Assembly (NCBI RefSeq): GCF_029338255.1
Contig: NZ_CP119787.1
Location: 1,364,001-1,428,000 of the forward strand
Direction of reading: 5' to 3'
From: Haloarcula halobia
GTDB taxonomy: Archaea; Halobacteriota; Halobacteria; Halobacteriales; Haloarculaceae
Length of the DNA: 64,000 nt
In this document: positions 1-64,000 of the stretch, in pieces
Position numbering within the stretch: position 1 is the first letter of the stretch
Layout of the letters: each line of letters starts with the position of its first letter
The notes under the pieces: model-generated
Told to the model about the DNA's origin: nothing
The model's input: the letters and a program-made list of their open reading frames with translations, nothing else
The model's database searches: none
Program-made: the position numbers and the translations under genes

Positions 1-70
1 TTGAACTCCTGAGTCCGTGAGGACAGTTGCTCTCGAAGCAACCGCCTTGGCCAGGCTAGGCTACCTCGGC
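1..70 (-). tRNA. tRNA-Ser(CGA), partial (3' end beyond window)
   Basis: Read on the minus strand from position 70, the sequence begins with acceptor strand GCCGAGG, then U8-A9, a D arm closed by GCC/GGC, and an anticodon arm GTTGC-TTCGAGA-GCAAC whose 7-nt loop holds anticodon CGA. A long variable arm typical of class II tRNAs follows, then the start of the T arm (AGGAGTTCAA), where the window ends. Anticodon CGA reads UCG, and the long variable arm fits serine. About 15-20 nt of the 3' end lie outside the window, so the acceptor stem pairing cannot be checked here. Confidence 0.9.
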
Positions 71-94
71 TCACCCTATCGTTCCGCGCTGTCG

Positions 95-104
95 TCTTTA
101 GGGG
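95..104 (-). promoter_or_regulatory. TATA-like box of tRNA-Ser
   Basis: CCCCTAAAGA on the minus strand lies 25-34 bp upstream of the tRNA 5' end, the normal archaeal TBP-box distance. No other A/T-rich box is visible between the tRNA and the end of hyuB. Confidence 0.5.
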
Positions 105-131
105 TTTCGATTCGACGTCGGGCACCCCGAC

Positions 132-1685
132 TCACCGGTCGTCGTCGTCGTCCACGTCGCCGTACCCACCACCACCCGGCGTCTCGACCCGGAGTGCGGT
201 CCCGGCCTCGACGTCCAGGGTAACCTTCGCGCCGACCGCCTCGCCGTCGACGAAGTTCCGGCCGGTCGCCCCGTCGTCGCCCCCTTCGAGGCCCCACGGA
301 GCGTGGCGGCGGCGCTCGGTCAGCAGGGAGACGGTCGCGTCCGTCTCGACGGTGAGCTCGCGGACCAGTCCGTCGCCGCCGCGGTGCTCGCCCGCGCCGC
401 CGCTGCCACGCCGGAGGCTGTACTCCTCGACCCGGAGCGGGTAGGCCGCCTCCAGTGCCTCGACGGGCGTGTTCAGCGTGTTTGTCATCCCGACCTGGAC
501 GCCCGACGGGCCGTCGGCGTCGTCGGTCGCGCCCATCCCGCCGCCGATGGTCTCGTAGTAACTGAACGACGGGCCGCCGACGACGAGGTTGTTCATCGTC
601 CCCTGGCCGGCCGCCGGGACGCGCTCGGGGGCGGCCTCGGCCAGCGCGCGGAAGACGACGTCGGTGACCCGCTGGCTCGTCTCGACGTTTCCACCGACCA
701 CGGCGGCGGGTGGCGCCGGGTTCAGCAGCGACCCCGGCGGCGCGTGGACCGAGACGGGGTCGTAACAGCCCTGGTTCGGCGGCACGTCGGGGTCGGTCAC
801 GCACCGCACCACGTAGTAGACGGCGCTCTTGGCGACCGACAGCGGGGCGTTGACGTTCCCGTCGACCTGCGGGGCGGTGCCGGCGAAGTCCACGTCCAGC
901 TGCGCGCCCTCGACGGTCACCGTCACCTCGATGGGGATGTCCGCGTCCGTGACGCCGTCGCCCTCCATGACGTCGGTGGCGGTGTAGGTGCCGTCCGGTA
1001 TCTCACGGAGCTCGGCCTCGACCCGGTTCCGGGAGTACTCGCGGACGGCGTCGAAGGCCGCGAGCAGGCGGTCGCCGTGGTCGTCCAGCAGGTCCCCGAC
1101 CCGCTCGGCCCCGCGTTCGTTGGCGGCGACCTGGGCCTGCAGGTCGGCCTGGCGTTCGGCGGGGTCGCGGACGTTCGCCGCCAGCAGACTCCACACGTCC
1201 TCGCGGCGCTCGCCGTCGGCGACGAGGCGCAGCGGTGGAATCCGGACGCCCTCCTGGTGTATCTCGCGAGCGCCGGCGGGCATGCTCCCGGGGGCCATCC
1301 CGCCGACGTCGGCGTGGTGGGCCCGCGAGACGGCGTAGCCCACGACGTCGTCGTCGGGGGCGATGGGCGAGACGAGCGTCACGTCCGGGAGGTGGGTCCC
1401 GCCCTCGAAGGGGTCGTTGAGGATGAACACGTCGCCGGGCGCCGGGTCCTCGTCCCGGACCGCGTCGACGGCCTCGGGCATCGCCCCCAGGTGGACGGGG
1501 ATGTGCTCGGCCTGGGCGACCAGTCGACCCGCGTCGTCGAACAGCGCGGTCGAGCAGTCCCGGCGCTCGGTGATGTTCGGGGAGAATGCGCCGTGGACGA
1601 GCACTTCGCCCATCTCCTCGGCGACGCTCTCGAGCTGGTTGCGCAGAATCTCGAGCTCGACGGCGTCGAGATCCGGTGCGGTCAT
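132..1685 (-). CDS. hyuB: Hydantoinase B / 5-oxoprolinase-type beta subunit
   Basis: 517 aa, a full-length HyuB-type subunit. The family, together with HyuA, catalyses ATP-dependent hydrolysis of cyclic imides or lactams (N-methylhydantoin, 5-oxoproline). The N terminus holds the family block [19 protein letters not shown] and the NITERRDCS segment; the C terminus is Gly/Asp-rich ([13 protein letters not shown]). The frame is open further upstream, but the ATG at 1685 is chosen because it overlaps the hyuA stop by 4 nt (ATGA) and starts right at the conserved domain. Translational coupling with hyuA is likely. Substrate cannot be told from sequence. The 3' end converges on tRNA-Ser. Confidence 0.9.
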
Positions 1686-3667
1686 GCCTCGCCCTCCAGG
1701 TGGAGCGTTCCGCGGTCGTCGACGGCCAGCGACCACGCCGGCGGGACCACGACGGTGCTCTCGCCACCCTCGACGACGGCCGGGCCGGTTCGCTCGCGAC
1801 CGGGCGCCAGCCCCGCCCAGTCGAGCACCGGCGTCTCGTGCCACTCGCCGTCGAAGCGGACCTCGCGGCGGCCGGCGCCCGCGTCGGTCGTCGCCGCGTG
1901 CGACAGCGGCGGCATCTCGTGGTCGACCGTCGCCCGCGCCCGGAGCGTCACCACCTCGACCGGTTCCTCGGGCAAGCGGTAGCCGTGGGCGCGCTCGTGG
2001 GCCGCGTGGAACCGGGCGCCGAGTGTCGCGCGGTCGAAGTCCTCGATGGCGACGCCCAGTTCGTAACTCTGGCCGGCGTAGCGACAGTCGGCCTGGAAGG
2101 CGACCGTCGCCGCCCCCGGGTCGGCCGCGTCGGAAAGCGCCTCGGCCGCGAGGTCTTCCAGGACGTCTTCCACAGCCCCGGGGTCGGCCTCGTCCAGCCG
2201 TGTCCGGTAGGTCCGGGCGGCGTCGTGCTGTTCGTCGGCGGCCAGCAGTCCCAGCGCCGAGAGGACGCCGCTGGCCCGCGGGACGACGACGCGCTCGACG
2301 CCCAGGCGGTCAGCAAGCGCCGCAGCGTGCATCGGCCCGGCGCCGCCGAACGCCGCGATGGCGAACTCGCGCGGGTCGTGGCCCCGCTCGGCGGTGACGC
2401 TCCGGATGGCGCGGGTCATCGTGGCGTTCGCGACGGTGTAGACCCCCTCGGCGGCCGTAAGCGGGTCGTCGAGGGCCGCGTCCGCGGCGAGGTCGGCGAG
2501 CGCGTCGGTCGCCGCGTCGGCGTCGAGTTCGAGGCCCGCCCCGAGCGTGGTGTCGGCGCCCAGGTAGCCCAGCTTCAGGGCGGCGTCGGTCACTGTCGGA
2601 TCGGTGCCACCCGTCCCGTAGCAGGCCGGGCCGGGGTCGGCGCCGGCCGACCGGGGGCCGACGCGGAGCGCCCCGCCCTCGTCGACCCAGGCGATCGAGC
2701 CGCCGCCCGCGCCCACCGTCTCGACGTCGACCATCGGGACCCGGACCGGACGCCCGCCCACGTCCGCGTCGGTCGTCCGCTCGACGCGCCCGTCCCGGAC
2801 CAGCGAGACGTCGCTCGAGGTCCCGCCCATGTCGAAGGTGACCAGCCCCGCGACGTCCTCGGGTTCGAAGGCGCTGGCGCCGACGACGCCGGCGGCCGGA
2901 CCCGACAGCGCCGTCGTCACGGCGTTGTCCCGGACTGTCTCGACCGAGGCGATGCCGCCGTTGGACTGCATCACCATCGGGGCCGGCAGGTCCCGCTCGT
3001 CGACGCCCGTCGAGAGTCGTTCGAGGTACTCGCCGACGACCGGCGTCAGTCCGGCGTCGGCAACCGTCGTCGCGGTGCGCTCGAACTCGCGGAACTCCCC
3101 CAGAACCTCGTGGCTGGCCGAGACCGGGACGTCCAGCTCCTCGCGAAGCGTCTCGGCGGCTCGGCGCTCGTTCTCGGGGTGGGCGTAAGCGTGCAGCAAG
3201 GAGACAGCGACCGCCTCGGCGTCGACGTCCCCCGCGAGGGCTCGAACCGCCTCGGGGTCGACTGCCCGCTCGATACCGTCTGTCGTCGCCCGCTCGTCGA
3301 GTTCGTAGCGGCGCCCGGCCGGCACCAGCGGCGCGGGGCGGTCGGAACGGGGGTCGTAGAGGTCGGGGCGGTCCTGCCGGCCGATGGCCAGCACGTCGCC
3401 GAACCCGGCGGTTGTGACCAGCGCCGTCTCGGCGACCCGCTCCTCGAGCAACGCGTTGGTCGCCGCCGTCGTCGCGTGCCGAAAGACGTCGACGGATTCC
3501 GGTTCGACGTCCGCCTGCGTGCAGGCCGTCTCGATGCCCTCGAGGACACCGGCGTGCTGTGGACTCGTCGTCGGCACCTTCGCCGTCGTCATCCCGGCGG
3601 CCGTCACCAGGACCACGTCGGTGAACGTCCCCCCGACGTCGACGCCCACCCGTACCGAATCGTGCAT
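1682..3667 (-). CDS. hyuA: Hydantoinase A / 5-oxoprolinase-type alpha subunit
   Basis: 661 aa, the ATP-binding partner of HyuB. The N-terminal VGVDVGGTFTDVVLV and the later DMGGTSSDVSLV are the two phosphate-binding motifs of this actin/hexokinase-like fold. The frame is open upstream, but the ATG at 3667 places the first motif at residue 8 as in homologues, and a TATA-like GTTTTTCCC lies about 25-30 bp before it. Divergent from an oxidoreductase gene 112 bp away, so the two may share control. Role: with HyuB, opening of a hydantoin, oxoproline or related ring using ATP. Confidence 0.9.
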   Translation of the reverse strand: MHDSVRVGVDVGGTFTDVVLVTAAGMTTAKVPTTSPQHAGVLEGIETACTQADVEPESVDVFRHATTAATNALLEERVAETALVTTAGFGDVLAIGRQDRPDLYDPRSDRPAPLVPAGRRYELDERATTDGIERAVDPEAVRALAGDVDAEAVAVSLLHAYAHPENERRAAETLREELDVPVSASHEVLGEFREFERTATTVADAGLTPVVGEYLERLSTGVDERDLPAPMVMQSNGGIASVETVRDNAVTTALSGPAAGVVGASAFEPEDVAGLVTFDMGGTSSDVSLVRDGRVERTTDADVGGRPVRVPMVDVETVGAGGGSIAWVDEGGALRVGPRSAGADPGPACYGTGGTDPTVTDAALKLGYLGADTTLGAGLELDADAATDALADLAADAALDDPLTAAEGVYTVANATMTRAIRSVTAERGHDPREFAIAAFGGAGPMHAAALADRLGVERVVVPRASGVLSALGLLAADEQHDAARTYRTRLDEADPGAVEDVLEDLAAEALSDAADPGAATVAFQADCRYAGQSYELGVAIEDFDRATLGARFHAAHERAHGYRLPEEPVEVVTLRARATVDHEMPPLSHAATTDAGAGRREVRFDGEWHETPVLDWAGLAPGRERTGPAVVEGGESTVVVPPAWSLAVDDRGTLHLEGEA

Positions 3668-3779
3668 ACGCCCCGTCGGACCGCCGGCGGGAAAAACGCT
3701 CCTCACAGGGGCCCCCTCTCGGGTGGCCCGGACACGTGGTCCCACAAGAGATTTCCCCGCTGCGGGGGACAGTTCTGGG

Positions 3780-4787
3780 GTGACACGTTCATCGACACCG
3801 GTCCGCGTCGGCGTCGCCGGCTGTGGGTTCATCGGGCAGACCGTCGGGGGCGACTTCCAGTGGGACGACCGCGCCTCGCTGGTCGCCATCGCCGAGGTAG
3901 ACGACGAGACCCGCGAGTCTGTCGGCGACGATTTCGGCCTCCCGGCGACCGGTCGCTACGACGACTACGGGCGGATGCTCGCCGAGGCCGACCTCGACGC
4001 CGTCCTCGTCGCGACGCCCCACACGCTCCACTACGAGCAGGTCGTAGCCGCGATGGACCGGGGCCTGCACGTCCTCTGTGAGAAGCCGCTCGCGACGGAC
4101 CTGGCGGACGCGCGGGACCTCACAGACCGCGCCGAGTCGGGCCAGGAGGTCCTGATGGTCGGGTACCAGCGCCACCTCGAGGACGGGTTCCGCAAGGCCC
4201 GCAAGCGGTGGGCATCGGGCGACGCCGAGCCCCGCTTCGTCACAGCCGAGATAACCCAGCGGTGGATCGAGGGCGTCGGCGGCACCTGGCGGACCGACGC
4301 CGACCACTCCGGCGGCGGCTTCCTCTACGATACGGGGAGTCACATCCTCGACGCCATCTGCTGGACGACCGGGCTGACGCCCGACTGGGTCAGCGCCGAG
4401 ATGACCTTCCACGACGACGCCCGGCGCGTCGACTCGCGGGCGCTCGTCACCATCGGATTCGAGGGCGGCGCGACGGCGACGGTGTCGGTGTTCGGTGACG
4501 CCCCGGCCGTCCGCGAGCACATCCACATCTGGGACGACGACGGCGCGGTGTACCTCGACGGCCGGGAGTGGGAGCCCCGGCGGTACCGGGAGGTCGACGC
4601 CGACAGCACGACGACGACGCCCTACGTCCGTCCGTCGGAGTGGAGCAAGGCACAGGCCTTCCTCGACGCCGTCGTCGAGGGCCGTGACCCGCCTGCCACC
4701 GCTCGTGACGCACTGGTCGTGACCGCGATAACGGAGGCGGCCTACGAATCGGCACGGACCGGCCGGAAAGTCGACCTCTCGCTGTGA
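3780..4787 (+). CDS. Gfo/Idh/MocA family NAD(P)-dependent oxidoreductase
   Basis: 335 aa. N-terminal Rossmann motif VAGCGFIGQ (GxGxxG) and the family signature CEKPLA near residue 100, followed by the C-terminal alpha/beta domain of this family. These enzymes oxidise or reduce sugars, inositols and related polyols with NAD(P). GTG at 3780 is chosen because it puts the nucleotide-binding motif close to the N terminus and has an A/T-rich AGAGATTT about 27-34 bp upstream; longer in-frame starts run into hyuA on the other strand. Divergent from hyuAB. Substrate unknown. Confidence 0.85.
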   Translation: MTRSSTPVRVGVAGCGFIGQTVGGDFQWDDRASLVAIAEVDDETRESVGDDFGLPATGRYDDYGRMLAEADLDAVLVATPHTLHYEQVVAAMDRGLHVLCEKPLATDLADARDLTDRAESGQEVLMVGYQRHLEDGFRKARKRWASGDAEPRFVTAEITQRWIEGVGGTWRTDADHSGGGFLYDTGSHILDAICWTTGLTPDWVSAEMTFHDDARRVDSRALVTIGFEGGATATVSVFGDAPAVREHIHIWDDDGAVYLDGREWEPRRYREVDADSTTTTPYVRPSEWSKAQAFLDAVVEGRDPPATARDALVVTAITEAAYESARTGRKVDLSL

Positions 4788-4788
4788 C

Positions 4789-5199
4789 CTAGCCCCACGT
4801 CCAGCGCGTGTCCAGCGAGTAGCGATAGATGCCGGTCAGCGCGATGGCCACGGCGTTCGCGACGAGATACTTCTGGCTGCCCCAGGTGACAAGGGCAAAG
4901 AGGATGCCAAGCTGGATCGGGATGGCCGTCCCACGCACGAGGTTCGTCTTGCCCATCCCGACGAAGTACTCCCGGAGCGTCGTGTGTCGCGAGCGGTGGA
5001 ACGTCCAGTGGTTGTTGAGGACGTACTGGAAGATGATGGTCAGCTCGATGGCGACGAACGCGCCGACGAGGTAGTTCCTGCCCCCCAGGTCGACGAACGT
5101 CCACAGGAGCACTGTCTGGACACCCGCGGCTGTCAGCCCGACGAGAAAGAACCGGACGAGCCTATCCATCCGGACTGGCGACCGCTGGGCGAGCGCCAT
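4789..5199 (-). CDS. GtrA-family membrane protein
   Basis: 136 aa with four hydrophobic helices and the family motifs NNHWTF and DTRWTW. GtrA-like proteins are small membrane proteins proposed to flip lipid-linked sugars or assist cell-surface glycosylation. The start lies 6 bp after the stop of the upstream sulfatase-like gene, so the two are probably co-transcribed; an internal ATG at 5169 (MDRLVRFF) is a possible alternative start. Stop converges on the oxidoreductase gene with a 1-bp gap. Confidence 0.85.
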   Translation of the reverse strand: MALAQRSPVRMDRLVRFFLVGLTAAGVQTVLLWTFVDLGGRNYLVGAFVAIELTIIFQYVLNNHWTFHRSRHTTLREYFVGMGKTNLVRGTAIPIQLGILFALVTWGSQKYLVANAVAIALTGIYRYSLDTRWTWG

Positions 5200-5205
5200 T
5201 CGTGG

Positions 5206-6642
5206 CTACTGGTAACCGAGCGCCCTTAGTCTTGCCGTTATTTCGTCTGACGCCTGGCCGTCGCCTGGCTCCTCGCCCGCCGAGTTCTCGCTGGCTGCCA
5301 GGAGTCGGTCCACGTGCTCGGCGACGGCCCGGGAGAGGCGGTCGAGGACCGGCGTCGGCGCGCGCTCGGTCGTCGCCTCCGAACAGAGATCCCGCTGTTC
5401 CCCGGGGTCTGCGTTTCGGTCGTACAGCTCGCAGTGGCCGGAGTCGGTGTGCTCGATGTAGGTCCAGCGCTCGTCGCGAGCGCTGAGGAGCAACTCGCCG
5501 TCGTCGAGGCGGCGCGGGATGGGCTGACTCGTGACGCTCTCGCCCCGGACGGCCGCGGAGACGACCGGCGTCTCGGCCGCGAGGGGCACGTCCCCGTCGA
5601 GCGCCCCGACGAGCGACGGCCCCTCCCATCCCCCGGCGGGGTCGACGCCCAGCAACGCACAGACCGTGGGCGGAATCGCGTCGAGGCCGACCGGCTGGCT
5701 GACCGTGCCACTCGGGCCGTCCGGGTGGGAGACGAACAGCGGCACGTCGACGAGCTCGCGGTACAGTTTCGGGTAGTGCGCGAGGTGGCCGTGTTCGAGG
5801 AACTCCTCGCCGTGGTCGCCGGCGACGACGACGGCTGTCTCGTCGGCGAACCCCTCGGCGTCCAGCGTCTCCATGATGCGGCCGACGCTGGCGTCGACCT
5901 GTCGGACGGTGGCCGCGTACAATGTCTCCAGCGTCTCCAGCGTGCGCTCGTCGACGTCCCACCCCAGGCCGGTTCGCACGTGGGAACTGAGCATCCGGAC
6001 GACGTTCAGCCGGGTGTCGGCCACCTCCCGGAGGTGTCGGGGCGCGGGCACGTACGGCGTGTGCGTGTCCATGTAGTGGACCCACAGGAAGAAGCCGTCC
6101 TCCGTCTCCCGGAGGAACTGGACCGCGTTGTCCTCGAGGTCGCCCATGCGCGAGATGTCGGCGAACGGACGGTCGTCGGACCCGCCGCTGAGCACCGTCG
6201 CGGCCCGGCGGAACGGCGACGTCGCCAGCTGGACCCACGCCTGGACGGTCGGGTGGGCCGCGAGGTACTTGCTGTACCCGCCGCTGTCGACGAACGGTTC
6301 GAACTCGTCGAAGCCGCGGTCGTACCCCCACGGGTCGGTCAGGAACCCGTTCGCGGCGTTGAACCCCGCCGTCGCGAACCCGGCCTCGGAGAGCCGCTCG
6401 GCCAGCGACGGCGTGGACGCCAGGCCGATGTCGGGCCGCTCGGCAAAGACCGGTCGGGACCCGAGGATGCTCGGGAACGAGAACGGCGTCCAGTTGCCCT
6501 GTGCGAACGCGTTCTCGAAGACGACGCCGCCGTCGGCCAGGTCGTCGAGCACCGGCGAGACCCCGTCGTCGTTGCCCACCGCGTCGGCCCGCAGCGAATC
6601 GACGGTGACGAGGACGACGTTGCTTGCGGCGGGATCCGACAT
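5206..6642 (-). CDS. Sulfatase-like hydrolase/transferase (alkaline phosphatase superfamily)
   Basis: 478 aa. Metal-binding Asp in VTVDSLRADAVG at the N terminus and Asp/His in VVVAGDHGEEF identify the alkaline phosphatase/sulfatase fold. The nucleophile region reads NWTPFSFPSILGS and lacks the CxPxR (or SxPxR) formylglycine motif of true sulfatases, so a Thr/Ser-based phosphohydrolase or phosphoglycerol-transferase activity is at least as likely. Start ATG 6642 has a GAGGTGG ribosome-binding site about 9 nt upstream. No signal peptide is evident, so the protein is probably cytoplasmic. Co-transcribed with the GtrA-like gene, which suggests surface polysaccharide work. Confidence 0.85.
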   Translation of the reverse strand: MSDPAASNVVLVTVDSLRADAVGNDDGVSPVLDDLADGGVVFENAFAQGNWTPFSFPSILGSRPVFAERPDIGLASTPSLAERLSEAGFATAGFNAANGFLTDPWGYDRGFDEFEPFVDSGGYSKYLAAHPTVQAWVQLATSPFRRAATVLSGGSDDRPFADISRMGDLEDNAVQFLRETEDGFFLWVHYMDTHTPYVPAPRHLREVADTRLNVVRMLSSHVRTGLGWDVDERTLETLETLYAATVRQVDASVGRIMETLDAEGFADETAVVVAGDHGEEFLEHGHLAHYPKLYRELVDVPLFVSHPDGPSGTVSQPVGLDAIPPTVCALLGVDPAGGWEGPSLVGALDGDVPLAAETPVVSAAVRGESVTSQPIPRRLDDGELLLSARDERWTYIEHTDSGHCELYDRNADPGEQRDLCSEATTERAPTPVLDRLSRAVAEHVDRLLAASENSAGEEPGDGQASDEITARLRALGYQ

Positions 6643-6984
6643 CTACGCCACCTCAGCGTGGTGTCCGTGCCAGCGTCCCTGTCCGCGTCCCCGGCCACAC
6701 AGAGAGAGAATGACTGCAGTATCGACCTTCCCACGGCTTCGTAGCCACATACCTAGTCCACTGCTCACGCAGTACTGAATCTTCTGGTTTCTCGAGAGAG
6801 CCGTCGAACGGCGTCTCCGTGGATGGCTCCGGATTCAATGTGGATTTTACCTACCGCGGGCGATTTATCCCGGCCGGGACAACCTTGCGAGTGCAACGAT
6901 GCAATACTGCCCTCCAACCCAGCGGTGTTCGAGTACACGGCACCGGATCGCGCCTGGCTCCACGGTGTGTCTGGAGGTGGTACC
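6643..6984. promoter_or_regulatory. Divergent intergenic region, sulfatase / surface protein
   Basis: 342 bp without a convincing gene. It holds the leader of the sulfatase gene (minus strand) with its GAGGTGG site, and for the plus strand a TATA-like CGATTTATC near 6863-6871 followed by a leader of about 90 nt ending in GGAGGTGG just before GTG 6985. It is somewhat richer in A/T than its surroundings. No repeats were found. Confidence 0.4.
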
Positions 6985-8376
6985 GTGAGACTGCGCGCGT
7001 TCGCACTCGTCGGCCTCTTGCTCGGTGCGGCCGTCCTCGGCGCCGCCCCGGCCGCCGCCGACCAGACGGCGACGATCGACGCGGAGAGTCTCCCCCTTCA
7101 CGCCGACGACCAGCAGGTCGTCCGGGGTGAGACGACCGTCAGTCCGGGGTCGGAACTGACCGTTCGCCTCCGGTCGAGTGACGGAAGCGACCCCTTCCTC
7201 GTACAGGAATCCACCCGCGTCCTCCAGGACGGGACCTTCGCCGCGACGTTCGACATGAGTCAGGTCTCTGGCAACACCAGCGTCAACCTCGTGGTCCACT
7301 CCGACGGCGAGACGCTCGTCGAGCGCGACAGCAGGGTCGTCGCGTGTGACGGCAACTGTTCGGACCCGGCACCCCCGACGCCGGCGCCCACCCCCACGCC
7401 CACGGAGACGGAGACGGAGTGGGAGGGGTCCGGGCTCGACGTGCGACGGGTCACGACGGTCCAACAGGGCGCAACTGCGACCATCCCGCTCTCGATGGAA
7501 GGGGTGGAAGTGGCCACCGTCTCCATCGGCGGCCCGGACGTGAACTACGTGATCAACGCGACGGTCCGTGACGGCGACGCCGACGGCGAGGCACGAGTGC
7601 TGTTCAACACCAGCAACGCGGGGACCGACGGCGCGACGCTGGCCGTCGCGGATCCCGACGACGACCTGACGGTGATGACTGACGAACCGGCCCTCCCGTC
7701 GACGCTCGACCCGGCCGACTACGAGATTCGCCTGTACGAGGGCGCCGGAACTGCCGGGCAACCGGCCGCCGTCGGCACACTCTCTATCACCGACGACGGA
7801 ACGAACGACACGGAGCACAACGTCTCCGAGGCTCCCGAGTTCGGGTTCGAGCGGAGCATCGTCCGCACGCGACAGGGCGAGACGGCTCGAATCGCTATCT
7901 CGCTTCGGAGCGCCGAGGCCGCCACCGTCTCCATCGGCGGCCCCGAATCCGGGTACGAGATCAACGGGACGGTCCGTGACGGCGACGGCGACGGCCGGGT
8001 GACGCTGGTGTTCGACACCGCCGCCGCCGGGCACGACGGGACGACGCTCTCGACGGCGGGGACGGCCGACACCGTCACGGTCGAACCCGGGTCGGAGGTC
8101 GCCCTCGACACGCGCCTCGAGGCGGGCGACTACGACCTCTCGCTGGCCCGTGGGACCGCCATCGGCGCTGACGTCGACGACATCGGGACCCTCGTCGTCC
8201 AGCCGAGTGATGACGAGGCGTCCCCGACGGCGACGCAGACGGCCGCGCTGTCGGACGCGGACACTTCCCCGCCGCCGTCGGATCGTGACCTCGGTGCTGG
8301 CGTCGGTTCGCTCGCTGTCGGTGGCATTCTGGCGACCGCTGCGGCCGTGTTGCTCTTCCGGGCGTTCGTCGCCTGA
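6985..8376 (+). CDS. Secreted, membrane-anchored surface protein with two repeated beta domains (BGTF-like)
   Basis: 463 aa. Signal peptide at residues 1-25 (hydrophobic LVGLLLGAAVLGAAPAAA) and one C-terminal membrane segment (VGSLAVGGILATAAAVLLF), leaving the middle outside the cell. After an N-terminal domain and a Pro/Thr/Glu-rich linker there are two copies of a domain sharing ATVSIGGP and TVRDGDxDG, separated by about 140 residues. This resembles haloarchaeal surface proteins with BGTF-type domains, known from S-layer-like glycoproteins; several NxT/NxS glycosylation sequons are present. GTG start at 6985 is supported by a strong GGAGGTG site (6973-6979). Function beyond surface location is unknown. 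Confidence 0.75.
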   Translation: MRLRAFALVGLLLGAAVLGAAPAAADQTATIDAESLPLHADDQQVVRGETTVSPGSELTVRLRSSDGSDPFLVQESTRVLQDGTFAATFDMSQVSGNTSVNLVVHSDGETLVERDSRVVACDGNCSDPAPPTPAPTPTPTETETEWEGSGLDVRRVTTVQQGATATIPLSMEGVEVATVSIGGPDVNYVINATVRDGDADGEARVLFNTSNAGTDGATLAVADPDDDLTVMTDEPALPSTLDPADYEIRLYEGAGTAGQPAAVGTLSITDDGTNDTEHNVSEAPEFGFERSIVRTRQGETARIAISLRSAEAATVSIGGPESGYEINGTVRDGDGDGRVTLVFDTAAAGHDGTTLSTAGTADTVTVEPGSEVALDTRLEAGDYDLSLARGTAIGADVDDIGTLVVQPSDDEASPTATQTAALSDADTSPPPSDRDLGAGVGSLAVGGILATAAAVLLFRAFVA

Positions 8377-8405
8377 GGCACCCTCTGTGCGGTCGCGACG
8401 GTGCC
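8377..8405 (+). terminator. Possible hairpin after the surface-protein gene
   Basis: GGCACC (8377-8382) and GGTGCC (8400-8405) form a 6-bp inverted repeat starting at the base after the stop codon. There is no T-run, so a termination role is only a suggestion. Confidence 0.25.
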
Positions 8406-8526
8406 GATCGAGTCGACAACGACCCGTCTCGACGCGTACCGCTCGTCGCAGTGCTCCTTTTCCAGTCGTCTCATGGCGGCGCCACCTCCACCGCGCCGGA
8501 CTCGCGAGAGTGACGCTCAGGCGATA

Positions 8527-9135
8527 CTACCGTGAAGCGACGGCGACAGCCAGCCCGAGGACGGCGAGACAGCCACAGAAAAACAGGAGCCCGGGTTCGA
8601 ACACCTCGAAGACCAGCCACGCGAGCGACCCGCCGGGGGCCGGCGAAGCCGCCGTTGTGCTGGCGGGTCCGAGGACACCGTCCGTGGCGGGATTCGCGAG
8701 TCGTTTTGCCCCCCACTGGACGAACAGGCTCGCGAGGCCGAGCAATCCGAGGCCCGCGACAACGTCTGTCAGTGATCGCTGCAGGCGTGGCCGCAGGTCG
8801 CCGTCGCCGACGAAGACGATGGGGTCGCTCGCCGGCCCGTAGACGGTCATCTCGTTGCCCTTCTCGGAGTAGACTGTCTCTATGGGCTCGATGAGGCCGG
8901 CCTCTCGGAGGTTCGTCACGTGGTAGTGGACGTTCTGGACGGAGGTGTCACACCGCTCGGCTATCTCCGAGGGCGTGCCCGGCTGGTCGAACAGCGTCCG
9001 GAACAGTGCCCGGCCGGTGTCCGACGCCAGCGCGTCGAGCACCTCGTCGGTCGCCCGCTCGTCGACGTCGAGCACACGCGGTGTCTCGTCGGGTGCCGCT
9101 GTACGTTGTTGGATCTGGTCGATAAGTCCCGGCAT
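8527..9135 (-). CDS. Membrane-tethered winged-helix (ArsR-like) regulator
   Basis: 202 aa. Residues about 25-100 form a winged-helix domain (SEIAERCDTSVQNVHYHVTN, AGLIEP, then a Y..KGNEMTVY wing). The C-terminal half holds two hydrophobic segments (about 125-145 and 175-200), so the DNA-binding domain is probably tied to the membrane, an arrangement common in haloarchaea. It lies 64 bp downstream of the subtilase gene on the same strand. Targets and signal unknown. Confidence 0.8.
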   Translation of the reverse strand: MPGLIDQIQQRTAAPDETPRVLDVDERATDEVLDALASDTGRALFRTLFDQPGTPSEIAERCDTSVQNVHYHVTNLREAGLIEPIETVYSEKGNEMTVYGPASDPIVFVGDGDLRPRLQRSLTDVVAGLGLLGLASLFVQWGAKRLANPATDGVLGPASTTAASPAPGGSLAWLVFEVFEPGLLFFCGCLAVLGLAVAVASR

Positions 9136-9199
9136 ACGTGTCGCTGGCGTGTACTGAACGGCGAACCGACAAAGGTCTCCGGCAGACTAAAAATCAGAT

Positions 9200-10522
9200 T
9201 TAACCGGTCTCGCTCCCCTCCGCGGCCGTCCGGTTGTCGGCCGCGCGGACCGCTGCGACGGGGTCGACCTCGCCGTGACCGGTCGCGTAGTCGACACCGG
9301 CCGCCGCGACGTCCTCGCTCGTGAGTTCGAGCAGGAGTTCGACGTGTCGCGGCGAGAGCGAGTCGTCCGCGGCCAGCACGAGTGCGGCGGTCCCGCCGAC
9401 GTAGGGGACGGCCGCCGACGACCCGACGAACCCTCGGTCGGAGACGGCGGCGAACCGGCGGTCCGGAGCGACCACGTCGATGCCCGTTCGGCCGTCGGCC
9501 GTCGGCCCGCGCGAACTGAACGGTTCGACCCGGTCGACCCGGCTGTTGTACGCCCCGACCGCGAGCACTCCGTGGGCCGTCGCCGGGGCGACCAGGCTCC
9601 CTCTCGGGGTCGAGTGCTGTAACTCGTGGGTGGGCGAGACGACGCGGAGGCGGGCACCGGTCGGGTCCGGCGGGCCGCGGACGACGACGAAGTACTCGCC
9701 CGGCGAGACGTCGGCGACGATCCGCTCGTTCGGCACGTCGTCGGCGCGATAGGGCTGTGAGCGGGCGACCAGGCGTGGCGAACTCCCGTTCTCGCTGTAC
9801 AGCTCGAGCGTGTAGTCCTCGTCGGCGTGTGCCTGCTCCCACGACAGCCACATCGTCACCCGCGTCCCGCCCCGGAGCCTGTTGCGCCGGCTCTCGCCGT
9901 CGAACTGGAGGACGCCGTCGTCGACGGCGGTGCGGTCGTAGGTCCCCTGCCAGTGGGAGTCCGCGAGGTTCCCGGCGGGCGCGACGACGAGCGTCCCGGC
10001 GTCGGTGGCTCGCTCGACGGTTCGGGCCACGGGGCCGGTCCCGTCGCCGGGCTGGCCGTAGAACGAGACCGGCGCGACGATCACGTCGACGTCACGGCGG
10101 GTCAACCACTCGACGGCCCGCTGATAGCTGTCGACGCCGCCGACCCGCGTCAGGTAGAGGTCGGCGTCGGGTGCGGTCCGGGCGAGGACGGTCGCGGTGG
10201 CGGTCCCGTGGCTGTTTGTACTCCCACGAACCCCGCCACGACCGAACGCACGGGTCTCTCGGACGTGGCCCGACAGCGCGCGCGAATCGAGGTCGAACCC
10301 GGCGACGTCGACCACGCCGACAGAGACGTTCGAACCGGTTATCCCGGCCCGGTGGAGCCGCCGGAACTCGTCCTCGTTCGTCGCGACTGCCGGCTCCGCG
10401 TCGGCGGCGGTCTCGTCGGATGCCGGCGCCGTCGTCGTCACCGCAACCAGTCCGATTCCGACGGTGAGGAGCGCGACCCCGACGGCCGCCAGCGCCGCCG
10501 CGACCCGGACCCGGTCAGGCAT
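9200..10522 (-). CDS. Subtilisin-like (S8) serine protease, membrane-anchored or secreted
   Basis: 440 aa. One N-terminal hydrophobic segment (residues about 5-30) exports or anchors the protein. The catalytic triad is visible: Asp in VGVVDVAGFD, His in SHGTATATVLA, Ser in GSSAAVPYVGG; oxyanion-hole Asn in VVAPAGNL. The Ser motif departs from the usual GTSMAAPHVAG (Ser-Ala-Ala-Val, Tyr for His), and the Asp motif lacks the usual DTG. ATG 10522 is preferred over the in-frame ATG 51 bp upstream because it gives an 8-nt overlap (ATGCCTGA) with the preceding gene and starts at the signal segment. Co-translated with the lipoprotein-like gene upstream. Confidence 0.85.
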   Translation of the reverse strand: MPDRVRVAAALAAVGVALLTVGIGLVAVTTTAPASDETAADAEPAVATNEDEFRRLHRAGITGSNVSVGVVDVAGFDLDSRALSGHVRETRAFGRGGVRGSTNSHGTATATVLARTAPDADLYLTRVGGVDSYQRAVEWLTRRDVDVIVAPVSFYGQPGDGTGPVARTVERATDAGTLVVAPAGNLADSHWQGTYDRTAVDDGVLQFDGESRRNRLRGGTRVTMWLSWEQAHADEDYTLELYSENGSSPRLVARSQPYRADDVPNERIVADVSPGEYFVVVRGPPDPTGARLRVVSPTHELQHSTPRGSLVAPATAHGVLAVGAYNSRVDRVEPFSSRGPTADGRTGIDVVAPDRRFAAVSDRGFVGSSAAVPYVGGTAALVLAADDSLSPRHVELLLELTSEDVAAAGVDYATGHGEVDPVAAVRAADNRTAAEGSETG

Positions 10523-11327
10523 CGTTCGCTCCGGTCGGGATGTCTGCCCTTCCGGCTCCGACGGCCTGGTCACGACCGACCGAGCGGGCCTGATTCGATG
10601 CCCATGCCGGTCGTTCGACGGTCACCCCACCGGCGTCCACCACCCGGTAGGTGTACGTCCGCGTCCGGACGTGTCGGCCCCACTTGTTGCGCTCGACGGT
10701 CACGAACGTCACGGCGAACAGCTCGATGCGCCCGCTGGCGGTGACGACGGCCCGCCCCTCGTACCGGACCTCGTCGGCTTCCAGTCGCTCGCCGCTCGGC
10801 GGGCCGCCGTCGTCGGCCGTGAGCACGTACCGTCGTGGCGTGCCGTCCTCGACGGAGCGCACGGTGTACCGCCCGGCGGAGAGCCACCGTTCGAGTCGCG
10901 CCGTCCGGTAGCGCGTCGCCGGGGCGACGTCGCTCCGGACCGTGGTCACTCGCCGGTCGTCGCCGCGCCGGTAGCCGGTCGCGGGGCCGCGCCACGTCTC
11001 GACACGCTGACGGTCGGCACCGCGCTCATGGACCTCGATGGTACGCGAGGGTCCGTTGTCGTCCACCCACACCCGCGTCCTGACGGTTTCGTTCGTCTCG
11101 CCGGTCCGGTTCGACCGGACGCTCTCCAGGTGGACGCTCGCACCAGCGAGGGACCGCTCGTGAGCGGCGACGAGGGCGGCGGCGTCGACGGTCTCTTCCG
11201 CGACACCCGGCGGGGTGGCCGAGCTCGCTCTGGTCGTCGTGTCCGGTTGGGTCGGACCGCTCGTGAGCGTCGTCCACCCCGAGCCGAGGACGAGCAGACA
11301 GACGAGGACGACCCGTAGACTCGCCAT
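10515..11327 (-). CDS. Secreted haloarchaeal protein of unknown function (DUF7537-like)
   Basis: 270 aa. N-terminal signal peptide ([18 protein letters not shown]) without a lipobox cysteine at the usual place, then a Thr/Ser-rich stretch and a beta-rich domain with [13 protein letters not shown] near the end. This resembles the large haloarchaeal families of predicted exported or lipoprotein-like proteins that bind outer-surface ligands, but no function can be assigned. A TATA-like CATTTTAG 23-32 bp before ATG 11327 suggests a leaderless transcript carrying this gene and the overlapping subtilase gene. Confidence 0.7.
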
Positions 11328-11435
11328 TGGCGGGCCTTCTGCGCCCTCACTAAAATGTCCCCGGAACGCTCAAACCGGCGTCGTAGTCTGGGTCAGCGGC
11401 TCGGCCGAACGGCTCCCGTCTCCGGGACGTCGATA

Positions 11436-11445
11436 CAGTTTAATC
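11436..11445 (+). promoter_or_regulatory. TATA-like box of stand-alone trpB
   Basis: CAGTTTAATC lies 25-34 bp upstream of ATG 11470, which predicts a leaderless mRNA made separately from the divergent exported-protein gene. Confidence 0.5.
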
Positions 11446-11469
11446 CCGGGGCCGAATGACTGTCAACGT

Positions 11470-12624
11470 ATGACAGACGGCGACTTCGAGGGCTACGGTG
11501 GGCGACACGTCCCCGAGCCCCTCAAAGAGCCCCTCGAACAGCTGGCGACCGCGTACGACGACATCAAGGACACCGACGCGTTCCGCGAGGAACTGGACGC
11601 GCTCTTGGGGGACTTCGCCGGCCGGCCGACGCCGCTGTTCCACGCCGAGACCCTCAGCGAGCGCTGGGGAGCGGACATCTACCTGAAACGAGAGGACCTG
11701 CTCCACGGCGGTGCCCACAAGATCAACAACACGCTCGGCCAGGCGCTGCTGGCGAAGAAGGCCGGCCGACCCCGCCTCATCGCCGAGACCGGGGCCGGGC
11801 AACACGGCACCGCGACGGCGATGGCCGGTGCCCTGCTCGACCTGGACACGGAGATCTACATGGGCAAGAAGGACGTCGAGCGCCAGAAGATGAACGTCTT
11901 CAGGATGCGCCTGATGGGTGCGGAGGTCAACGAGGTCACGCGGGGCGACCAGGGGCTGGCCGACGCCGTCGACGCCGCCCTGGAGGACTTCGCGCAGAAC
12001 ATCGAGGACACCCACTACCTCGTCGGCAGCGTCGTCGGGCCGGACCCGTTCCCACGGATGGTCCGGGACTTCCAGAGCGTCATCGGCCGCGAGGCCCGCG
12101 AGCAGTTCCAGAACCGGACGGGCGAACTTCCGGACGCGGCCGTCGCCTGCGTCGGCGGCGGGAGCAACGCGATGGGCCTGTTCCACGCGTTCCGCGACGA
12201 CGACGTGGCCTTCTACGGTGCGGAGGGCGGCGGCGAGGGCGCTGAATCGACGCGCCACGCCGCGCCGCTGGCGGAAGGGCACGAGGGCGTCATCCACGGG
12301 ATGAAGACCCGGATCATCGACGACGACGTGGAGGTCCACTCCGTCTCCGCCGGCCTGGATTACCCCGGCGTCGGCCCCGAACACGCCATGTTCCGGGCGG
12401 TCGGCCGCGCGGAGTACCACGGCGTCACCGACGACGAGGCCCTGGAGGCGTTCCGCGAGCTCTCCGAGGCAGCGGGCATCATCCCCGCGCTGGAGACGAG
12501 TCACGGCCTGGCCTACGCGAAGCACCTGGCCGGCGAGAGCGACCACGACTCTATCCTCGTGAACCTCTCCGGCCGCGGCGACAAGGACATGGAACAGGCG
12601 GCCGAGATGTTCGATCTCTCCTGA
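11470..12624 (+). CDS. trpB: Tryptophan synthase beta chain, stand-alone paralogue
   Basis: 384 aa, full-length fold-type II PLP enzyme. PLP lysine in GGAHKINN, active-site Glu in AETGAGQHG, phosphate loop [11 protein letters not shown]-terminal SGRGDKDM. The segment [11 protein letters not shown] and [11 protein letters not shown] match classical TrpB more closely than the trp-operon copy at the right end of this window does. No trpA or other trp gene is adjacent: an exported-protein gene is divergent and a putative 27-aa gene converges. It may salvage indole with serine, back up the operon copy, or act on another substrate; sequence alone cannot separate these. Confidence 0.9.
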
Positions 12625-12631
12625 ACGGGGC

Positions 12632-12715
12632 TCACTCCGGCGTCGGGGCGTAGTCGGCGTGCTCGCCGTCGCCGCTCTCGGGGTTGAGGATACAGCGGCG
12701 TGAGCCCAGCTGCAT
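12632..12715 (-). CDS. Putative 27-aa microprotein
   Basis: ATG 12715 opens 27 codons ending in TGA at 12632 (MQLGSRRCILNPESGDGEH...). Twenty-five of 27 sense codons end in G or C, as in neighbouring genes, and a TATA-like GCGTTTATC lies 25-32 bp upstream of the ATG, the leaderless geometry seen across this window. It has one cysteine and an acidic C-terminal half. I recognise no family. It could instead be chance in a GC-rich stretch. Confidence 0.4.
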   Translation of the reverse strand: MQLGSRRCILNPESGDGEHADYAPTPE

Positions 12716-12833
12716 GGCTGGCCGAACGGCCCTGGCATTGATAAACGCCCGCCGTTGGACGGCGTCGCCGGCGCTAGTCTAGTGCCGTTGGGCTAACCCG
12801 TGTACATAAGTAGGGAGTTCCGCTACTGTGGGT

Positions 12834-13361
12834 ATGGCGAACATCGAGTTGACCAGCAGCCAGCGAGCGGCCCTGACGGCCCTGGTCAACGAGCACGACT
12901 CGACCGGCGAACCGGTGAAAGGCGAGGTCATCGCCGAGGCCGTCGACCGGACGCCGGGGACCGTCCGGAACCAGATGCAGCACCTGAAAGACCTCTCCCT
13001 GGTCGAGGGGCTCACCGGGCCCAACGGCGGTTACCGGCCGACACCGCTCGCGTACGACGCGCTCGGGCGCGAGGACATCGACGACCCCCAGACGATGACA
13101 CTCGCGCGCAACAACCGGCGCGTCGACGTCACCGTCGACGGCATCCGTCTGACGAGCGTCCACCACCCCGAGGCGTGTCGCGCCCACGTGCACCTCCAGG
13201 AGTCGTTCACCGAGTTCGAGATCGGCGACGCTCTCGCCGTCGGTCCGACGCCGGTTGCAGGGCTCTTGCTCGCCGGCGTGGTCGAGGCCGTCGACGAGGC
13301 GAACAACGAGATCGTGGTCGACATCGCCCAGCTGGAGGCCCCGGTCGACGGGCCGGACTAG
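12834..13361 (+). CDS. Winged-helix transcriptional regulator with C-terminal beta domain
   Basis: 175 aa. Residues 1-75 are an HTH domain (GEVIAEAVDRTPGTVRNQMQ as recognition region, then LSLVEG and a GPNGGY wing). Residues about 85-165 are a beta-rich domain (VDVTVDGIRLTSV, HLQESFTEFEIGDAL) that may sense a ligand. ATG 12834 is chosen because TACATAAG lies 24-31 bp upstream; a GTG two codons earlier is also open. Stop codons of this gene and of the convergent acyl-CoA synthetase gene overlap (13358-13361). Target genes unknown. Confidence 0.75.
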   Translation: MANIELTSSQRAALTALVNEHDSTGEPVKGEVIAEAVDRTPGTVRNQMQHLKDLSLVEGLTGPNGGYRPTPLAYDALGREDIDDPQTMTLARNNRRVDVTVDGIRLTSVHHPEACRAHVHLQESFTEFEIGDALAVGPTPVAGLLLAGVVEAVDEANNEIVVDIAQLEAPVDGPD

Positions 13362-15370
13362 CGGGCGTCGCGAACCTCCGTGAGTGTGGCCGGGTTCTCG
13401 ATGCTGGACATGTCGCCCAGGTCCTCGTCACGGTAGACCGAGGCGATGGCCCGACGGATGATCTTCCCGCTCTGGGTCTTGGGGAACTCGTCGACGAACA
13501 GTACCTCGCGGGGCCGGAAGGGCTTGCCCAGCTCCTCCCCGACCATCGCCGTGATCTCCTCGCGCAGGGCGTCTCTCTCCGCGACGCCGTCCTCGACGAC
13601 GACGTAGAGGACCACCGCCGTCCCGGTGGTGTCGTCGGGGACGCCGACGGCCGCCGCCTGGTTGACGGCGTCGTGTTCCATCGCCGCGCCCTCCACCTCC
13701 GCGGGACCGACCTTCCGGCCGGCGACGTTGAGCGCGTCGTCGGCCCGACCGTGGAGGAACCACAGGCCGTCTGCGTCCTTCTGGGCCCAGTCGCCGTGGT
13801 TCCAGCGGTCCGGCCAGCGCGACCAGTACTCCTCGAGATAGCGCTCGTCGCCCGACCACAGCGACTTCGTCATCGACGGACAGGAGTCGCGGGCGACCAG
13901 GAAGCCCCGCTCGTGGGTGTCGGCGATGGACTCGCCCTCGCTGTCGACGATGTCGATGTCCATCCCCAGGCCCGGCCCGCCGAGCGTCCCCGGCTTGAGC
14001 GGCTGGATGGGCATGGGCATGAGAAAACAGCCCATTATCTCCGTCCCGCCAGAGATATTGATTATCGGACAGGTCTCGTTGCCGACCGCCTCGTAGAACC
14101 AGTGCCAGGACTCGGGGTCCCACGGTTCGCCCGTCGACCCCAGCAGGCGGAGACTCGAGAGGTCGTGGCCCTCGAGCCAGTCGTCGCCTCGCTTGCGCAG
14201 CGCGCGAATCGCCGTCGGCGAGACGCCGAAGGTCGTGATGTCGTGGCGGTCTATCATCGCCCAGAACCGGTCGGGTTCGGGGTGGTCGGGGGCGCCCTCG
14301 TACATGAAGACGGTGCCGCCGAAGGCGTGGTTGCCCAGCAGCGTCCAGGGCCCCATCATCCAGCCGATGTCGCTGACCCAGAAGAAGCGGTCCGAGGGCT
14401 TGTGGTCGAACCCGAAGTAGACCTCCTTGGCCGCCTGGAGCAGGGCGCCCGCGTGCGTGTGGACGATACCTTTCGGTTCGCCGGTCGTCCCAGAGGAGTA
14501 CAGCAGCATCGACTCCTGATCGGCGGCGAGGTGTTTGCTTGCGTAGGCGTCGTCCTGCGTCTCGACGGCCTCGGTCCACCACTCGTCGCGGCCGGTCCAG
14601 GTCAGCGTCTCGTCGGGGTCGTCGGCCGTGCCGATGCGGTCGTAGACGACGGTGTGTTCGACCGGCTCACCGGCCTCCTCGATGGCCTCGTCGGCCGTCC
14701 CCTTGAGGTGGACCCCGCTGCCTCTGCGGTAGAACCCATCGCCCGTGAACAGGACCGAGCAGTCGGCGTCGGCCAGGCGCGTCGCCGTCGCGTCGACGCC
14801 GAACCCGGAGAAGATGGGGACGGCGATGGCGCCGACCTTCAGACAGCCGTAGAGAATCGCGGCGACCTCGGGGACCATCGGCATGTACAGGCCGACGGTA
14901 TCGCCGGTCCCGATGCCGACCGATTCCAGGTAGTTCGCCACCTTGCTGGCCTGCCGGTTCAGCTCATGGAACGTCACCTCGCGGACGTCGCCGGGTTCGC
15001 CCTCCCAGATGAGCGCGACGTGGTTCCGGGTGCCGCTGTCGCGGGCGGCGTGCCGGTCGACCACGTTGTGGGCGGCGTTGATGGTCCCTCCGGGGTACCA
15101 CTCCGTGTACTGGGGCCCGTCGGTGTCGTCCCTGACCCGGTCGTACTCGTCGAAGAACTCGATGCCCAGATAGTCCGGCAACACGTCCCAGAACCACTCG
15201 ACCCCGGAGTCCGGTTCGTCGGGCAGGTCGGTCGTCGTCCGCTCGACGAGTTCGTCGTAGTCGTCGATGTCGTGGGTCTGCATGAACGCCCAGACGTTCG
15301 TCGACTCGACGAACTCCCGTGTCGGTTCGTGGACGACAGTGTCCATCTCCTCGAGTGAGTCCGAAGCCAT
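13358..15370 (-). CDS. acs: Acetyl-CoA synthetase-like AMP-forming acyl-CoA ligase
   Basis: 670 aa, about the full length of the Acs family. P-loop-like LLYSSGTTGEPKGIVHTH, adenylation motif ISGGTEIMG, GRADDALNVAGRKVGP and the C-terminal catalytic lysine in KTQSGKIIRR are all present. It converts a short-chain acid (acetate or propionate) plus ATP and CoA to the acyl-CoA. With methylmalonyl-CoA mutase and epimerase nearby, propionate is a plausible substrate, but this is inference. ATG 15370 is preferred over a start 27 bp upstream because it begins at the conserved N-terminal helix. It differs from classical Acs in its extra C-terminal tail. Confidence 0.85.
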   Translation of the reverse strand: MASDSLEEMDTVVHEPTREFVESTNVWAFMQTHDIDDYDELVERTTTDLPDEPDSGVEWFWDVLPDYLGIEFFDEYDRVRDDTDGPQYTEWYPGGTINAAHNVVDRHAARDSGTRNHVALIWEGEPGDVREVTFHELNRQASKVANYLESVGIGTGDTVGLYMPMVPEVAAILYGCLKVGAIAVPIFSGFGVDATATRLADADCSVLFTGDGFYRRGSGVHLKGTADEAIEEAGEPVEHTVVYDRIGTADDPDETLTWTGRDEWWTEAVETQDDAYASKHLAADQESMLLYSSGTTGEPKGIVHTHAGALLQAAKEVYFGFDHKPSDRFFWVSDIGWMMGPWTLLGNHAFGGTVFMYEGAPDHPEPDRFWAMIDRHDITTFGVSPTAIRALRKRGDDWLEGHDLSSLRLLGSTGEPWDPESWHWFYEAVGNETCPIINISGGTEIMGCFLMPMPIQPLKPGTLGGPGLGMDIDIVDSEGESIADTHERGFLVARDSCPSMTKSLWSGDERYLEEYWSRWPDRWNHGDWAQKDADGLWFLHGRADDALNVAGRKVGPAEVEGAAMEHDAVNQAAAVGVPDDTTGTAVVLYVVVEDGVAERDALREEITAMVGEELGKPFRPREVLFVDEFPKTQSGKIIRRAIASVYRDEDLGDMSSIENPATLTEVRDAR

Positions 15371-15513
15371 ACCCTGCGGTTCGATGACGGGCACCAAAGA
15401 AGTTGCGTGAAATACGACGCTTTCTCCAGGCCGACGCGTCCGTGACTGGCTCCGAGTGGGGGCCGACCCCAGTGCTGCAAACGCTTTTCATCGGGGCGGG
15501 TCTACCCTGTCGT

Positions 15514-16098
15514 ATGTACGTCCGGGACGCGAAAAACCGCGAGGAGGTCTGGCTGCTGGACCACATCGAGGCGATGGGACTGGACGACACAGCGTTTCGC
15601 TCGCGGGACTACGTCGTGGCCATCGACGAGGAGTCCCACGAGAAGGCCGGGTTCGGCCGCATCCGTATCCACAAGACCGACGAAGGCGACTACTGCGAGC
15701 TGACGAGCATCGGCGTCCTGGAGGAGTGGGAGGGCCAGGGCGTGGGCGCACACATCATCGAGCGCCTCGTCGAGTACGCGAGTGACGAGGGGTTCGACGT
15801 CGTCTACTCGCTGACGAACGCGGCCGAGTACCTGGTGCAGTTCGGCTTCGACCCCATCGAACCGGCGCAGCTGCCCGACCGACTGCGCGAGCGCCTGACA
15901 GAGAAGCAAGAATCCCTCCAGCCCGACGCCGTCCCGCTGCGCCTCCAGGTCGACCGGTTCGAGATGCCCGGGCGACACCGCGACCGGTTCAAGCAGGCCG
16001 CCGCCGACGACGAGTCGGCCGACGAACCCGCGGAGGGGCCGGAGGACTTCGGTATCGACCCGGACGAGGCGACCTACAAGTACGACACCGGCCGCTGA
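15514..16098 (+). CDS. GNAT family N-acetyltransferase
   Basis: 194 aa. Acetyl-CoA-binding motif EEWEGQGVGAHIIERL (Q/RxxGxG/A) near residue 75, followed by YLVQFGFDPIE typical of the GNAT fold. The C-terminal 50 residues are acidic and probably flexible. ATG 15514 has a TTTTCAT box about 25-30 bp upstream, consistent with a leaderless message; a longer in-frame opening overlaps the divergent acs promoter. Substrate unknown. Confidence 0.8.
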   Translation: MYVRDAKNREEVWLLDHIEAMGLDDTAFRSRDYVVAIDEESHEKAGFGRIRIHKTDEGDYCELTSIGVLEEWEGQGVGAHIIERLVEYASDEGFDVVYSLTNAAEYLVQFGFDPIEPAQLPDRLRERLTEKQESLQPDAVPLRLQVDRFEMPGRHRDRFKQAAADDESADEPAEGPEDFGIDPDEATYKYDTGR

Positions 16099-16105
16099 CG
16101 GCCGG

Positions 16106-16579
16106 TCAGCGGACCTCGAGGACCTCGAGGTCGAAGACCAGCGTCCGCCCGGCCAGTTCGTGGTTGAAGTCCACCTCGACGGCGTCGTCCCGGACGGCAG
16201 TCACGTCGCCGTGGAGGCCGTTCTCGGCGTGGACGTGCAGGCCCGGTTCCGGCCGTTTCCCCACCATCGCCTCGAACGTCTCGGGATCGTACTCCCGGAC
16301 TCGCTCGGGGTCGTGGTCCCCGTAGGCCTTCTCGGGTGGCACCCGGACGGTGGCTTCCTCGCCCTCGCGCATGCCGACGAGCGCCTCGTCGATGCCCTCG
16401 ATAATCTCGCCTGCACCCACGGTAAAGGAGAGCGCCGCGTAGTCGGCGTCGTCGGTGCCCTGGGCCTCCTGGAGGCCGTGTCGGCTGGCGACGTCGGCGC
16501 GCGACGTGTCGAATACGGTGCCGTCCTCGAACCGGCCGACGTACTCGATGGTGACGCCGTCGCCCTGCTCGATAGCCAT
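16106..16579 (-). CDS. FKBP-type peptidyl-prolyl isomerase (SlyD-like)
   Basis: 157 aa. N-terminal FKBP core ([18 protein letters not shown]), [19 protein letters not shown], an inserted chaperone flap (about residues 75-130) and return to the core with [17 protein letters not shown]. This layout matches archaeal short-type FKBPs, which are PPIases with chaperone activity in the cytoplasm. ATG 16579 is chosen over longer openings. Its stop converges on the GNAT gene with a 7-bp gap. Acidic composition fits a halophile. Confidence 0.9.
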
Positions 16580-16728
16580 TGGGGGAGGTGCGGTCACGTG
16601 CGGTAAAAAGCCGTCGGGCGCCGCCGCCGGAGTGGGCACGTTCGGACACCAGAGTGGCAACAACGCGGCGGGTCCCTGCACAGCAAGGTCACCGCGGGGA
16701 CTGGTGTGGGACCACCGCGTCGCGAACG

Positions 16729-16734
16729 CTTATA
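16729..16734 (+). promoter_or_regulatory. TATA-like box of methylmalonyl-CoA mutase
   Basis: CTTATA lies 25-30 bp before ATG 16759, predicting a leaderless mRNA. The 179-bp gap before it also serves the divergent FKBP gene. Confidence 0.5.
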
Positions 16735-16758
16735 CTCGCGCCGGTCGAGGTTCCGGGC

Positions 16759-18441
16759 ATGTTCGACCCCGACGAGCTGGACGACATCCGCGAGGCGAAA
16801 GCCCGGTGGGAAGCAGAGCAGGTCCAGCCGACCGTCGACCGATTCGGCGAACGCAAGGAGACGTTCACGACGGACACCGAGGGGCACGAGGTAGACCGAC
16901 TGTACACGCCGGCCGACGTCGCCGACGTAGACTACGAGGAGGACCTGGGCTTCCCGGGCGAGGACCCGTACACCCGGGGCGTCTATTCGACCGGCTATCG
17001 GGGCCGCCTCTGGACGATGCGACAGTACGCGGGCATGGGCACCGCAGCGGAGACCAACGAGCGGTTCCACTACCTGCTAGAGCAGGGCCAGACCGGCCTC
17101 TCGATGGCCTTCGACCTGCCGACCCAGATGGGCTACGACTCCGACGACGCGATGGCCGCCGGCGAGGTGGGCAAGACCGGCGTCGCCATCGACTCCCTTG
17201 CCGACATGGAGACGGTCTTCGAGGGCATCCCGCTTTCCGACGTCTCGACGTCGATGACGATCAACGCGCCCGCGTCGGTGCTGCTGGCGATGTACATCGC
17301 CGTCGGCGACCAGCAGGGCGTCGACCGCGAGCAGTTGCGCGGGACCATCCAGAACGACGTGCTGAAGGAGTACATAGCGCGGAACACGTTCATCTACCCG
17401 CCGGAGCCCTCGATGCGGCTCATCACGGACATCTTCGAGTTCTGTGCGACGGAGGTGCCCAACTTCAACACCATCTCCATCTCGGGCTATCACATCCGCG
17501 AGGCGGGGTCGACCGCCGCCCAGGAGATCGCCTTCACGCTGGCCGACGGCATCGAGTACGTCGAGGCGGCCATCGACGCCGGCCTCGACGTCGACGACTT
17601 TGCCCCCCAGCTGTCCTTTTTCTTCGCCTCCTACAACAACATCTTCGAGGAGGTGGCGAAGTTCCGCGCGGCCCGCCGCCTCTGGGCGTCGATCATGGAC
17701 GAGCGGTTCGACGCCGAGAACCCGAAGTCCAAACAGCTGAAGTTCCACACCCAGACCGCCGGGTCGACGCTGACCGCCCAGCAGATCGAGAACAACGTCG
17801 TCCGCGTGGCCTACCAGGCGCTGGCGGCCGTCCTCGGCGGGACCCAGAGCCTCCACACCAACGGCAAGGACGAGGCCATCGGCCTCCCGACCGAGCAGTC
17901 GGTGCGGACGGCGCTGCGGACCCAGCAGATCCTCGCCCACGAGTCGGGCGCGGCCGACACCATCGACCCGCTCGCCGGCAGTTACTACGTCGAGTCGCTG
18001 ACCGACGACCTGGAGGCCGACGCCCGCGACCTGCTCGCGGACATCGACGACCGGGGCGGGATGGCCGACGCCATCGAGAGCCAGTGGGTCCAGCGCCAGA
18101 TCCAGGACGTCGCCTTCGAGCGCCAGCGCGAACAGGAGGCCGGCGAGCGAATCATCGTCGGCGTCAACGAGTACGAGGTCGAGGAGGAGGGCGAACAGGA
18201 CATCGAGGAGGTCGACGAGGCCGTCGAGCAGGCCCAGCACGATCGGGTCGCCGGCGTCCGGGAGCGGCGGGACGACGAGGCCGTCGAGGCCGCACTGGCC
18301 GCGCTCGAGGACGCCGCCCGGGGCGAGGAGAACCTCATGCCGTACCTCGTCGATGCGGTCAAGACCTACGCGACGACCGGCGAGATCTGTAACGTGCTCC
18401 GGGACGTCTTCGGCGAGTACCAGCCCGGGTCGTCGCTGTAA
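16759..18441 (+). CDS. mcmA1: Methylmalonyl-CoA mutase, large (catalytic) subunit
   Basis: 560 aa. The TIM-barrel substrate domain is complete ([43 protein letters not shown]). The B12-binding domain is absent, as expected for archaea that encode it as a separate small subunit; that subunit is not in this window. It interconverts (R)-methylmalonyl-CoA and succinyl-CoA using adenosylcobalamin. Epimerase for the same pathway lies at 22.3 kb. Start ATG 16759 fits the leaderless promoter. The C-terminal quarter is strongly acidic with a Glu-rich stretch ([18 protein letters not shown]). Confidence 0.92.
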
Positions 18442-18531
18442 CGCCGCACTTTCGATCCCAAAGCGTTCGGTCAGCTCTGCCCCGGTTTCCGAACGGCAAC
18501 TGCATTGAACGATGGACGCGTAGTTTCACGT

Positions 18532-18570
18532 ATGGAACACGACCGACTTCGCCCGGAGGTGTGCACATGA
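18532..18570 (+). other. 12-codon upstream ORF overlapping the SHOCT gene start
   Basis: ATG 18532 opens 12 codons (MEHDRLRPEVCT) whose TGA overlaps the ATG of the next gene (ATGA at 18567-18570). The GGAGGTG ribosome-binding site of the next gene (18555-18561) lies inside this mini-ORF. Translation of the mini-ORF could couple to, or expose, the downstream start. It may also be chance. Confidence 0.35.
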
Positions 18571-18953
18571 GCACCGACAGGTCCGACCGGCGACTGGTGA
18601 CGCTGCTGCTCGTCGTCCTGGGGGCGCTCGTCGTCCTCCCGCTGTTCGGGATGGGATTCGGGATGATGGGCTACGGCTCGATGATGGGTGGGATGTGGGG
18701 CGGCGGGATGTGGAACGGCGGGATGTGGAACAGCGGTACGGCCCCTGGGTGGATGCTGTTCGTCGGCCTCGTGATGCCGCTCCTGTTTCTCCTGCTCCTC
18801 GTGGGAGCGGTGTATCTCGTCTACCGGTTGCTCACCGACGACGACGGGAGCGGCCAGGACGCTGCCATCGACGAGCTCAGGACGGCCTACGCCCGGGGCG
18901 ACCTGACCGACGCGGAGTACGAGGACCGCCTGGAGCGCCTGCGCGAGGAGTGA
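18567..18953 (+). CDS. Membrane protein with C-terminal SHOCT domain
   Basis: 128 aa. Two membrane segments (about residues 10-28 and 62-88) flank a Met/Gly/Trp-rich loop with repeated GGMW motifs (MMGGMWGGGMWNGGMW). The C terminus is a SHOCT domain (ELRTAYARGDLTDAEYEDRL), a short oligomerisation helix pair common in haloarchaeal membrane proteins. ATG 18567 has a perfect GGAGGTG site 5 nt upstream and overlaps the stop of a 12-codon ORF. The Met-rich loop could bind copper or other soft metals, but this is a guess. Confidence 0.8.
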   Translation: MSTDRSDRRLVTLLLVVLGALVVLPLFGMGFGMMGYGSMMGGMWGGGMWNGGMWNSGTAPGWMLFVGLVMPLLFLLLLVGAVYLVYRLLTDDDGSGQDAAIDELRTAYARGDLTDAEYEDRLERLREE

Positions 18954-18971
18954 GCGTTAGGTCTCCGATCA

Positions 18972-20354
18972 TCAGCGCTGGTCCGCAACCATCCGTTCCA
19001 GTCGGTCGCTGACCGCGTCGGTCGCCGCCGTCAGCGCGTCACCGACGCGCACCTCGTAGTCGGCCGGCGAGTCGAGCTCCCGGACCGCCGGCGGCAGTTT
19101 CGCCAGCTGCTCGCGCGCTCGCTCCCGCAGGTCGTCCAGTGACGGCACGTCGTAGACCACGTCGCCGTCCTCGACGACCGTCTCGAGCAGGTCGGTTCCC
19201 GGCACGTTGTCGGCCTCCGAACGGAGCGCCAGTGTGTCGGACACGTACCTGCCGTCCTCCTCGACGCGACAGACGCTCTTGGCCCCGGGGTAGGTCACCT
19301 TCCCCGTCGAGAGTTTCATGCTCGGTTCCATCTCGCCGTCACGCCTGACGGCGACGAGCTTGTAGACGCCCTCGACCTTCGGGGCGTCGGTGCTGGTCAC
19401 CAGTGCCGTCCCCGGCCCGAACCCGGCGGCGACCCCGCCCGCGGTGAGGAAGTCCCGAATCAGGTACTCGTCGACGCCCGAGGAGATGTAGATGTCGACG
19501 TCTCCGAGACGGTCGTCGACGGTCTTCGAGAGGACGGTCAGGTCACCGGAGTCCAGGCGGACGCCGGCGAGGTCGACGCCCAGCTCGTCGGCGACGGCCT
19601 GTGCAGTCTCGGCGCCGGCCACCGTATCGTACGTGTCGACCAGCAGTATCGCGTCGTCGCCGAACTCCGCGAGGAAGGTCTCGAAGGCGTCCCGTTCGGT
19701 CTCGAAGCTCTGTATCCACGAGTGGGCCATCGTCCCGAAGGTGGGGACGCCCAGCGCCTCGCCCGCGGCGACGTTCGAGGTGCCGTCGAAGCCCCCGATG
19801 TAGGCGGCACGGGCCGCCTTCAGCCCGGCGTCGGTGCCGTGGGCGCGCCGCGAGCCGAAGTCCACCAGCGACTGGTCCTCGCCGTAGCGACCGACGGTAT
19901 CGCGCATCCGAGCCGCCTTGGTGGCGATCAGGCTCTGGAACCCCACCTGGTTGATGAGGGCCGTCTCCAGCAGCTGTGCCTGGCAGATCGGCGCGGTCAC
20001 CTCCACCAGCGGTTCGTTCGGGAACACCGGCGTCCCCTCCGGGAGCGCTCTGACGTCACCGGTAAACGAGAGGTCCGCGAGGTACTCGAGGAAGTCGGGG
20101 TCGAACCCCTCGTCCTCGAGGTAGCGCAGCGCCCGGTCGCCGAACGACAGCGTCTCGACGAAGTGGACGGCCTGCTCCAGTCCGGCCGCCAGCATGTACC
20201 CGCGTCCCGGCGGGAGGTCCCGAAAGAAGAGGTCGAACGTCGCCGTCGGGGTGTGGTCCCGTGTGTGGTACCCCTGCATCATCGTCAGCTCGTACCGGTC
20301 GGTGAACAGCGACAGGTTCTCCGGGGTGACGTAACCGAAGTCGGTGTCGGCCAT
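18972..20354 (-). CDS. pncB: Nicotinate phosphoribosyltransferase
   Basis: 460 aa. NAPRTase family: N-terminal LFTDRYELTMMQGY, DFGSRRAHGTDAG, the phosphate-binding GVRLDSGDL and GFGPGTALVTS segments. It makes nicotinate mononucleotide from nicotinate and PRPP (NAD salvage). ATG 20354 is chosen over an in-frame start 27 bp upstream because it begins with the family N terminus. The stop converges on the SHOCT gene. nadM elsewhere in this window (58 kb) carries out the following adenylylation step. Confidence 0.9.
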   Translation of the reverse strand: MADTDFGYVTPENLSLFTDRYELTMMQGYHTRDHTPTATFDLFFRDLPPGRGYMLAAGLEQAVHFVETLSFGDRALRYLEDEGFDPDFLEYLADLSFTGDVRALPEGTPVFPNEPLVEVTAPICQAQLLETALINQVGFQSLIATKAARMRDTVGRYGEDQSLVDFGSRRAHGTDAGLKAARAAYIGGFDGTSNVAAGEALGVPTFGTMAHSWIQSFETERDAFETFLAEFGDDAILLVDTYDTVAGAETAQAVADELGVDLAGVRLDSGDLTVLSKTVDDRLGDVDIYISSGVDEYLIRDFLTAGGVAAGFGPGTALVTSTDAPKVEGVYKLVAVRRDGEMEPSMKLSTGKVTYPGAKSVCRVEEDGRYVSDTLALRSEADNVPGTDLLETVVEDGDVVYDVPSLDDLRERAREQLAKLPPAVRELDSPADYEVRVGDALTAATDAVSDRLERMVADQR

Positions 20355-20451
20355 TGTCGATAGTTGACACGCTACGGGCAAAAGGGTGTGCTGACGGGCG
20401 TGCGAACCAGTCAGAGAGAACGAGCGACCGTGTGGCTTCGGCGACGGCGCC

Positions 20452-21183
20452 TCAGTGGGTGTGGCCCAGCGCCTCGTTGACGCGTTCGTTGAGATCTGCT
20501 ATCTTGTGCCGGGGCTCCTCGCCGAGGTCCGCTGGTGGTTCCTCCATAGCTGGCTGGCCGTGGGCGTCGGGTTCGCCGACGATGACGGTGCCGATCATCC
20601 CCAGCGTCTCGTGGGGCTTGCAGTAGTAGTGGTAGACGCCCTCGGTCTCGAAGGTGTGTTCGAACGTCGCCCCCTGCTCGGTCAGCAGACCACTGTTCCA
20701 GGCGGCCGCTCCGTCGGGCACCAGCTGGGGCTTGTCGTTGTCGGGGTGGTACGCCGCCGTCGCGTGACTCCCGCTCTCGTTGTGGAAGGTGACGGTCCCG
20801 CCGACGGTCACGCGGACGACGTGTGGCGCAAAGTGGTACTCGCCGTCCTCCGTCTTCATCTTCACCTCGGCGTGGTCGGTGGGATCGCCGATCTCGCCGT
20901 GACCACCCTCCTCGTGGCCGTGACCGCTCTCGGTCTCCTCGCTGTGGCCGCTCTCGGTCTCCTCGTCGTGGTGTTCGGTCTCCTCACTGTGGCTGCTCTC
21001 GGTCTCCTCGTCGTGGTGTTCGGTCTCCTCACTGTGGCCGCTCTCGGTCTCCTCGTCGTGGTGTTCGGTCTCCGTACCGCCACCGGGTTGTCCTCCGGAG
21101 CTGGAACAGCCGGCGAGCCCGGCAACCGCAGTTCCTGCGACGAGCTGTAGCATGCGACGTCGAGTGTGGTTGGTGGTGGCCAT
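20452..21183 (-). CDS. Halocyanin-like blue copper lipoprotein with His/Glu-rich repeats
   Basis: 243 aa. Twin-arginine signal (HTRRRMLQLVAG) and lipobox AGCS place it as a lipid-anchored extracellular protein. Residues about 40-100 hold a repeat of 15-residue units (EHHDEETESGHSEET), then a plastocyanin-fold domain with copper ligands His140, Cys188, His191 and Met196 (CKPHETLGM). Role: mobile or anchored electron carrier. ATG 21183 has TATA-like ACTATACC 26-33 bp upstream, next to a palindrome shared with the divergent regulator gene. The repeat is coded by near-identical 45-bp tandem units. Confidence 0.88.
   Translation of the reverse strand: MATTNHTRRRMLQLVAGTAVAGLAGCSSSGGQPGGGTETEHHDEETESGHSEETEHHDEETESSHSEETEHHDEETESGHSEETESGHGHEEGGHGEIGDPTDHAEVKMKTEDGEYHFAPHVVRVTVGGTVTFHNESGSHATAAYHPDNDKPQLVPDGAAAWNSGLLTEQGATFEHTFETEGVYHYYCKPHETLGMIGTVIVGEPDAHGQPAMEEPPADLGEEPRHKIADLNERVNEALGHTH
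20927..21079 (-). repeat. 45-bp in-frame tandem repeats in the halocyanin gene
   Basis: Two complete 45-bp units (20951-20995 and 20996-21040) differ at one base near the end; a partial unit follows (21041-21079) and a truncated one precedes (20927-20950). Unit length is a multiple of three, so copy number can change without breaking the gene. Each unit encodes a His/Glu-rich block. Confidence 0.85.
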
Positions 21184-21208
21184 TACAGGTAGACCTACTG
21201 TTCCCACT

Positions 21209-21262
21209 GGTATAGTCCGACGAGGAGATTTGCTGGCCCAGCAAACTCGCTGTCTTTTTAAT
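21209..21262. promoter_or_regulatory. Divergent promoter with 17-bp palindromic operator
   Basis: TTTGCTGG-C-CCAGCAAA (21229-21245) is a perfect inverted repeat with 8-bp arms and a 1-nt centre. It sits between the TATA-like box of the halocyanin gene (minus strand, 21209-21216) and that of the HTH gene (plus strand, TTTTTAATA at about 21254-21262). One dimeric regulator bound here would control both promoters; the adjacent HTH protein is the obvious candidate. Confidence 0.65.
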
Positions 21263-21286
21263 AGGCGGCTGGGTTTACCTCTACAC

Positions 21287-21640
21287 GTGCGCTCCGACCA
21301 CGCCGTGACGGAGGTGTTCTCCGTCCTCGACGACGAGTATTCGCGGGCCATACTCGAGGCGACCCGTCGGGGCCCGAAATCCGGGAAGGAACTCAGCGAG
21401 GAGTGCGAGATGTCGCGCGCGACCGTCTCCCGACGGGTCAACGACCTCCTCGACCGTGGCTTTATCGTAGAGCGGACTCACGTCGACCCAGAGGGGCACC
21501 ACTACAGCGAGTACGAGGCCGTCCTTGACCGGGTGGACGTCAGACTGAACGAGGAGAGCGGTTTCGACGTCCGCATCGAGGTCGCGGAGGACGCCGCGGA
21601 CCGCTTTGCCCGCATCTGGAGGGAAATGCGAAACGACTGA
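21287..21640 (+). CDS. Winged-helix (ArsR/MarR-like) transcriptional regulator
   Basis: 117 aa. HTH region SGKELSEECEMSRATVSRRV followed by a wing (VDPEGHHYSEY) covers most of the protein; the C-terminal 35 residues form a beta/alpha dimerisation-like extension. GTG 21287 is chosen because TTTTTAATA lies 25-33 bp upstream and the conserved domain starts a few residues later. It is divergent from halocyanin across a perfect palindrome, and the two small membrane-protein genes follow at 2 bp and by ATGA overlap. Probable autoregulator of the module; effector unknown. Confidence 0.8.
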   Translation: MRSDHAVTEVFSVLDDEYSRAILEATRRGPKSGKELSEECEMSRATVSRRVNDLLDRGFIVERTHVDPEGHHYSEYEAVLDRVDVRLNEESGFDVRIEVAEDAADRFARIWREMRND

Positions 21641-21642
21641 CC

Positions 21643-21942
21643 ATGCACATCGAACTCGTCATCGCCAAGACCGTCACCGCCGCGCTCGGCGTCGCCATCG
21701 CGTACTAGGCCTACCGGGGGTACCAGCGAACCGGTAGCGAACCGCTCCGGTACGTCGCCGTCGGGTTCGTGTTCATCAGCGTCGGGGCCGTCCTCGAGGG
21801 TGTCCTCTTCGACGTCCTGGGCCTCTCTATCTTCGACGCCGGGACGATACAGACCACCATCGTCGCCGTGGGGATGCTCTTCATCCTGTACGCGCTGTAC
21901 GGTGGGAGCAGGGAACTGGAGCGTCCGGGGGCCGAGGAATGA
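21643..21942 (+). pseudogene. Small membrane protein gene with in-frame TAG at codon 22 (DUF7521-like)
   Basis: ATG 21643 starts 2 bp after the regulator's stop. The frame runs 99 codons to TGA 21940-21942 but is interrupted by TAG at 21706-21708. Codons after TAG continue with normal GC-rich usage and give AYRGYQRTGSEPLRYVAVGF plus two more hydrophobic segments, parallel to the following gene (AYRRTGAQYLRNASIGFAIM). A single C-to-T change from CAG would explain the TAG. The stop of this frame overlaps the next ATG (ATGA), so the operon layout is intact. Either a recent nonsense mutation, a base-call error, or readthrough. Confidence 0.8.
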
Positions 21943-22217
21943 CAGACACGACGACCACCGTCGTCCTGGCCGGGGTCCGCCTGGCGGTGTTGCTCCTGGG
22001 TGCGACCATAACCTACTACAGCGCGGTCGCGTACCGCAGGACCGGGGCGCAGTACCTCCGGAACGCGTCCATCGGGTTCGCCATCATGACGGTGGGCGTC
22101 CTGGTCGAGGGCCTGCTCTTCGAGGTAGCGGGCCTGAACCTCGAGGTGGTCCACATCGTCGAGTCCGTCGCCATCGGCATCGGCTTTCTCGTGCTCCTCG
22201 TCTCGCTGCGGCAGTGA
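21939..22217 (+). CDS. Small three-helix membrane protein (DUF7521-like)
   Basis: 92 aa with three hydrophobic segments (about 8-25, 42-60, 68-88) and the family-like loop TYYSAVAYRRTGAQYLRNAS. Paralogous to the interrupted gene just upstream, which it overlaps by 4 nt (ATGA). Such small proteins are often found in pairs after ArsR-like regulators in haloarchaea; function unknown. With the halocyanin across the divergent promoter, a role in the respiratory membrane or metal response is possible but unproven. Confidence 0.75.
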   Translation: MTDTTTTVVLAGVRLAVLLLGATITYYSAVAYRRTGAQYLRNASIGFAIMTVGVLVEGLLFEVAGLNLEVVHIVESVAIGIGFLVLLVSLRQ

Positions 22218-22283
22218 GTGGCGGCCACCGACGGCCCGTCCGTCGACTCCGGAACTATATGTCGGGACGCCCAACCTCTCTGC

Positions 22284-22673
22284 ATGCACTTCGACCACGC
22301 CGGTATCGCCACGGACGACGCTGCCACACTGGCGGACCTGTACGGCGCCGCCTTCGACGTGTCGGTCGCCCACGAGGAGACGTTCGACGGGATGCAGGTC
22401 ACCTTCCTCGACCTCGGTAACGGGTACTTCGAGCTCCTGGAACCGCTCCCCGACAGCGAGGGGGCCATCCCCACCTACCTCGAGCGGGAGGGCCCCGGCG
22501 TCCACCACCTCGCGCTCGCGACCCCGGACGTCGAGGCCGCCCTGGCGGCCGCCGTCGAAGGGGGCGTCGACCCGATCGACGACGAACCGCGGCCGGGGGC
22601 CTGGGGGCACGAAGTGGCCTTCCTGCATCCGAAGTCGACCGGCGGTATCCTGCTGGAACTGGTCGAGCACTGA
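22284..22673 (+). CDS. mce: Methylmalonyl-CoA epimerase (VOC superfamily)
   Basis: 129 aa. Two betaalphabetabetabeta units; metal-binding His in HFDHAGIAT at the N terminus and in GPGVHHLAL, with the acidic ligand near the end (GGILLELVEH). It converts (S)- to (R)-methylmalonyl-CoA, feeding the mutase coded at 16.8 kb. ATG 22284 has an AACTATAT box 25-30 bp upstream (leaderless); an earlier in-frame ATG at 22218 would run over that box. Confidence 0.88.
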   Translation: MHFDHAGIATDDAATLADLYGAAFDVSVAHEETFDGMQVTFLDLGNGYFELLEPLPDSEGAIPTYLEREGPGVHHLALATPDVEAALAAAVEGGVDPIDDEPRPGAWGHEVAFLHPKSTGGILLELVEH

Positions 22674-22694
22674 CCGCGCCGGACCGCCGTGGGC

Positions 22695-23140
22695 TCACTC
22701 CGCGGGCCGGTCACGGGAGTCGTGGAACGCCGCAAACAGGTCCGCCGCGCCGTCGGTCAGGCGGGCAGGGGGGTCGGCGAACCACGTCGCACCGACGAGT
22801 TCGGACTCGTCGACGTCTATCGACCCCTTGCGATACTCGGCCCGGAAGTAGACGTCCAGCGTGTGGACCGACCCCTCGGCGTCCGTGTCGGGGAAGTACC
22901 TGCTGTGGACGACCTCCTCGACGCCGGTGATGGTACAGCGGACGCCGGTCTGTTCGTGGACCCGCCGCACCGCCGTCTCCTGCATCGACTCGTACTGGTC
23001 GCCCTCGCCGCCGCCGGGGAGCGCCCAGCGGTCGGCGCCGCGGCCGAGCACCAGCAGTACCCGGTCACGGGTGTCGGCACCCGCCGCCTCGGGGCGTCAG
23101 CGGCCGTCGACTCCTCGTCTCGCTCGCCGTCGCCTGTCAT
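22695..23140 (-). pseudogene. Nudix hydrolase gene, frameshifted near its 5' end
   Basis: The body of the gene (23051 down to 22695, 118 codons from a GTG) encodes a Nudix fold (GADRWALPGGG, then the Nudix-box region QETAVRRVHEQTGV). The upstream continuation of the family N terminus, ADTRDRVLLVLG, is in the same frame but has no start codon before a TGA; the ATG at 23140 (MTGDGERDEESTAADAP) is in another frame. Adding one base near 23094 joins the two parts. The Nudix box itself reads RRVHEQ where REUxEE is expected, so two of three metal-binding Glu are missing. Probably decaying, or a subfamily plus an indel error. Confidence 0.6.
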
Positions 23141-23249
23141 ACCGTGACGTTCCCGCCGAGGCGGATAAATGAGACGGTCTCCCGTATCGGCGTCACGTGG
23201 TGGAACAGACACATAAAGGTCTATTACGGCCCCGTGAGAGGAATCGTCC

Positions 23250-24218
23250 ATGCAGGCAATTGTTCTCGCGGGTGGCTACGCCACGCGGCTCTGGCCCGTC
23301 ACGCGGAACCGACCGAAGATGTTGCTCCCGGTGGGGAAGTCGACGGTCATCGACCGCATCCTCTATCAGCTCGAGGACGACGAGCGAATCACCGACGTCT
23401 TCGTCAGCACGAACGAGCGGTTCGCCGAGGCGTTCGAGGACCACATCGAGGACATCGGCCTCGAGAAGCCCCAGCTGTCCGTCGAAAAGACGGTCGAGGA
23501 GGACGAGAAGTTCGGCGTCGTGGGCGCTCTTGCCCAGCTCGTCGAGCGTGAGGGCTTGGGCGACGAGGACCTGCTCGTCGTGGCCGGGGACAACCTGATG
23601 GGCTTCGATATCGGCGAGTTCATCGACCACTTCGAGCAATACGAGGACCCCACGCTCGCGGCCTACGACGTCGGCTCGCTCGAGAAGGCGAAGTCCTACG
23701 GCCTGGTCCAGCTCGAGGACGACCAGGTCGTCGACTTCCAGGAGAAACCCGACGACCCCAAGAGCACACTCGTCTCTATCGCCTGCTACGCGCTCCCGGC
23801 CGACGCCATCCTGTTCGACGAGTACCTCGAGGGGGACAACAACCCCGACGAACCGGGCTGGTTCATCCAGTGGCTCGTCGACCGGGGGCCGGTCCGTGCG
23901 TTCAGCTTCGACGATGCGTGGTACGACATCGGCGAGGCCGAGAACTACCTCGAGGCCGTCGCCTGGAGCCTGGGCGGCGAGAACATGATCGCCGACGACG
24001 CGACCCTGGAGAACACGACGCTGGGCAAGAACGTCCACGTCCTCTCGGGGGCCCACGTCGAGAACTCCCACCTCGAGGAGACGGTGGTCTTCGACGGGGC
24101 GACCATCGTCGACTCCGACATCCACGGCTCCATCGTCGACCGGAAGGCCCACGTCGAGAACCTCGACCTCTCGGGCGCGCTCATCGGTGCCCACAGCGAA
24201 GTCGCCCACGAAGGATAG
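23250..24218 (+). CDS. NDP-sugar pyrophosphorylase (RmlA/GlmU-type nucleotidyltransferase)
   Basis: 322 aa. N-terminal nucleotidyltransferase domain with AIVLAGGYATRLWPVTRNRPK and VVAGDNLMG (metal Asp), then QEKP, and a short C-terminal left-handed beta-helix of hexapeptide repeats (about residues 245-322; DATLENTTLGKNV). It activates a sugar-1-phosphate with NTP for polysaccharide or glycoprotein synthesis; the sugar is not evident. Candidate TATA boxes ACATAAAGG and CTATTAC lie 22-39 bp upstream of ATG 23250. Confidence 0.88.
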   Translation: MQAIVLAGGYATRLWPVTRNRPKMLLPVGKSTVIDRILYQLEDDERITDVFVSTNERFAEAFEDHIEDIGLEKPQLSVEKTVEEDEKFGVVGALAQLVEREGLGDEDLLVVAGDNLMGFDIGEFIDHFEQYEDPTLAAYDVGSLEKAKSYGLVQLEDDQVVDFQEKPDDPKSTLVSIACYALPADAILFDEYLEGDNNPDEPGWFIQWLVDRGPVRAFSFDDAWYDIGEAENYLEAVAWSLGGENMIADDATLENTTLGKNVHVLSGAHVENSHLEETVVFDGATIVDSDIHGSIVDRKAHVENLDLSGALIGAHSEVAHEG

Positions 24219-24339
24219 GCGCCACGAACCGGTTCGGAAGGGGGTTCTCTCGCCCTGGCCGGTTTCGATTGGAGCGGCCGGGCGCCGTTACGCGCGTCGG
24301 TAGAAAGGGGCGTCGACGTCCGGGGACGCCGACTCGCCG

Positions 24340-24468
24340 TCAGTCCGCGCTATGTCGCGGAACGTACTGGCAGTCGGTACATCCCCAGGTCGCGCCGTCG
24401 AAGGTGATAGCGCCGTTACAGTCGGGGCAGCGGTACGCCAGGGTGGTCGAGAGGCTGTTGGTTGCCAT
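24340..24468 (-). CDS. 42-aa zinc-ribbon microprotein
   Basis: ATG 24468 opens 42 codons containing two paired cysteine motifs, CPDC (residues 14-17) and CTDC (30-33), with an AYRCPDCNGAITFDG core. Such short CPxCG-type zinc-finger proteins are widespread in haloarchaea and some affect stress, biofilm or motility phenotypes. An unusually A/T-rich block (about 24490-24530) upstream supplies its promoter (TTCATATT or TTATAATAAG on the minus strand). Function not identifiable. Confidence 0.8.
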   Translation of the reverse strand: MATNSLSTTLAYRCPDCNGAITFDGATWGCTDCQYVPRHSAD

Positions 24469-24587
24469 TGTGATACTCGAGTCAGTCTACCAATATGAAT
24501 CTTATTATAATATCGGCGATATTCCTTAAGGCACTCGAAGGATGGTAAAGGCCGTGTTCCGAGCGGCGCAACCCTGCTCTGAGTGGC

Positions 24588-25307
24588 CTACGCCAGGAAG
24601 GCGTCGGTGATCTCGAGCGCCCCGCGGTCGCCCTGCCACCGCCGCTCGTACTCGAGTTCGATGCGCCGGTCCATGTGGGGGCCGTCGGTGACGAGCGTCT
24701 CGAACTCCCCGCCCTCGCCGAGGATGTGGACGCCGTACTCGTCGGACAGCGTCTCGAGTTCGTCGAGCGCCGCGGCGTCGATTGTCCGGCCGAGCCACGA
24801 CTCGTCCAGTCCGTAGGCGGCGACCTGGACGATGCGAATTTCGAAGCCCGCGTCGAGCATCGCGTCGGCCAGGTCGCGGGGGGGTTGCTGCCAGAGCGGG
24901 GCGAACAGCTCGGCCTCCAGGCGCTCGGCCATCGCCTCGATGCGGGTCGTCTGGTACTCGCTCTCGACGGCACCGGCCGTGAGACCGCCGATGCCGCGGT
25001 CCAGTTCGCCGTCGAGCTGGCGCAGCGCGGCCTCGAGCGGTTCGAGTTCCTCGTCGCCCTGGACGCCCGCGTCGGGGACGTCGCCGGCCCCGAAGTCATC
25101 GGGTTCGACCTCCAGGAGGGGGATGCCGATGCTCTCGGCGGCCAGGGCCGCCAGTCGCGTCGCCGGGACGTGATACATGTAGGAGTCGCCCTCGGGGTGG
25201 ACCGTCACCAGTCGCTCGACGGGGTACCCACGTTCGAGCGCCCGGTAGAGCGCCCACGAGGAGTCCTTGCCGCCCGAGAACAGCGAGACCCACGCGCCGT
25301 CTGACAT
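24588..25307 (-). CDS. dph6: Diphthine--ammonia ligase (Dph6-type ATP-binding protein)
   Basis: 239 aa. PP-loop ATP pyrophosphatase motif SGGKDSS at residues 11-17 and the family-specific GEGGEFETLVTDGP near residue 195. In archaea and eukaryotes this family performs the last amidation step in making diphthamide on elongation factor 2. Start ATG 25307 has GATTTAGC about 24-31 bp upstream, so it has its own leaderless promoter although it follows the DUF373 gene at 51 bp. Confidence 0.88.
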   Translation of the reverse strand: MSDGAWVSLFSGGKDSSWALYRALERGYPVERLVTVHPEGDSYMYHVPATRLAALAAESIGIPLLEVEPDDFGAGDVPDAGVQGDEELEPLEAALRQLDGELDRGIGGLTAGAVESEYQTTRIEAMAERLEAELFAPLWQQPPRDLADAMLDAGFEIRIVQVAAYGLDESWLGRTIDAAALDELETLSDEYGVHILGEGGEFETLVTDGPHMDRRIELEYERRWQGDRGALEITDAFLA

Positions 25308-25358
25308 GGGGCTGGGTAACCGGTCGGCGGCTAAATCGCTGTCTATCGACGCTGCGGA

Positions 25359-26483
25359 TCAGTCGGCCAGTTCCCGCTCGATGTCGGTCTGACTGACGTA
25401 GGCCGCGACGCGGACGCCCACGAGACTGATGAGGATACCCGCGAGGATGAACGCCGCCAGTCGCTGTCCCGACTCCAGGGTGAAGCGTTGGACCTCGACG
25501 ATGCCGAGGTCCGTCGGGGTGACGACGAAGGGGTCGAAGACCCCGCCACGTTCGAGGAAGTACGCCGAGAAACCGCGGACCACCAGGCCGACCGCGACGG
25601 CACCGAACGGGAGGTTCACGTAGGCGCTGCGGACCCCCTCCCGCTCGAGCAGTTCGTCCAGCAGGCGCCCCACCGACGCCGCCAGCGCCGCGGCGGTGAG
25701 CCAGGGGACGCTGTGGAACAGGAACATGTTGACGACGATGAACGGGCTCGTCTCGCCGATAGATCCGACGCCCAGCGCGCCGGCGAACAGCCCCACCACC
25801 GAGAGGCCGGCGGCGACGACGTAGGTGACCAGCGACACCTGGCCGGAGTACAGCCCCTCCCGAATCTGGCCGGGGAGCCGCGAGAGGTAGTCGTCGATGC
25901 CCAGTCCCTTGTAGATGAGGAAGACGCCGAGCGCGGCGGCGATGGCCCCCACCGCCATGGTCGTGCTCTCGACGACGACCAGCAACAGCGGGAACGCGAG
26001 CATGACGATGCCGATGGGGACCAGCACTGTCTTGCGCAGCTCCTCGTCGGCGAGGAACTGCTTGAGCAGGTAGTACGTCGACTCGATGTCCCGGGCCTGT
26101 CGGACGACCACGCGGTCCACGGCGTCGACACGAACCCGGCTCTCGACGATGGGGACCAGCCGTTCGTCCTCGGCGCTGTCGACGACGACCACGGCGGAGT
26201 CGGGGTCGTACTCCTCGACGAGCTCGTCTGTCTGTCGTGCGATCTGGCGGTCGGCGCCGACGCTGTCGGTCCCGCCGCCGACGACGGCGACGACGACCTC
26301 GCTCCCGTCCCGCTCGAGGTCCTCGGTGACGCGCAGCCCCTCGAGCAGGCAGTTGACCCGGCTGTCCTCTGGGTCCACGACCCCCGTCTCGGTTATCAGT
26401 CGCTCGACGGCAGCACTGCCGACGACCGGACACTCGTCTGCGACCGGGCTGTCCCGGTCGATACAGACGACCAACGTGGTCAC
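25359..26483 (-). CDS. DUF373 family integral membrane protein
   Basis: 374 aa. An N-terminal soluble domain (about 1-135; TLVVCIDRDSPV, VVAVVGGGTDSVGADR) precedes about seven hydrophobic segments (140-365). This is the archaeal DUF373 layout. Function is unknown; the soluble domain is nucleotide- or metal-binding in appearance. GTG 26483 is supported by TATA-like GGGATTTTTATC 25-35 bp upstream. It sits between sppA and dph6 on the same strand. Confidence 0.85.
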   Translation of the reverse strand: MTTLVVCIDRDSPVADECPVVGSAAVERLITETGVVDPEDSRVNCLLEGLRVTEDLERDGSEVVVAVVGGGTDSVGADRQIARQTDELVEEYDPDSAVVVVDSAEDERLVPIVESRVRVDAVDRVVVRQARDIESTYYLLKQFLADEELRKTVLVPIGIVMLAFPLLLVVVESTTMAVGAIAAALGVFLIYKGLGIDDYLSRLPGQIREGLYSGQVSLVTYVVAAGLSVVGLFAGALGVGSIGETSPFIVVNMFLFHSVPWLTAAALAASVGRLLDELLEREGVRSAYVNLPFGAVAVGLVVRGFSAYFLERGGVFDPFVVTPTDLGIVEVQRFTLESGQRLAAFILAGILISLVGVRVAAYVSQTDIERELAD

Positions 26484-26526
26484 AGTTTTGCAGACACGCC
26501 CCCGAGATAAAAATCCCTCGCGCCGT

Positions 26527-27522
26527 TCACCGGCGGAATGAGAGTCCGTCGACGTCGCCGTCGACGGCCCCGGTCAGGCCCGCACCCAGCGCGTAGGCCG
26601 TCCGCTGGGCGCCGCCCCGGAGCCGCTGGGTCAGGCCGCGCTGGGGCTCGAACTCGGCGACGGTGACCGGTTCGCCCAGTCTGTCCTCGAGGCGCTCCTC
26701 GACGTCCTCGCGGGTCCCGATGCGGTCGACCAGCCCCCGCTTGTGCGCGTCGGTGCCGAGGAAGACCTTCGCCTCCGTCGCCCGGATCTCCTCGGGGTCC
26801 ATCTCGCGGCCCTCGGCCACCGTCTCGACGAACTGGTCGTAGTAGTCGTCGACGATGCCCTGGAGGTACTCGCGTTCGTCCTCGCGTATCTCCTTCAGCG
26901 GGAGGCCGGCGTCCTTGTAGTCCCCGGCGGTGAACTGCTCGTAGGAGAGGCCCGCGCGGTCGGCCAGGTCCGTGGCGTTGACCCGCGAGCCGATGACGCC
27001 GATGGAGCCGACGATAGAGCCCTCGCGGGCCCACAGTTCGTCACAGCCGGCGGCGATGTCGTAGCCGCCGCTCGCACAGACGTCGGTGGCGTAGGCGACG
27101 GTCGGCCCCTCGAAACGCTCCGCGGCCAGGCGGATGTCCTCGCTCGGGACGATTTCCCCGCCCGGCGTGTTGAGCTTCAGCAGGAGCGCATCCGCGCCCT
27201 TGTCGGCGTCGGCCCGCTCTATCTGCTCGACGACGTCGTCGGCGCCGGCGCCGACCGGCGGGCTGACGACGCCGCCACCGCCATCGCGGGTAATCGGGCC
27301 CTCGACGGCGACCTCGGCGACGTTGTGTGAGGGGGCGACGGAGTCGGCGGCGTTGCCCCCGATCTTGACCGCGGCGACGACGACGCCGACGACCAGCAGG
27401 ACGCCGAGCAGCTCGGCGAGGTCGCCCGGGAAGGCGACGAACAGCACCCACCCGACCACCGCGGCGACGAGCGCCACGGCGCCGACGACCACCAGCCGGG
27501 TGACCGTCCGACTCGCGCTCAC
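26527..27522 (-). CDS. sppA: Signal peptide peptidase SppA (S49 serine protease)
   Basis: 331 aa. Two N-terminal membrane segments (about 8-30 and 36-54), then the S49 domain with catalytic Ser151 in DVCASGGYD and Lys203 in GDYKDAG; the 52-residue spacing matches the Ser/Lys dyad of short SppA enzymes. It cleaves remnant signal peptides in the membrane. The ATG overlaps the upstream PAC2 gene stop by 4 nt (ATGA), so the pair is translationally coupled. Confidence 0.92.
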   Translation of the reverse strand: MSASRTVTRLVVVGAVALVAAVVGWVLFVAFPGDLAELLGVLLVVGVVVAAVKIGGNAADSVAPSHNVAEVAVEGPITRDGGGGVVSPPVGAGADDVVEQIERADADKGADALLLKLNTPGGEIVPSEDIRLAAERFEGPTVAYATDVCASGGYDIAAGCDELWAREGSIVGSIGVIGSRVNATDLADRAGLSYEQFTAGDYKDAGLPLKEIREDEREYLQGIVDDYYDQFVETVAEGREMDPEEIRATEAKVFLGTDAHKRGLVDRIGTREDVEERLEDRLGEPVTVAEFEPQRGLTQRLRGGAQRTAYALGAGLTGAVDGDVDGLSFRR

Positions 27523-28259
27523 TGGTACATCCCCAGCGGCCGCGCGCTCGTGCTCTCCTCTGTGTCCTGGAGCTGCCGGGCGAGGCGGGCCTTGGCCTCG
27601 CGGATCTGCTCGGCCTGGTCGACGAGGACGTCGGTGTCGACCTCGATGCCGGCGATGGGGCCGATGCCCTCCGAGAGCAACCGGCGGGCGGCCCGCGGGT
27701 CCGGGAACCGCCGGTCGGCCTCGACGACCAGGCCGACGCTGGTCAGGTCGATGCTGTTGGCCTCGTGGATGAGGGCGCCGGTCGGCCCGGTGATGGCGCC
27801 GTCCTCGGTGGGGACGTCGACGCCCGCCGCTTCGAGTAGCGACGCCCCCTCGCCCGTGGAGACGCCGTAGACCACGGGTTCCCGCTCCTCGTCCGGTTCG
27901 GTCGCCATCCCGCTGAGGAAGACCGGCGTCACGTCCATCTCCGCGAACCAGCCCACGATGCAGCCCGCGAACTCCGTCGCCGCGGACGGCGAGATCGGCG
28001 CGTCGCTCTGGAGGACCAGCAGGTCCTGGTCGGCGTCGGCGTAGAACCGGACCGGCGAGCGGATCTGGGGGTCGCCATCGGCGTAGACACCGATCTCCGG
28101 GAGCCCCTCGCAGTGGGCCGATGCGTAGTGGTCCATGTCGTACACCTCGACCAGGTGGTCGGCGGCGATCTTCCCGACGAGGCCGACGCCGGGGAGTCCC
28201 TCGACGAGTGTCGGTTCGTCCAGCGTGACGTCCTCACGGTGGACTTCAACGTGTGCCAT
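27519..28259 (-). CDS. PAC2-family proteasome assembly chaperone homologue
   Basis: 246 aa. Family features: LVEGLPGVGLVGKIAADHLV at residues 19-38, then FYADADQDLLVLQSDAPI and GPTGALIHEA. The C-terminal 40 residues form a probable coiled coil (EQIREAKARLARQLQD). Archaeal PAC2 proteins are proposed to aid proteasome assembly. ATG 28259 is preferred to an in-frame start 27 bp upstream, since it begins with the conserved MAHVEVH. It overlaps sppA by 4 nt, and the adjoining membrane protease fits a proteolysis theme. Confidence 0.85.
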   Translation of the reverse strand: MAHVEVHREDVTLDEPTLVEGLPGVGLVGKIAADHLVEVYDMDHYASAHCEGLPEIGVYADGDPQIRSPVRFYADADQDLLVLQSDAPISPSAATEFAGCIVGWFAEMDVTPVFLSGMATEPDEEREPVVYGVSTGEGASLLEAAGVDVPTEDGAITGPTGALIHEANSIDLTSVGLVVEADRRFPDPRAARRLLSEGIGPIAGIEVDTDVLVDQAEQIREAKARLARQLQDTEESTSARPLGMYQ

Positions 28260-28460
28260 GCCCCCGTATTCGACTGCCGAAGGCATGAAAGGCGGGGTGG
28301 AACGGTCACCGCGCCGGGGTCGGGCTCTTGCCGTCCCGGGAACGCGCGACTCCAGACCACGACCGACCTACGACACGGCGAGGAACGGCACGCGAGGGGC
28401 TGTACCGGCCAGTTCCTGCCACCAGATATATGCCTTCTCAGCCCAAGCGAACGGCAGAAC

Positions 28461-30230
28461 ATGGAGCGACCGACGCACGTAGCGAGCTCGGGGCCGGTCC
28501 TGGTCGTCCAGTCCGACGGCCGCATCGACCACGTGAACACGGCGGCCCGACTGCTGCTGGACGCGCCCTCCACCGACGCCCTCGTCGGGGAGTCGGTCCT
28601 CGAATTCGTCGCGACCACGGACCGGGACCCGCTGCTCGACCAGTTCGACCGGTTGGTGGGAGGTGACGCGTCGGCTATCGGGCTGACCCTCACGCTGACG
28701 GGCCCGACTCGCGGCGCTCGAGACTTCGTCGTCCTGAACTCGGCCGTCGAGTGGGACGGGGCCGAGCGCGTCGAGATGACCGCCTTCGATGCGAACGAGG
28801 AGCTCCCGACCGGGTTCCAAGAGCGGACGATGGACGCCACGCCGGTTGGCATCACGATTGCGGACGCCGACCGGCCGGACGAACCCATCATCTACGCCAA
28901 CGACGGGTTCTGCGAGCTGACCGGCTACCCCCGCGAGGAGATACTCGGCCGGAACTGTCGGTTCCTGCAGGGGGAGGAGACGAACGAGGACACCGTCGCG
29001 GAGGTCAGGGACGCCGTCGACGCCGAGGCGCCGATCACGACCGAACTCCGGAACTACCGTCGCGACGGGTCGATGTTCTGGAACCGGCTCACGATAACGC
29101 CGGTCGAGGCACCGGACGGGACCGTCACACACTTCCTCGGCTTCCAGGAGGACGTGACCGACCGCCGGGCCTTCGAACAGGCGAAACGGATCTTCGAGAT
29201 GCAGGCCGAGGCGCTGGACAAGTCCATCTTCATCACGGACACCGAGGGCACCATCGAGTACGTGAACCCGGCGTTCGAGCGAACGACCGGTTACTCGGCC
29301 GAGGACGCCGTCGGCGAGAACCCCCGGATTCTGAACTCGGGCCAGCAGGACGAGACGTTCTATCGCGAGCTGTGGGAGACCATCACCGTCGGTGAGGTCT
29401 GGGAGACCGAAATAACGAACCGGCGGAAGTCGGGCGAGCTGTACCGGACGACACAGAAGATCGTCCCGGTGACGGACGCCGACGGAGCGGTAACCAACTT
29501 CGTCGCCATCGAGGAAGACGTCACGGACGCCCAGTTCATCGAGCAGGTGCTGCACGTGATGGACCGCGTGCTGCGACACAACGTCCGGAACTCGGTCACC
29601 GCGATTCGCGGATTCACGGACCTTCTGGAGGGCGAACTCGACGACCAGGAGCACCGCGCCGCCGTCGAGGCCATCCAGGAGCACACCGAAAAGCTGGGCA
29701 AGCTGAGCGACGAGACCCGGACCATCCGGGAACTGTTCCGACGACGGCACGCCGAGCACTCGCTCTCGGTGGCCGCGGTCGAGGGATTCGTCGACACGCG
29801 ACGCGAGATGCACCCCGAGGCCGTCATCGAACTCTCGATGGACGCCGGCGACGACACGGTGGTCCAGAACGGCAGCCTGTTGCAACTCGCCATCGACGAG
29901 GCGCTCGAAAACGCCGTCGTCCACCACGACGGCGAGACGCCACGCGTCGCGGTGACCGTCGAGGCGGCAGACGACGGCGAGGCGCTCCGCGTCGAGATAG
30001 CCGACGACGGCCCCGGGATCCCCGACGAGGAGTGGGACGTCATCATGGCCGGCGAGGAGACGCCGCTCCAGCACGGGACCGGCATCGGCCTCTGGCTCAT
30101 GTACTGGACGGTCACGGCGCTGGGCGGCACGATGCGACGGGCCGAGAACGATCCACGTGGCACCGTCATCACGTACCACGTGCCGCTCGTCGCCGGCGAC
30201 CACGTCGACGAGTGGAAATCGAGCGAGTGA
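28461..30230 (+). CDS. LOV/PAS sensor histidine kinase
   Basis: 589 aa, no membrane segment. An N-terminal PAS-like domain (about 8-110) is followed by a LOV domain (about 120-245) with flavin-adduct motif GRNCRFLQG (Cys166), NYRRDGSMFWN and FLGFQEDVT, the residues that bind FMN in blue-light receptors. A third PAS (about 248-365) follows, then the phosphoacceptor His373 in VLRHNVRNSVTAI and an ATPase domain with EALENAVVHH (N box), DDGPGIPD and GTGIGLWL. Predicted soluble blue-light or redox sensor kinase. No response regulator is adjacent. GATATATG lies about 27-34 bp upstream. Confidence 0.9.
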   Translation: MERPTHVASSGPVLVVQSDGRIDHVNTAARLLLDAPSTDALVGESVLEFVATTDRDPLLDQFDRLVGGDASAIGLTLTLTGPTRGARDFVVLNSAVEWDGAERVEMTAFDANEELPTGFQERTMDATPVGITIADADRPDEPIIYANDGFCELTGYPREEILGRNCRFLQGEETNEDTVAEVRDAVDAEAPITTELRNYRRDGSMFWNRLTITPVEAPDGTVTHFLGFQEDVTDRRAFEQAKRIFEMQAEALDKSIFITDTEGTIEYVNPAFERTTGYSAEDAVGENPRILNSGQQDETFYRELWETITVGEVWETEITNRRKSGELYRTTQKIVPVTDADGAVTNFVAIEEDVTDAQFIEQVLHVMDRVLRHNVRNSVTAIRGFTDLLEGELDDQEHRAAVEAIQEHTEKLGKLSDETRTIRELFRRRHAEHSLSVAAVEGFVDTRREMHPEAVIELSMDAGDDTVVQNGSLLQLAIDEALENAVVHHDGETPRVAVTVEAADDGEALRVEIADDGPGIPDEEWDVIMAGEETPLQHGTGIGLWLMYWTVTALGGTMRRAENDPRGTVITYHVPLVAGDHVDEWKSSE

Positions 30231-30351
30231 GTCGCGCCGGTTGGCTGTCGCGACGGCCCGGGTAGACCGCCTTCCCGTGTCGGTGCCCGACCGCTGAGCC
30301 CGGCTCCAGACTTCGAAACCGACAAGCGACCTCCCGGCCAACCCCGGGCCA

Positions 30352-31260
30352 ATGGAACCACCCGACCGGTATCGCCCCATCGTCGACGACTTCGAGGCGT
30401 TCCGCGAGGCCTGCGAACGCCCACTCCCGTCGGTGGTCAGAGTCAACACGATCAAGGCCAGCGTCGCGGACGTCCGACAGGCACTCGCCGAGGCCGACAT
30501 CACGGCCGACCCGGTCGACTGGCACGACCGGGTGCTCGTCCTGCCCGAGGACCCGCCGGGGAACAACTGGCCGTACTTCCACGGCTGGATCCACGGCCAG
30601 GAGGAGGTCTCTGCCGTCCCCGCGACGGTGCTGGACCCCCAACCGGGCGAGCGCGTGTGGGACGCCTGTGCCGCACCGGGGAGCAAGACGACCCAGCTCG
30701 CGGCGCTGATGGACGACCGCGGCGAGGTCGTCGCCAGCGACAACAACCTCGGGCGGATCTCGGCGCTCCGGTCGAACACCGAACGGCTCGGCGCGACCAG
30801 CGTGGCCGTCACCCACGAGGACGCGCGCAACCACTCGCTTTCCCCCTTCGGCGGGGCGACCTACGACCGCGCGCTGGTCGACGTGCCCTGCTCCTGTGAG
30901 GGGACCATCCGCAAGAACCCCGACGCCTTCGACGACTGGTCGCTCTCGCACGTCCAGGGCGTCGCCGGCGTCCAGAAGGGCATCCTCGCGCGGGCGGTGC
31001 AGGCCACCGACCCCGGCGGCACGGTCGTCTACTCGACGTGTACGTTCGCGCCGGAGGAAAACGAGGCCGTCCTCGACCACGTGCTCGGCGAAGAGGACTG
31101 TGAACTCGTCGACTACGACCTCCCGCTGACACACCGGCCGGGCGTCACCGAGTGGCAGGACGAGGCGTTCGACCCGAGCGTCACCCGGGCGAAACGCATC
31201 TACCCCCACCACAACGACACGGGCGGGTTCTTCTGTGCGAAACTGGAGGTGACGGGATGA
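30352..31260 (+). CDS. RNA cytosine-C5 methyltransferase (NSUN/RsmB-like)
   Basis: 302 aa. SAM-binding motif VWDACAAPGSKTTQLAALM, then the two family cysteines Cys180 (VDVPCSCEGT) and Cys230 (YSTCTFAPEEN). It methylates cytosines in tRNA or rRNA. It lacks a PUA domain of its own; the next gene, starting within its stop codon (ATGA), encodes a PUA-like protein, suggesting a two-chain enzyme. The specific RNA target is not evident. Confidence 0.9.
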   Translation: MEPPDRYRPIVDDFEAFREACERPLPSVVRVNTIKASVADVRQALAEADITADPVDWHDRVLVLPEDPPGNNWPYFHGWIHGQEEVSAVPATVLDPQPGERVWDACAAPGSKTTQLAALMDDRGEVVASDNNLGRISALRSNTERLGATSVAVTHEDARNHSLSPFGGATYDRALVDVPCSCEGTIRKNPDAFDDWSLSHVQGVAGVQKGILARAVQATDPGGTVVYSTCTFAPEENEAVLDHVLGEEDCELVDYDLPLTHRPGVTEWQDEAFDPSVTRAKRIYPHHNDTGGFFCAKLEVTG

Positions 31261-31763
31261 GCAACGACAGCACGACGTTCACCCGGTTGCCCGCGACGGA
31301 CGCCGAGCGCGAGGACGAGGGCAGGGCCACCCGCGCGGAGGTCGTCGACTTCTGGGCCGAGCGGTTCGGCGTCCCGCCCGAGACGTTCGCCGACTACACG
31401 TTCTGGGAACGCGGCGCGGGCAAGATATGGGTCTACCGGGGTGACCCACCGTCTCCGGTGGACGTCGAGGGCCTGGGGATGACGTTCCTCAGGACCCGCC
31501 AGGAACACTGGAAGCCGACGCTCGAAGCCGTCCAGCGCTTCGGCCACCACGCGACGACGAACGTCGTCCACCTCGAGGAAAACGAAGCCGAGGCGTTCGT
31601 CGCCGGCCACGACCAGGAACTCGACTGGGACGGCGACTGGGGCTACCTCGTCGTCACCCACGACCTGGCCGGCGACCCCGAACCCGTCGGCGTCGGCCTG
31701 TACGTCTACGGCGAACTGCGCTCGCAGGTGCCGAAAGGGCGGCGACGGGAACTGGACGGGTAG
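31257..31763 (+). CDS. PUA-like protein coupled to the RNA methylase
   Basis: 168 aa. After about 30 residues there is an FWAERFGVPPETFADYTFWERGAGK-type segment, then a beta-rich part with GLGMTFLRTRQEHWKPTLEA and VGVGLYVYGELRSQVPKGRR resembling the PUA-like domain fused to RsmF/NSUN methylases in other organisms. Overlap with the methylase gene (ATGA 31257-31260) implies equimolar production. Probable RNA-binding partner; direct function not shown. Confidence 0.75.
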   Translation: MSNDSTTFTRLPATDAEREDEGRATRAEVVDFWAERFGVPPETFADYTFWERGAGKIWVYRGDPPSPVDVEGLGMTFLRTRQEHWKPTLEAVQRFGHHATTNVVHLEENEAEAFVAGHDQELDWDGDWGYLVVTHDLAGDPEPVGVGLYVYGELRSQVPKGRRRELDG

Positions 31764-31782
31764 TCGACGCCTCGCCCCGGTT

Positions 31783-33321
31783 TCACTCTCTGGGCGCGAT
31801 CGTCCCGCCGGACAGTCCGTCCCACTCGACCCGGTAGCCGAGCCTGGCCAGCAGCGCGCTGTCGTCGTCGACGCCGTATTCGTCGAACACGGTTTCGACT
31901 GTCCCGTAGGCCATTCCGGCTTCGAGTTCGTCACGCAGGTCCGCCAGTACTCCCGGACGGACGAGCGTCCGGCCGACGCGCTCGTGGTCGGGGAACGACT
32001 TGTCCTCGATGGCGTCCTCGCTGACGCCGTGCTCGGCGGCCAGCGCCGCGAGCGACACGACGTCGGCCTCGGGCCGCAGTTCGTCGGGGAGGGCCGCCGC
32101 GCTCGCGGCGACGAGGTCCGACTCGTAGGGCCGCAGCGCGTCACGGACGTCCTTGACACGGACCCGGTCCCTGTAGGGGATCGCCCGGTGGTCGAGCGAC
32201 TCGATGGCCTCGCCGACGCCCAGCGAGTCGTCGACGGCGACGAGCAGTTCCACGCCCTCCAGATCGGCCAGCCGAGCGAGTTTCTTCTCGACGTACTCGG
32301 GCGTCCAGAACCCCATCACCTCGAAGAAGACGCGGAACTCGGCGTCGGCGTTCCCGGTGTTCTGTACGCCGTCCGCGCCGCCGGGTTGCCACTCGAAGGC
32401 GAAGTCGGGGACGACGACGTGTTCGCCGGCCGCGAGCGGTTCGGGTTCCCGGACGAGCGTCCAGTCGAGGCCGAGTGCCTCGAACCGTGCGGCGAAATCG
32501 GCCTCGACCCCGCTGTCGTAGGTCACCGTCGCCACGGGGTCGGTGCCCGGCGGCGTGAGGTCGGCGTCGGAGAGCGTCAGCGTCCGCTCGGTCCCCCGGT
32601 CGTCGACCGTCGCCTCGAGGTGCCACTCGCCGGCCCGCGAGACGGTCCGCAGGAGTCGGGCGAAGCGGGTTCCGTACCGGCGCGTGTTCGAGAACAGCGC
32701 GTCCGGCCCGGTGACGACGACTTCACGGCCCGCCTCGGTCCTGCGGATCTCGTACATGAGTCGGAGGCGCTTGACCGCCGAGACGAGCGTCGTGGGGTCG
32801 GACGAACGGACGCGAACCTCCGTCGCGTCGAACAGCGCCGTCTGGGCCAGCGAGAGGTTGTACTGCCGGCGCAGATCCGCCGGCGTCCAGCGCGCGTCGA
32901 CGTCCGCGAGCACTTCGCGAGCCTCCAGATCGGCGTAGAGGGAGTCCTCGACCGCCTCGACGGACACCCCCAGTCTGTCGGCCGCCCGTTCCAGCGCGTC
33001 GGCGCGCTCGCCGTCGGTGACGACGCCGACGGCCTCGGCCGCCTCGAAGACCCGCCGTCGCACCCGCTCGGGTGGGACGGCCGCTCGCGTCTCGAAGGTC
33101 GCCGCCCGTTCGAGTAGTTTCGCGAACCCGCGGACGAGCTTGAAGTCCGCGTCGCCCTCGAGGTCGGTGAGCGCCGCTTGCAGGTCGGCACGCGTCTCGC
33201 CGACGTGCCCCTGATAGACCCCGAGGACGCGAGCGGCCAGTCGGTCCGCCGACTCGTCGACGAACTGCGGGTGGTAGCCGCCGCCGGCCCGCGAGACGCG
33301 CAGGAGGTCCTTCGTCAGCAC
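31783..33321 (-). CDS. bax1: Bax1-type nuclease (DUF790), XPB partner
   Basis: 512 aa, the usual length of the family. N terminus MLTKDLLRVSRAGGGYHPQF is characteristic. The C-terminal half carries a nuclease-like core (VVPDFAFEW, FFEVMGFWTPEYVEKK). In archaea Bax1 binds the XPB helicase and cuts DNA at bubble or fork junctions during repair. XPB is coded just upstream on the same strand, separated by one small gene. GTG 33321 is the only start that gives the conserved N terminus. Confidence 0.9.
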   Translation of the reverse strand: MLTKDLLRVSRAGGGYHPQFVDESADRLAARVLGVYQGHVGETRADLQAALTDLEGDADFKLVRGFAKLLERAATFETRAAVPPERVRRRVFEAAEAVGVVTDGERADALERAADRLGVSVEAVEDSLYADLEAREVLADVDARWTPADLRRQYNLSLAQTALFDATEVRVRSSDPTTLVSAVKRLRLMYEIRRTEAGREVVVTGPDALFSNTRRYGTRFARLLRTVSRAGEWHLEATVDDRGTERTLTLSDADLTPPGTDPVATVTYDSGVEADFAARFEALGLDWTLVREPEPLAAGEHVVVPDFAFEWQPGGADGVQNTGNADAEFRVFFEVMGFWTPEYVEKKLARLADLEGVELLVAVDDSLGVGEAIESLDHRAIPYRDRVRVKDVRDALRPYESDLVAASAAALPDELRPEADVVSLAALAAEHGVSEDAIEDKSFPDHERVGRTLVRPGVLADLRDELEAGMAYGTVETVFDEYGVDDDSALLARLGYRVEWDGLSGGTIAPRE

Positions 33322-33360
33322 GCCTTCCAGTGGGTGGCCGCGCTACAAAAGTGCCTCGCG

Positions 33361-33765
33361 CTACTCGTCGCGCTCTGCCCGTCGCCGCCAGGCCCGCTCC
33401 TGTCGTCGCTCGGCGACGTGGCTGTCGCCGTCGGCGATGTCCTCGCTGGCCTGGCGCTCGAACTGCTGGACGTCGTCCAGCAGTCCGTCCTCGAACGTCT
33501 CCAGCAGGTCGTACGTCCACCGCTCGTCGACCGCGCCACTTGGAAGCAGGTCGGTCCGGAGGCGGTCGGCCAGGTCGTCGTAGCCACAGGCGCGCAACAC
33601 CGGTTCCGCGTCGTCCAGGTGGTCCATCGCGTGTCCCGTGGCGTGGTGGAACTCGATGAGGTTCCCGTGGGCGCGCCGGAGCCACTCGAGCCCCAGTTCG
33701 ACCGAGTGCAGCGCGTCCACCTCGAAGTCGTTGAGGTCGGTCGGGTCGTCTGTGGTCTGTGCCAT
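33361..33765 (-). CDS. Small helical protein between XPB and Bax1 genes
   Basis: 134 aa, mostly alpha-helical and acidic, with His-rich IEFHHATGHAMDHLDD near residue 35 and a charged C-terminal helix. I do not recognise a characterised family. It lies 39 bp before bax1 and 86 bp after xpb in one orientation, so it is probably part of the repair operon. ATG 33765 is chosen; an in-frame ATG at 33792 (MALQDVREH) is an alternative but has a GAGGT almost touching it. His/Asp pattern could bind metal. Confidence 0.7.
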   Translation of the reverse strand: MAQTTDDPTDLNDFEVDALHSVELGLEWLRRAHGNLIEFHHATGHAMDHLDDAEPVLRACGYDDLADRLRTDLLPSGAVDERWTYDLLETFEDGLLDDVQQFERQASEDIADGDSHVAERRQERAWRRRAERDE

Positions 33766-33851
33766 GTGTTCACGTACGTCTTGGAGCGCCATACCTCTTG
33801 GCCGCCTGCTGGGGCGCACCGCCCGCGGACCGGCCGCCTGCACCGAGCGGG

Positions 33852-35186
33852 CTACCGGCGACGCCGTGCCACCCGCTCTTCGGCGGTCTCCTCGGTCACC
33901 AGTTCGTACAGCAGGGCTCGGCCGCCGTCGGCTTTCGGGCGGAGGATTCGGCCCAGGCGCTGGGTGAACTCGCGTTCGGAGCCACTCCCGGAGAGGACGA
34001 CGGCGACGTTGGCGTCCGGGACGTCGACGCCCTCGTCTAAGACGTTCGCCGTCACCACCCGGGAGTAGGTGCCGTCGCGAAAGCGTTCGAGAATCTCCCG
34101 GCGTTCGCTCGCGCCGGTCTCGTGGGTGATCGCGGGTATCAGGAACCGCTCGGAGAGCCGATAGACGAGGTCGGTGTAGGCGGTGAAGACGATGACGCGG
34201 TCGTCGCGGTGGGTATCGAGGATGGCGGCGAGGCGCTTGACCTTGCGCTGGGCGTTCATCATCTCCTCGCGGGCGCGCTGCTTCGCCAGGAGCGCCTCGC
34301 GGGCCGCGGGGTCCCGGCCCGAGCGCTTGACCAGCTCCTGGTAGTCGCTGCCCGACCGGAGTTCGATGCCCGAGCGGGCCAGATAGTCGGTGAACGTGCC
34401 CTGGTACTCCTCGTAGCGCTCGCGCTCGGCGTCGGTGAGCGCGACTTCGAGGCGCTTGATGTCGTAGTCCGCGAGGTGCTCGCCGGCGAGGTCGTCTACC
34501 GCGACCCGGTGGACCAGCGGGTCCACCAGGTCTTCGACCACGTCGTGCGCATCGTCGGGCCGTTCGAAGGTCGCCGTGAGTCCCATCCGAGCGGGCGCGG
34601 CGAGTAGTCGCGCGATGTCGCGGTACCCCTCGCCGCCGAGATGGTGCACCTCGTCGAAGACCACGAACCCGAAGCGGTCGCCCAGTTCGTCCGCCCGGAG
34701 GTACGCCGAGTCGTACGTCGAGACGGTGACCGACTCGACGCGCTGTTCGCCCCCGCCGAGCCGACCGACGGGGACGTCGAACTCCCGTTCGAGTTCGCGC
34801 TGCCACTGCTCTAACAGGTCGATGGTCGGGACGACGACCAGCGTGGGCGTGCCCAGCGCGACCATCGCGGCGATGCCGATGACCGTCTTCCCGCTCCCGG
34901 TCGGCAGTTCGAGACAGCCGCGGTCGCCGGCCGACCGCCAGGCGTCGAGCGCCGTCTCCTGGTAGGCGCGCAGGTCGTAGGTCGTCGCGAGGTCGAGCGA
35001 CGGGTGGTCGAGGACGCGGTCCTCGTACTCGACGCCACGCTCGTCGAGGGCAGTACGGAGCGCCGCGTACCGGTAGGCTGGCGCGCGCGCGCTCTTCGAG
35101 CGGGCGTCGTCTTCGACGCCGGGAAGGTCCGCCGGCGGGTCGCCGTCGAGTCGGACGGTCCCGTTCTCGAACGTCAGCGTCAGCAC
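33852..35186 (-). CDS. xpb: XPB-type DNA repair helicase
   Basis: 444 aa. Superfamily 2 helicase: Walker A PTGSGKTVIG, Walker B DEVHHLGG, motif III LTATFERPD, and C-terminal motifs IVFTAYT-like, VLDEGVDVP and QRLGRILRPK. An N-terminal damage-recognition-like region precedes it. Archaeal XPB works with Bax1 in nucleotide-excision-type repair; the two genes are in one gene cluster here. GTG 35186 starts the conserved MLTLTFENG. Divergent from grpE over 132 bp. Confidence 0.9.
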   Translation of the reverse strand: MLTLTFENGTVRLDGDPPADLPGVEDDARSKSARAPAYRYAALRTALDERGVEYEDRVLDHPSLDLATTYDLRAYQETALDAWRSAGDRGCLELPTGSGKTVIGIAAMVALGTPTLVVVPTIDLLEQWQRELEREFDVPVGRLGGGEQRVESVTVSTYDSAYLRADELGDRFGFVVFDEVHHLGGEGYRDIARLLAAPARMGLTATFERPDDAHDVVEDLVDPLVHRVAVDDLAGEHLADYDIKRLEVALTDAERERYEEYQGTFTDYLARSGIELRSGSDYQELVKRSGRDPAAREALLAKQRAREEMMNAQRKVKRLAAILDTHRDDRVIVFTAYTDLVYRLSERFLIPAITHETGASERREILERFRDGTYSRVVTANVLDEGVDVPDANVAVVLSGSGSEREFTQRLGRILRPKADGGRALLYELVTEETAEERVARRRR

Positions 35187-35286
35187 GGCTTCGCGTTCGC
35201 CGCTGGGCCGGATAACGCTTTCCGCCCCGCCGACGCGCTTCGGCGCGTCGATCTCGGCCGTCGACTGCCAGGAGTGGATTTCTGAA

Positions 35287-35297
35287 TCCTTTTATTC
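35287..35297 (+). promoter_or_regulatory. TATA-like box of grpE
   Basis: TCCTTTTATTC lies 22-32 bp upstream of ATG 35319, predicting a leaderless grpE mRNA from the region shared with the divergent xpb gene. Confidence 0.5.
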
Positions 35298-35318
35298 GCG
35301 AACGGACTTCGTACGTAC

Positions 35319-35996
35319 ATGACCGAACAGGACGCCGCCGACGACTCGTCCGTGGCCGACACCGAGCGGACAGTCGAGGACGTCGACATCGAGGAGGCCC
35401 CCGAGGACGTGGACGTGAGCGAGGTCGACATCGATGGGGCGGACGACGCCGCGTCCGGGACGCCCGACGAGGCGCTGGTCGAGCGCGTCGCCGAGTCCGA
35501 CCCCGAGGGCATCGCGAGCGAACTCGCCGCGCTCCGGGCCCGGACCGAGATGCTGGAAGACGAAGTCGCCGACCGCGAGGCCGAAATCGAGGAACTCGAG
35601 TCGAAACTGAAGCGCAAACAGGCCGACTTCCAGAACTTCAAGAAACGGATGGAAAAGCGCCGCGAAGAGGAGGAACAACGGGCCACCGAGGATCTGGTGA
35701 CCCGCCTGTTCGACGTCCGTGACAACCTCGATCGCGCCCTCGAACAGGACGAGGACGTCGACATCCGCGACGGCGTCGAGGCGACGCTCCGCCAGCTCGA
35801 CGACGTGCTCGACGCCGAGGGGGTCGAGGTCATCGACCCGGACCCGGGAGCCGAAGTCGACCCGACACAGCATCAGGTGCTCGCCAGGGTCGAGAGCGAC
35901 GAGGAACCGGGTTCCATCGCCGACGTCCACCGCCTGGGCTACCAGATGGCCGACAAGGTCCTCCGCGAGGCGCAGGTCACCGTCAGCGAAGAGTAG
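35319..35996 (+). CDS. grpE: Nucleotide exchange factor GrpE
   Basis: 225 aa. A very acidic N-terminal extension (about 1-60) precedes the long coiled coil (ELAALRARTEMLEDEVADRE to KLKRKQADFQNFKKRMEK) and the C-terminal beta domain (QHQVLARVESDEEPGSIADV, YQMADKVLREAQVTV). It releases ADP from DnaK. dnaK follows in the same direction after 294 bp with its own promoter; dnaJ is not adjacent. Confidence 0.93.
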   Translation: MTEQDAADDSSVADTERTVEDVDIEEAPEDVDVSEVDIDGADDAASGTPDEALVERVAESDPEGIASELAALRARTEMLEDEVADREAEIEELESKLKRKQADFQNFKKRMEKRREEEEQRATEDLVTRLFDVRDNLDRALEQDEDVDIRDGVEATLRQLDDVLDAEGVEVIDPDPGAEVDPTQHQVLARVESDEEPGSIADVHRLGYQMADKVLREAQVTVSEE

Positions 35997-36006
35997 CGAG
36001 GGATAG

Positions 36007-36098
36007 CGAGGGTCTGAGCGAAGCGAAGACCCTCGTAATTGTGAACGGCGAGCGAAGCGAGCCGTGAGCAGCGGATGGGAAGCGAAGACCCTCGTAAT
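36007..36098 (+). repeat. Hairpin and 19-bp direct repeats between grpE and dnaK
   Basis: A hairpin CGAGGGTCT (36007-36015) / AGACCCTCG (36027-36035) with 11-nt loop follows grpE. AAGCGAAGACCCTCGTAAT (36021-36039) recurs exactly at 36080-36098, 59 bp later, and the second copy is followed by CACGAGGG, giving another small inverted repeat. Several GAGCGAAGCGAG units are present. Role unknown: terminator for grpE, or a regulatory site for dnaK. Confidence 0.6.
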
Positions 36099-36254
36099 CA
36101 CGAGGGACACGGACGGAGCGTGGTGCCCGAGTCGACGACCCCCGACCGCTCGTGTTGCGGTACGTGTTATATGTGCTGATTAGTGGTCGCCGAACAGTTC
36201 CAAACCGCCGGAAGGGGGCCCCTCTGTACGGTTCGGAACTCGGCTCATCTAGCA

Positions 36255-36264
36255 ACTTTTAACC
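36255..36264 (+). promoter_or_regulatory. TATA-like box of dnaK
   Basis: ACTTTTAACC lies 27-36 bp upstream of ATG 36291 and follows the repeat-bearing spacer. A short leader of a few nucleotides is predicted. Confidence 0.5.
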
Positions 36265-36290
36265 GGCGCAATCCGGTAAGAGTCGGTAAG

Positions 36291-38201
36291 ATGACGAGCA
36301 ACAAAATCCTGGGTATCGACCTCGGGACGACGAACAGCGCGTTCGCGGTCATGGAGGGTGGCGACCCGGAGATCATCGTCAACGGCGAGGGTAACCGGAC
36401 GACGCCCTCGGTCGTCGCGTTCGACGACGGGGAGCGCCTCGTCGGCAAGCCCGCCAAGAACCAGGCGATCAAGAACCCCGACCAGACCGTCCAGTCGATC
36501 AAGCGCCACATGGGCGAGGACGGCTACACGGTCGAACTCGACGGCGAGGAGTACACGCCCGAGCAGGTCTCGGCGATGATCCTCCAGAAGATCAAGCGCG
36601 ACGCCGAGGAGTATCTCGGCGACGACGTCGAGAAGGCCGTCATCACGGTCCCGGCGTACTTCAACGACCGCCAGCGCCAGGCGACCAAGGACGCCGGCGA
36701 GATCGCCGGCTTCGAGGTCGAGCGCATCGTCAACGAGCCGACCGCGGCCGCGATGGCCTACGGACTCGACGACGAGTCCGACCAGACCGTGCTCGTCTAC
36801 GACCTCGGTGGGGGTACCTTCGACGTCTCCATCCTCGACCTGGGCGGCGGCGTCTACGAGGTCGTCGCCACCAACGGCGACAACAGCCTCGGCGGCGACG
36901 ACTGGGACGAGGCCATCATCGACTACCTCGCCGACGAGTTCGAGGCCGATCACGGCGTCGACCTGCGCGAGGATCGCCAGGCCCTCCAGCGCCTGACCGA
37001 GGCCGCCGAGGAGGCCAAGATCGAGCTCTCCTCGCGCAAGGAGACCCGAATCAATCTGCCGTTCATCGCGACGACCGACAACGGGCCGCTCGACCTCGAG
37101 GAGAAGCTCACCCGCGCGAAGTTCGAGTCGCTGACCGAGGACCTCATCGATCGTACCGTGGGCCCGACGGAGCAGGCGCTTTCCGACGCCGGCTACGACA
37201 AGGGCGACATCGACGAGGTCATCCTGGTCGGCGGGTCGACGCGGATGCCCCAGGTCCAGGAGAAAGTCGAAGAGATGACCGGCCAGGCGCCCCAGAAGAA
37301 CGTCAATCCCGACGAGGCCGTCGCGCTGGGCGCGGCCATCCAGGGCGGCGTCCTCTCGGGCGACGTCGACGACATCGTCCTGCTGGACGTGACGCCGCTG
37401 TCGCTGGGCGTCGAGGTCAAGGGCGGCCTCTTCGAGCGCCTCATCGACAAGAACACCACCATCCCGACCGAGGAGTCGAAGATCTTCACCACCGCCCAGG
37501 ACAACCAGACGCAGGTCCAGATCCGCGTCTTCCAGGGCGAGCGAGAGATCGCCGAGGAGAACGAACTGCTCGGCGCCTTCGCGCTCTCGGGCATCCCGCC
37601 GGCCCCCGCCGGCACCCCGCAGATCGAGGTCTCGTTCAACATCGACGAGAACGGCATCGTCAACGTCGAGGCCGAGGACAAAGGGTCGGGTAACAAGGAG
37701 GACATCACCATCGAGGGCGGCGCCGGCCTCTCCGACGAGCAGATCGAGCAGATGCAAGAGGAGGCCGAGGAACACGCCGAAGAGGACGAGGAACGCCGCA
37801 AGCGCATCGAGGCGCGCAACGAGGCCGAGGCCTCGGTCCGCCGCGCCGAGACCCTCCTCGAGGAGAACGAGGAGCAGATCGACGGCGACCTGGAGGCGAC
37901 CATCGAGGAGAAGATCGAGGACGTCGAGGCGGTCCTCGAGGACGAGGACGCCGACACCGAGGACTACGAGGAGGTCACCGAGGCCCTCTCCGAGGAACTC
38001 CAGGAAATCGGCAAGGCGATGTACGAGGAACAGGCCCAGCAGGCCGCCGGCGGTGCAGCGGGCGCCGGCGCGGCGGGCGCTGGTCCCGGTGGCGCAGCGG
38101 GCGCCGGCGCCGGTCCGGGTGGTGCGGCCGGCCAGGACGGCGAGTACGTCGACGCCGACTTCGAGGACGTCGACGACGAAGAAGAGAAAGACGACGAGTA
38201 A
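36291..38201 (+). CDS. dnaK: Molecular chaperone DnaK (Hsp70)
   Basis: 636 aa. N-terminal [19 protein letters not shown], second phosphate motif [19 protein letters not shown], adenosine motif [14 protein letters not shown], then the substrate domain and a Gly/Ala-rich tail ending in acidic [12 protein letters not shown]-driven chaperone of the cytoplasm, working with GrpE coded just upstream. Start ATG 36291 is the usual one ([12 protein letters not shown]). Confidence 0.96.
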
Positions 38202-38267
38202 CTGCACCGCCAGTCTCCTCTCGATACTCGCATCCGAATCGGGTGAAAAAACGAACCCGGGCCTTTC

Positions 38268-38286
38268 GACCGCGCTGGTCGCGGTC
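38268..38286. terminator. Possible bidirectional hairpin between dnaK and fasciclin gene
   Basis: GACCGCG (38268-38274) and CGCGGTC (38280-38286) form a 7-bp stem with a 5-nt loop in the 90-bp gap between two convergent genes. The plus strand has a short A-run (GAAAAAACG) before it. Role inferred only from position. Confidence 0.3.
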
Positions 38287-38291
38287 TCTCG

Positions 38292-38879
38292 TTACAGCGT
38301 CGCCAGAATCTCCGGTGGCACCAGGACGCTGTCGATGCGGTGAACGACGCCGTTGGATGCTTCGGTGTCCGGCGCTTCGATGGTCGCCCCGCCGAGTTCG
38401 TCGCCACCGCCGTTGAGGCCGAGGCCGTCGACGTCGACTGTGCCACCGGTTTCCATCTTGATCTTCGAGGCGTTCACCACCGACTCCGAGTATCGTCGGC
38501 CGTTGGTGACGTGGTACAGCAGCACTTCTGTGACGCCGTCGGCTCCGAGAGCGCCGACGACGTCGTCCAGATCCTCGATATCGTCGTCGAGTACGCTATC
38601 GAGCGTCGCAATCAACTCACCGAACGCTTCGTTATCCGGTGCGAACACCGTGTACTGTCGATTTCCGTCGAGCACGCCGGCGAGTCCGGTCGCATTGAGC
38701 GCGGCCTCCAGACTGCTGAAATCCGGCGACTCCTCGACGATGTCGAGAATCGTCCCGTCGGCACTCGCTCCCTCTCGTCGCCCCTTCCCTCGCGCTGCTG
38801 CTGTTCCGACACCAGTTGTGAGCAAGATACCTGCCCCTCCGACCGCCTTCAGTACGTTTCGTCGATTCATGTCTGCCAT
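38292..38879 (-). CDS. Secreted fasciclin (FAS1) domain protein
   Basis: 195 aa. Tat-type signal NRRNVLKAVGGAGILLTTGV, then a single FAS1 domain (about 40-190): SSLEAALNATGL, YTVFAPDNEAF, LLYHVTNGR and NGVVHRIDSVLVPP. FAS1 domains mediate surface adhesion or matrix binding. ATG 38879 (MADMNRR) is used; an in-frame ATG at 38870 is possible. No partner gene is evident. An A/T-rich region (TTACATTTTACGG, AACTAATAG) upstream supplies the promoter. Confidence 0.88.
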   Translation of the reverse strand: MADMNRRNVLKAVGGAGILLTTGVGTAAARGKGRREGASADGTILDIVEESPDFSSLEAALNATGLAGVLDGNRQYTVFAPDNEAFGELIATLDSVLDDDIEDLDDVVGALGADGVTEVLLYHVTNGRRYSESVVNASKIKMETGGTVDVDGLGLNGGGDELGGATIEAPDTEASNGVVHRIDSVLVPPEILATL

Positions 38880-39168
38880 GTTGCACCCGTAAAATGTAAC
38901 TGAGACTATTAGTTACGTATGCCACACCCGTTAGGAAGCATCGTCGACAGATTGTACAACTCTCGAGAGTCGTCGCTCGGACGGTGTCAACTGGTACGTA
39001 ACTGGGCTAGAACCGCTGTCAGATACCTAACCGAAGCGCCAACGGCGAAGTTGCTCGCCCCCCGTTCCTGTCTACCGCGAGCACGAGTGGACACCCGAAC
39101 GACCCGGTCGAGACGCTCCGGTTCCAGCATTCGAAGGCGTTATACGCTCAGGCGCGAGTCACGCTGGT

Positions 39169-39888
39169 ATGAGCGCCTGGTCGGATTGGAATCACATCGT
39201 GAAAATCGACCCCGACAAGACGTTGGTCGACGGCGAGACCTACGAGGACGTGGCTGCGACCGGAACCGACGCCATCGAGGTGGGCGGCACGACCGGGATG
39301 ACCGAGGAGAAGATGACCCGGGTCGTCGAGGCCTGCGGGAAGTACGACATCCCGGTCTACATCGAACCGTCGAACCCCGCCTCGGTGGTCCATAGCGACC
39401 GCCACGACGGCTATCTCATCCCCGTCGTGATGAACGCCGGCGACGTCACCTGGATCACCGGGGCCCACAAGGAGTGGATCCGCATCGACGACGACATCGA
39501 CTGGTCGCGCACGTTCACGGAGGCCTACATCGTGATGAATCCGGACGCCTCCGTGGCGACCTACACGCAGGCCAACTGCGACCTCGAGGCCGACGAGGTG
39601 GCGGCCTACGCGGAGGCCGCCGAACACCTGCTGGGCCAGGAGATCATCTACGTCGAGTACTCCGGCATGCTCGGGGACGCCGCGAAGGTGGGCGCCGCCC
39701 ACGACATCCTCGACGACGCGACGCTCTTCTACGGTGGTGGCATCCGCGACTACGAGTCCGCCCGGACCATGGCCGAGCACGCCGACACCATCGTCGTCGG
39801 CGACCTGATCCACGACGAGGGCGTCGACGCCGTCCGCGAGACCGTCGAGGCCGCCAACGACGCCAAAGCCGCCACCCCGACCGACTGA
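39169..39888 (+). CDS. Geranylgeranylglyceryl phosphate synthase
   Basis: 239 aa, TIM-barrel of the GGGPS/PcrB family: [11 protein letters not shown] at the N terminus, [22 protein letters not shown], catalytic region [12 protein letters not shown] and phosphate-binding [22 protein letters not shown]. It makes the first ether bond of archaeal membrane lipids from sn-glycerol-1-phosphate and GGPP. GTTATACGC lies 22-30 bp upstream of the ATG, a leaderless promoter. Confidence 0.92.
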
Positions 39889-39927
39889 CGGCAGATTCCT
39901 TTTGTCTCCGCGGCGCGTACCCCGACT

Positions 39928-40620
39928 ATGAGTCCCCCGCAGGCGGTGGTCTTCGACCTCGACGGCACGCTGTGTGAACCCACACAGGACGGCGCGGCGC
40001 TCTACGCCGCCGCCTTCGACGCCACCGGGATGGACCCCTTTGGTACTGCGAGCGACCTCTGGGCCTCGCTCGAGGGCCCGCCGGACACCTCGAACGAACA
40101 GTCGTATCTCGCTGCCGGGTTCCGTCGACTCGCCGCGCAGCACGGCCACCGACGGGTCCCGGCCGACGACCTCGCCGCCGGACTGCTCGCCGCCGTCGAC
40201 CGGAGCGCCGTCGCGTTCAGGGAGAGAGCCGAGGCGGCGCTCGACGCGGCGCTCGCTCACGGCCCGGTCGGTGTGCTGACCAACGGCCCCGCACACCGCC
40301 AGGAGCCGAAGGTCGAGGCCCTGGCGCTCGCCGACCGCGTCGGGACGGTCTGTTACGCCGGCGACCTGGAACGCCGCAAGCCCCACCCCGACCCGTTCGA
40401 CCTGGTCTGTGAGACGCTCGACGTCGCCCACGAGCGGACCCTCTACGTCGGTGACTCGCTGGCGTACGACGTGGCCGGTGCTCACGCCGCCGGCCTCCAG
40501 GCGGCCTGGTGTCCGCAGACACCTGGCGACGCGAACGGCTACCGACCGGAGTACGTCTTCGAGCGCCCCGACGAACTCGCGGCCGTACTCGACGGGACGG
40601 TGGCGGCCGAGGAACCGTGA
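39928..40620 (+). CDS. HAD-superfamily hydrolase
   Basis: 230 aa. Catalytic DLDGTL at residues 10-15, Thr in GVLTNGP, Lys in ERRKPHPDPF and acidic YVGDSLAYDV, all four HAD motifs in order, with a helical cap after motif I. Probable phosphatase such as a phosphoglycolate-type enzyme; substrate unknown. It lies 39 bp after the GGGP synthase gene and 16 bp before the kinase-like gene. Confidence 0.88.
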   Translation: MSPPQAVVFDLDGTLCEPTQDGAALYAAAFDATGMDPFGTASDLWASLEGPPDTSNEQSYLAAGFRRLAAQHGHRRVPADDLAAGLLAAVDRSAVAFRERAEAALDAALAHGPVGVLTNGPAHRQEPKVEALALADRVGTVCYAGDLERRKPHPDPFDLVCETLDVAHERTLYVGDSLAYDVAGAHAAGLQAAWCPQTPGDANGYRPEYVFERPDELAAVLDGTVAAEEP

Positions 40621-40636
40621 CGGGGGTCGGGAGCAC

Positions 40637-41572
40637 GTGACGGTCGTCGAGGACGTACTGCACCGAGTCGCCCCGGATCGGTCACCCGAGTCCCTGGTGC
40701 GACCACGGCAGGGCAACTACAAGGAGACCGTCGTCGCTCGATACGCCGACGGGCCGGATCTGGTCGTCCAGCTGTCAGACGATCCCGACGCGACGCACGT
40801 CGAGGCGGTCCTGCTCGCGGAGATCGACGAGCGGACGGCCGTCCCGGTCCCGACGCTGGTCGACCACGGGCGACTGGCCGGTCGGGCCTACCTCGTCACC
40901 GAGCGCGTCGCCGGGGCGGACCTCCACGAGCGATTCGTCGCCCTCGACCCGGACCGCAGGCAGGCGCTCGCCCGGCGGTTCGGCGAGATTCTGGCCCGTC
41001 TCCACGAGGCGTTCCCGTTCGGGTCTGCCGGGCCGGTGTCCATAGACGAACACGGAGAGCTCGAGGCTGCCGGACGGACCGTCGAGGCAGATTTCACGGC
41101 CTACGCCGAGTCGGCGCTCGAAGCGCTGCCCGGGGCGTTCGACGATATCCGCCCGCCGCTCGCCGAGGCACTCGCCCCACCTCCGGCACCTCGGTCACCG
41201 AGACTGTTTCCCTGGGACCTCCGCCCTGGGAACGCGCTGGTCGACGACGGCCACCTCGTCGCGGTACTCGACTGGGGAGCACCCCGGGCGACCGACCCCG
41301 CGATGTCGGTCGCCAAGACCGAACACCTCGTCTGTCGATGGTACGGAACTGACCCGGCCCCGCTCCGTTCGGCGTTCCGGGCGGGCTACGACGCCGTCCG
41401 GACGCTACCCGAGGTCCCCGTCCCGTACTGGCTCGCCGCCGTCGCCGCGTCTGCCGTCGATTCCCGGGGCGTAGTGACCCGGCCCCACTACCCCGAGCGC
41501 TCGGGGGCCGACGCGGTCGCGGTTCACCGCGCCTGGCTGGCCGAGTGGCTGGGGACCGGCGCGACCGAATAA
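40637..41572 (+). CDS. Aminoglycoside phosphotransferase-like kinase
   Basis: 311 aa. APH/choline-kinase fold: GNYKETVVARYADG (N lobe), YLVTERVAGADLHER hinge, catalytic loop FPWDLRPGNALVDDG (Asp and Asn kept; the usual HxD His is replaced) and metal-binding VLDWGAP. Small-molecule kinase of unknown substrate. GTG 40637 is chosen since the domain begins a few residues later; it follows the HAD gene by 16 bp, so the two may act in one pathway. Confidence 0.8.
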   Translation: MTVVEDVLHRVAPDRSPESLVRPRQGNYKETVVARYADGPDLVVQLSDDPDATHVEAVLLAEIDERTAVPVPTLVDHGRLAGRAYLVTERVAGADLHERFVALDPDRRQALARRFGEILARLHEAFPFGSAGPVSIDEHGELEAAGRTVEADFTAYAESALEALPGAFDDIRPPLAEALAPPPAPRSPRLFPWDLRPGNALVDDGHLVAVLDWGAPRATDPAMSVAKTEHLVCRWYGTDPAPLRSAFRAGYDAVRTLPEVPVPYWLAAVAASAVDSRGVVTRPHYPERSGADAVAVHRAWLAEWLGTGATE

Positions 41573-41607
41573 ACGGAGTTTAAGTCCGTCCCGTCAAACG
41601 CCACAGT

Positions 41608-42912
41608 ATGGACGACCGCACCTACACAGCGGACGCCGAGCCGGGCGACGAGGTCACCGTCGCCGGCTGGGTCCACGAGATTCGGGACCTGGGTGGCATC
41701 GCCTTCCTCATCCTCCGGGACACCACCGGGAAGATCCAGGTCAAGTTCGAGAAAGACGAGATGGACGACGACCTCGTGGAGACGGGGCTGAACGTCCACC
41801 GCGAGTCGGTCATCTCGGTGACCGGGGCCGTCGAGGAGGAACCGCGCGCGCCGACGGGCGTCGAAGTCACGCCCGAGAGCGTCGAGGTCGTCGCCGAGGC
41901 CGACCCCGAGCTCCCGCTCGACCCCTCCGGCAAGGTCGACGCCGAACTGCCGACCCGTCTGGACAACCGGACGCTCGACCTCCGCAAGGACGAGGTCAAG
42001 GCCATCTTCGAGATCCGCGCCGAAGTGCTGCGCGCGGCACGCGAGGCCTTCCGCGACCTGAACTGCACGGAGATCAACACGCCGAAGATCGTCGCGACGG
42101 GGACCGAGGGCGGCACCGAACTGTTCCCCATCACGTACTTCGGCCGCGAGGCGTTCATGAATCAGAGCCCCCAGCTGTTCAAGCAGCTGATGGTCGGCTC
42201 CGGCTTGGAGCGGGTCTTCGAGATCGGACCCATCTTCCGCGCCGAGGAACACAACACGCCACGGCACCTCAACGAGGCGACCTCCATCGACTTCGAGTCG
42301 GCCTTCTACGACCACACCGAGGCGATGGACGCCTGCGAGCACGTCGTCACGGCCGCCTACGAGGGCGTCGCGGAGAACTGCCAGGACCAGCTCGAGGCGC
42401 TGGACCTCACGGACGAGTTCGAGGTCCCCGAGGGCGAGTTCCCGCGGCTGACCTACCAGGAGGCGCTGGACCGGATCAACGCCACGGGCGAACTCGACGA
42501 GCCCCTCGTCTGGGGCGACGACCTCTCGACGGAGGCCGAACACGTCCTGGGCGAGGAGATGGGCGAACACTACTTCATCGTCGACTGGCCCAGCGAGATC
42601 AAGCCGTTCTACATCAAGGACCACGACGACGACCCCGAGGTCTCGACCGGTTTCGACATGATGCACCCGTCGATGGAACTGGTCTCCGGTGGCCAGCGTG
42701 AACACCGCTACGACCACCTCGTCGAAGGGTTCGAACAGCAGGGGCTGGACCCCGAGGCCTTCGAGTACTACACCAAGATGTTCAAGTACGGCATGCCGCC
42801 ACACGCCGGCTGGGGCCTGGGCGGCGAGCGCCTGATCATGACGATGCTCGGGCTGGGGAACATCCGCGAAGCGGTGCTGTTCCCGCGGGACCGCCAGCGA
42901 CTCTCTCCGTAG
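41608..42912 (+). CDS. aspS: Aspartyl-tRNA synthetase, archaeal type, probably non-discriminating
   Basis: 434 aa. N-terminal OB-fold anticodon domain ([17 protein letters not shown]) and class II core with motif 2 [14 protein letters not shown] and motif 3 [14 protein letters not shown]. The anticodon domain has His23 where discriminating archaeal enzymes have Trp, and Pro in EEPRAPTG where they have Lys; His/Pro at these places is linked to enzymes that charge both tRNA-Asp and tRNA-Asn. In that case Asn-tRNA is finished by an amidotransferase. GTTTAAG lies 24-31 bp upstream of ATG 41608. Confidence 0.93.
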
Positions 42913-42937
42913 AGTCGCACTGTCACGCGGGAGCTCA

Positions 42938-42959
42938 TCGGACGAACGGAGTGAGTCCG
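42938..42959. terminator. Possible hairpin after aspS
   Basis: CGGAC and GTCCG flank GAACGGAGTGA in the 111-bp gap between the convergent aspS and aldo/keto reductase genes, giving a 5-bp stem. Weak; position is the main support. Confidence 0.2.
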
Positions 42960-43023
42960 AGGGCGCTCCCCAGTCTCCCGGACTGCTGTGCGCGCTCGAC
43001 CCGGGAGCGTCTCCGTGTGACGG

Positions 43024-43950
43024 TTACCGGATGGACTTCAGCGCGGCCGACCCGATAGACAACGCCGCTTTCCGCATCGGTTCCGGCATGCGCGAGCCGA
43101 CGACCCCTCGCATCGTGTGTATCGGCCCGCCCTGTTTGTCGAGGAATCGGTATCTGAACGACCCCCGGGCGTCGGTGATCGTTTGCATCTCCGCATCGGA
43201 GAGCTCGAAGTCGAACACGTCGAGGTTCTCTCGGATGTACCGGTCGGTCGAGCTCTTGGGAATCGCGATTACTCCGTCCTGCTGGATCAGCCAACGTATC
43301 GTGACCTGTGCTGCCGTCTTCCCGTGGCGTTCGCCGATTTCCGCGAACGTCTCGTCACTGACGACGCGCCCTTCGGCAAGCGGGCTATAGGCGGTGACGA
43401 GAATGTCGTGTTCCTGGCAGTAGTTGACTGTGTCGCCGTGGATGTCCGTGAAGTACGGGTGGTACTCGATCTGGTTGGTGAGTATCGGGGTCTCTGCGAC
43501 GTCTCTCGCACGCTCCAGCAGCTCGACCGAGAAATTACTGACGCCGATGTGCCGGACTTTCCCCTCGGCGACCAGCTCGTCGAGCGCTCGAAATACCCCT
43601 TCCATGTCCCCGTCACGCTGCCACCAGTGGACCAGGAGAAGGTCCACGTAGTCGGTCCCCAGGCGATCGAGAGACCCCTCTGCTTCCGCCAGAAACCTGT
43701 CGTACGTTAGCATCTCACGATAGCCTTTCACCTTCGTCGTGAGGAAGACGTCTTCGCGATCGACCTCCGACTCGGCTATCGCGTCACCGATGACGGACTC
43801 GTTGTCGTACGCCATCGCGGTGTCGACGTGGCGATAACCAGTTTCGAGCGCGGTCCGGACGGCCTGCAGACACTCTTTTCCTTCCATCTGGTACGTCCCG
43901 AACCCGATCTTCGGGACGGATGTTCTGTTCACGCCTACGATTTCGTCCAT
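43024..43950 (-). CDS. Aldo/keto reductase (first copy)
   Basis: 308 aa. AKR fold with catalytic tetrad: Asp in HVDTAMAYDNE, Tyr in the same motif, Lys in TTKVKGY and His in LLLVHWW; NADP site near AIPKSSTDR. It reduces aldehydes or ketones with NADPH. Related to the second AKR gene beyond halorhodopsin, with the same IxxNQIEYHP pattern, but longer by a C-terminal extension. ATG 43950 is used; its upstream DNA is noticeably A/T-rich. Confidence 0.88.
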   Translation of the reverse strand: MDEIVGVNRTSVPKIGFGTYQMEGKECLQAVRTALETGYRHVDTAMAYDNESVIGDAIAESEVDREDVFLTTKVKGYREMLTYDRFLAEAEGSLDRLGTDYVDLLLVHWWQRDGDMEGVFRALDELVAEGKVRHIGVSNFSVELLERARDVAETPILTNQIEYHPYFTDIHGDTVNYCQEHDILVTAYSPLAEGRVVSDETFAEIGERHGKTAAQVTIRWLIQQDGVIAIPKSSTDRYIRENLDVFDFELSDAEMQTITDARGSFRYRFLDKQGGPIHTMRGVVGSRMPEPMRKAALSIGSAALKSIR

Positions 43951-44299
43951 GTCGGTTGCAGGATGAACCCACTGTGATAATAAGTAGTAACTTATTACCG
44001 AGTTACGCATATTTTACGCAGTTTACGACCGAATGGTAGTGGGGGCGAGGAATACATCGGTAGGATGCCTATCCTCACAGGAACACGAATTAGGCTGGAC
44101 GCCTGCTCAACAGGTCTCCATGCCGACTGTGTGCTTCCGCATTCAGCACGCGTTACCGCTCAGACGCTGCGCGGTTCCACGGTTGCAGGTACTTCCTACC
44201 GTGGACGGCGACGCGGGCTCATACTGCCGGCTGTACCATTTAGAAAATACTCGGCATCCCGGGGTGCCAAGAATCTTTCCGAACGTACAGCCGGCAGTA
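43951..44299. other. 349-bp spacer with A/T-rich promoter and inverted repeats
   Basis: No convincing gene. The first 60 bp (AATAATAAGTAGTAACTTATT) are A/T-rich and serve the aldo/keto reductase promoter. The remainder, 44030-44220, has codon patterns unlike its neighbours and several short stops in every frame; it may be a remnant of a mobile element. The last 80 bp form the inverted-repeat structure described separately. Confidence 0.5.
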
Positions 44300-44300
44300 T
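44221..44300. repeat. 16-bp inverted repeat enclosing an inner palindrome
   Basis: ATACTGCCGGCTGTAC (44221-44236) and its exact complement GTACAGCCGGCAGTAT (44285-44300) enclose 48 nt; inside lies GGCATCCCGGGGTGCC (44253-44268), which pairs with itself apart from one wobble. The right arm reaches the last base of the halorhodopsin stop codon. It can fold as a long hairpin in RNA or DNA: terminator, or a small mobile palindromic element. Confidence 0.7.
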
Positions 44301-45124
44301 CAGTCGTCGCTCGGCGCGGCGCCCGCGGTCCGACTCCCCGACCCGGACTCCGCGACGACCCCCTCGTTGGCGGCGACCCAGCGCAGCAGCAGGAACGCGA
44401 AGACGTACTTCGCGAGGATGTCCAGCCCGGAGTAGCCCCACGAGGTGACGCCGACGCTCAGGAGGGCAAAGCCCTCGGAACCAAGCGCCCAGAGGATGGG
44501 GTAGCCCAGCCACAGCACGACGGTCAGCGTGCGGAGCGTCTGGAATATCTCGCTCGTCCCGGCGGCGGCCGCCGCGCCGCTCCACTCCACGAGCAGGATG
44601 TAGAGGACGGCCACGAAGAAGGCACAGCTGATGAGGTAGAAGACCCACCGGAAGAGGTACGAGGACGTGACGAGCGCGGCCGCCAGGCCGGTCACGCACA
44701 TCCCGACGTCCATCGTGATGGCGGTGAATATCGAGGTCCGGTCGGCGTCGGCCAGCAGGCCCAGCGCCAGCAGGATCATCGGCGTCGAGAGCGTCCACGT
44801 GAGGTAGCGGCCCCACGGTGAGAGGACCTGCTCGCCGGCCAGCGCGTGGCCGGCTGGCATCTCGAGGAACCCGACTGTCAGCCCAGAGGCGAGCCCGGCG
44901 TAACTGGAGATCGAGACGAGCGGGACCAGGAGCGTCGCGACCCAGATGAGGTTCGCCCGCGGGGACTGTACCCCCCTGCCCATGTAGACGAACAGGAGTA
45001 TCGCGAGTCCCGCGAGCGCGATGTTCACCCAGAGCGACGACTGCAACAGGAAGTCCGACTGTATCTCCCGGAAGGCGTCTGACTGTGTGGCCTGCAGGAC
45101 CGGTCCGGTGACGGGTGTCGACAT
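44300..45124 (-). CDS. hop: Halorhodopsin (light-driven chloride pump)
   Basis: 274 aa, seven helices. In helix C the motif is RYLTWTLSTPMILLA: Thr109, Ser113 and Ala120 occupy the places of bacteriorhodopsin Asp85, Thr89 and Asp96, the TSA pattern of halorhodopsins. Retinal Schiff-base Lys239 lies in GLDILAKYVFAF; the C terminus ends in SDD as in known halorhodopsins. It pumps chloride inward using light. ATG 45124 has TATA-like GATATAAT 25-32 bp upstream. Flanked by two aldo/keto reductases and followed upstream by a Bat-like regulator gene. Confidence 0.94.
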   Translation of the reverse strand: MSTPVTGPVLQATQSDAFREIQSDFLLQSSLWVNIALAGLAILLFVYMGRGVQSPRANLIWVATLLVPLVSISSYAGLASGLTVGFLEMPAGHALAGEQVLSPWGRYLTWTLSTPMILLALGLLADADRTSIFTAITMDVGMCVTGLAAALVTSSYLFRWVFYLISCAFFVAVLYILLVEWSGAAAAAGTSEIFQTLRTLTVVLWLGYPILWALGSEGFALLSVGVTSWGYSGLDILAKYVFAFLLLRWVAANEGVVAESGSGSRTAGAAPSDD

Positions 45125-45148
45125 ACGAATCCAACGTGGGAGCGGGGC

Positions 45149-45178
45149 ATTATATCTTCGCCCCCCAACTGGGTTGGG
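45149..45178 (-). promoter_or_regulatory. Halorhodopsin promoter with UAS-like palindrome
   Basis: GATATAAT (45149-45156) is the TATA box. Eight bases further upstream CCCAAC-TGG-GTTGGG (45164-45178) is an inverted repeat; on the gene strand it reads ACCCAACCCAGTTGGG, similar to the Bat-controlled UAS of the bop regulon (about ACCnnACTAGTTnGG) but with one extra central base. Confidence 0.5.
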
Positions 45179-45244
45179 TCGAGGGGTCGCTGGCGAACGC
45201 GGCGGTGGGCACCGGACGGGGGTTCGTTCGCCACCCTCCGCGGT

Positions 45245-46009
45245 CTACTCCGGGAACAGCTCTTCCTCGCGGTCGATGGCCTCGATGCGCGCGACGTCGT
45301 CGTCGTCGAGTTCGAGGTCGGTGGCCGCCAGGTTCGCCGCGAGGTGCGCCCGCGAGGAGGCCTTCGCGATGGCGACCACGTTGTCGTACGAGGTGACCCA
45401 GGCGAGACTCACCGCGGCCGGCGTGGTGTCGTGGCGGTCGGCGATGGCCTCGAGCGTCGGATCCTCGAAGACCTGTCCGCCCGCGAGCGGCGAGTACGCG
45501 ACCAGCGGGTAGTCGTTTGCCTGCGCGTCCTCGAGCAGCGACCGTCGCCAGAAGAAGGGGTGAAACTCCACCTGGTGGGCCGCGATGGGGCTCTCGAGGT
45601 GGTCGCGAGCGACGGCGAGGTCCGCCGGGTCGAAGTTCGAGAGACCGACGTGGTGGGTCAGGCCGTCCTCGCGGACCGCGTCGACGGCGGGCAGCGTCGT
45701 GGCCGGGTCGTAGTCGCCCCGTGGCCGGTGGACGTACAGCAGGTCGACGGTCGACAGGCCCAGTCGGTCGAGGCTCGCCTCGGTGCCCGGGCGCACGTCC
45801 GGCTCGGCCAGGCTGTCGATCCAGAGTTTCGTGGCCACGGTCAGGGCTTCACGGTCGACGTCCGCGGCGGCGATGCCCTCGCCGACGACTCGCTCGTTCC
45901 GGTATATCTGTGCGGTGTCGACGTGTCGGTAGCCGACGTCGAGGGCGGTGGAGACGACCGCGGACTCCTCGATGCCCATGGTGCCGAGTCCGACCGGTGG
46001 CAGGTGCAT
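45245..46009 (-). CDS. Aldo/keto reductase (second copy)
   Basis: 254 aa. Catalytic residues: Asp and Tyr in HVDTAQIYRNE, Lys in VATKLWI, His in LLYVHRPRG; NADP-binding AIAKASSRAH near the end. NADPH-dependent reductase of unknown substrate. It sits between hop (120 bp downstream) and the Bat-like regulator gene (51 bp upstream), all in one direction. Shorter than the first AKR copy by about 50 residues, mainly at the C terminus. Confidence 0.88.
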   Translation of the reverse strand: MHLPPVGLGTMGIEESAVVSTALDVGYRHVDTAQIYRNERVVGEGIAAADVDREALTVATKLWIDSLAEPDVRPGTEASLDRLGLSTVDLLYVHRPRGDYDPATTLPAVDAVREDGLTHHVGLSNFDPADLAVARDHLESPIAAHQVEFHPFFWRRSLLEDAQANDYPLVAYSPLAGGQVFEDPTLEAIADRHDTTPAAVSLAWVTSYDNVVAIAKASSRAHLAANLAATDLELDDDDVARIEAIDREEELFPE

Positions 46010-46060
46010 GGGGCGATACTCGCGGTGGCGGCTGAAGGGGGTATCGGTCCCGACGGTGCC

Positions 46061-49000
46061 TCAGATATCCAGCAGCGACTCGAGGAGGTTCAGCTTCGCC
46101 CGGCGGAGGTGCTGGTGGAGCGTCGGCGAAGAGATGTCCAGGGCGTCGGCCAGCTCCTCCGCGGTCGTATCGCGGGGCCAGGCGTAGTAGCCCGCGAGGT
46201 AGGCGGCGCGCAGAACCTCGACCTGCCGGTCGGTCAGCTGGTCCAGGACGGTCTCGCCATCGCCGCCGGGGTCCCTGTCGCGCGGTCGCTCTTGCTTCGA
46301 GGCGAGTCGCAGGTCGTCGATATCGGCCGACAGCGTGCGGTGTATCGTCCGCGGGTCGGCGTCCACCGGCGCCTCCGCGGTGATGGTGAGTCGGTCCCGG
46401 TCGGCGACGATGTCGGTGGGTCGCGCGCCCACGTCCAGCAGCGCCGCCTGGTAGGCCCGGGTCACCGTCAACTCGAGGCGGCCACCGTCGCCGTCGCCAC
46501 GGACCACTCGCCCGCCGGTGACGGGGTCGGTCTCCAGACAGGTCTCGAGGACCGCCTCGGGGTCGGCGCCCTCGACGGTCACGTACTCGAGGTACTCGTC
46601 GCCGATGTCGATACACCCCGTCGCCTCCAGGCGACAGCCGTGCCGGCGGGCGACGGCCACGAGCCAGATGTCCTCGTTCTCGGTCTCGAACTCGAGTTCG
46701 ACCACCCGGTCGTCCAGCAGTAACTGCCTGTTCTGGACGGCCGTGAACGCGAACCCGACCATCTCGCCGAGGACGGTGAACGCCTCGATGGCCCGGTCGC
46801 TGAACGCCTCGGGCCGGTTGGCGTAGACGAGCAACGCGGCGTGGACGACCCCCTCGTGGACGAGGGGGACGACCGCGGCCGACCGGAAGCCACGCTCCAG
46901 CGCCTCCTCGCGCCAGGGGGTCATCCGCTCGTCGTCCGCGAGGTCGTGGATGACCTGGACCTCGCCGGTCTCGATCGCCGTCAGCCCGGGGTCGTCCGTC
47001 CGGTCGGCCGCCCGCGAGCGCTCGGCGACGATGCCGTGGTACTCTTCGCCGCCGCCCGCGCCCGTCTTCCAGACGAGGTGGTTCTTGTCGACGGCCCGCT
47101 CGCCGATCCAGGCCAGTTCGTAGTACTCGGATTCGACCAGGCGATCACAGACCAGCGCCTCGATCTCCCCGACGGTCACGGCGGTGCTCAGCGCCCGGAT
47201 GACGTCCTGGATGAGGACGTGAATCTGCGTGAGCGTCTCGAGTTCGTCGCGCTGGGCCTCGAGTTCTTGCTGGCGTTCCTTGCGTTCGGTGATGTCCTGG
47301 TGGATGCCCACCATCCGCTGTGGCGTGCCGTCCGCGTCGCGTTCGAAGACCCGCCCCAGGTCACGAATCCACCGGCACTCGCCCGACTTCGTCCGCAACC
47401 GGTGGTCGCACTCGTAGATGTCGGTCTCGCCGTCGAAGTGACGTCGAATCTCGTCCCAGGCCCGCTCCAGGTCGTCCGGGTGGACCAGTTTCTCCCACGT
47501 CTCCAGTCGCCCCTCGAGTTCCGCGTGGTCGTACCCCAGCATCCCAGTCCAGCGTTCGTCGAACTCGACGCCGCCCGTCTCGACGTTCCAGTCCCAGACG
47601 GCGAGGTCCGCACCCTCCAGCGCGAGTTCGAGGCGCTCGGTCGTCTCCCTGAGGCGGCGTTCGCGTTCACGCAGTTCGGTGACGTTCTGGGCGACGGCCA
47701 TCCCCGCGATGATTTCACCGGCCGCGTTCCGAATCGGGACCACCTTCACGGAGTAATCCTGGCCGGCGAAGCTGTCCTCGAATGTCCGCTGCTCGCCCGC
47801 CAGGGCGTCGCTGTACGCGTCCTCGAGCAGGTCTGCGTTCTCCGGCGGGAACACGTCGCTGGGGGTCTTGTCGATGAAGTCCGCCGGCTCCATCCCCAGC
47901 TGTTCTAGGTCCTGGCCCCCGACCTCGAGGTATCGCATCTCCCCGTCGAACAGGAACACGCCGCCGCTGGGGAAGTTCCCGACGAGGTTGTCGAACAGCT
48001 CCTTGTACCGCTCCAGTTCCCGTTCGCGGTCCAGTCGGTCGGTGACGTCGCGGGCGACACCCATCAGGCCGAGATAGCCGCTCTCGGTCCCTTCCAGCAG
48101 CGTGTAGTGGACCGATATCTCCCGCTCGGTCCCGTCCGCCCGGACGAACGTGAGGTCGACGGTGGCCTCCTCGCAGTCCGGGTCGGTGACGAGTCGCTGC
48201 ACAGTCTCCTGCCCTTTGGCGAGCTGGCCCTGGGCGAGCACTTCGGAGGCGTGTGTCCCGAGCAGCTCCGATTGTTCGTATCCCAGCATCGACGCCATCG
48301 CCTCGTTACAGAAGTCGACGTTCCCGTTGGCGTCGAGCGTGTACAGGCCGTCCTGGGCGAACTCGACGAGCAGGTCCAGCAGTCGCTCTCGAGCCTCCCG
48401 GCGGACCTGTTCGGTCACGTCCCGGAGCTGGAGGAGTCTGAGCGACCCGGCGGCCGCCGGCAGGTCGGACTCGTCCCAGAGGAGGTGGCCGTGGTCCGGG
48501 ACGCGCAGGATCACCGGGTCGTCCGGCCCGTCCCGGAGTCGCTCGAGCGCCGCGCGTCCCTCCCGTGTCTCCGTGAGGACTCGCTCGGCCCAGTCGTCGA
48601 CGTTGGTCACGGGTGCGCTCGCATCCGGGAGCCGCGATTCCAGCGCGGCGCTCGACCAGACGACAGTGCCGTCGTCCTCGACGAGCACCGCCGTCTCGTC
48701 CTCGTGGGCGCGGCGCTCGATGTCGTCTACCGTCGCCGCCAGTGCGTATTCCCGCCGGTCCGTGTGGGGACTGGTCACGCCGACGATCTTCTCCGCCAGG
48801 AACTCGTCGTGGCCCGCCTCGCTGTCTTTCTCGACGATGGTCGTCGCGGCCGCAAGCACCTCGTCGTCGAACGCCGCGGGGTCCCGGTCCGTGTAGAAGA
48901 TGACCGGACAGTCCAGGCCTGCGAGCAACCGCTCGACGGGCCCGTCGAGCCCCTCCGGGTCGAGTACCACGCAGTCGATATCACCGGTAGCGACGTCGAG

Positions 49001-49195
49001 GGCGGCCTCGACGCTGGCGACGCTGGCCATCGATATCGTGTCACGGCGGTCCGTTATTGCCTGTCGGGTCGCCTCCCGGAGTGTCGCGTCAGCGTCGACG
49101 TAGAGCACGTCGATGGTCGCTGCCACAGCGGTGGCCTCGTCGGGGTCGACCAGTCGGCCGTCGTCCGGTCGCCGTTCAGGCAGCGTCTCACGCAT
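46061..49195 (-). CDS. Bacterio-opsin-activator-like multi-PAS/GAF regulator with HTH_10
   Basis: 1044 aa. In order: receiver-like domain (about 20-140; CVVLDPEGLDG at the phosphoacceptor position), a degenerate PAS (about 160-255), three PAS domains (about 265-385, 390-505, 510-640), a GAF domain (about 650-800), a Bat-type domain (about 830-960) and a C-terminal HTH_10 (LTDRQVEVLRAAYLAGYYAWPRD). Bat proteins activate opsin and carotenoid genes under low oxygen or light. Position upstream of halorhodopsin suggests a role in its control. ATG 49195 is chosen; GTG 49216 is also open. Confidence 0.88.
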   Translation of the reverse strand: MRETLPERRPDDGRLVDPDEATAVAATIDVLYVDADATLREATRQAITDRRDTISMASVASVEAALDVATGDIDCVVLDPEGLDGPVERLLAGLDCPVIFYTDRDPAAFDDEVLAAATTIVEKDSEAGHDEFLAEKIVGVTSPHTDRREYALAATVDDIERRAHEDETAVLVEDDGTVVWSSAALESRLPDASAPVTNVDDWAERVLTETREGRAALERLRDGPDDPVILRVPDHGHLLWDESDLPAAAGSLRLLQLRDVTEQVRREARERLLDLLVEFAQDGLYTLDANGNVDFCNEAMASMLGYEQSELLGTHASEVLAQGQLAKGQETVQRLVTDPDCEEATVDLTFVRADGTEREISVHYTLLEGTESGYLGLMGVARDVTDRLDRERELERYKELFDNLVGNFPSGGVFLFDGEMRYLEVGGQDLEQLGMEPADFIDKTPSDVFPPENADLLEDAYSDALAGEQRTFEDSFAGQDYSVKVVPIRNAAGEIIAGMAVAQNVTELRERERRLRETTERLELALEGADLAVWDWNVETGGVEFDERWTGMLGYDHAELEGRLETWEKLVHPDDLERAWDEIRRHFDGETDIYECDHRLRTKSGECRWIRDLGRVFERDADGTPQRMVGIHQDITERKERQQELEAQRDELETLTQIHVLIQDVIRALSTAVTVGEIEALVCDRLVESEYYELAWIGERAVDKNHLVWKTGAGGGEEYHGIVAERSRAADRTDDPGLTAIETGEVQVIHDLADDERMTPWREEALERGFRSAAVVPLVHEGVVHAALLVYANRPEAFSDRAIEAFTVLGEMVGFAFTAVQNRQLLLDDRVVELEFETENEDIWLVAVARRHGCRLEATGCIDIGDEYLEYVTVEGADPEAVLETCLETDPVTGGRVVRGDGDGGRLELTVTRAYQAALLDVGARPTDIVADRDRLTITAEAPVDADPRTIHRTLSADIDDLRLASKQERPRDRDPGGDGETVLDQLTDRQVEVLRAAYLAGYYAWPRDTTAEELADALDISSPTLHQHLRRAKLNLLESLLDI

Positions 49196-49227
49196 TACTG
49201 TGTGTACCCATACCACGCGAGCTGTCC

Positions 49228-49497
49228 CTAATACTCTTGGGTCTCTACCGCCCCGGCCGACTCGGCGACGGAGACGAGCGTCAGCCAGGTGTTGCTGCCC
49301 GCTCTGAGCGCGACCAGGTCGCTCGCCTCGACGGTCAGGGTGAGGACGGCCCCCTGGCGGTCGAGCGTGGCCGTCGTCCGGTCGCCGTCGATGGCCCCGA
49401 CTTCGGGCCGGACGCTGCGCTCGACGCGGCGCGCCCGCTCTGTGTCGTCGAACTCGACGGTGAAAACAGTCCGGTGGGCCGCGCCGGGTGCCGACAC
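49228..49497 (-). CDS. pcc1: KEOPS complex subunit Pcc1
   Basis: 89 aa. The end of the fold, SDLVALRAGSNTWLTLVSVAE, is the family hallmark. Pcc1 dimerises inside KEOPS, which makes t6A37 on ANN-decoding tRNAs. GTG 49497 lies 1 bp after the rpoP stop, so translation is probably coupled. The rpl37ae-rpoP-pcc1 order is conserved in haloarchaea. Confidence 0.9.
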   Translation of the reverse strand: MSAPGAAHRTVFTVEFDDTERARRVERSVRPEVGAIDGDRTTATLDRQGAVLTLTVEASDLVALRAGSNTWLTLVSVAESAGAVETQEY

Positions 49498-49498
49498 G

Positions 49499-49633
49499 TC
49501 AGTTGACGTCGATTTCCTTGACGTCCGGCGACCGCTCTTTCAGCAACACCCGGTGCCCGCAGTACGGGCAGCGGACGCCGCCGTACTCGTCGAGCGTCAC
49601 GTCGCGCTTACAGCGTGAACATTTGTAACTCAT
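49499..49633 (-). CDS. rpoP: DNA-directed RNA polymerase subunit P (Rpb12-like)
   Basis: 44 aa. [19 protein letters not shown] with CSRC (residues 5-8) and CPYC (23-26) forming one zinc ribbon, then [15 protein letters not shown]. Standard archaeal RpoP length. It helps assemble the Rpo3/Rpo11 platform of RNA polymerase. Lies 26 bp after rpl37ae and 1 bp before pcc1. Confidence 0.95.
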
Positions 49634-49659
49634 GAGGGGACCTTCGTTCCGGAGCTCCG

Positions 49660-49938
49660 TTATTCTTCGTCCTCGGCGAGCGCGGCACGGATCGAGCGGC
49701 GGACCGTCTTCCCGCCGGGGGTCTCGGGCCGGTAGCTGCCGCCCGTGAACGTGTAGTCACAGGAGCTGCACTGCCAGATGCCGGTCCCCTGCCGCGAGAC
49801 GTCCTTGTCGCCACAGTTCGGGCAGGCGTGGTCCTCGTGCATCTCTCCCTCGATCTCGGCGACGCGGCGTCGCGCGACGCGACCGTAGCGGGCACCGAAG
49901 CGGCCGGCGCTCCCGGTTCGTCCCTTCTTTTTGGCCAT
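49660..49938 (-). CDS. rpl37ae: 50S ribosomal protein L37Ae
   Basis: 92 aa. Basic N terminus ([19 protein letters not shown]) and zinc ribbon CPNC...CSSC ([21 protein letters not shown]). Typical length. ATG 49938 begins the family N terminus. First gene of the rpl37ae-rpoP-pcc1 operon. Confidence 0.95.
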
Positions 49939-50086
49939 AGTGTTCACCAGTCGGCACAGCGGCCACATAAGCCCTTCGAGATACGGCCTCAGCACGCGCT
50001 GTCCGGCCCGCGAGGGTGTGTGAGCGGGTCCCGTGGCGCCGCGGCCACAGCGCATTTCCGGCCGGCCCCAGTAGACGCCCGGTGCC

Positions 50087-50311
50087 ATGGACGAGGTACT
50101 CGACGTCGTCGACGTCGCCGCGGACTCGGGGTTCGAAGGCATCGTCGCCTGGCTGTTGCGCCTGGTCGGTCTCGTGGCCGTCCTGGCCGGCCTGGGCCTG
50201 TGGCTGTTCACGGAGATGGGGCTGTTCGTCGTCCCCGCCGTCCTCGTCCTCGTGGGTCTGGTCCTGCTCGTGGCCCCCTTGGTGCTCCTGCTCGCGGCGG
50301 AACTGACCTGA
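50087..50311 (+). CDS. Small two-helix membrane protein
   Basis: 74 aa. An amphipathic acidic N terminus ([19 protein letters not shown]) precedes two hydrophobic helices (about 21-41 and 45-70). No family recognised. Codon usage is native. It lies alone between the divergent rpl37ae operon and the IS630-type element, 18 bp before the element's left end. Confidence 0.65.
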
Positions 50312-50329
50312 CCCCCACGACCACTGATA

Positions 50330-51472
50330 CGGTCGTGCGTTAGTTTTTACCGGTGATTACGGACAGAGATAGTTCCAGATATTCGGTTCATCAACCGTAG
50401 GGAATCCTCGTTGGATCTGCTCTTTCAGCGTCGCAAGATCAGGGATGAGGCGGTGCTTGAACCATTCGTTGAGTCGGTCCCAGCATCCTTCCACTGGGTT
50501 AAGCTCCGGTAATTTCGGCGGAAAGTACCACACATCGAGATGCTCTTCACCTTCTTCGTCTCCGCGCACGCACGCGACCGAACTGTCTCCGACAGTCTCG
50601 GTCGCGCGCTCACCACTGACGTGTTCCCAGAGATCTCTGTTGTAGAAGTACCCAGCACGGTCGAGAAACACTACCAACTCTTCTCCAAACCTCTCTTGGA
50701 GCGCTCCGAGCAACCAGATCCCTTGCTGTGAGGTGAGATTCTCTTCGGTCCAGCAGTAGAGCTGTCACCGTCGTCGGTGACAGCGCCCAGCACGGTCACT
50801 TTATCCCACGAGTTTGAGGTCTCTATCGTTGGATTTGATCCGATTGGGTACCAGCCACGTCGTTGCACTGTGCCGACGCGCTTGGTGAACTGATCGACGA
50901 CAACGACAGTTTTCTCGGTCAGCTTCGGCCGTTTTTTTCGACCGTGTCTTGGAACTCGGCTTCTTTTTCCGGGTCAGCCTCGTGATTGCGCGGCCGTGCT
51001 GTCCGGCAGGACAGCCCGGCCTTTCCCAGGAGTTTCCGAGCGTGGCCTTCACTGTATTCGACTCCGTACTCTTCTTTGACGTGGTGGAGCAGTAGTTTCG
51101 GCGACCACGCTTGTTGCTCGTAGCCGAGTTCCGTCGGCGATTGCTGGAGCTGTTCGAAGAACTGTTTACGCTCGTGTTCGTCGAGCTTTGAGGGGCGACC
51201 TGGTCTGGGATCATCGTAGGGGGCTTGCTCGATCGGTTCTTCAGCGAACCGATCGAGCCAGTTGCGAATCGTCTTCTCCACGACACCATGTCGTTCAGCC
51301 AGTGTCTCCAGTTCATCGCCCTGCTTTCGACCGATTGCAGCAAGAACACGTTCCCGAGGAATCTCTCCCTCTGTTCGTTCACGGAGATCCTGTAGCTCTT
51401 CCAGAGTGATATCGTCCAACCGCCTCATTACCGCAAATTGAGTCTACACTGGCAAATATTTTCGCACGACCG
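50330..51472 (-). mobile_element. IS630-type insertion sequence with TA target duplication
   Basis: 1143 bp. Ends CGGTCGTGCG (50330-50339) and CGCACGACCG (51463-51472) are 10-bp perfect inverted repeats, with weaker similarity continuing about 15 bp inward. TA flanks both sides (50328-50329 and 51473-51474), the target duplication of IS630/Tc1 transposons. A transposase on the minus strand fills the element. Base composition is less GC-rich than its surroundings. The insertion sits between two small membrane-protein genes without visibly breaking either. Confidence 0.88.
50357..51428 (-). pseudogene. IS630-family transposase, two frameshifts
   Basis: Three reading-frame segments in order make up one transposase of about 357 codons. 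Segment 1 (51428-50919): HTH region LETLAERHGVVEKTIRNWL and the start of the linker. Segment 2 (to about 50760): first catalytic Asp in VVVVDQFTKRVG and RRGWYPIGSN. Segment 3 (to 50357): second Asp in VVFLDRAGYF and Glu in PELNPVEGCW. The first shift occurs at a run of seven A (50938-50932) forming A-AAA-AAC, a classic -1 slippage site; the second, near 50758-50766, is not at a slippery site and needs one added base. Hence probably inactive. Confidence 0.85.
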
Positions 51473-51504
51473 TATGAAGAGGGTGGCGCTCGGAGTCTCC
51501 GGTG

Positions 51505-52077
51505 ATGGCCGTCACCGACACTGCCCGCGAGCGCCTCGACCGCCTCGCGCCAACGACCAGCGGCCGGCTCTCCGAGTCGGGGTTCCTGCTGGCCGGTGCG
51601 ACGGCCGGCGCGCTCGGGTGGGGCGGCACGCAGTTGCTGGCCTGGACGGGCCCGGCCGCCGCCGCTACGCTGGCGACGGGGCTCTGGACCGTGCTCGTCG
51701 CCGGGTTCGTCGGCGTGACCGTCCTGCACGGTCCCGAGGCGACGCGGTTTTCGGACCCGATGTTCGTCTGGGGCGCGGTCAACGGGACGGCGACGGCGCT
51801 CACGCTCGGGGGTCTCCTCGGGACCGTCCCCCCGCTCGTCGCGTTCTGGGGCGCCTGGGCGGCCGCGTCGGCCGTCGGCTACTGTTGGACCGGCGGCCTG
51901 CTCGAGGGGGCCGGCCAGTCCGAGCGCGGCCGTGGGTACCTCCTCTCCGGTATCGTGGCGCTCGCGGTGCTCGCGGCCGGCGTGGTGGCCTTCGACGTGA
52001 TCGAACCGGTCGCCTTCCTGGTTCTGGGCGTTCTGCACGTCGTCCCGCTGGTGCTCGACGCGCGGCGAGTGCGGTGA
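51505..52077 (+). CDS. Membrane protein of unknown function
   Basis: 190 aa with about five hydrophobic segments (25-47, 55-72, 83-102, 105-122, 145-180) and Gly/Ala-rich helices. ATG 51505 is used; GTG 51502 directly precedes it. Starts 32 bp after the IS element; its promoter may have been replaced by the insertion. No family recognised. Stop converges on the DUF2103 gene. Confidence 0.65.
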   Translation: MAVTDTARERLDRLAPTTSGRLSESGFLLAGATAGALGWGGTQLLAWTGPAAAATLATGLWTVLVAGFVGVTVLHGPEATRFSDPMFVWGAVNGTATALTLGGLLGTVPPLVAFWGAWAAASAVGYCWTGGLLEGAGQSERGRGYLLSGIVALAVLAAGVVAFDVIEPVAFLVLGVLHVVPLVLDARRVR

Positions 52078-52090
52078 GGCTCCATCGCCG

Positions 52091-52816
52091 TCAGCCCTGC
52101 AAGCCCGCCTCGCGGAGCGCCTCGTTCAGGTCCGCGCGGACGTGTTCGCCCAGCTCCCGGTCGCCGGCGGTGGTGACGACGCGGTTCTCCTGGACGCTCG
52201 ACCCGTCGCGGATGAGCACCCGCACGTTGCCGTTGCCGTCCGCGCGGGTCGCCTTCGCCCGCACGCCCGTCGGTGAACTGGCTCCACCGGCGTCGATGGG
52301 CCCGGGGATGACCTTCTTGACGTGGGGGTGGCCGGCGACGGTCTGGATGACCCGCTGGCCGGCGCGGCCGCCGATGAGCGTCGAGTGACTCCCGCCCAGT
52401 TTGTCCGCGGGCGCGGCGTCGACCACCTCCAGTGCGGGGTCCCCCTGTCGCTCGATGACCCGCTCGACGGGAGCCTCGCCCTCGACGCGGAAAAACTCGT
52501 AGTGCAGCTGGCCCCGAACCGCGGCGATGACCGCCCGGTCGCCGGTGACATACACCTCCTCGGGCCGCTTGCGGCGTACCTCGTCGGCGACGAGGCCGGC
52601 GAAGTTCCGCAGTTCGACGACGTCTTTCTCGCCGTCCTCGGCTTCCGGCGTGGTCGTCACCGTCCGCTGCCCGACGACCTCGCCGTCGGCGATACAGGTG
52701 ACGGTCGCTCGCTCGCGTTCGAGTTCGAGGACGACCACCTCGGTGTTGGCAGTGTGACAGACCAGGCAGTAGTCGCCCGGTCGGGAGAGCGGCGTCGCAC
52801 ACTGCCGACAGTCCAT
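52091..52816 (-). CDS. DUF2103-like metal-binding protein
   Basis: 241 aa. N-terminal zinc ribbon CRQC...CLVC (MDCRQCATPLSRPGDYCLVC), then an alpha/beta domain with GDRAVIAAVRGQLHYEFFRV, and a conserved GGSHSTLIGGRAGQRVI and GHPHVKKVIPG, residues that fit an archaeal predicted metal-binding family (DUF2103). ATG 52816 opens directly at the ribbon. Function unknown; the ribbon and basic loops suggest nucleic acid or metal contact. Confidence 0.75.
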   Translation of the reverse strand: MDCRQCATPLSRPGDYCLVCHTANTEVVVLELERERATVTCIADGEVVGQRTVTTTPEAEDGEKDVVELRNFAGLVADEVRRKRPEEVYVTGDRAVIAAVRGQLHYEFFRVEGEAPVERVIERQGDPALEVVDAAPADKLGGSHSTLIGGRAGQRVIQTVAGHPHVKKVIPGPIDAGGASSPTGVRAKATRADGNGNVRVLIRDGSSVQENRVVTTAGDRELGEHVRADLNEALREAGLQG

Positions 52817-52932
52817 GCAGGGAGGTTGGGTCGCTCGCCCGGATAAGCGAGGCGGTTCGGCGGCGGGGACGGGTGCCGGGTGGGTGGCCCGGGGTATTTT
52901 AGCGTCCGGTATTGTCGTCAATAGCACTACCT

Positions 52933-53847
52933 ATGTCTCGAGCCAGGACGGTGCTCCTCTTTCTGGCCGTCACGGTGATCTTCGGGACGGCCTTCCCGGC
53001 GGTCAAGGCCGGACTCGCGTTCTTCCCCCCGCTCGTCTTCGTCGCGGTGCGGAACTACTTCGCCGCTGTGCTCCTCCTCGCGTACGCGAGCGTCAGGATA
53101 GACTACCGGGTCCCCCGGACGCGACGGGACTGGGCGGCCGTTCTGGCCGGCGGCGTGTTCCTCATCGGCGGGGTTGGCTTCGGGTTCGTCGGCCAGCAGT
53201 TCATCACCAGCGGCGTCGCGGCCGTCATCTTCAGTCTCTCGCCCATCGTCACCGGCCTGTTCGCCTGGGGGCTGCTCCCCGAGGAGCGTCTCGTCGGCCG
53301 CGACTACCTCGCGATTCTGCTGGGGTTCGTGGGAGTCTCGATAATCGTCCGCCCCGACCCCGGCGCGCTGCTGGACCCCACCGTCGTCGGCAAACTCCTC
53401 GTGTTCACGGCGGTGGCCGTCGTCGCCCTCGGGACGGTGCTTGTCAGGCGGAGTCGGACCCCGATGCCGGTCCCGGCCCTGACCGGGTGGGTGATGGTCG
53501 TCGGGGCGACCATCCAGGCGGGGTTCGCCGTCGCCATCGGTGAATCGCTGGCCAGCGTCAGGATAACCCCGCTTGCAGTCGCGACGCTCCTCTATCTCGG
53601 CGTCGTCGTGGCCGCGCTCGGCCTCGTCTGGTATCTCGTCCTGATGGGGGCCGTCGGCGCCGTCCGGGCGAACCTCGTGACGTACCTGACGCCGGTCGTC
53701 TCGTTGCTGCTCGGGTGGGCGTTCCTCGACGAGCAGATTCAGGCGCTGACGCTGGCGGGCTTTGCGGTCATCGTCGTCGGGTTCGCCCTGCTCCAGCGGG
53801 GCGACCTGTACGCGGAACTCGCCAGGTACCGCGCGCTGTGCCGGTGA
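52933..53847 (+). CDS. EamA/DMT-family transporter
   Basis: 304 aa, ten hydrophobic helices in two EamA repeats (FGTAFPAVKAGL in the first; YLTPVVSLLLGWAFLDEQI in the second). Drug/metabolite transporters export amino acids or other small metabolites. ATG 52933 is chosen because GTATTTTAG lies 30-38 bp upstream and the first helix starts at once. Substrate unknown. Confidence 0.88.
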   Translation: MSRARTVLLFLAVTVIFGTAFPAVKAGLAFFPPLVFVAVRNYFAAVLLLAYASVRIDYRVPRTRRDWAAVLAGGVFLIGGVGFGFVGQQFITSGVAAVIFSLSPIVTGLFAWGLLPEERLVGRDYLAILLGFVGVSIIVRPDPGALLDPTVVGKLLVFTAVAVVALGTVLVRRSRTPMPVPALTGWVMVVGATIQAGFAVAIGESLASVRITPLAVATLLYLGVVVAALGLVWYLVLMGAVGAVRANLVTYLTPVVSLLLGWAFLDEQIQALTLAGFAVIVVGFALLQRGDLYAELARYRALCR

Positions 53848-53865
53848 CCCGACGGCGGGCCGCGC

Positions 53866-55245
53866 TCACTCGTCGGGGTCGCCCTTCCGGAACTCCCGGA
53901 GGAGTACCGTCGCGTAGCTGCCCTTCGGGAGCGCGAAGGAGAACGTCAGGTCGGCCCCCTCGCGCTCGACCCCGAGGTCGGTCCGCACGAGCACCGCCCG
54001 CCGCGTCCCGGTGCTGTCGAAGGCGCCGGGCAGGTCGAAGTCGGCCGGTTCGACCCCGACGTCCTCGAGGACCGCCCGCTCGATGTCGCCCGGGTCGCCG
54101 TCGGCGAGTTCTGTCTCTGTGCCCACGAGGGGCGCCGTGACGAACGCCCGGCCCCGCTCGCAGTGGCGCTCGACGGTCCGCAGGCGGCTCTCGGTGACTC
54201 GCTGGATGCGGTCCGGGTCCGGCAGCGCCAGGTCGGCCGGGGCGGCGCCGGCTTCCGGGCTTCGCCCGCTCGCCGCTGTCGAGGTGCGTCGCACCTCGCT
54301 GTCTGCAAAACACACCACGTCGCCCGCGACGGGCCGGTCGAAGGGGAGGCCACGCTCCAGGCGCGCCGAGAGGACGCGGTTGAAGACGTACGACTGGGCG
54401 GCGTTGACGAACAGCGTCTGGAGGTTCGTCGGGAGCGTCTCGAGGGCCTCCCGGAAGTCCGCGGGCGTCTCGCCACCGTTCTCGACCAGCGTGTGACACA
54501 TCGACCGCTCGTAGCCCAGCGCCCGCGGCAGGCGCTCCAGCGCGCCCGCCCAGTCGCGGGTCTCGTCCACGTACGCGCGGGCCTCCCGGGTGGCTTCGGG
54601 TTCGCGCTCGTGGGGGTTGCCGACGTAGGCGAGTACCGCCTCCTCCCAGGATTCGCGGACGATGGCCAGCCCGACCTCGTGGGTGACCGGCCGGCGCGAC
54701 CCGAACCGCTGCTGGCCGAAGTAGTTCGGGACGCCGACCGTGACGGGGTCCTCGGGTAGCGTCTCTCCATCGACTGACTCGTCCCCGCCGCTCAGCGCGT
54801 GCAGGTCCGCCAGCACCGACGGGGCGGTCTCCGGCCGGTCGGCGTCGCGGACGACGATCTCGAAGGCGTTGCCCGCGAGGTCACCGAAGAGGATGGGACG
54901 CCCCGCGCGCCCGACCACGTCGATCGTCGCCCCGTCGAGGGCCGGCAGGTCGCCGGCGTCGACGCCCGTCACCGAGAACAGCTGCGTGGTGACCGCGCGC
55001 TTGTCCTTCGTGCCCGCCCAGGAGACCCGCTCGCGGGAGATGCCCAGACGGTCCGACAGCGCGCTCGCGAAGTCGTTGGTCTCCCAGTTCTCGAGTTCGG
55101 CCCGGAAGACCAGGTGGGGGTACGCGCCGGTGTCGGCGTCGACGGGCTGGGTCTCGAAGGCCTCGATCTCCCGCACTCGGAAGTCCTCTGGCGAGGCCCG
55201 CAGGCGCCCGCCCACGCCGTCGGCGTCGCTGACGTAGTACTCCAT
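53866..55245 (-). CDS. truD: tRNA pseudouridine(13) synthase TruD
   Basis: 459 aa. Catalytic Asp81 in [14 protein letters not shown], matching the position of E. coli Asp80, then [22 protein letters not shown] and [13 protein letters not shown] of the TruD insertion domain. It makes pseudouridine at tRNA position 13. ATG 55245 is preferred over an in-frame start 36 bp upstream since it begins [10 protein letters not shown] at the domain. Convergent with the EamA gene. Confidence 0.93.
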
Positions 55246-55336
55246 ACCGACCGCGCGCTCGAGTGGATGAGCGGGGCGCATCTTGCTCTGTCTGTTCGCG
55301 GGCCGGACTTTAGGGTTGGCGTTCGGCCCCGGCGGC

Positions 55337-56692
55337 TCACTCGTAGGCCTCGAACTCCCGGCCGAAGGCGAGGAAAGTGGCGACGCCGGCCGTCCCGACG
55401 GCCGAGGCGACGCCGAAGGCCAGTTCGGGGCCGGCCCGGACCGTCAGGCCCGCCAGCGTGACCGCCCAGTCGCTCCCGTAGAGCCACCCGCCGATGGCGG
55501 CGCTGGGGATGACGACGGTGTTCCGCACGAGGTAGTAGGTTCCGGTGACGCGGCCGCCGGCATCACGGTCGGCCGGGCCGACGATGAGCGCCTTGTGGGC
55601 CGGCAGGCCGGCAAAGCGCAGGCCGGAGTACGCGAAGACGGCGACGAGCAGCCACTGGTTCGGCGGCGTGAAGATGAGCACGACCGGGAAGAGCGCGTAG
55701 ACCGAAAAGCCCAGGGCCACCGCCGGCTTGAGCCCGGTGTATTCGGCCAGTCTGGCCACGGGGGCCATCGAGACGATGGCGACGACCATCTCGATGCCCA
55801 GCAGGACGCCGAAGAAGGCGTCGGGCCGGAGGTCGAACCCGAACCCGGAAAACCCCACCGCGAGGAAGTCCGTGACGACGATGACGAAGAAGACGTAGAC
55901 CATGCCGTTGGCGAACCGCACGAGCGTGTCGGCGACCAGCAGCGGGCGGAGCGTTCGGGGCATCCGCCGGAGGTCGGCCAGTATCTGCTCGACCCCCTCG
56001 AAGGACTTGCCGATGGAGTCCTCGCTCGCGTCGTACAGGCGGTGCTGGGCCACGGTGGCGAGGGCGCCGAATCCGACGGCGACGAGCAGGACCCACTGGA
56101 ACCCGACGACGAACGTCGCGCTGGCCGCCAGCAGGGCGGCGGCAAGCAGCGGCCCGACGAGGAACCCGACGCGGCGGAACACCTCGGTGCTGGCAAAGCC
56201 CATGGCGAGGCGGTCGGACGGCACGCTCTGCTTGACGATGGCGAAGGTCGCACCCAGGCCGAACGACTTCCAGGCCTGGGCGAGAAAGAGTCCGACGAAG
56301 ACCAGCATCCACGCGGGCACGGTGACCGGACCCAGCGCGACGCCGCCGACGACGGACGCCAGGTACCAGAGCCCGAACCCGAGGGTGGCGAGCGTCGCGA
56401 AGGCCGTGAGCGCGAACCGGGAGCCGATGCGGTCGGAGACGGCGCCGCCGGGATATGGGTACACCGCGCTGATGAGGTTGCCGACGCTCCCGTAGAGGCC
56501 GATGACGCCGGCGCTGGCCCCCAGCAGGCGCAGGTACTCCGGGACGTACCGGCTCGTCATCTGGAAGGCCAGACTGAACGCCAGCATCGACAGGGAGAGC
56601 ACCAGCACGTCCCGCTCCAGCGCGAAGAACTGCCGGAAGGCGTCGAGCAGATCGACGCTGTCGTCTCTGCCGGCCCCGGATTCGGCGGCCAT
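55337..56692 (-). CDS. MFS transporter
   Basis: 451 aa, twelve hydrophobic segments; the loop 2-3 motif appears as [16 protein letters not shown]. An acidic N terminus ([14 protein letters not shown]) precedes helix 1. ATG 56692 has a GAATTAAG box about 28-35 bp upstream, so it has its own promoter. Substrate unknown; an iron-box promoter 400 bp upstream points the same way but is probably not its direct promoter. Confidence 0.85.
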
Positions 56693-57139
56693 GACAGTCG
56701 GTTCGAAGCAGTCTCACTTAATTCCCGGAACTGTCGGCTATGGTGGGTTATACTGCCGTACGAACCGGTACGGATCCGAGTCGGTCGGGACGGCGAGCAA
56801 CCGCTCGACGACTGAGAACCGCGAAAAGGGACAGACACGAGCTGGGACTCGTGTGTGGCGACGGCGTGGCCGCCGTGGGGCGGCGACCTGGTGCCAACCG
56901 TCGACCGTCGCCTGCTGAAACCGCCGGTGGCCGTAACGGCCGCGAACGCTTCCGCGGCGTGCTACGCACCCCCGCTGTCGGTCTCGTCGTGCCACCGCTG
57001 GCGCCGACCGGACGTCGTTGCTGTGCGCTCGTCGGGGGGGCGACGGACCACCCGGGACCGCTCGTGACTGCTCGGCCAGCATCCAGTAGATTAGGCTTGC
57101 CTAAAAGTGTATAACGTTGTCGCTTTCCGGCGAGGTGGG
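56693..57139. other. 447-bp gap without a convincing gene
   Basis: Apart from the MFS promoter at its left end and an iron-box promoter at its right end, the gap has only short, Arg-rich frames with non-native codon patterns (longest about 130 codons). A leaderless gene would be expected from ATG 57082 on the minus strand (114 codons, MLAEQSRAVPGG...), but its protein looks like out-of-frame translation. It may be a decayed gene. Confidence 0.5.
57091..57116 (-). promoter_or_regulatory. Iron-dependent repressor box beside a TATA box
   Basis: TTAGGCTTGCCTAA (57091-57104) is a perfect inverted repeat of TTAGGC with a 2-nt centre and matches the DtxR/IdeR/SirR-type operator core. GTTATACAC (57108-57116, minus strand) next to it is a TATA-like box directed leftward; ATG 57082 lies 26-34 bp from it. 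The operator would lie between TATA and start, a repressing position. Confidence 0.65.
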
Positions 57140-57895
57140 TCACCGCGTCACCCGGACCGCACCGGCGGCCTCGAGGTCGAAGGCCTCGTCCCCGCGGCCC
57201 CGGTTCACCGCGAGTTCGACGTTCCCGTGGCTCCCGACGGTCACGAGTCGCTCGCCGACGTCGACGGCGGCGTAGGCCCGCCGGACCGGGACGCTGGCGC
57301 CGTTTACCGTCACCGACTCGCCGAACCGGTCGGCGAGGACGTCGCCGGGAACGTTGGTGATGACGTTCCCGAAGCCGTCGACGACGAGCACCTCGCCGGT
57401 GACGGTGTCGCCGTCCCGTTCGGCGGCCGGGAACTGCAGGTCGACGACGCCGTCGGTCCGCGTCGCCCGGTCGAACCCCTCGATGGCGTCGACGCCCGCT
57501 TCGTGGACCGCCGCGGCGGCGGGCGCGAAGACGTCTCGCCCGTGGAACGTCGTGCTCGCGGCGTCCTCGTAGGCCCAGGCGAACGCCTCCGGGTCGTCGG
57601 CGAGCTCGCGGGCGGCCGGGAGGAGCACCCCGTTGTCCGGTCCCACGAGCGCGTGCGCGCCGGCCCGGACCACGAGCGCGTCCCGGTCGGTGCCCACGCC
57701 CGGGTCGACGACGACACAGTGGACCGCCGGCGGGAAGTACGGGAGCGTCTGTGTCAGCCAGAACGCCGCCGCCCGGACGTCCTGACGGGGGAATTCGTGG
57801 GAGACGTCGATCAGGCGGGCGTCACACTCGCTGGCGATGACCCCCTTCATCGCCGCCGGGTACGGCGTCCCGAAGTCAGAACTGAGCGTTATCAT
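57140..57895 (-). CDS. SAM hydrolase / adenosyltransferase family (DUF62)
   Basis: 251 aa. N-terminal ITLSSDFGTPYPAAMKGVI, VVDPGVGTDRDALVV, GPDNGVLLPAA and C-terminal VDGFGNVITNV are the hallmarks of the family, whose archaeal members split S-adenosylmethionine to adenosine and methionine. ATG 57895 overlaps the nadM stop by 4 nt (ATGA). The co-translated nadM produces NAD, another adenine nucleotide pathway, but the link is not established. Confidence 0.9.
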   Translation of the reverse strand: MITLSSDFGTPYPAAMKGVIASECDARLIDVSHEFPRQDVRAAAFWLTQTLPYFPPAVHCVVVDPGVGTDRDALVVRAGAHALVGPDNGVLLPAARELADDPEAFAWAYEDAASTTFHGRDVFAPAAAAVHEAGVDAIEGFDRATRTDGVVDLQFPAAERDGDTVTGEVLVVDGFGNVITNVPGDVLADRFGESVTVNGASVPVRRAYAAVDVGERLVTVGSHGNVELAVNRGRGDEAFDLEAAGAVRVTR

Positions 57896-58467
57896 CCCTC
57901 TGGGTCGCCGACGGACCGGCGCGTCTCGTCGTCGCGTTCGTCCTCGGCGGCGTACCGCTCCAGCGAATCCGTATCGGAGACGTACTGCAGGCGCTTGACG
58001 CCGTGACACTCCTCGATGACGTCGACGACGGCCGCTGGGACCCGGTCGCGCCACGACTCGTCCCGGATTATCCGCTCGCGAATCTCGCTGCCCTCGAGCC
58101 GTTTCCGGTCGAACATCGGCGACTGGCGCACTTCGATGCCCGACTCCTCGAAGAGTCGCACGACCAGCGGATTGTTCGAGTACGCGACGTCGAAGTCCGG
58201 GCACATGCTCTCGACGTGGCTCACCCACACCGCGTTGCGGTTGATGTCTTCCAGCGGGACGACGTACGTCGTGAGGTCGAACTCGGCGACGGCCTTCGTG
58301 ATCATCATGATCCGCTCGCCGGCGGTGAAGGGGTCGTGTGTCGTGTGGGAATCGTCGGCGCTCCCGATGCCAAGCACCAGCTCGTCCACCTCGTCCGCGA
58401 TGCGCTCGACCATCGCGTGGTGGCCGTCGTGGTAGGGCTGGAAGCGGCCGATGTAGAACCCGCGCAT
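57892..58467 (-). CDS. nadM: Nicotinamide-nucleotide adenylyltransferase
   Basis: 191 aa. MRGFYIGRFQPYHDGHH holds the GRFxPxHxGH motif of archaeal NadM, and SDTDSLERYA sits at the C terminus; the ISSTxxR-type motif of the family appears as EGSEIRERI. It makes NAD (or its nicotinate form) from NMN and ATP. ATG 58467 begins the family N terminus and has GGTTTATC 25-32 bp upstream (leaderless). First gene of a two-gene operon. Confidence 0.93.
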   Translation of the reverse strand: MRGFYIGRFQPYHDGHHAMVERIADEVDELVLGIGSADDSHTTHDPFTAGERIMMITKAVAEFDLTTYVVPLEDINRNAVWVSHVESMCPDFDVAYSNNPLVVRLFEESGIEVRQSPMFDRKRLEGSEIRERIIRDESWRDRVPAAVVDVIEECHGVKRLQYVSDTDSLERYAAEDERDDETRRSVGDPEG

Positions 58468-58639
58468 ACCCGTCTGTGTGACGGGCGGTTTGATAAACCC
58501 GACGACGAGCGGCCACCGCGCCAGTAGGACCCCCGTAATCCGACTGCCGTCCGCCGGTTCTGATGGTGTGGCAAAGACGGGCGTGGGGAGAAAGTATATC
58601 AGTCGACAGGCCCTCCACTGATACGTTAGAAACGTTTGT

Positions 58640-60889
58640 ATGAGCGACAATACCGACACAGACGCGGCTCCCGACCCTGAACGGGGGGCACGTGACGCCG
58701 AGGATGGGACGGCGACCGATGAGGACCGGTCGGGTCCGTCGCCAGACGACTCGATGTCTGACGGGCGGACGGACGAGGAGAGCGGTTCACAGAGCGAGGA
58801 CCCCGAGCCACCGTCTCGCGGAGAACAGACGGGGGATGACCACGGACACCAGGGGCCGGCCGACGACGCTTCGATCAGTGACGATCGGAGCAGGCAGAAC
58901 GAGGCCCCGGAGAACCCCGACCCTCACGAGGAGACCCTCGCTGACACGACGCTGGGAAGCGACGTGACGGTCGACGGCGAGTCGAGCCTCCGCGACGAGG
59001 AGGAAAACCTCCTGGGCGGTCTCGACATCGACACCACCGCCGACATCCAGGTCCCCGAACGACTCGTCGATCAGGTCATCGGGCAGGACCACGCCCGTGA
59101 CGTCATCAAGAAAGCGGCCAAGCAGCGCCGCCACGTGATGATGATCGGCTCGCCCGGGACGGGCAAGTCGATGCTCGCCAAGGCGATGAGTCAGTTGCTC
59201 CCGCGAGAGGAACTGCAGGACGTGCTGGTCTATCACAACCCCGACGACGGAAACGAACCGAAGGTCCGGACCGTGCCGGGCGGGAAGGGCGAACAGATCG
59301 TCGAGGCCCACAAGGAGGAAGCCCGCAAGCGCAACCAGATGCGGACCTTCCTGATGTGGATCATCATCGCCATCGTCATCGGCTACTCGCTGATCATCGT
59401 CCAGCAGATCCTGCTGGGCATCCTCGCGGCCGGTGTCATCTACCTCGCGTTCCGCTACGGGTCGCGTGGCAGCGACGCGATGATCCCGAACCTGCTCGTC
59501 AACAACGCCAACCAGAAGACCGCGCCCTTCGAGGACGCCACGGGCGCCCACGCCGGCGCGCTGCTGGGCGACGTCCGCCACGACCCGTTCCAGTCAGGCG
59601 GGATGGAGACGCCGAGCCACGACCGCGTGGAACCCGGCGCCATCCACCAGGCCAACAAGGGCGTGCTGTTCGTCGACGAGATAAACACGCTGGACATCCG
59701 CAGCCAGCAGAAGCTGATGACGGCCATCCAGGAGGGCGAGTTCTCCATCACGGGCCAGTCCGAGCGCTCCTCGGGCGCGATGGTCCAGACCGAGCCCGTC
59801 CCCTGTGACTTCATCATGATCGCGGCCGGGAACCTGGACGCGATGGAGAACATGCACCCCGCGCTCCGCAGCCGTATCAAGGGCTACGGGTACGAGGTGT
59901 ACATGGACGACACCATCGAAGACGACCCCGAGATGCGCCGGAAGTACGCCCGCTTCGTCGCCCAGGAGGTCGAGAACGACGGGCGGCTCCCGCACTTCAC
60001 CGAGGCGGCCGTCGAGGAGGTCATCCTCGAGGCCCGGCGCCGCGCCGGCCGCAAGGGCCACCTCACGCTGAAGTTCCGCGACCTCGGTGGGCTGGTCCGC
60101 GTCGCCGGCGACATCGCCCGCGCCGAGGACCAGGAGCGGACCACCCGCGAGGACGTCCTCCAGGCCAAGCGCCGCTCGCGGTCCATCGAGCAACAGCTCG
60201 CGGACAACTACATCGAGCGCCGCAAGGACTACGAGCTCACCGTCAACAGCGGCGACGTCGTGGGCCGCGTCAACGGCCTCGCCGTCATGGGCGAGGACAG
60301 CGGCATCGTCCTCCCCGTCATGGCGGAGGTCACCCCCTCGCAGGGCCCCGGCCAGGTCATCGCGACCGGCCAGCTCCAGGAGATGGCCGAGGAGGCCGTC
60401 CAGAACGTCTCGGCCATCATCAAGAAGTTCTCCGACGAGGACATCTCGGAGAAGGACGTCCACATCCAGTTCGTCCAGGCCGGCGAGGGCGGCGTCGACG
60501 GCGACTCCGCCTCCATCACCGTCGCCACCGCGGTCATCTCCGCGCTGGAGAACGTCCCCGTCGAGCAGAACATCGCCATGACCGGCTCGCTGTCGGTGCG
60601 TGGCGACGTGCTCCCGGTCGGCGGCGTCACCCACAAGATCGAGGCCGCCGCGAAGGCGGGCCTCGACACGGTCATCATCCCCGAGGCCAACACCCAGGAC
60701 GTGATGATCGAAGACGAGTACGAGGACATGATCGAGATCATCCCGGTCTCGCACATCTCCGAGGTACTCGAAGTGGCACTCTCCGGCGAACCGGAGAAAG
60801 ACTCGCTGGTCGACCGCCTCAAGTCCATCACGGGCAAGGCGCTCGAACACGAGGTCGGCCGCCAGGGCGGCAGTCCCAGCCCGCAGTAA
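58640..60889 (+). CDS. lonB: Archaeal membrane protease LonB
   Basis: 749 aa. An acidic, disordered N-terminal extension (about 1-125), AAA+ domain with Walker A GSPGTGKSM, an insert with two membrane helices (about 234-275; FLMWIIIAIVIGYSLIIVQ), Walker B VLFVDEINTL, and the protease domain with Ser623 in DGDSASIT and Lys666 in VTHKIEAA (43 residues apart). Membrane-bound ATP-dependent protease, essential in haloarchaea studied; controls membrane lipid and carotenoid enzymes there. CPBP gene follows 3 bp later. Confidence 0.95.
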   Translation: MSDNTDTDAAPDPERGARDAEDGTATDEDRSGPSPDDSMSDGRTDEESGSQSEDPEPPSRGEQTGDDHGHQGPADDASISDDRSRQNEAPENPDPHEETLADTTLGSDVTVDGESSLRDEEENLLGGLDIDTTADIQVPERLVDQVIGQDHARDVIKKAAKQRRHVMMIGSPGTGKSMLAKAMSQLLPREELQDVLVYHNPDDGNEPKVRTVPGGKGEQIVEAHKEEARKRNQMRTFLMWIIIAIVIGYSLIIVQQILLGILAAGVIYLAFRYGSRGSDAMIPNLLVNNANQKTAPFEDATGAHAGALLGDVRHDPFQSGGMETPSHDRVEPGAIHQANKGVLFVDEINTLDIRSQQKLMTAIQEGEFSITGQSERSSGAMVQTEPVPCDFIMIAAGNLDAMENMHPALRSRIKGYGYEVYMDDTIEDDPEMRRKYARFVAQEVENDGRLPHFTEAAVEEVILEARRRAGRKGHLTLKFRDLGGLVRVAGDIARAEDQERTTREDVLQAKRRSRSIEQQLADNYIERRKDYELTVNSGDVVGRVNGLAVMGEDSGIVLPVMAEVTPSQGPGQVIATGQLQEMAEEAVQNVSAIIKKFSDEDISEKDVHIQFVQAGEGGVDGDSASITVATAVISALENVPVEQNIAMTGSLSVRGDVLPVGGVTHKIEAAAKAGLDTVIIPEANTQDVMIEDEYEDMIEIIPVSHISEVLEVALSGEPEKDSLVDRLKSITGKALEHEVGRQGGSPSPQ

Positions 60890-60892
60890 CCC

Positions 60893-61726
60893 GTGCCCGA
60901 GTGGGCCGCCTTCGTCGGCCTCACGGGCCTGCTTCTAACCGCACTGCTCGCGCTCGCACGACTCTCACAGGACGCGCTCGACACCGACGGCGGCCTCACC
61001 GCCGCCTCCGACACGCTTCACCCGGGCCGGCTCGCCGACGGGCCCGACCCGACCTACCCGCGGTTCGAGACGGCCGAGGCCGCCGCCCAGCGCCGGCAGC
61101 TCGAGGGGCGGTTCTCGGGCCCCGACCTCTCGGCGGGCGCGCTGTTCGCGAACGTCGCGCTCACCCAGGGCCTGTTCGGCGCGCTCGTGGTCGGCGGCGC
61201 GTTTTATTTCGACATCCCGGCGACGGCCGTCGGCATCGTCGACGCGCCGCTCTCGACCGGCCTGCCCGCCGTGGCCGTCGGTGTCGCCGCCGGCCTGGGC
61301 TTCTGGGTCGGCAACGAGGTAGCGGCCTCGCTGGCCGACGGCTTCGGTGTCGCCGTCGACGAGTCGCTGCGCCAACTCCTCGCGCCCGACTCCGTGGCCG
61401 GGTGGGTCGTCCTCCTGGGTCTCGTCCTGCCGACCATCGCCGTCGTCGAGGAACTGCTCTTTCGCGGCGCGGCCATCGGCGTCCCCGTCGCCGGCCTCGG
61501 CGCGCCGGCGTGGGCGATGGCCGTCGTCTCCTCGGTGGCCTTCGCCCTGGGACACGGCGCGCAGGGCCGGGCCGGCGTCCTGGTCACGGGCGCGCTTGGC
61601 CTCGGCCTGGCGGGCCTGTTCGTCCTGACCGACAGCCTGCTGGCCGTGGTCGTCGCTCACTACCTGGTGAACGCGCTCGAACTGGTCGTCCACGAGGGGC
61701 TGGGCCTCGACCGCCTCTCGGTTTAG
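60893..61726 (+). CDS. CPBP-family intramembrane glutamic protease
   Basis: 277 aa, about seven hydrophobic helices. Motif 1 VVEELLFRG (Glu186, Glu187, Arg191), motif 2 His in FALGHGAQG (His221), and HYLVNAL near the end are the CPBP/Rce1 residues. Such enzymes cut or process membrane proteins, or act in prenyl-peptide processing. GTG 60893 lies 3 bp after the lonB stop; the two are probably one transcript, a pairing of two membrane proteases. Stop overlaps that of the MGMT-like gene. Confidence 0.88.
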   Translation: MPEWAAFVGLTGLLLTALLALARLSQDALDTDGGLTAASDTLHPGRLADGPDPTYPRFETAEAAAQRRQLEGRFSGPDLSAGALFANVALTQGLFGALVVGGAFYFDIPATAVGIVDAPLSTGLPAVAVGVAAGLGFWVGNEVAASLADGFGVAVDESLRQLLAPDSVAGWVVLLGLVLPTIAVVEELLFRGAAIGVPVAGLGAPAWAMAVVSSVAFALGHGAQGRAGVLVTGALGLGLAGLFVLTDSLLAVVVAHYLVNALELVVHEGLGLDRLSV

Positions 61727-62193
61727 AGCCCTTCGACGATCCGGAGCTTCTGCTCGACGGCCGGCGGCGCTCCGCTCGGGCCGTCTCGCACCCGGTGGTC
61801 GGGAATCAGCAGCGGCACCGGGTTGGCGTCCAGCGCCTCGCGGACCAGGTTCTGGTCGTCCATCTCCTCGGCCGAGAGGTCCGGCGTCATCGAGGCCACC
61901 GTCTCGACGGAGGCGTTCTCGCCGTAGGGTATCTGCCGGACCGCCTCCAGCACTTTGCGCTGGTCGGTCGGGACCGTCAGGCCGACGGCCACGTCCGTGA
62001 AGTCGTCCCCGTTCCCGGTGAGGTAGTCGTCGATGCGGTCCAGCAGCGGGTGGTCCGCGCCGGCGTCTGCGTCCGGTTGCGTGGGGAACGAGACCGAGAT
62101 GATGCGCTCCCCCGCCTCGCCGAGCTGGACGTACCGCTCCAGGTAGTCCGACTCGCGGGCGTAGATACCGGCGTCCCCCGTCGGTGCGCTCAT
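61723..62193 (-). CDS. MGMT/ATL-like DNA-repair protein with Asp in place of the catalytic Cys
   Basis: 156 aa. N-terminal domain followed by the methylguanine-DNA methyltransferase C-terminal domain (RKVLEAVRQIPYGENASVET, NPVPLLIPDHRVRDG). The active-site motif PCHR reads PDHR (Asp132), so alkyl transfer to cysteine is impossible. Alkyltransferase-like proteins that bind O6-alkylguanine without transfer usually have Trp or Ala there. It could act as a damage-sensing protein. ATG 62193 is used; its stop overlaps the CPBP stop. Confidence 0.82.
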   Translation of the reverse strand: MSAPTGDAGIYARESDYLERYVQLGEAGERIISVSFPTQPDADAGADHPLLDRIDDYLTGNGDDFTDVAVGLTVPTDQRKVLEAVRQIPYGENASVETVASMTPDLSAEEMDDQNLVREALDANPVPLLIPDHRVRDGPSGAPPAVEQKLRIVEGL

Positions 62194-62302
62194 GTCCCTA
62201 TCCTCGGCGGGTCGCCCCTTCAAGATTCGCCCCTCTGGTGGGGTCGCTCTGCGGTCGCCGGTCGGCGGGCGCTGCCGATGCCGCCCGGCCCGACTGCGCA
62301 AG

Positions 62303-62332
62303 CCTTATGAACATCTCTGTACGTTAGTGTAC
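62303..62332 (+). promoter_or_regulatory. trp operon promoter with two GTACG repeats
   Basis: CCTTATGAAC (62302-62311) is a TATA-like box about 26-35 bp before ATG 62337. Between it and the start, GTACGTTA (62319-62326) and GTACGGTA (62329-62336) are direct repeats 10 bp apart, one helical turn; GTAC is also self-complementary. A repressor site is plausible. Confidence 0.45.
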
Positions 62333-62336
62333 GGTA

Positions 62337-63128
62337 ATGGACGCTAGTGAGGAAGAGATGGCACCCGAAGTCGCCTCGATACTGGCGGCGGCCCGCGAGC
62401 GCGGCGGCGGTGGCGAGCGCGTCTCGGTCGACGACGCGTGGTCGTTGCCCGACGCCGTCGCCCGCGCCGAGGGAGACGGCCGCGTGCCGCTCATCGCGGA
62501 GGTGAAACCGACGAGTCCGACCGCCGACGGCGAGCGGACCGACGACCCGGTCGCACTCGCCCAGCAGATGGTCGCCGGCGGGGCCGCCGCCCTGTCGGTG
62601 TTGACTGAACCCGAGCACTTCGGCGGGTCCGCCGAGACGCTCCGGCGGGTGCGCGAGGCCGTCGACGTGCCGGTCCTCCGGAAGGACTTCGTCCTCTACG
62701 AGGACCAGCTCGACGTCGTGGCGGCAGACGTGATCCTGCTCATCGTCCGGTTCCTCGAGGAGGAGGGCACGGACGACCTCGCGGACCTGCTCGCGGCCGC
62801 TCGCGACCGCGGCTTCCAGGTCCTCGTCGAGGCTCACACCGAATCGGAGGTCGAGACGGCCCTGGCGGCCGGTGCCGAGATCATCGGCGTCAACAACCGC
62901 GACCTCTCGATGCTCGAGGTCGACCTCTCGACGTTCGAGCGCGTCTCGGCGTCGGTCCCCGAGAGCGTCACCCTCATTGCGGAAAGCGGCATACACACGC
63001 CCGACGACGTCACGCGGATGCGCCGTGCCGGCGCGGACGCGCTGCTCGTCGGGTCGGCCATCATGGACCACGGCGGCGATTCGGACGTGACCGAGAACAC
63101 CCGACGACTCACGGAGACACAGACATGA
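62337..63128 (+). CDS. trpC: Indole-3-glycerol-phosphate synthase
   Basis: 263 aa. TIM barrel with [16 protein letters not shown] (usual IAEVKxxSPS with Thr/Ala variation), [30 protein letters not shown] and [27 protein letters not shown]. It closes the indole ring in tryptophan synthesis. Its TGA overlaps the trpB ATG (ATGA 63125-63128). Start ATG 62337 fits the promoter. trpA is expected just outside the window. Confidence 0.94.
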
Positions 63129-64000
63129 GCACGGACGACGCACACGACCCCAAGTTCGGCGAGTACGGCGGACAGTACGTCCCGGAGGCACTGATGCCGG
63201 CAATCGAGGAGCTGGCCGACGCCTACCGGCGGTACGTACTGGAAAACGAGGACGGCTTCATGGACGAGTTCCGCGAGCGCCTGGCCGACTTCGGCGGCCG
63301 GCCGACCCCGCTGCAGTACGCAGACCAGCTCTCGGAGCGCTACGACACCGACGTCTACCTGAAACGGGAGGACCTGCTCCACGGCGGCGCGCACAAGCTC
63401 AACAACGCGCTCGGGCAGGTACTCCTGGCGAAGTACATGGGCAAAGAGCGCATCATCGCCGAGACGGGGGCCGGCCAGCACGGCACCGCGACGGCGATGG
63501 CCGCCGCGCACCTGGACATGCCCTGCGAGATATACATGGGCGAGACGGACATCGCGCGCCAGCGCCCCAACGTCTTCCGGATGCGCATCAACGGTGCCGA
63601 GGTCAACCCGGTGACGGTGGGCCGCGGGACGCTCAAGGAGGCCATCTCCGAGACGATGCGCGACTGGGCGACAACCGTCGAGACGACTCACTACGTCATC
63701 GGGAGCGTCGTCGGCCCGCACCCCTTCCCGAAGATGGTCAGGGACTTCCAGTCGGTCATCTCCGAGGAGGCCCGCGAGCAGTGCATCGAGAAGACCGGCG
63801 ACCTGCCCGACGCCGTGCTCGCCTGTGCCGGTGGCGGGTCGAACACGATGGGTACGTTCGCCGAGTTCGTGGACGACTCCGAAGTTGACCTCTATGCCGT
63901 CGAGGCCGGGGGTTCGTCGCTCCAGGTCGACGAGGAGAAGGGGGTCGCGCCCAACTCCGCGTCCCTGTCGACGGGCGGCGAGGGCGTCCTGCACGGTGCG
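63125..64000 (+). CDS. trpB: Tryptophan synthase beta chain (trp operon copy), partial
   Basis: At least 292 codons; the 3' end lies beyond the window. N terminus [23 protein letters not shown] lysine in [37 protein letters not shown]. Compared with the stand-alone copy at 11.5 kb, the region after the Gly loop differs ([19 protein letters not shown]), so the copies are not recent duplicates. It condenses indole and serine, paired with TrpA. Confidence 0.93.

Follow-up and report, generated by a model that had tools for sequence, protein, structure and literature searches.

A LOV histidine kinase of Haloarcula halobia with a candidate blue-light input and a possible FAD-type redox domain

Which signals does the histidine kinase encoded at 28461..30230 read, and to which partner does it pass them? 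The gene lies in a stretch of 64,000 nucleotides of the Haloarcula halobia genome (NZ_CP119787.1, 1,364,001 to 1,428,000), here called the window, whose positions are used below. An initial annotation had described its product as a soluble LOV histidine kinase with a likely blue-light input. We favor, at a probability of about 0.75, a cytosolic, dimeric blue-light sensor histidine kinase whose response regulator is encoded elsewhere and whose gene was probably acquired horizontally. The features of the gene are as follows.

28425..28432, + strand: TATA-like block, from a two-sequence alignment, about 34 bp 5' of the ATG and kept in strain SYNS111
28461..30230, + strand: LOV histidine kinase gene, 589 aa (PAS1-LOV-PAS3-HisKA-HATPase)
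28494..28790, + strand: N-terminal PAS1, residues 12-110 (PAS_4, 2e-07)
28824..29168, + strand: LOV domain, residues 122-236, candidate flavin/blue-light input
28947..28970, + strand: GRNCRFLQ motif with the adduct cysteine C166
29205..29528, + strand: PAS3, residues 249-356, MmoS/NifL-like, candidate FAD redox sensor
29373-29375 and 29418-29420, + strand: codons of W305 and N320, within PAS3
29538..29735, + strand: dimerisation/phospho-acceptor region, residues 360-425 (HisKA, 5.2e-07; H373 at 29577-29579)
29862..30194, + strand: catalytic ATPase domain, residues 468-578 (HATPase_c, 1.5e-17; N484, D515-x-G517, GTGIGL)

The kinase and its LOV domain

Pfam searches with the whole protein and with its segments identified a weak N-terminal PAS domain, a LOV-type PAS domain, a third PAS domain, HisKA and HATPase_c, and no membrane helix was detected in the kinase (maximum 19-residue hydropathy mean of 0.96), in agreement with the soluble LOV kinase first annotated. 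Acidic residues make up 20% of the protein, which has 7 Lys and 44 Arg. Such an acidic, lysine-poor and arginine-rich make-up is expected of a haloarchaeal cytosolic protein. The reading frame stays open upstream to 28113, but the start at 28461 fits because the orthologue of Halomicroarcula (Haloarcula) sp. SYNS111 (L031), 82% identical over the full length, shows GTG at that codon, and the TATA-like block upstream is kept. Judging from its position, this block suggests that the gene has its own putative promoter and a nearly leaderless transcript. A two-sequence AlphaFold model had a mean pLDDT of 39.5 and was discarded.

Conservation was assessed in an alignment of 35 rows (the window protein, SYNS111 and 33 relatives), which comprises 34 of 56 match places plus one from another search. 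N165, C166, N198 and N208 are present in 35/35 rows and F168 and Q229 in 34/35, and since rows were chosen for their resemblance to the window kinase, which favors an intact LOV domain, and a LOV-less relative (L141_10) was dropped before counting, this invariance reflects constraint inside the group and not the frequency of LOV loss among related kinases. Many relatives match only at about residues 230-576, that is, PAS3 and the kinase without LOV. The kinase residues are equally well kept, with H373, D515 and G517 in every row, N484 in 34/35 and the GTGIGL motif present. The key flavin-binding residues claimed for the second sensory domain were all recovered, GRNCRFLQG occupying residues 163-171 with C166 correctly numbered, followed by N198, N208 and Q229. 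A match in Enterovibrio (L032) was rejected as a relative of the whole kinase, since it is best over PAS3 and belongs to a long enzyme-type protein.

Solved LOV proteins were matched at 1e-34 to 1e-39, far beyond chance, the best matches including a LOV histidine kinase chain (9vf7, 9.9e-35), and these E-values, together with a reversed-pattern control that gave 0 hits in the window genome (G000), rule out a chance origin of the motif. The LOV segment alone matches the NCBIfam model YtvA_fam at 4e-47, under the whole-protein cut-off of that family. Because the whole kinase misses both curated cut-offs (212.4 against 250 bits for YtvA_fam and 193.2 against 450 bits for BluLightHisKinLov), we file it under neither name.

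The annotated blue-light input fits the invariant LOV residues and, by analogy, the photocycle of another haloarchaeal LOV domain, and would probably operate as follows. On illumination, a bound flavin, probably FMN, would form an adduct with C166; the resulting change in LOV would travel through a helix to PAS3 and on to the helix bearing H373; the light signal would presumably shift the kinase/phosphatase balance in one direction or the other; and phosphate would pass to a response regulator whose gene lies at another place in the genome. Consistent with this scheme, Q229 and D260 are separated by 31 positions in 35/35 rows and Q229 and H373 by 144 in 33/35, as would be expected for rigid helical coupling, and helical linkers set the light response of LOV kinases according to the sections of PMC6798134 considered here. 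The distance from PAS1 to LOV varies among rows, and PAS1 itself is weakly conserved (mean majority 0.44, every column below 34/35), so that the conserved unit is LOV-PAS3-kinase. The LOV domain might instead serve mainly as a flavin redox sensor, as the same sections describe certain LOV receptors that may be chemically reduced physiologically and act as redox sensors; we regard this as very unlikely, given that the adduct cysteine, unneeded for redox sensing, is kept in all 35 rows and that a haloarchaeal LOV domain does photocycle, as reported in the part of PMC12202551 considered.

The third PAS domain

Under the blue-light reading a relay of the signal through PAS3 is very likely, and PAS3 may itself bind FAD. 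When compared alone with solved structures, its best match was MmoS (3ewk, 3e-31), followed by NifL (2gj3, 3.9e-14), both FAD redox sensors, and LOV chains as well as Aer (8dik, 2.3e-11) were matched at about 1e-11 to 1e-12. As described in the portion of PMC10468136 considered, a Trp in helix F-alpha is the primary determinant of FAD binding and the second is Asn or His. W305 aligns with the FAD Trp of NifL and MmoS and is found in 34/35 rows, the remaining row having a gap, and N320 is found in all 35; PAS3 thus carries both the Trp and the Asn by which FAD-type PAS domains of the NifL, MmoS and Aer clusters are recognized in sequence. As a control, 34 PAS domains from further proteins encoded at the fetched haloarchaeal loci were compared by means of a model made from LOV and PAS3 segments; 10 have the Trp and six have both residues, some of the six being kin.

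FAD binding by PAS3 is therefore plausible on the basis of sequence, and the conservation of W305 and N320 raises the possibility that the kinase is a coincidence detector, in which PAS3 would bind FAD as in MmoS and NifL and blue light would be integrated with redox state or oxygen. The reading extends the blue-light explanation rather than replacing it, and we hold it tentatively, as possible but short of even odds. In its favor are the two top structural matches, with Aer also among the matches, and the residue counts given above. Against these must be set that LOV structures match PAS3 about as well as Aer does, that the Asn column is common to LOV domains, leaving only the Trp to discriminate, and that the best NCBIfam match of PAS3 is DibA (100.5 bits) and not NifL (75.2 bits), both under cut-off. 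The FAD assignment is uncertain also because PMC10468136, in the part considered, gives the Trp a frequency of only 53% within one FAD cluster. The whole kinase is not a NifL, as it reaches 157.6 bits against the cut-off of 242.45 (TIGR02938). A literature search for kinases combining LOV with an FAD-type PAS domain returned no archaeal case at the level of search records.

Response partner, neighboring genes and locus history

That no response regulator is adjacent, as had been annotated, was borne out: PF00072 has 24 matches in the genome and 0 within the window range, which makes an unlinked partner possible. The co-occurrence of response regulators or HTH_10 proteins with such kinases had been proposed as a check. 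Using receiver and HTH_10 models built in house from five and two seeds, and gene calls from our own script, we found a receiver protein within five genes of the kinase in 9/35 rows and an HTH_10 protein in 2/35 but, apart from the KaiC-linked type described below, no arrangement that recurs. Neither type of protein lies within five genes of the window kinase or of its SYNS111 orthologue, and no recurring neighbor gene of the window-type kinase was found among the 35 rows. Given the 0 receivers in the window and the lack of a recurring neighbor, the response partner is probably unlinked. A HalOD1 output gene that follows the relative in Halorubrum lacusprofundi was rejected as the partner, a similar stretch being present only at that locus itself (L148) and weakly at L141 among 34 loci.

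The initial annotation had also pointed to a halorhodopsin and a Bat-like protein in this organism, and both are encoded in the window on the minus strand, the halorhodopsin at 44300-45124, about 14 kb from the kinase, and the Bat-type protein (PAS/GAF/BAT/HTH_10) at 46061-49195. No LOV cysteine motif was seen in those PAS domains of the Bat-type protein that were inspected, and the nearness of the two genes is no evidence of linkage to the LOV kinase. Within 43024-49195 the halorhodopsin gene lies between two reductase-like genes, which we take to be aldo/keto reductase-like, followed by the Bat-type gene. The genome has four rhodopsin genes, and the window contains two TrpB-like tryptophan synthase genes (11470-12624 and 63125-64000, labeled by eye).

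Other LOV proteins are encoded in the same genome. A 1320-aa Bat-type protein (G000 C1 606168-610130; L070:1169-5131) combines a LOV domain bearing GRNCRFLQ with GAF, BAT and HTH_10 and is a candidate light-controlled transcription factor. Unlike the window kinase, a LOV kinase of 868 aa (G000 C1 897791-901117; L069), which also has a PAS domain with the Trp and the Asn, is encoded next to a REC-HalX response regulator. The motif GHNCRILQ marks a fifth LOV domain with the cysteine, part of a REC-PAS-LOV kinase (G000 C1 1932265-1934028; L067).

At G000 C1 127501-131207 (L068:2-3708) a KaiC-like ATPase gene lies directly 5' of a LOV kinase gene, at a distance of 8 bp, and the same pairing is seen at L154, L157, L161, L162, L173 and L174. 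It was found at 4/34 family loci and at 6/30 LOV-motif loci within 1.5 kb, and it occurs on named plasmids of Haloarcula halophila and H. pelagica together with CheW, a chemotaxis receptor and further kinases. With about nine KaiC-type genes in the window genome, we estimate chance pairing at roughly 1% per locus, and the pairing suggests light input to KaiC hubs. No paper on KaiC with LOV in haloarchaea was found in a literature search. A broader picture, of a two-flavin kinase (an FMN LOV and an FAD PAS at fixed spacing) with an output set by blue light and redox state or oxygen together, whose core has spread horizontally and is in some cases coupled to KaiC-like ATPases, appears to us doubtful.

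Two flanking genes mark the site of the kinase gene.

27519..28259, - strand: PAC2-family gene (PF09754, 2.2e-44), divergent, marks the empty site, outside the system
30352..31260, + strand: methyltransferase-like gene, presumably RNA cytosine methyltransferase-like, flanks the kinase and marks the empty site; in 59/60 relatives

Thirty genomes of the genus besides the window genome and SYNS111 were sampled and gave 28 loci, two genomes giving none. The site is empty in 22/28, where the two flanking genes lie no more than about 450 bp apart without a LOV kinase in the interval; of the remainder, three have other genes in between, two have no PAC2 match in 6.5 kb and one lies at a contig end. 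Among the same-genus loci examined, the kinase is at this junction only in the window genome and SYNS111. The junction is variable in the genus, a 423-aa transposase-like or a ferritin-like ORF being present at L165, L163 and L164 (labels by eye). In a tree of the 35 rows the window protein and its SYNS111 orthologue fall together with G366 and G314 of family f4 (support 97/94), and placing all 13 f1 rows in a single clade is rejected (p-AU 5e-40), f1 and f4 being Haloarculaceae and Haloferacaceae, judging by the match to named plasmids. The kinase gene was thus probably acquired horizontally, and by its looks recently, by the lineage of these two genomes. Old paralogues followed by losses could also accommodate the rejection of one f1 clade, but horizontal gain is the simplest reading.

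A recently arrived gene could be a functionally idle passenger, as its patchy presence in the genus and the frequent plasmid location of its relatives (E <= 1e-60 in 20 plasmid records) might indicate. We judge this very unlikely, because the frame is intact, the catalytic residues are complete and the SYNS111 orthologue, 82% identical, retains the junction and the start context.

Comparison with known systems

The flavin photoreceptors of haloarchaea have been little studied next to their rhodopsins. A catalogue of archaeal LOV kinases reportedly was published in 2014 by Losi and Gaertner. The window kinase belongs to this known kind: the portion of PMC4844311 (2014) considered lists 167 archaeal LOV proteins without function, among them Halobacteria LOV kinases with PAS domains as additional units, and does not discuss an FAD-type PAS partner. 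Closer still is the LOV kinase of Halonotius, also haloarchaeal, whose LOV domain, ALovD-1, according to the part of PMC12202551 (2025) considered, binds FMN and undergoes a slow photocycle at salt concentrations up to 3 M. In both kinases the histidine kinase part follows three PAS domains, with LOV in second place, and the LOV domain carries a GxNCRFLQ-type motif with the adduct cysteine, but two aromatic positions occupied by the usual Phe in the window kinase (F150 and F168, by motif position) are Tyr in ALovD-1, and the full Halonotius protein has 726 aa against 589. Neither KaiC nor NifL is named in the same paper, where FAD and redox appear once each, in references only. A literature search for the activity of a complete archaeal LOV kinase found none. 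As a short and soluble protein whose layout is near that of a domain known to photocycle, the window kinase lends itself to measurements of light control in an archaeal kinase.

The top solved match of the whole protein, YF1 (PDB 4gcz, 1.3e-39, two stretches), is an engineered kinase, considered here together with YtvA, that likewise joins LOV to a histidine kinase, but the window kinase has an extra PAS domain between the two and misses the YtvA_fam cut-off. MmoS and NifL are the nearest solved relatives of PAS3, with the Trp and Asn aligned, and to our knowledge neither carries a LOV domain. As described in the sections of PMC6798134 considered, YHF also integrates light with a second signal, oxygen, through tandem PAS sensors and helical linkers, but it is engineered and uses a heme-PAS domain instead of an FAD one; if PAS3 does bind FAD, the window kinase would be a case from nature in which a single kinase senses both light and redox state.
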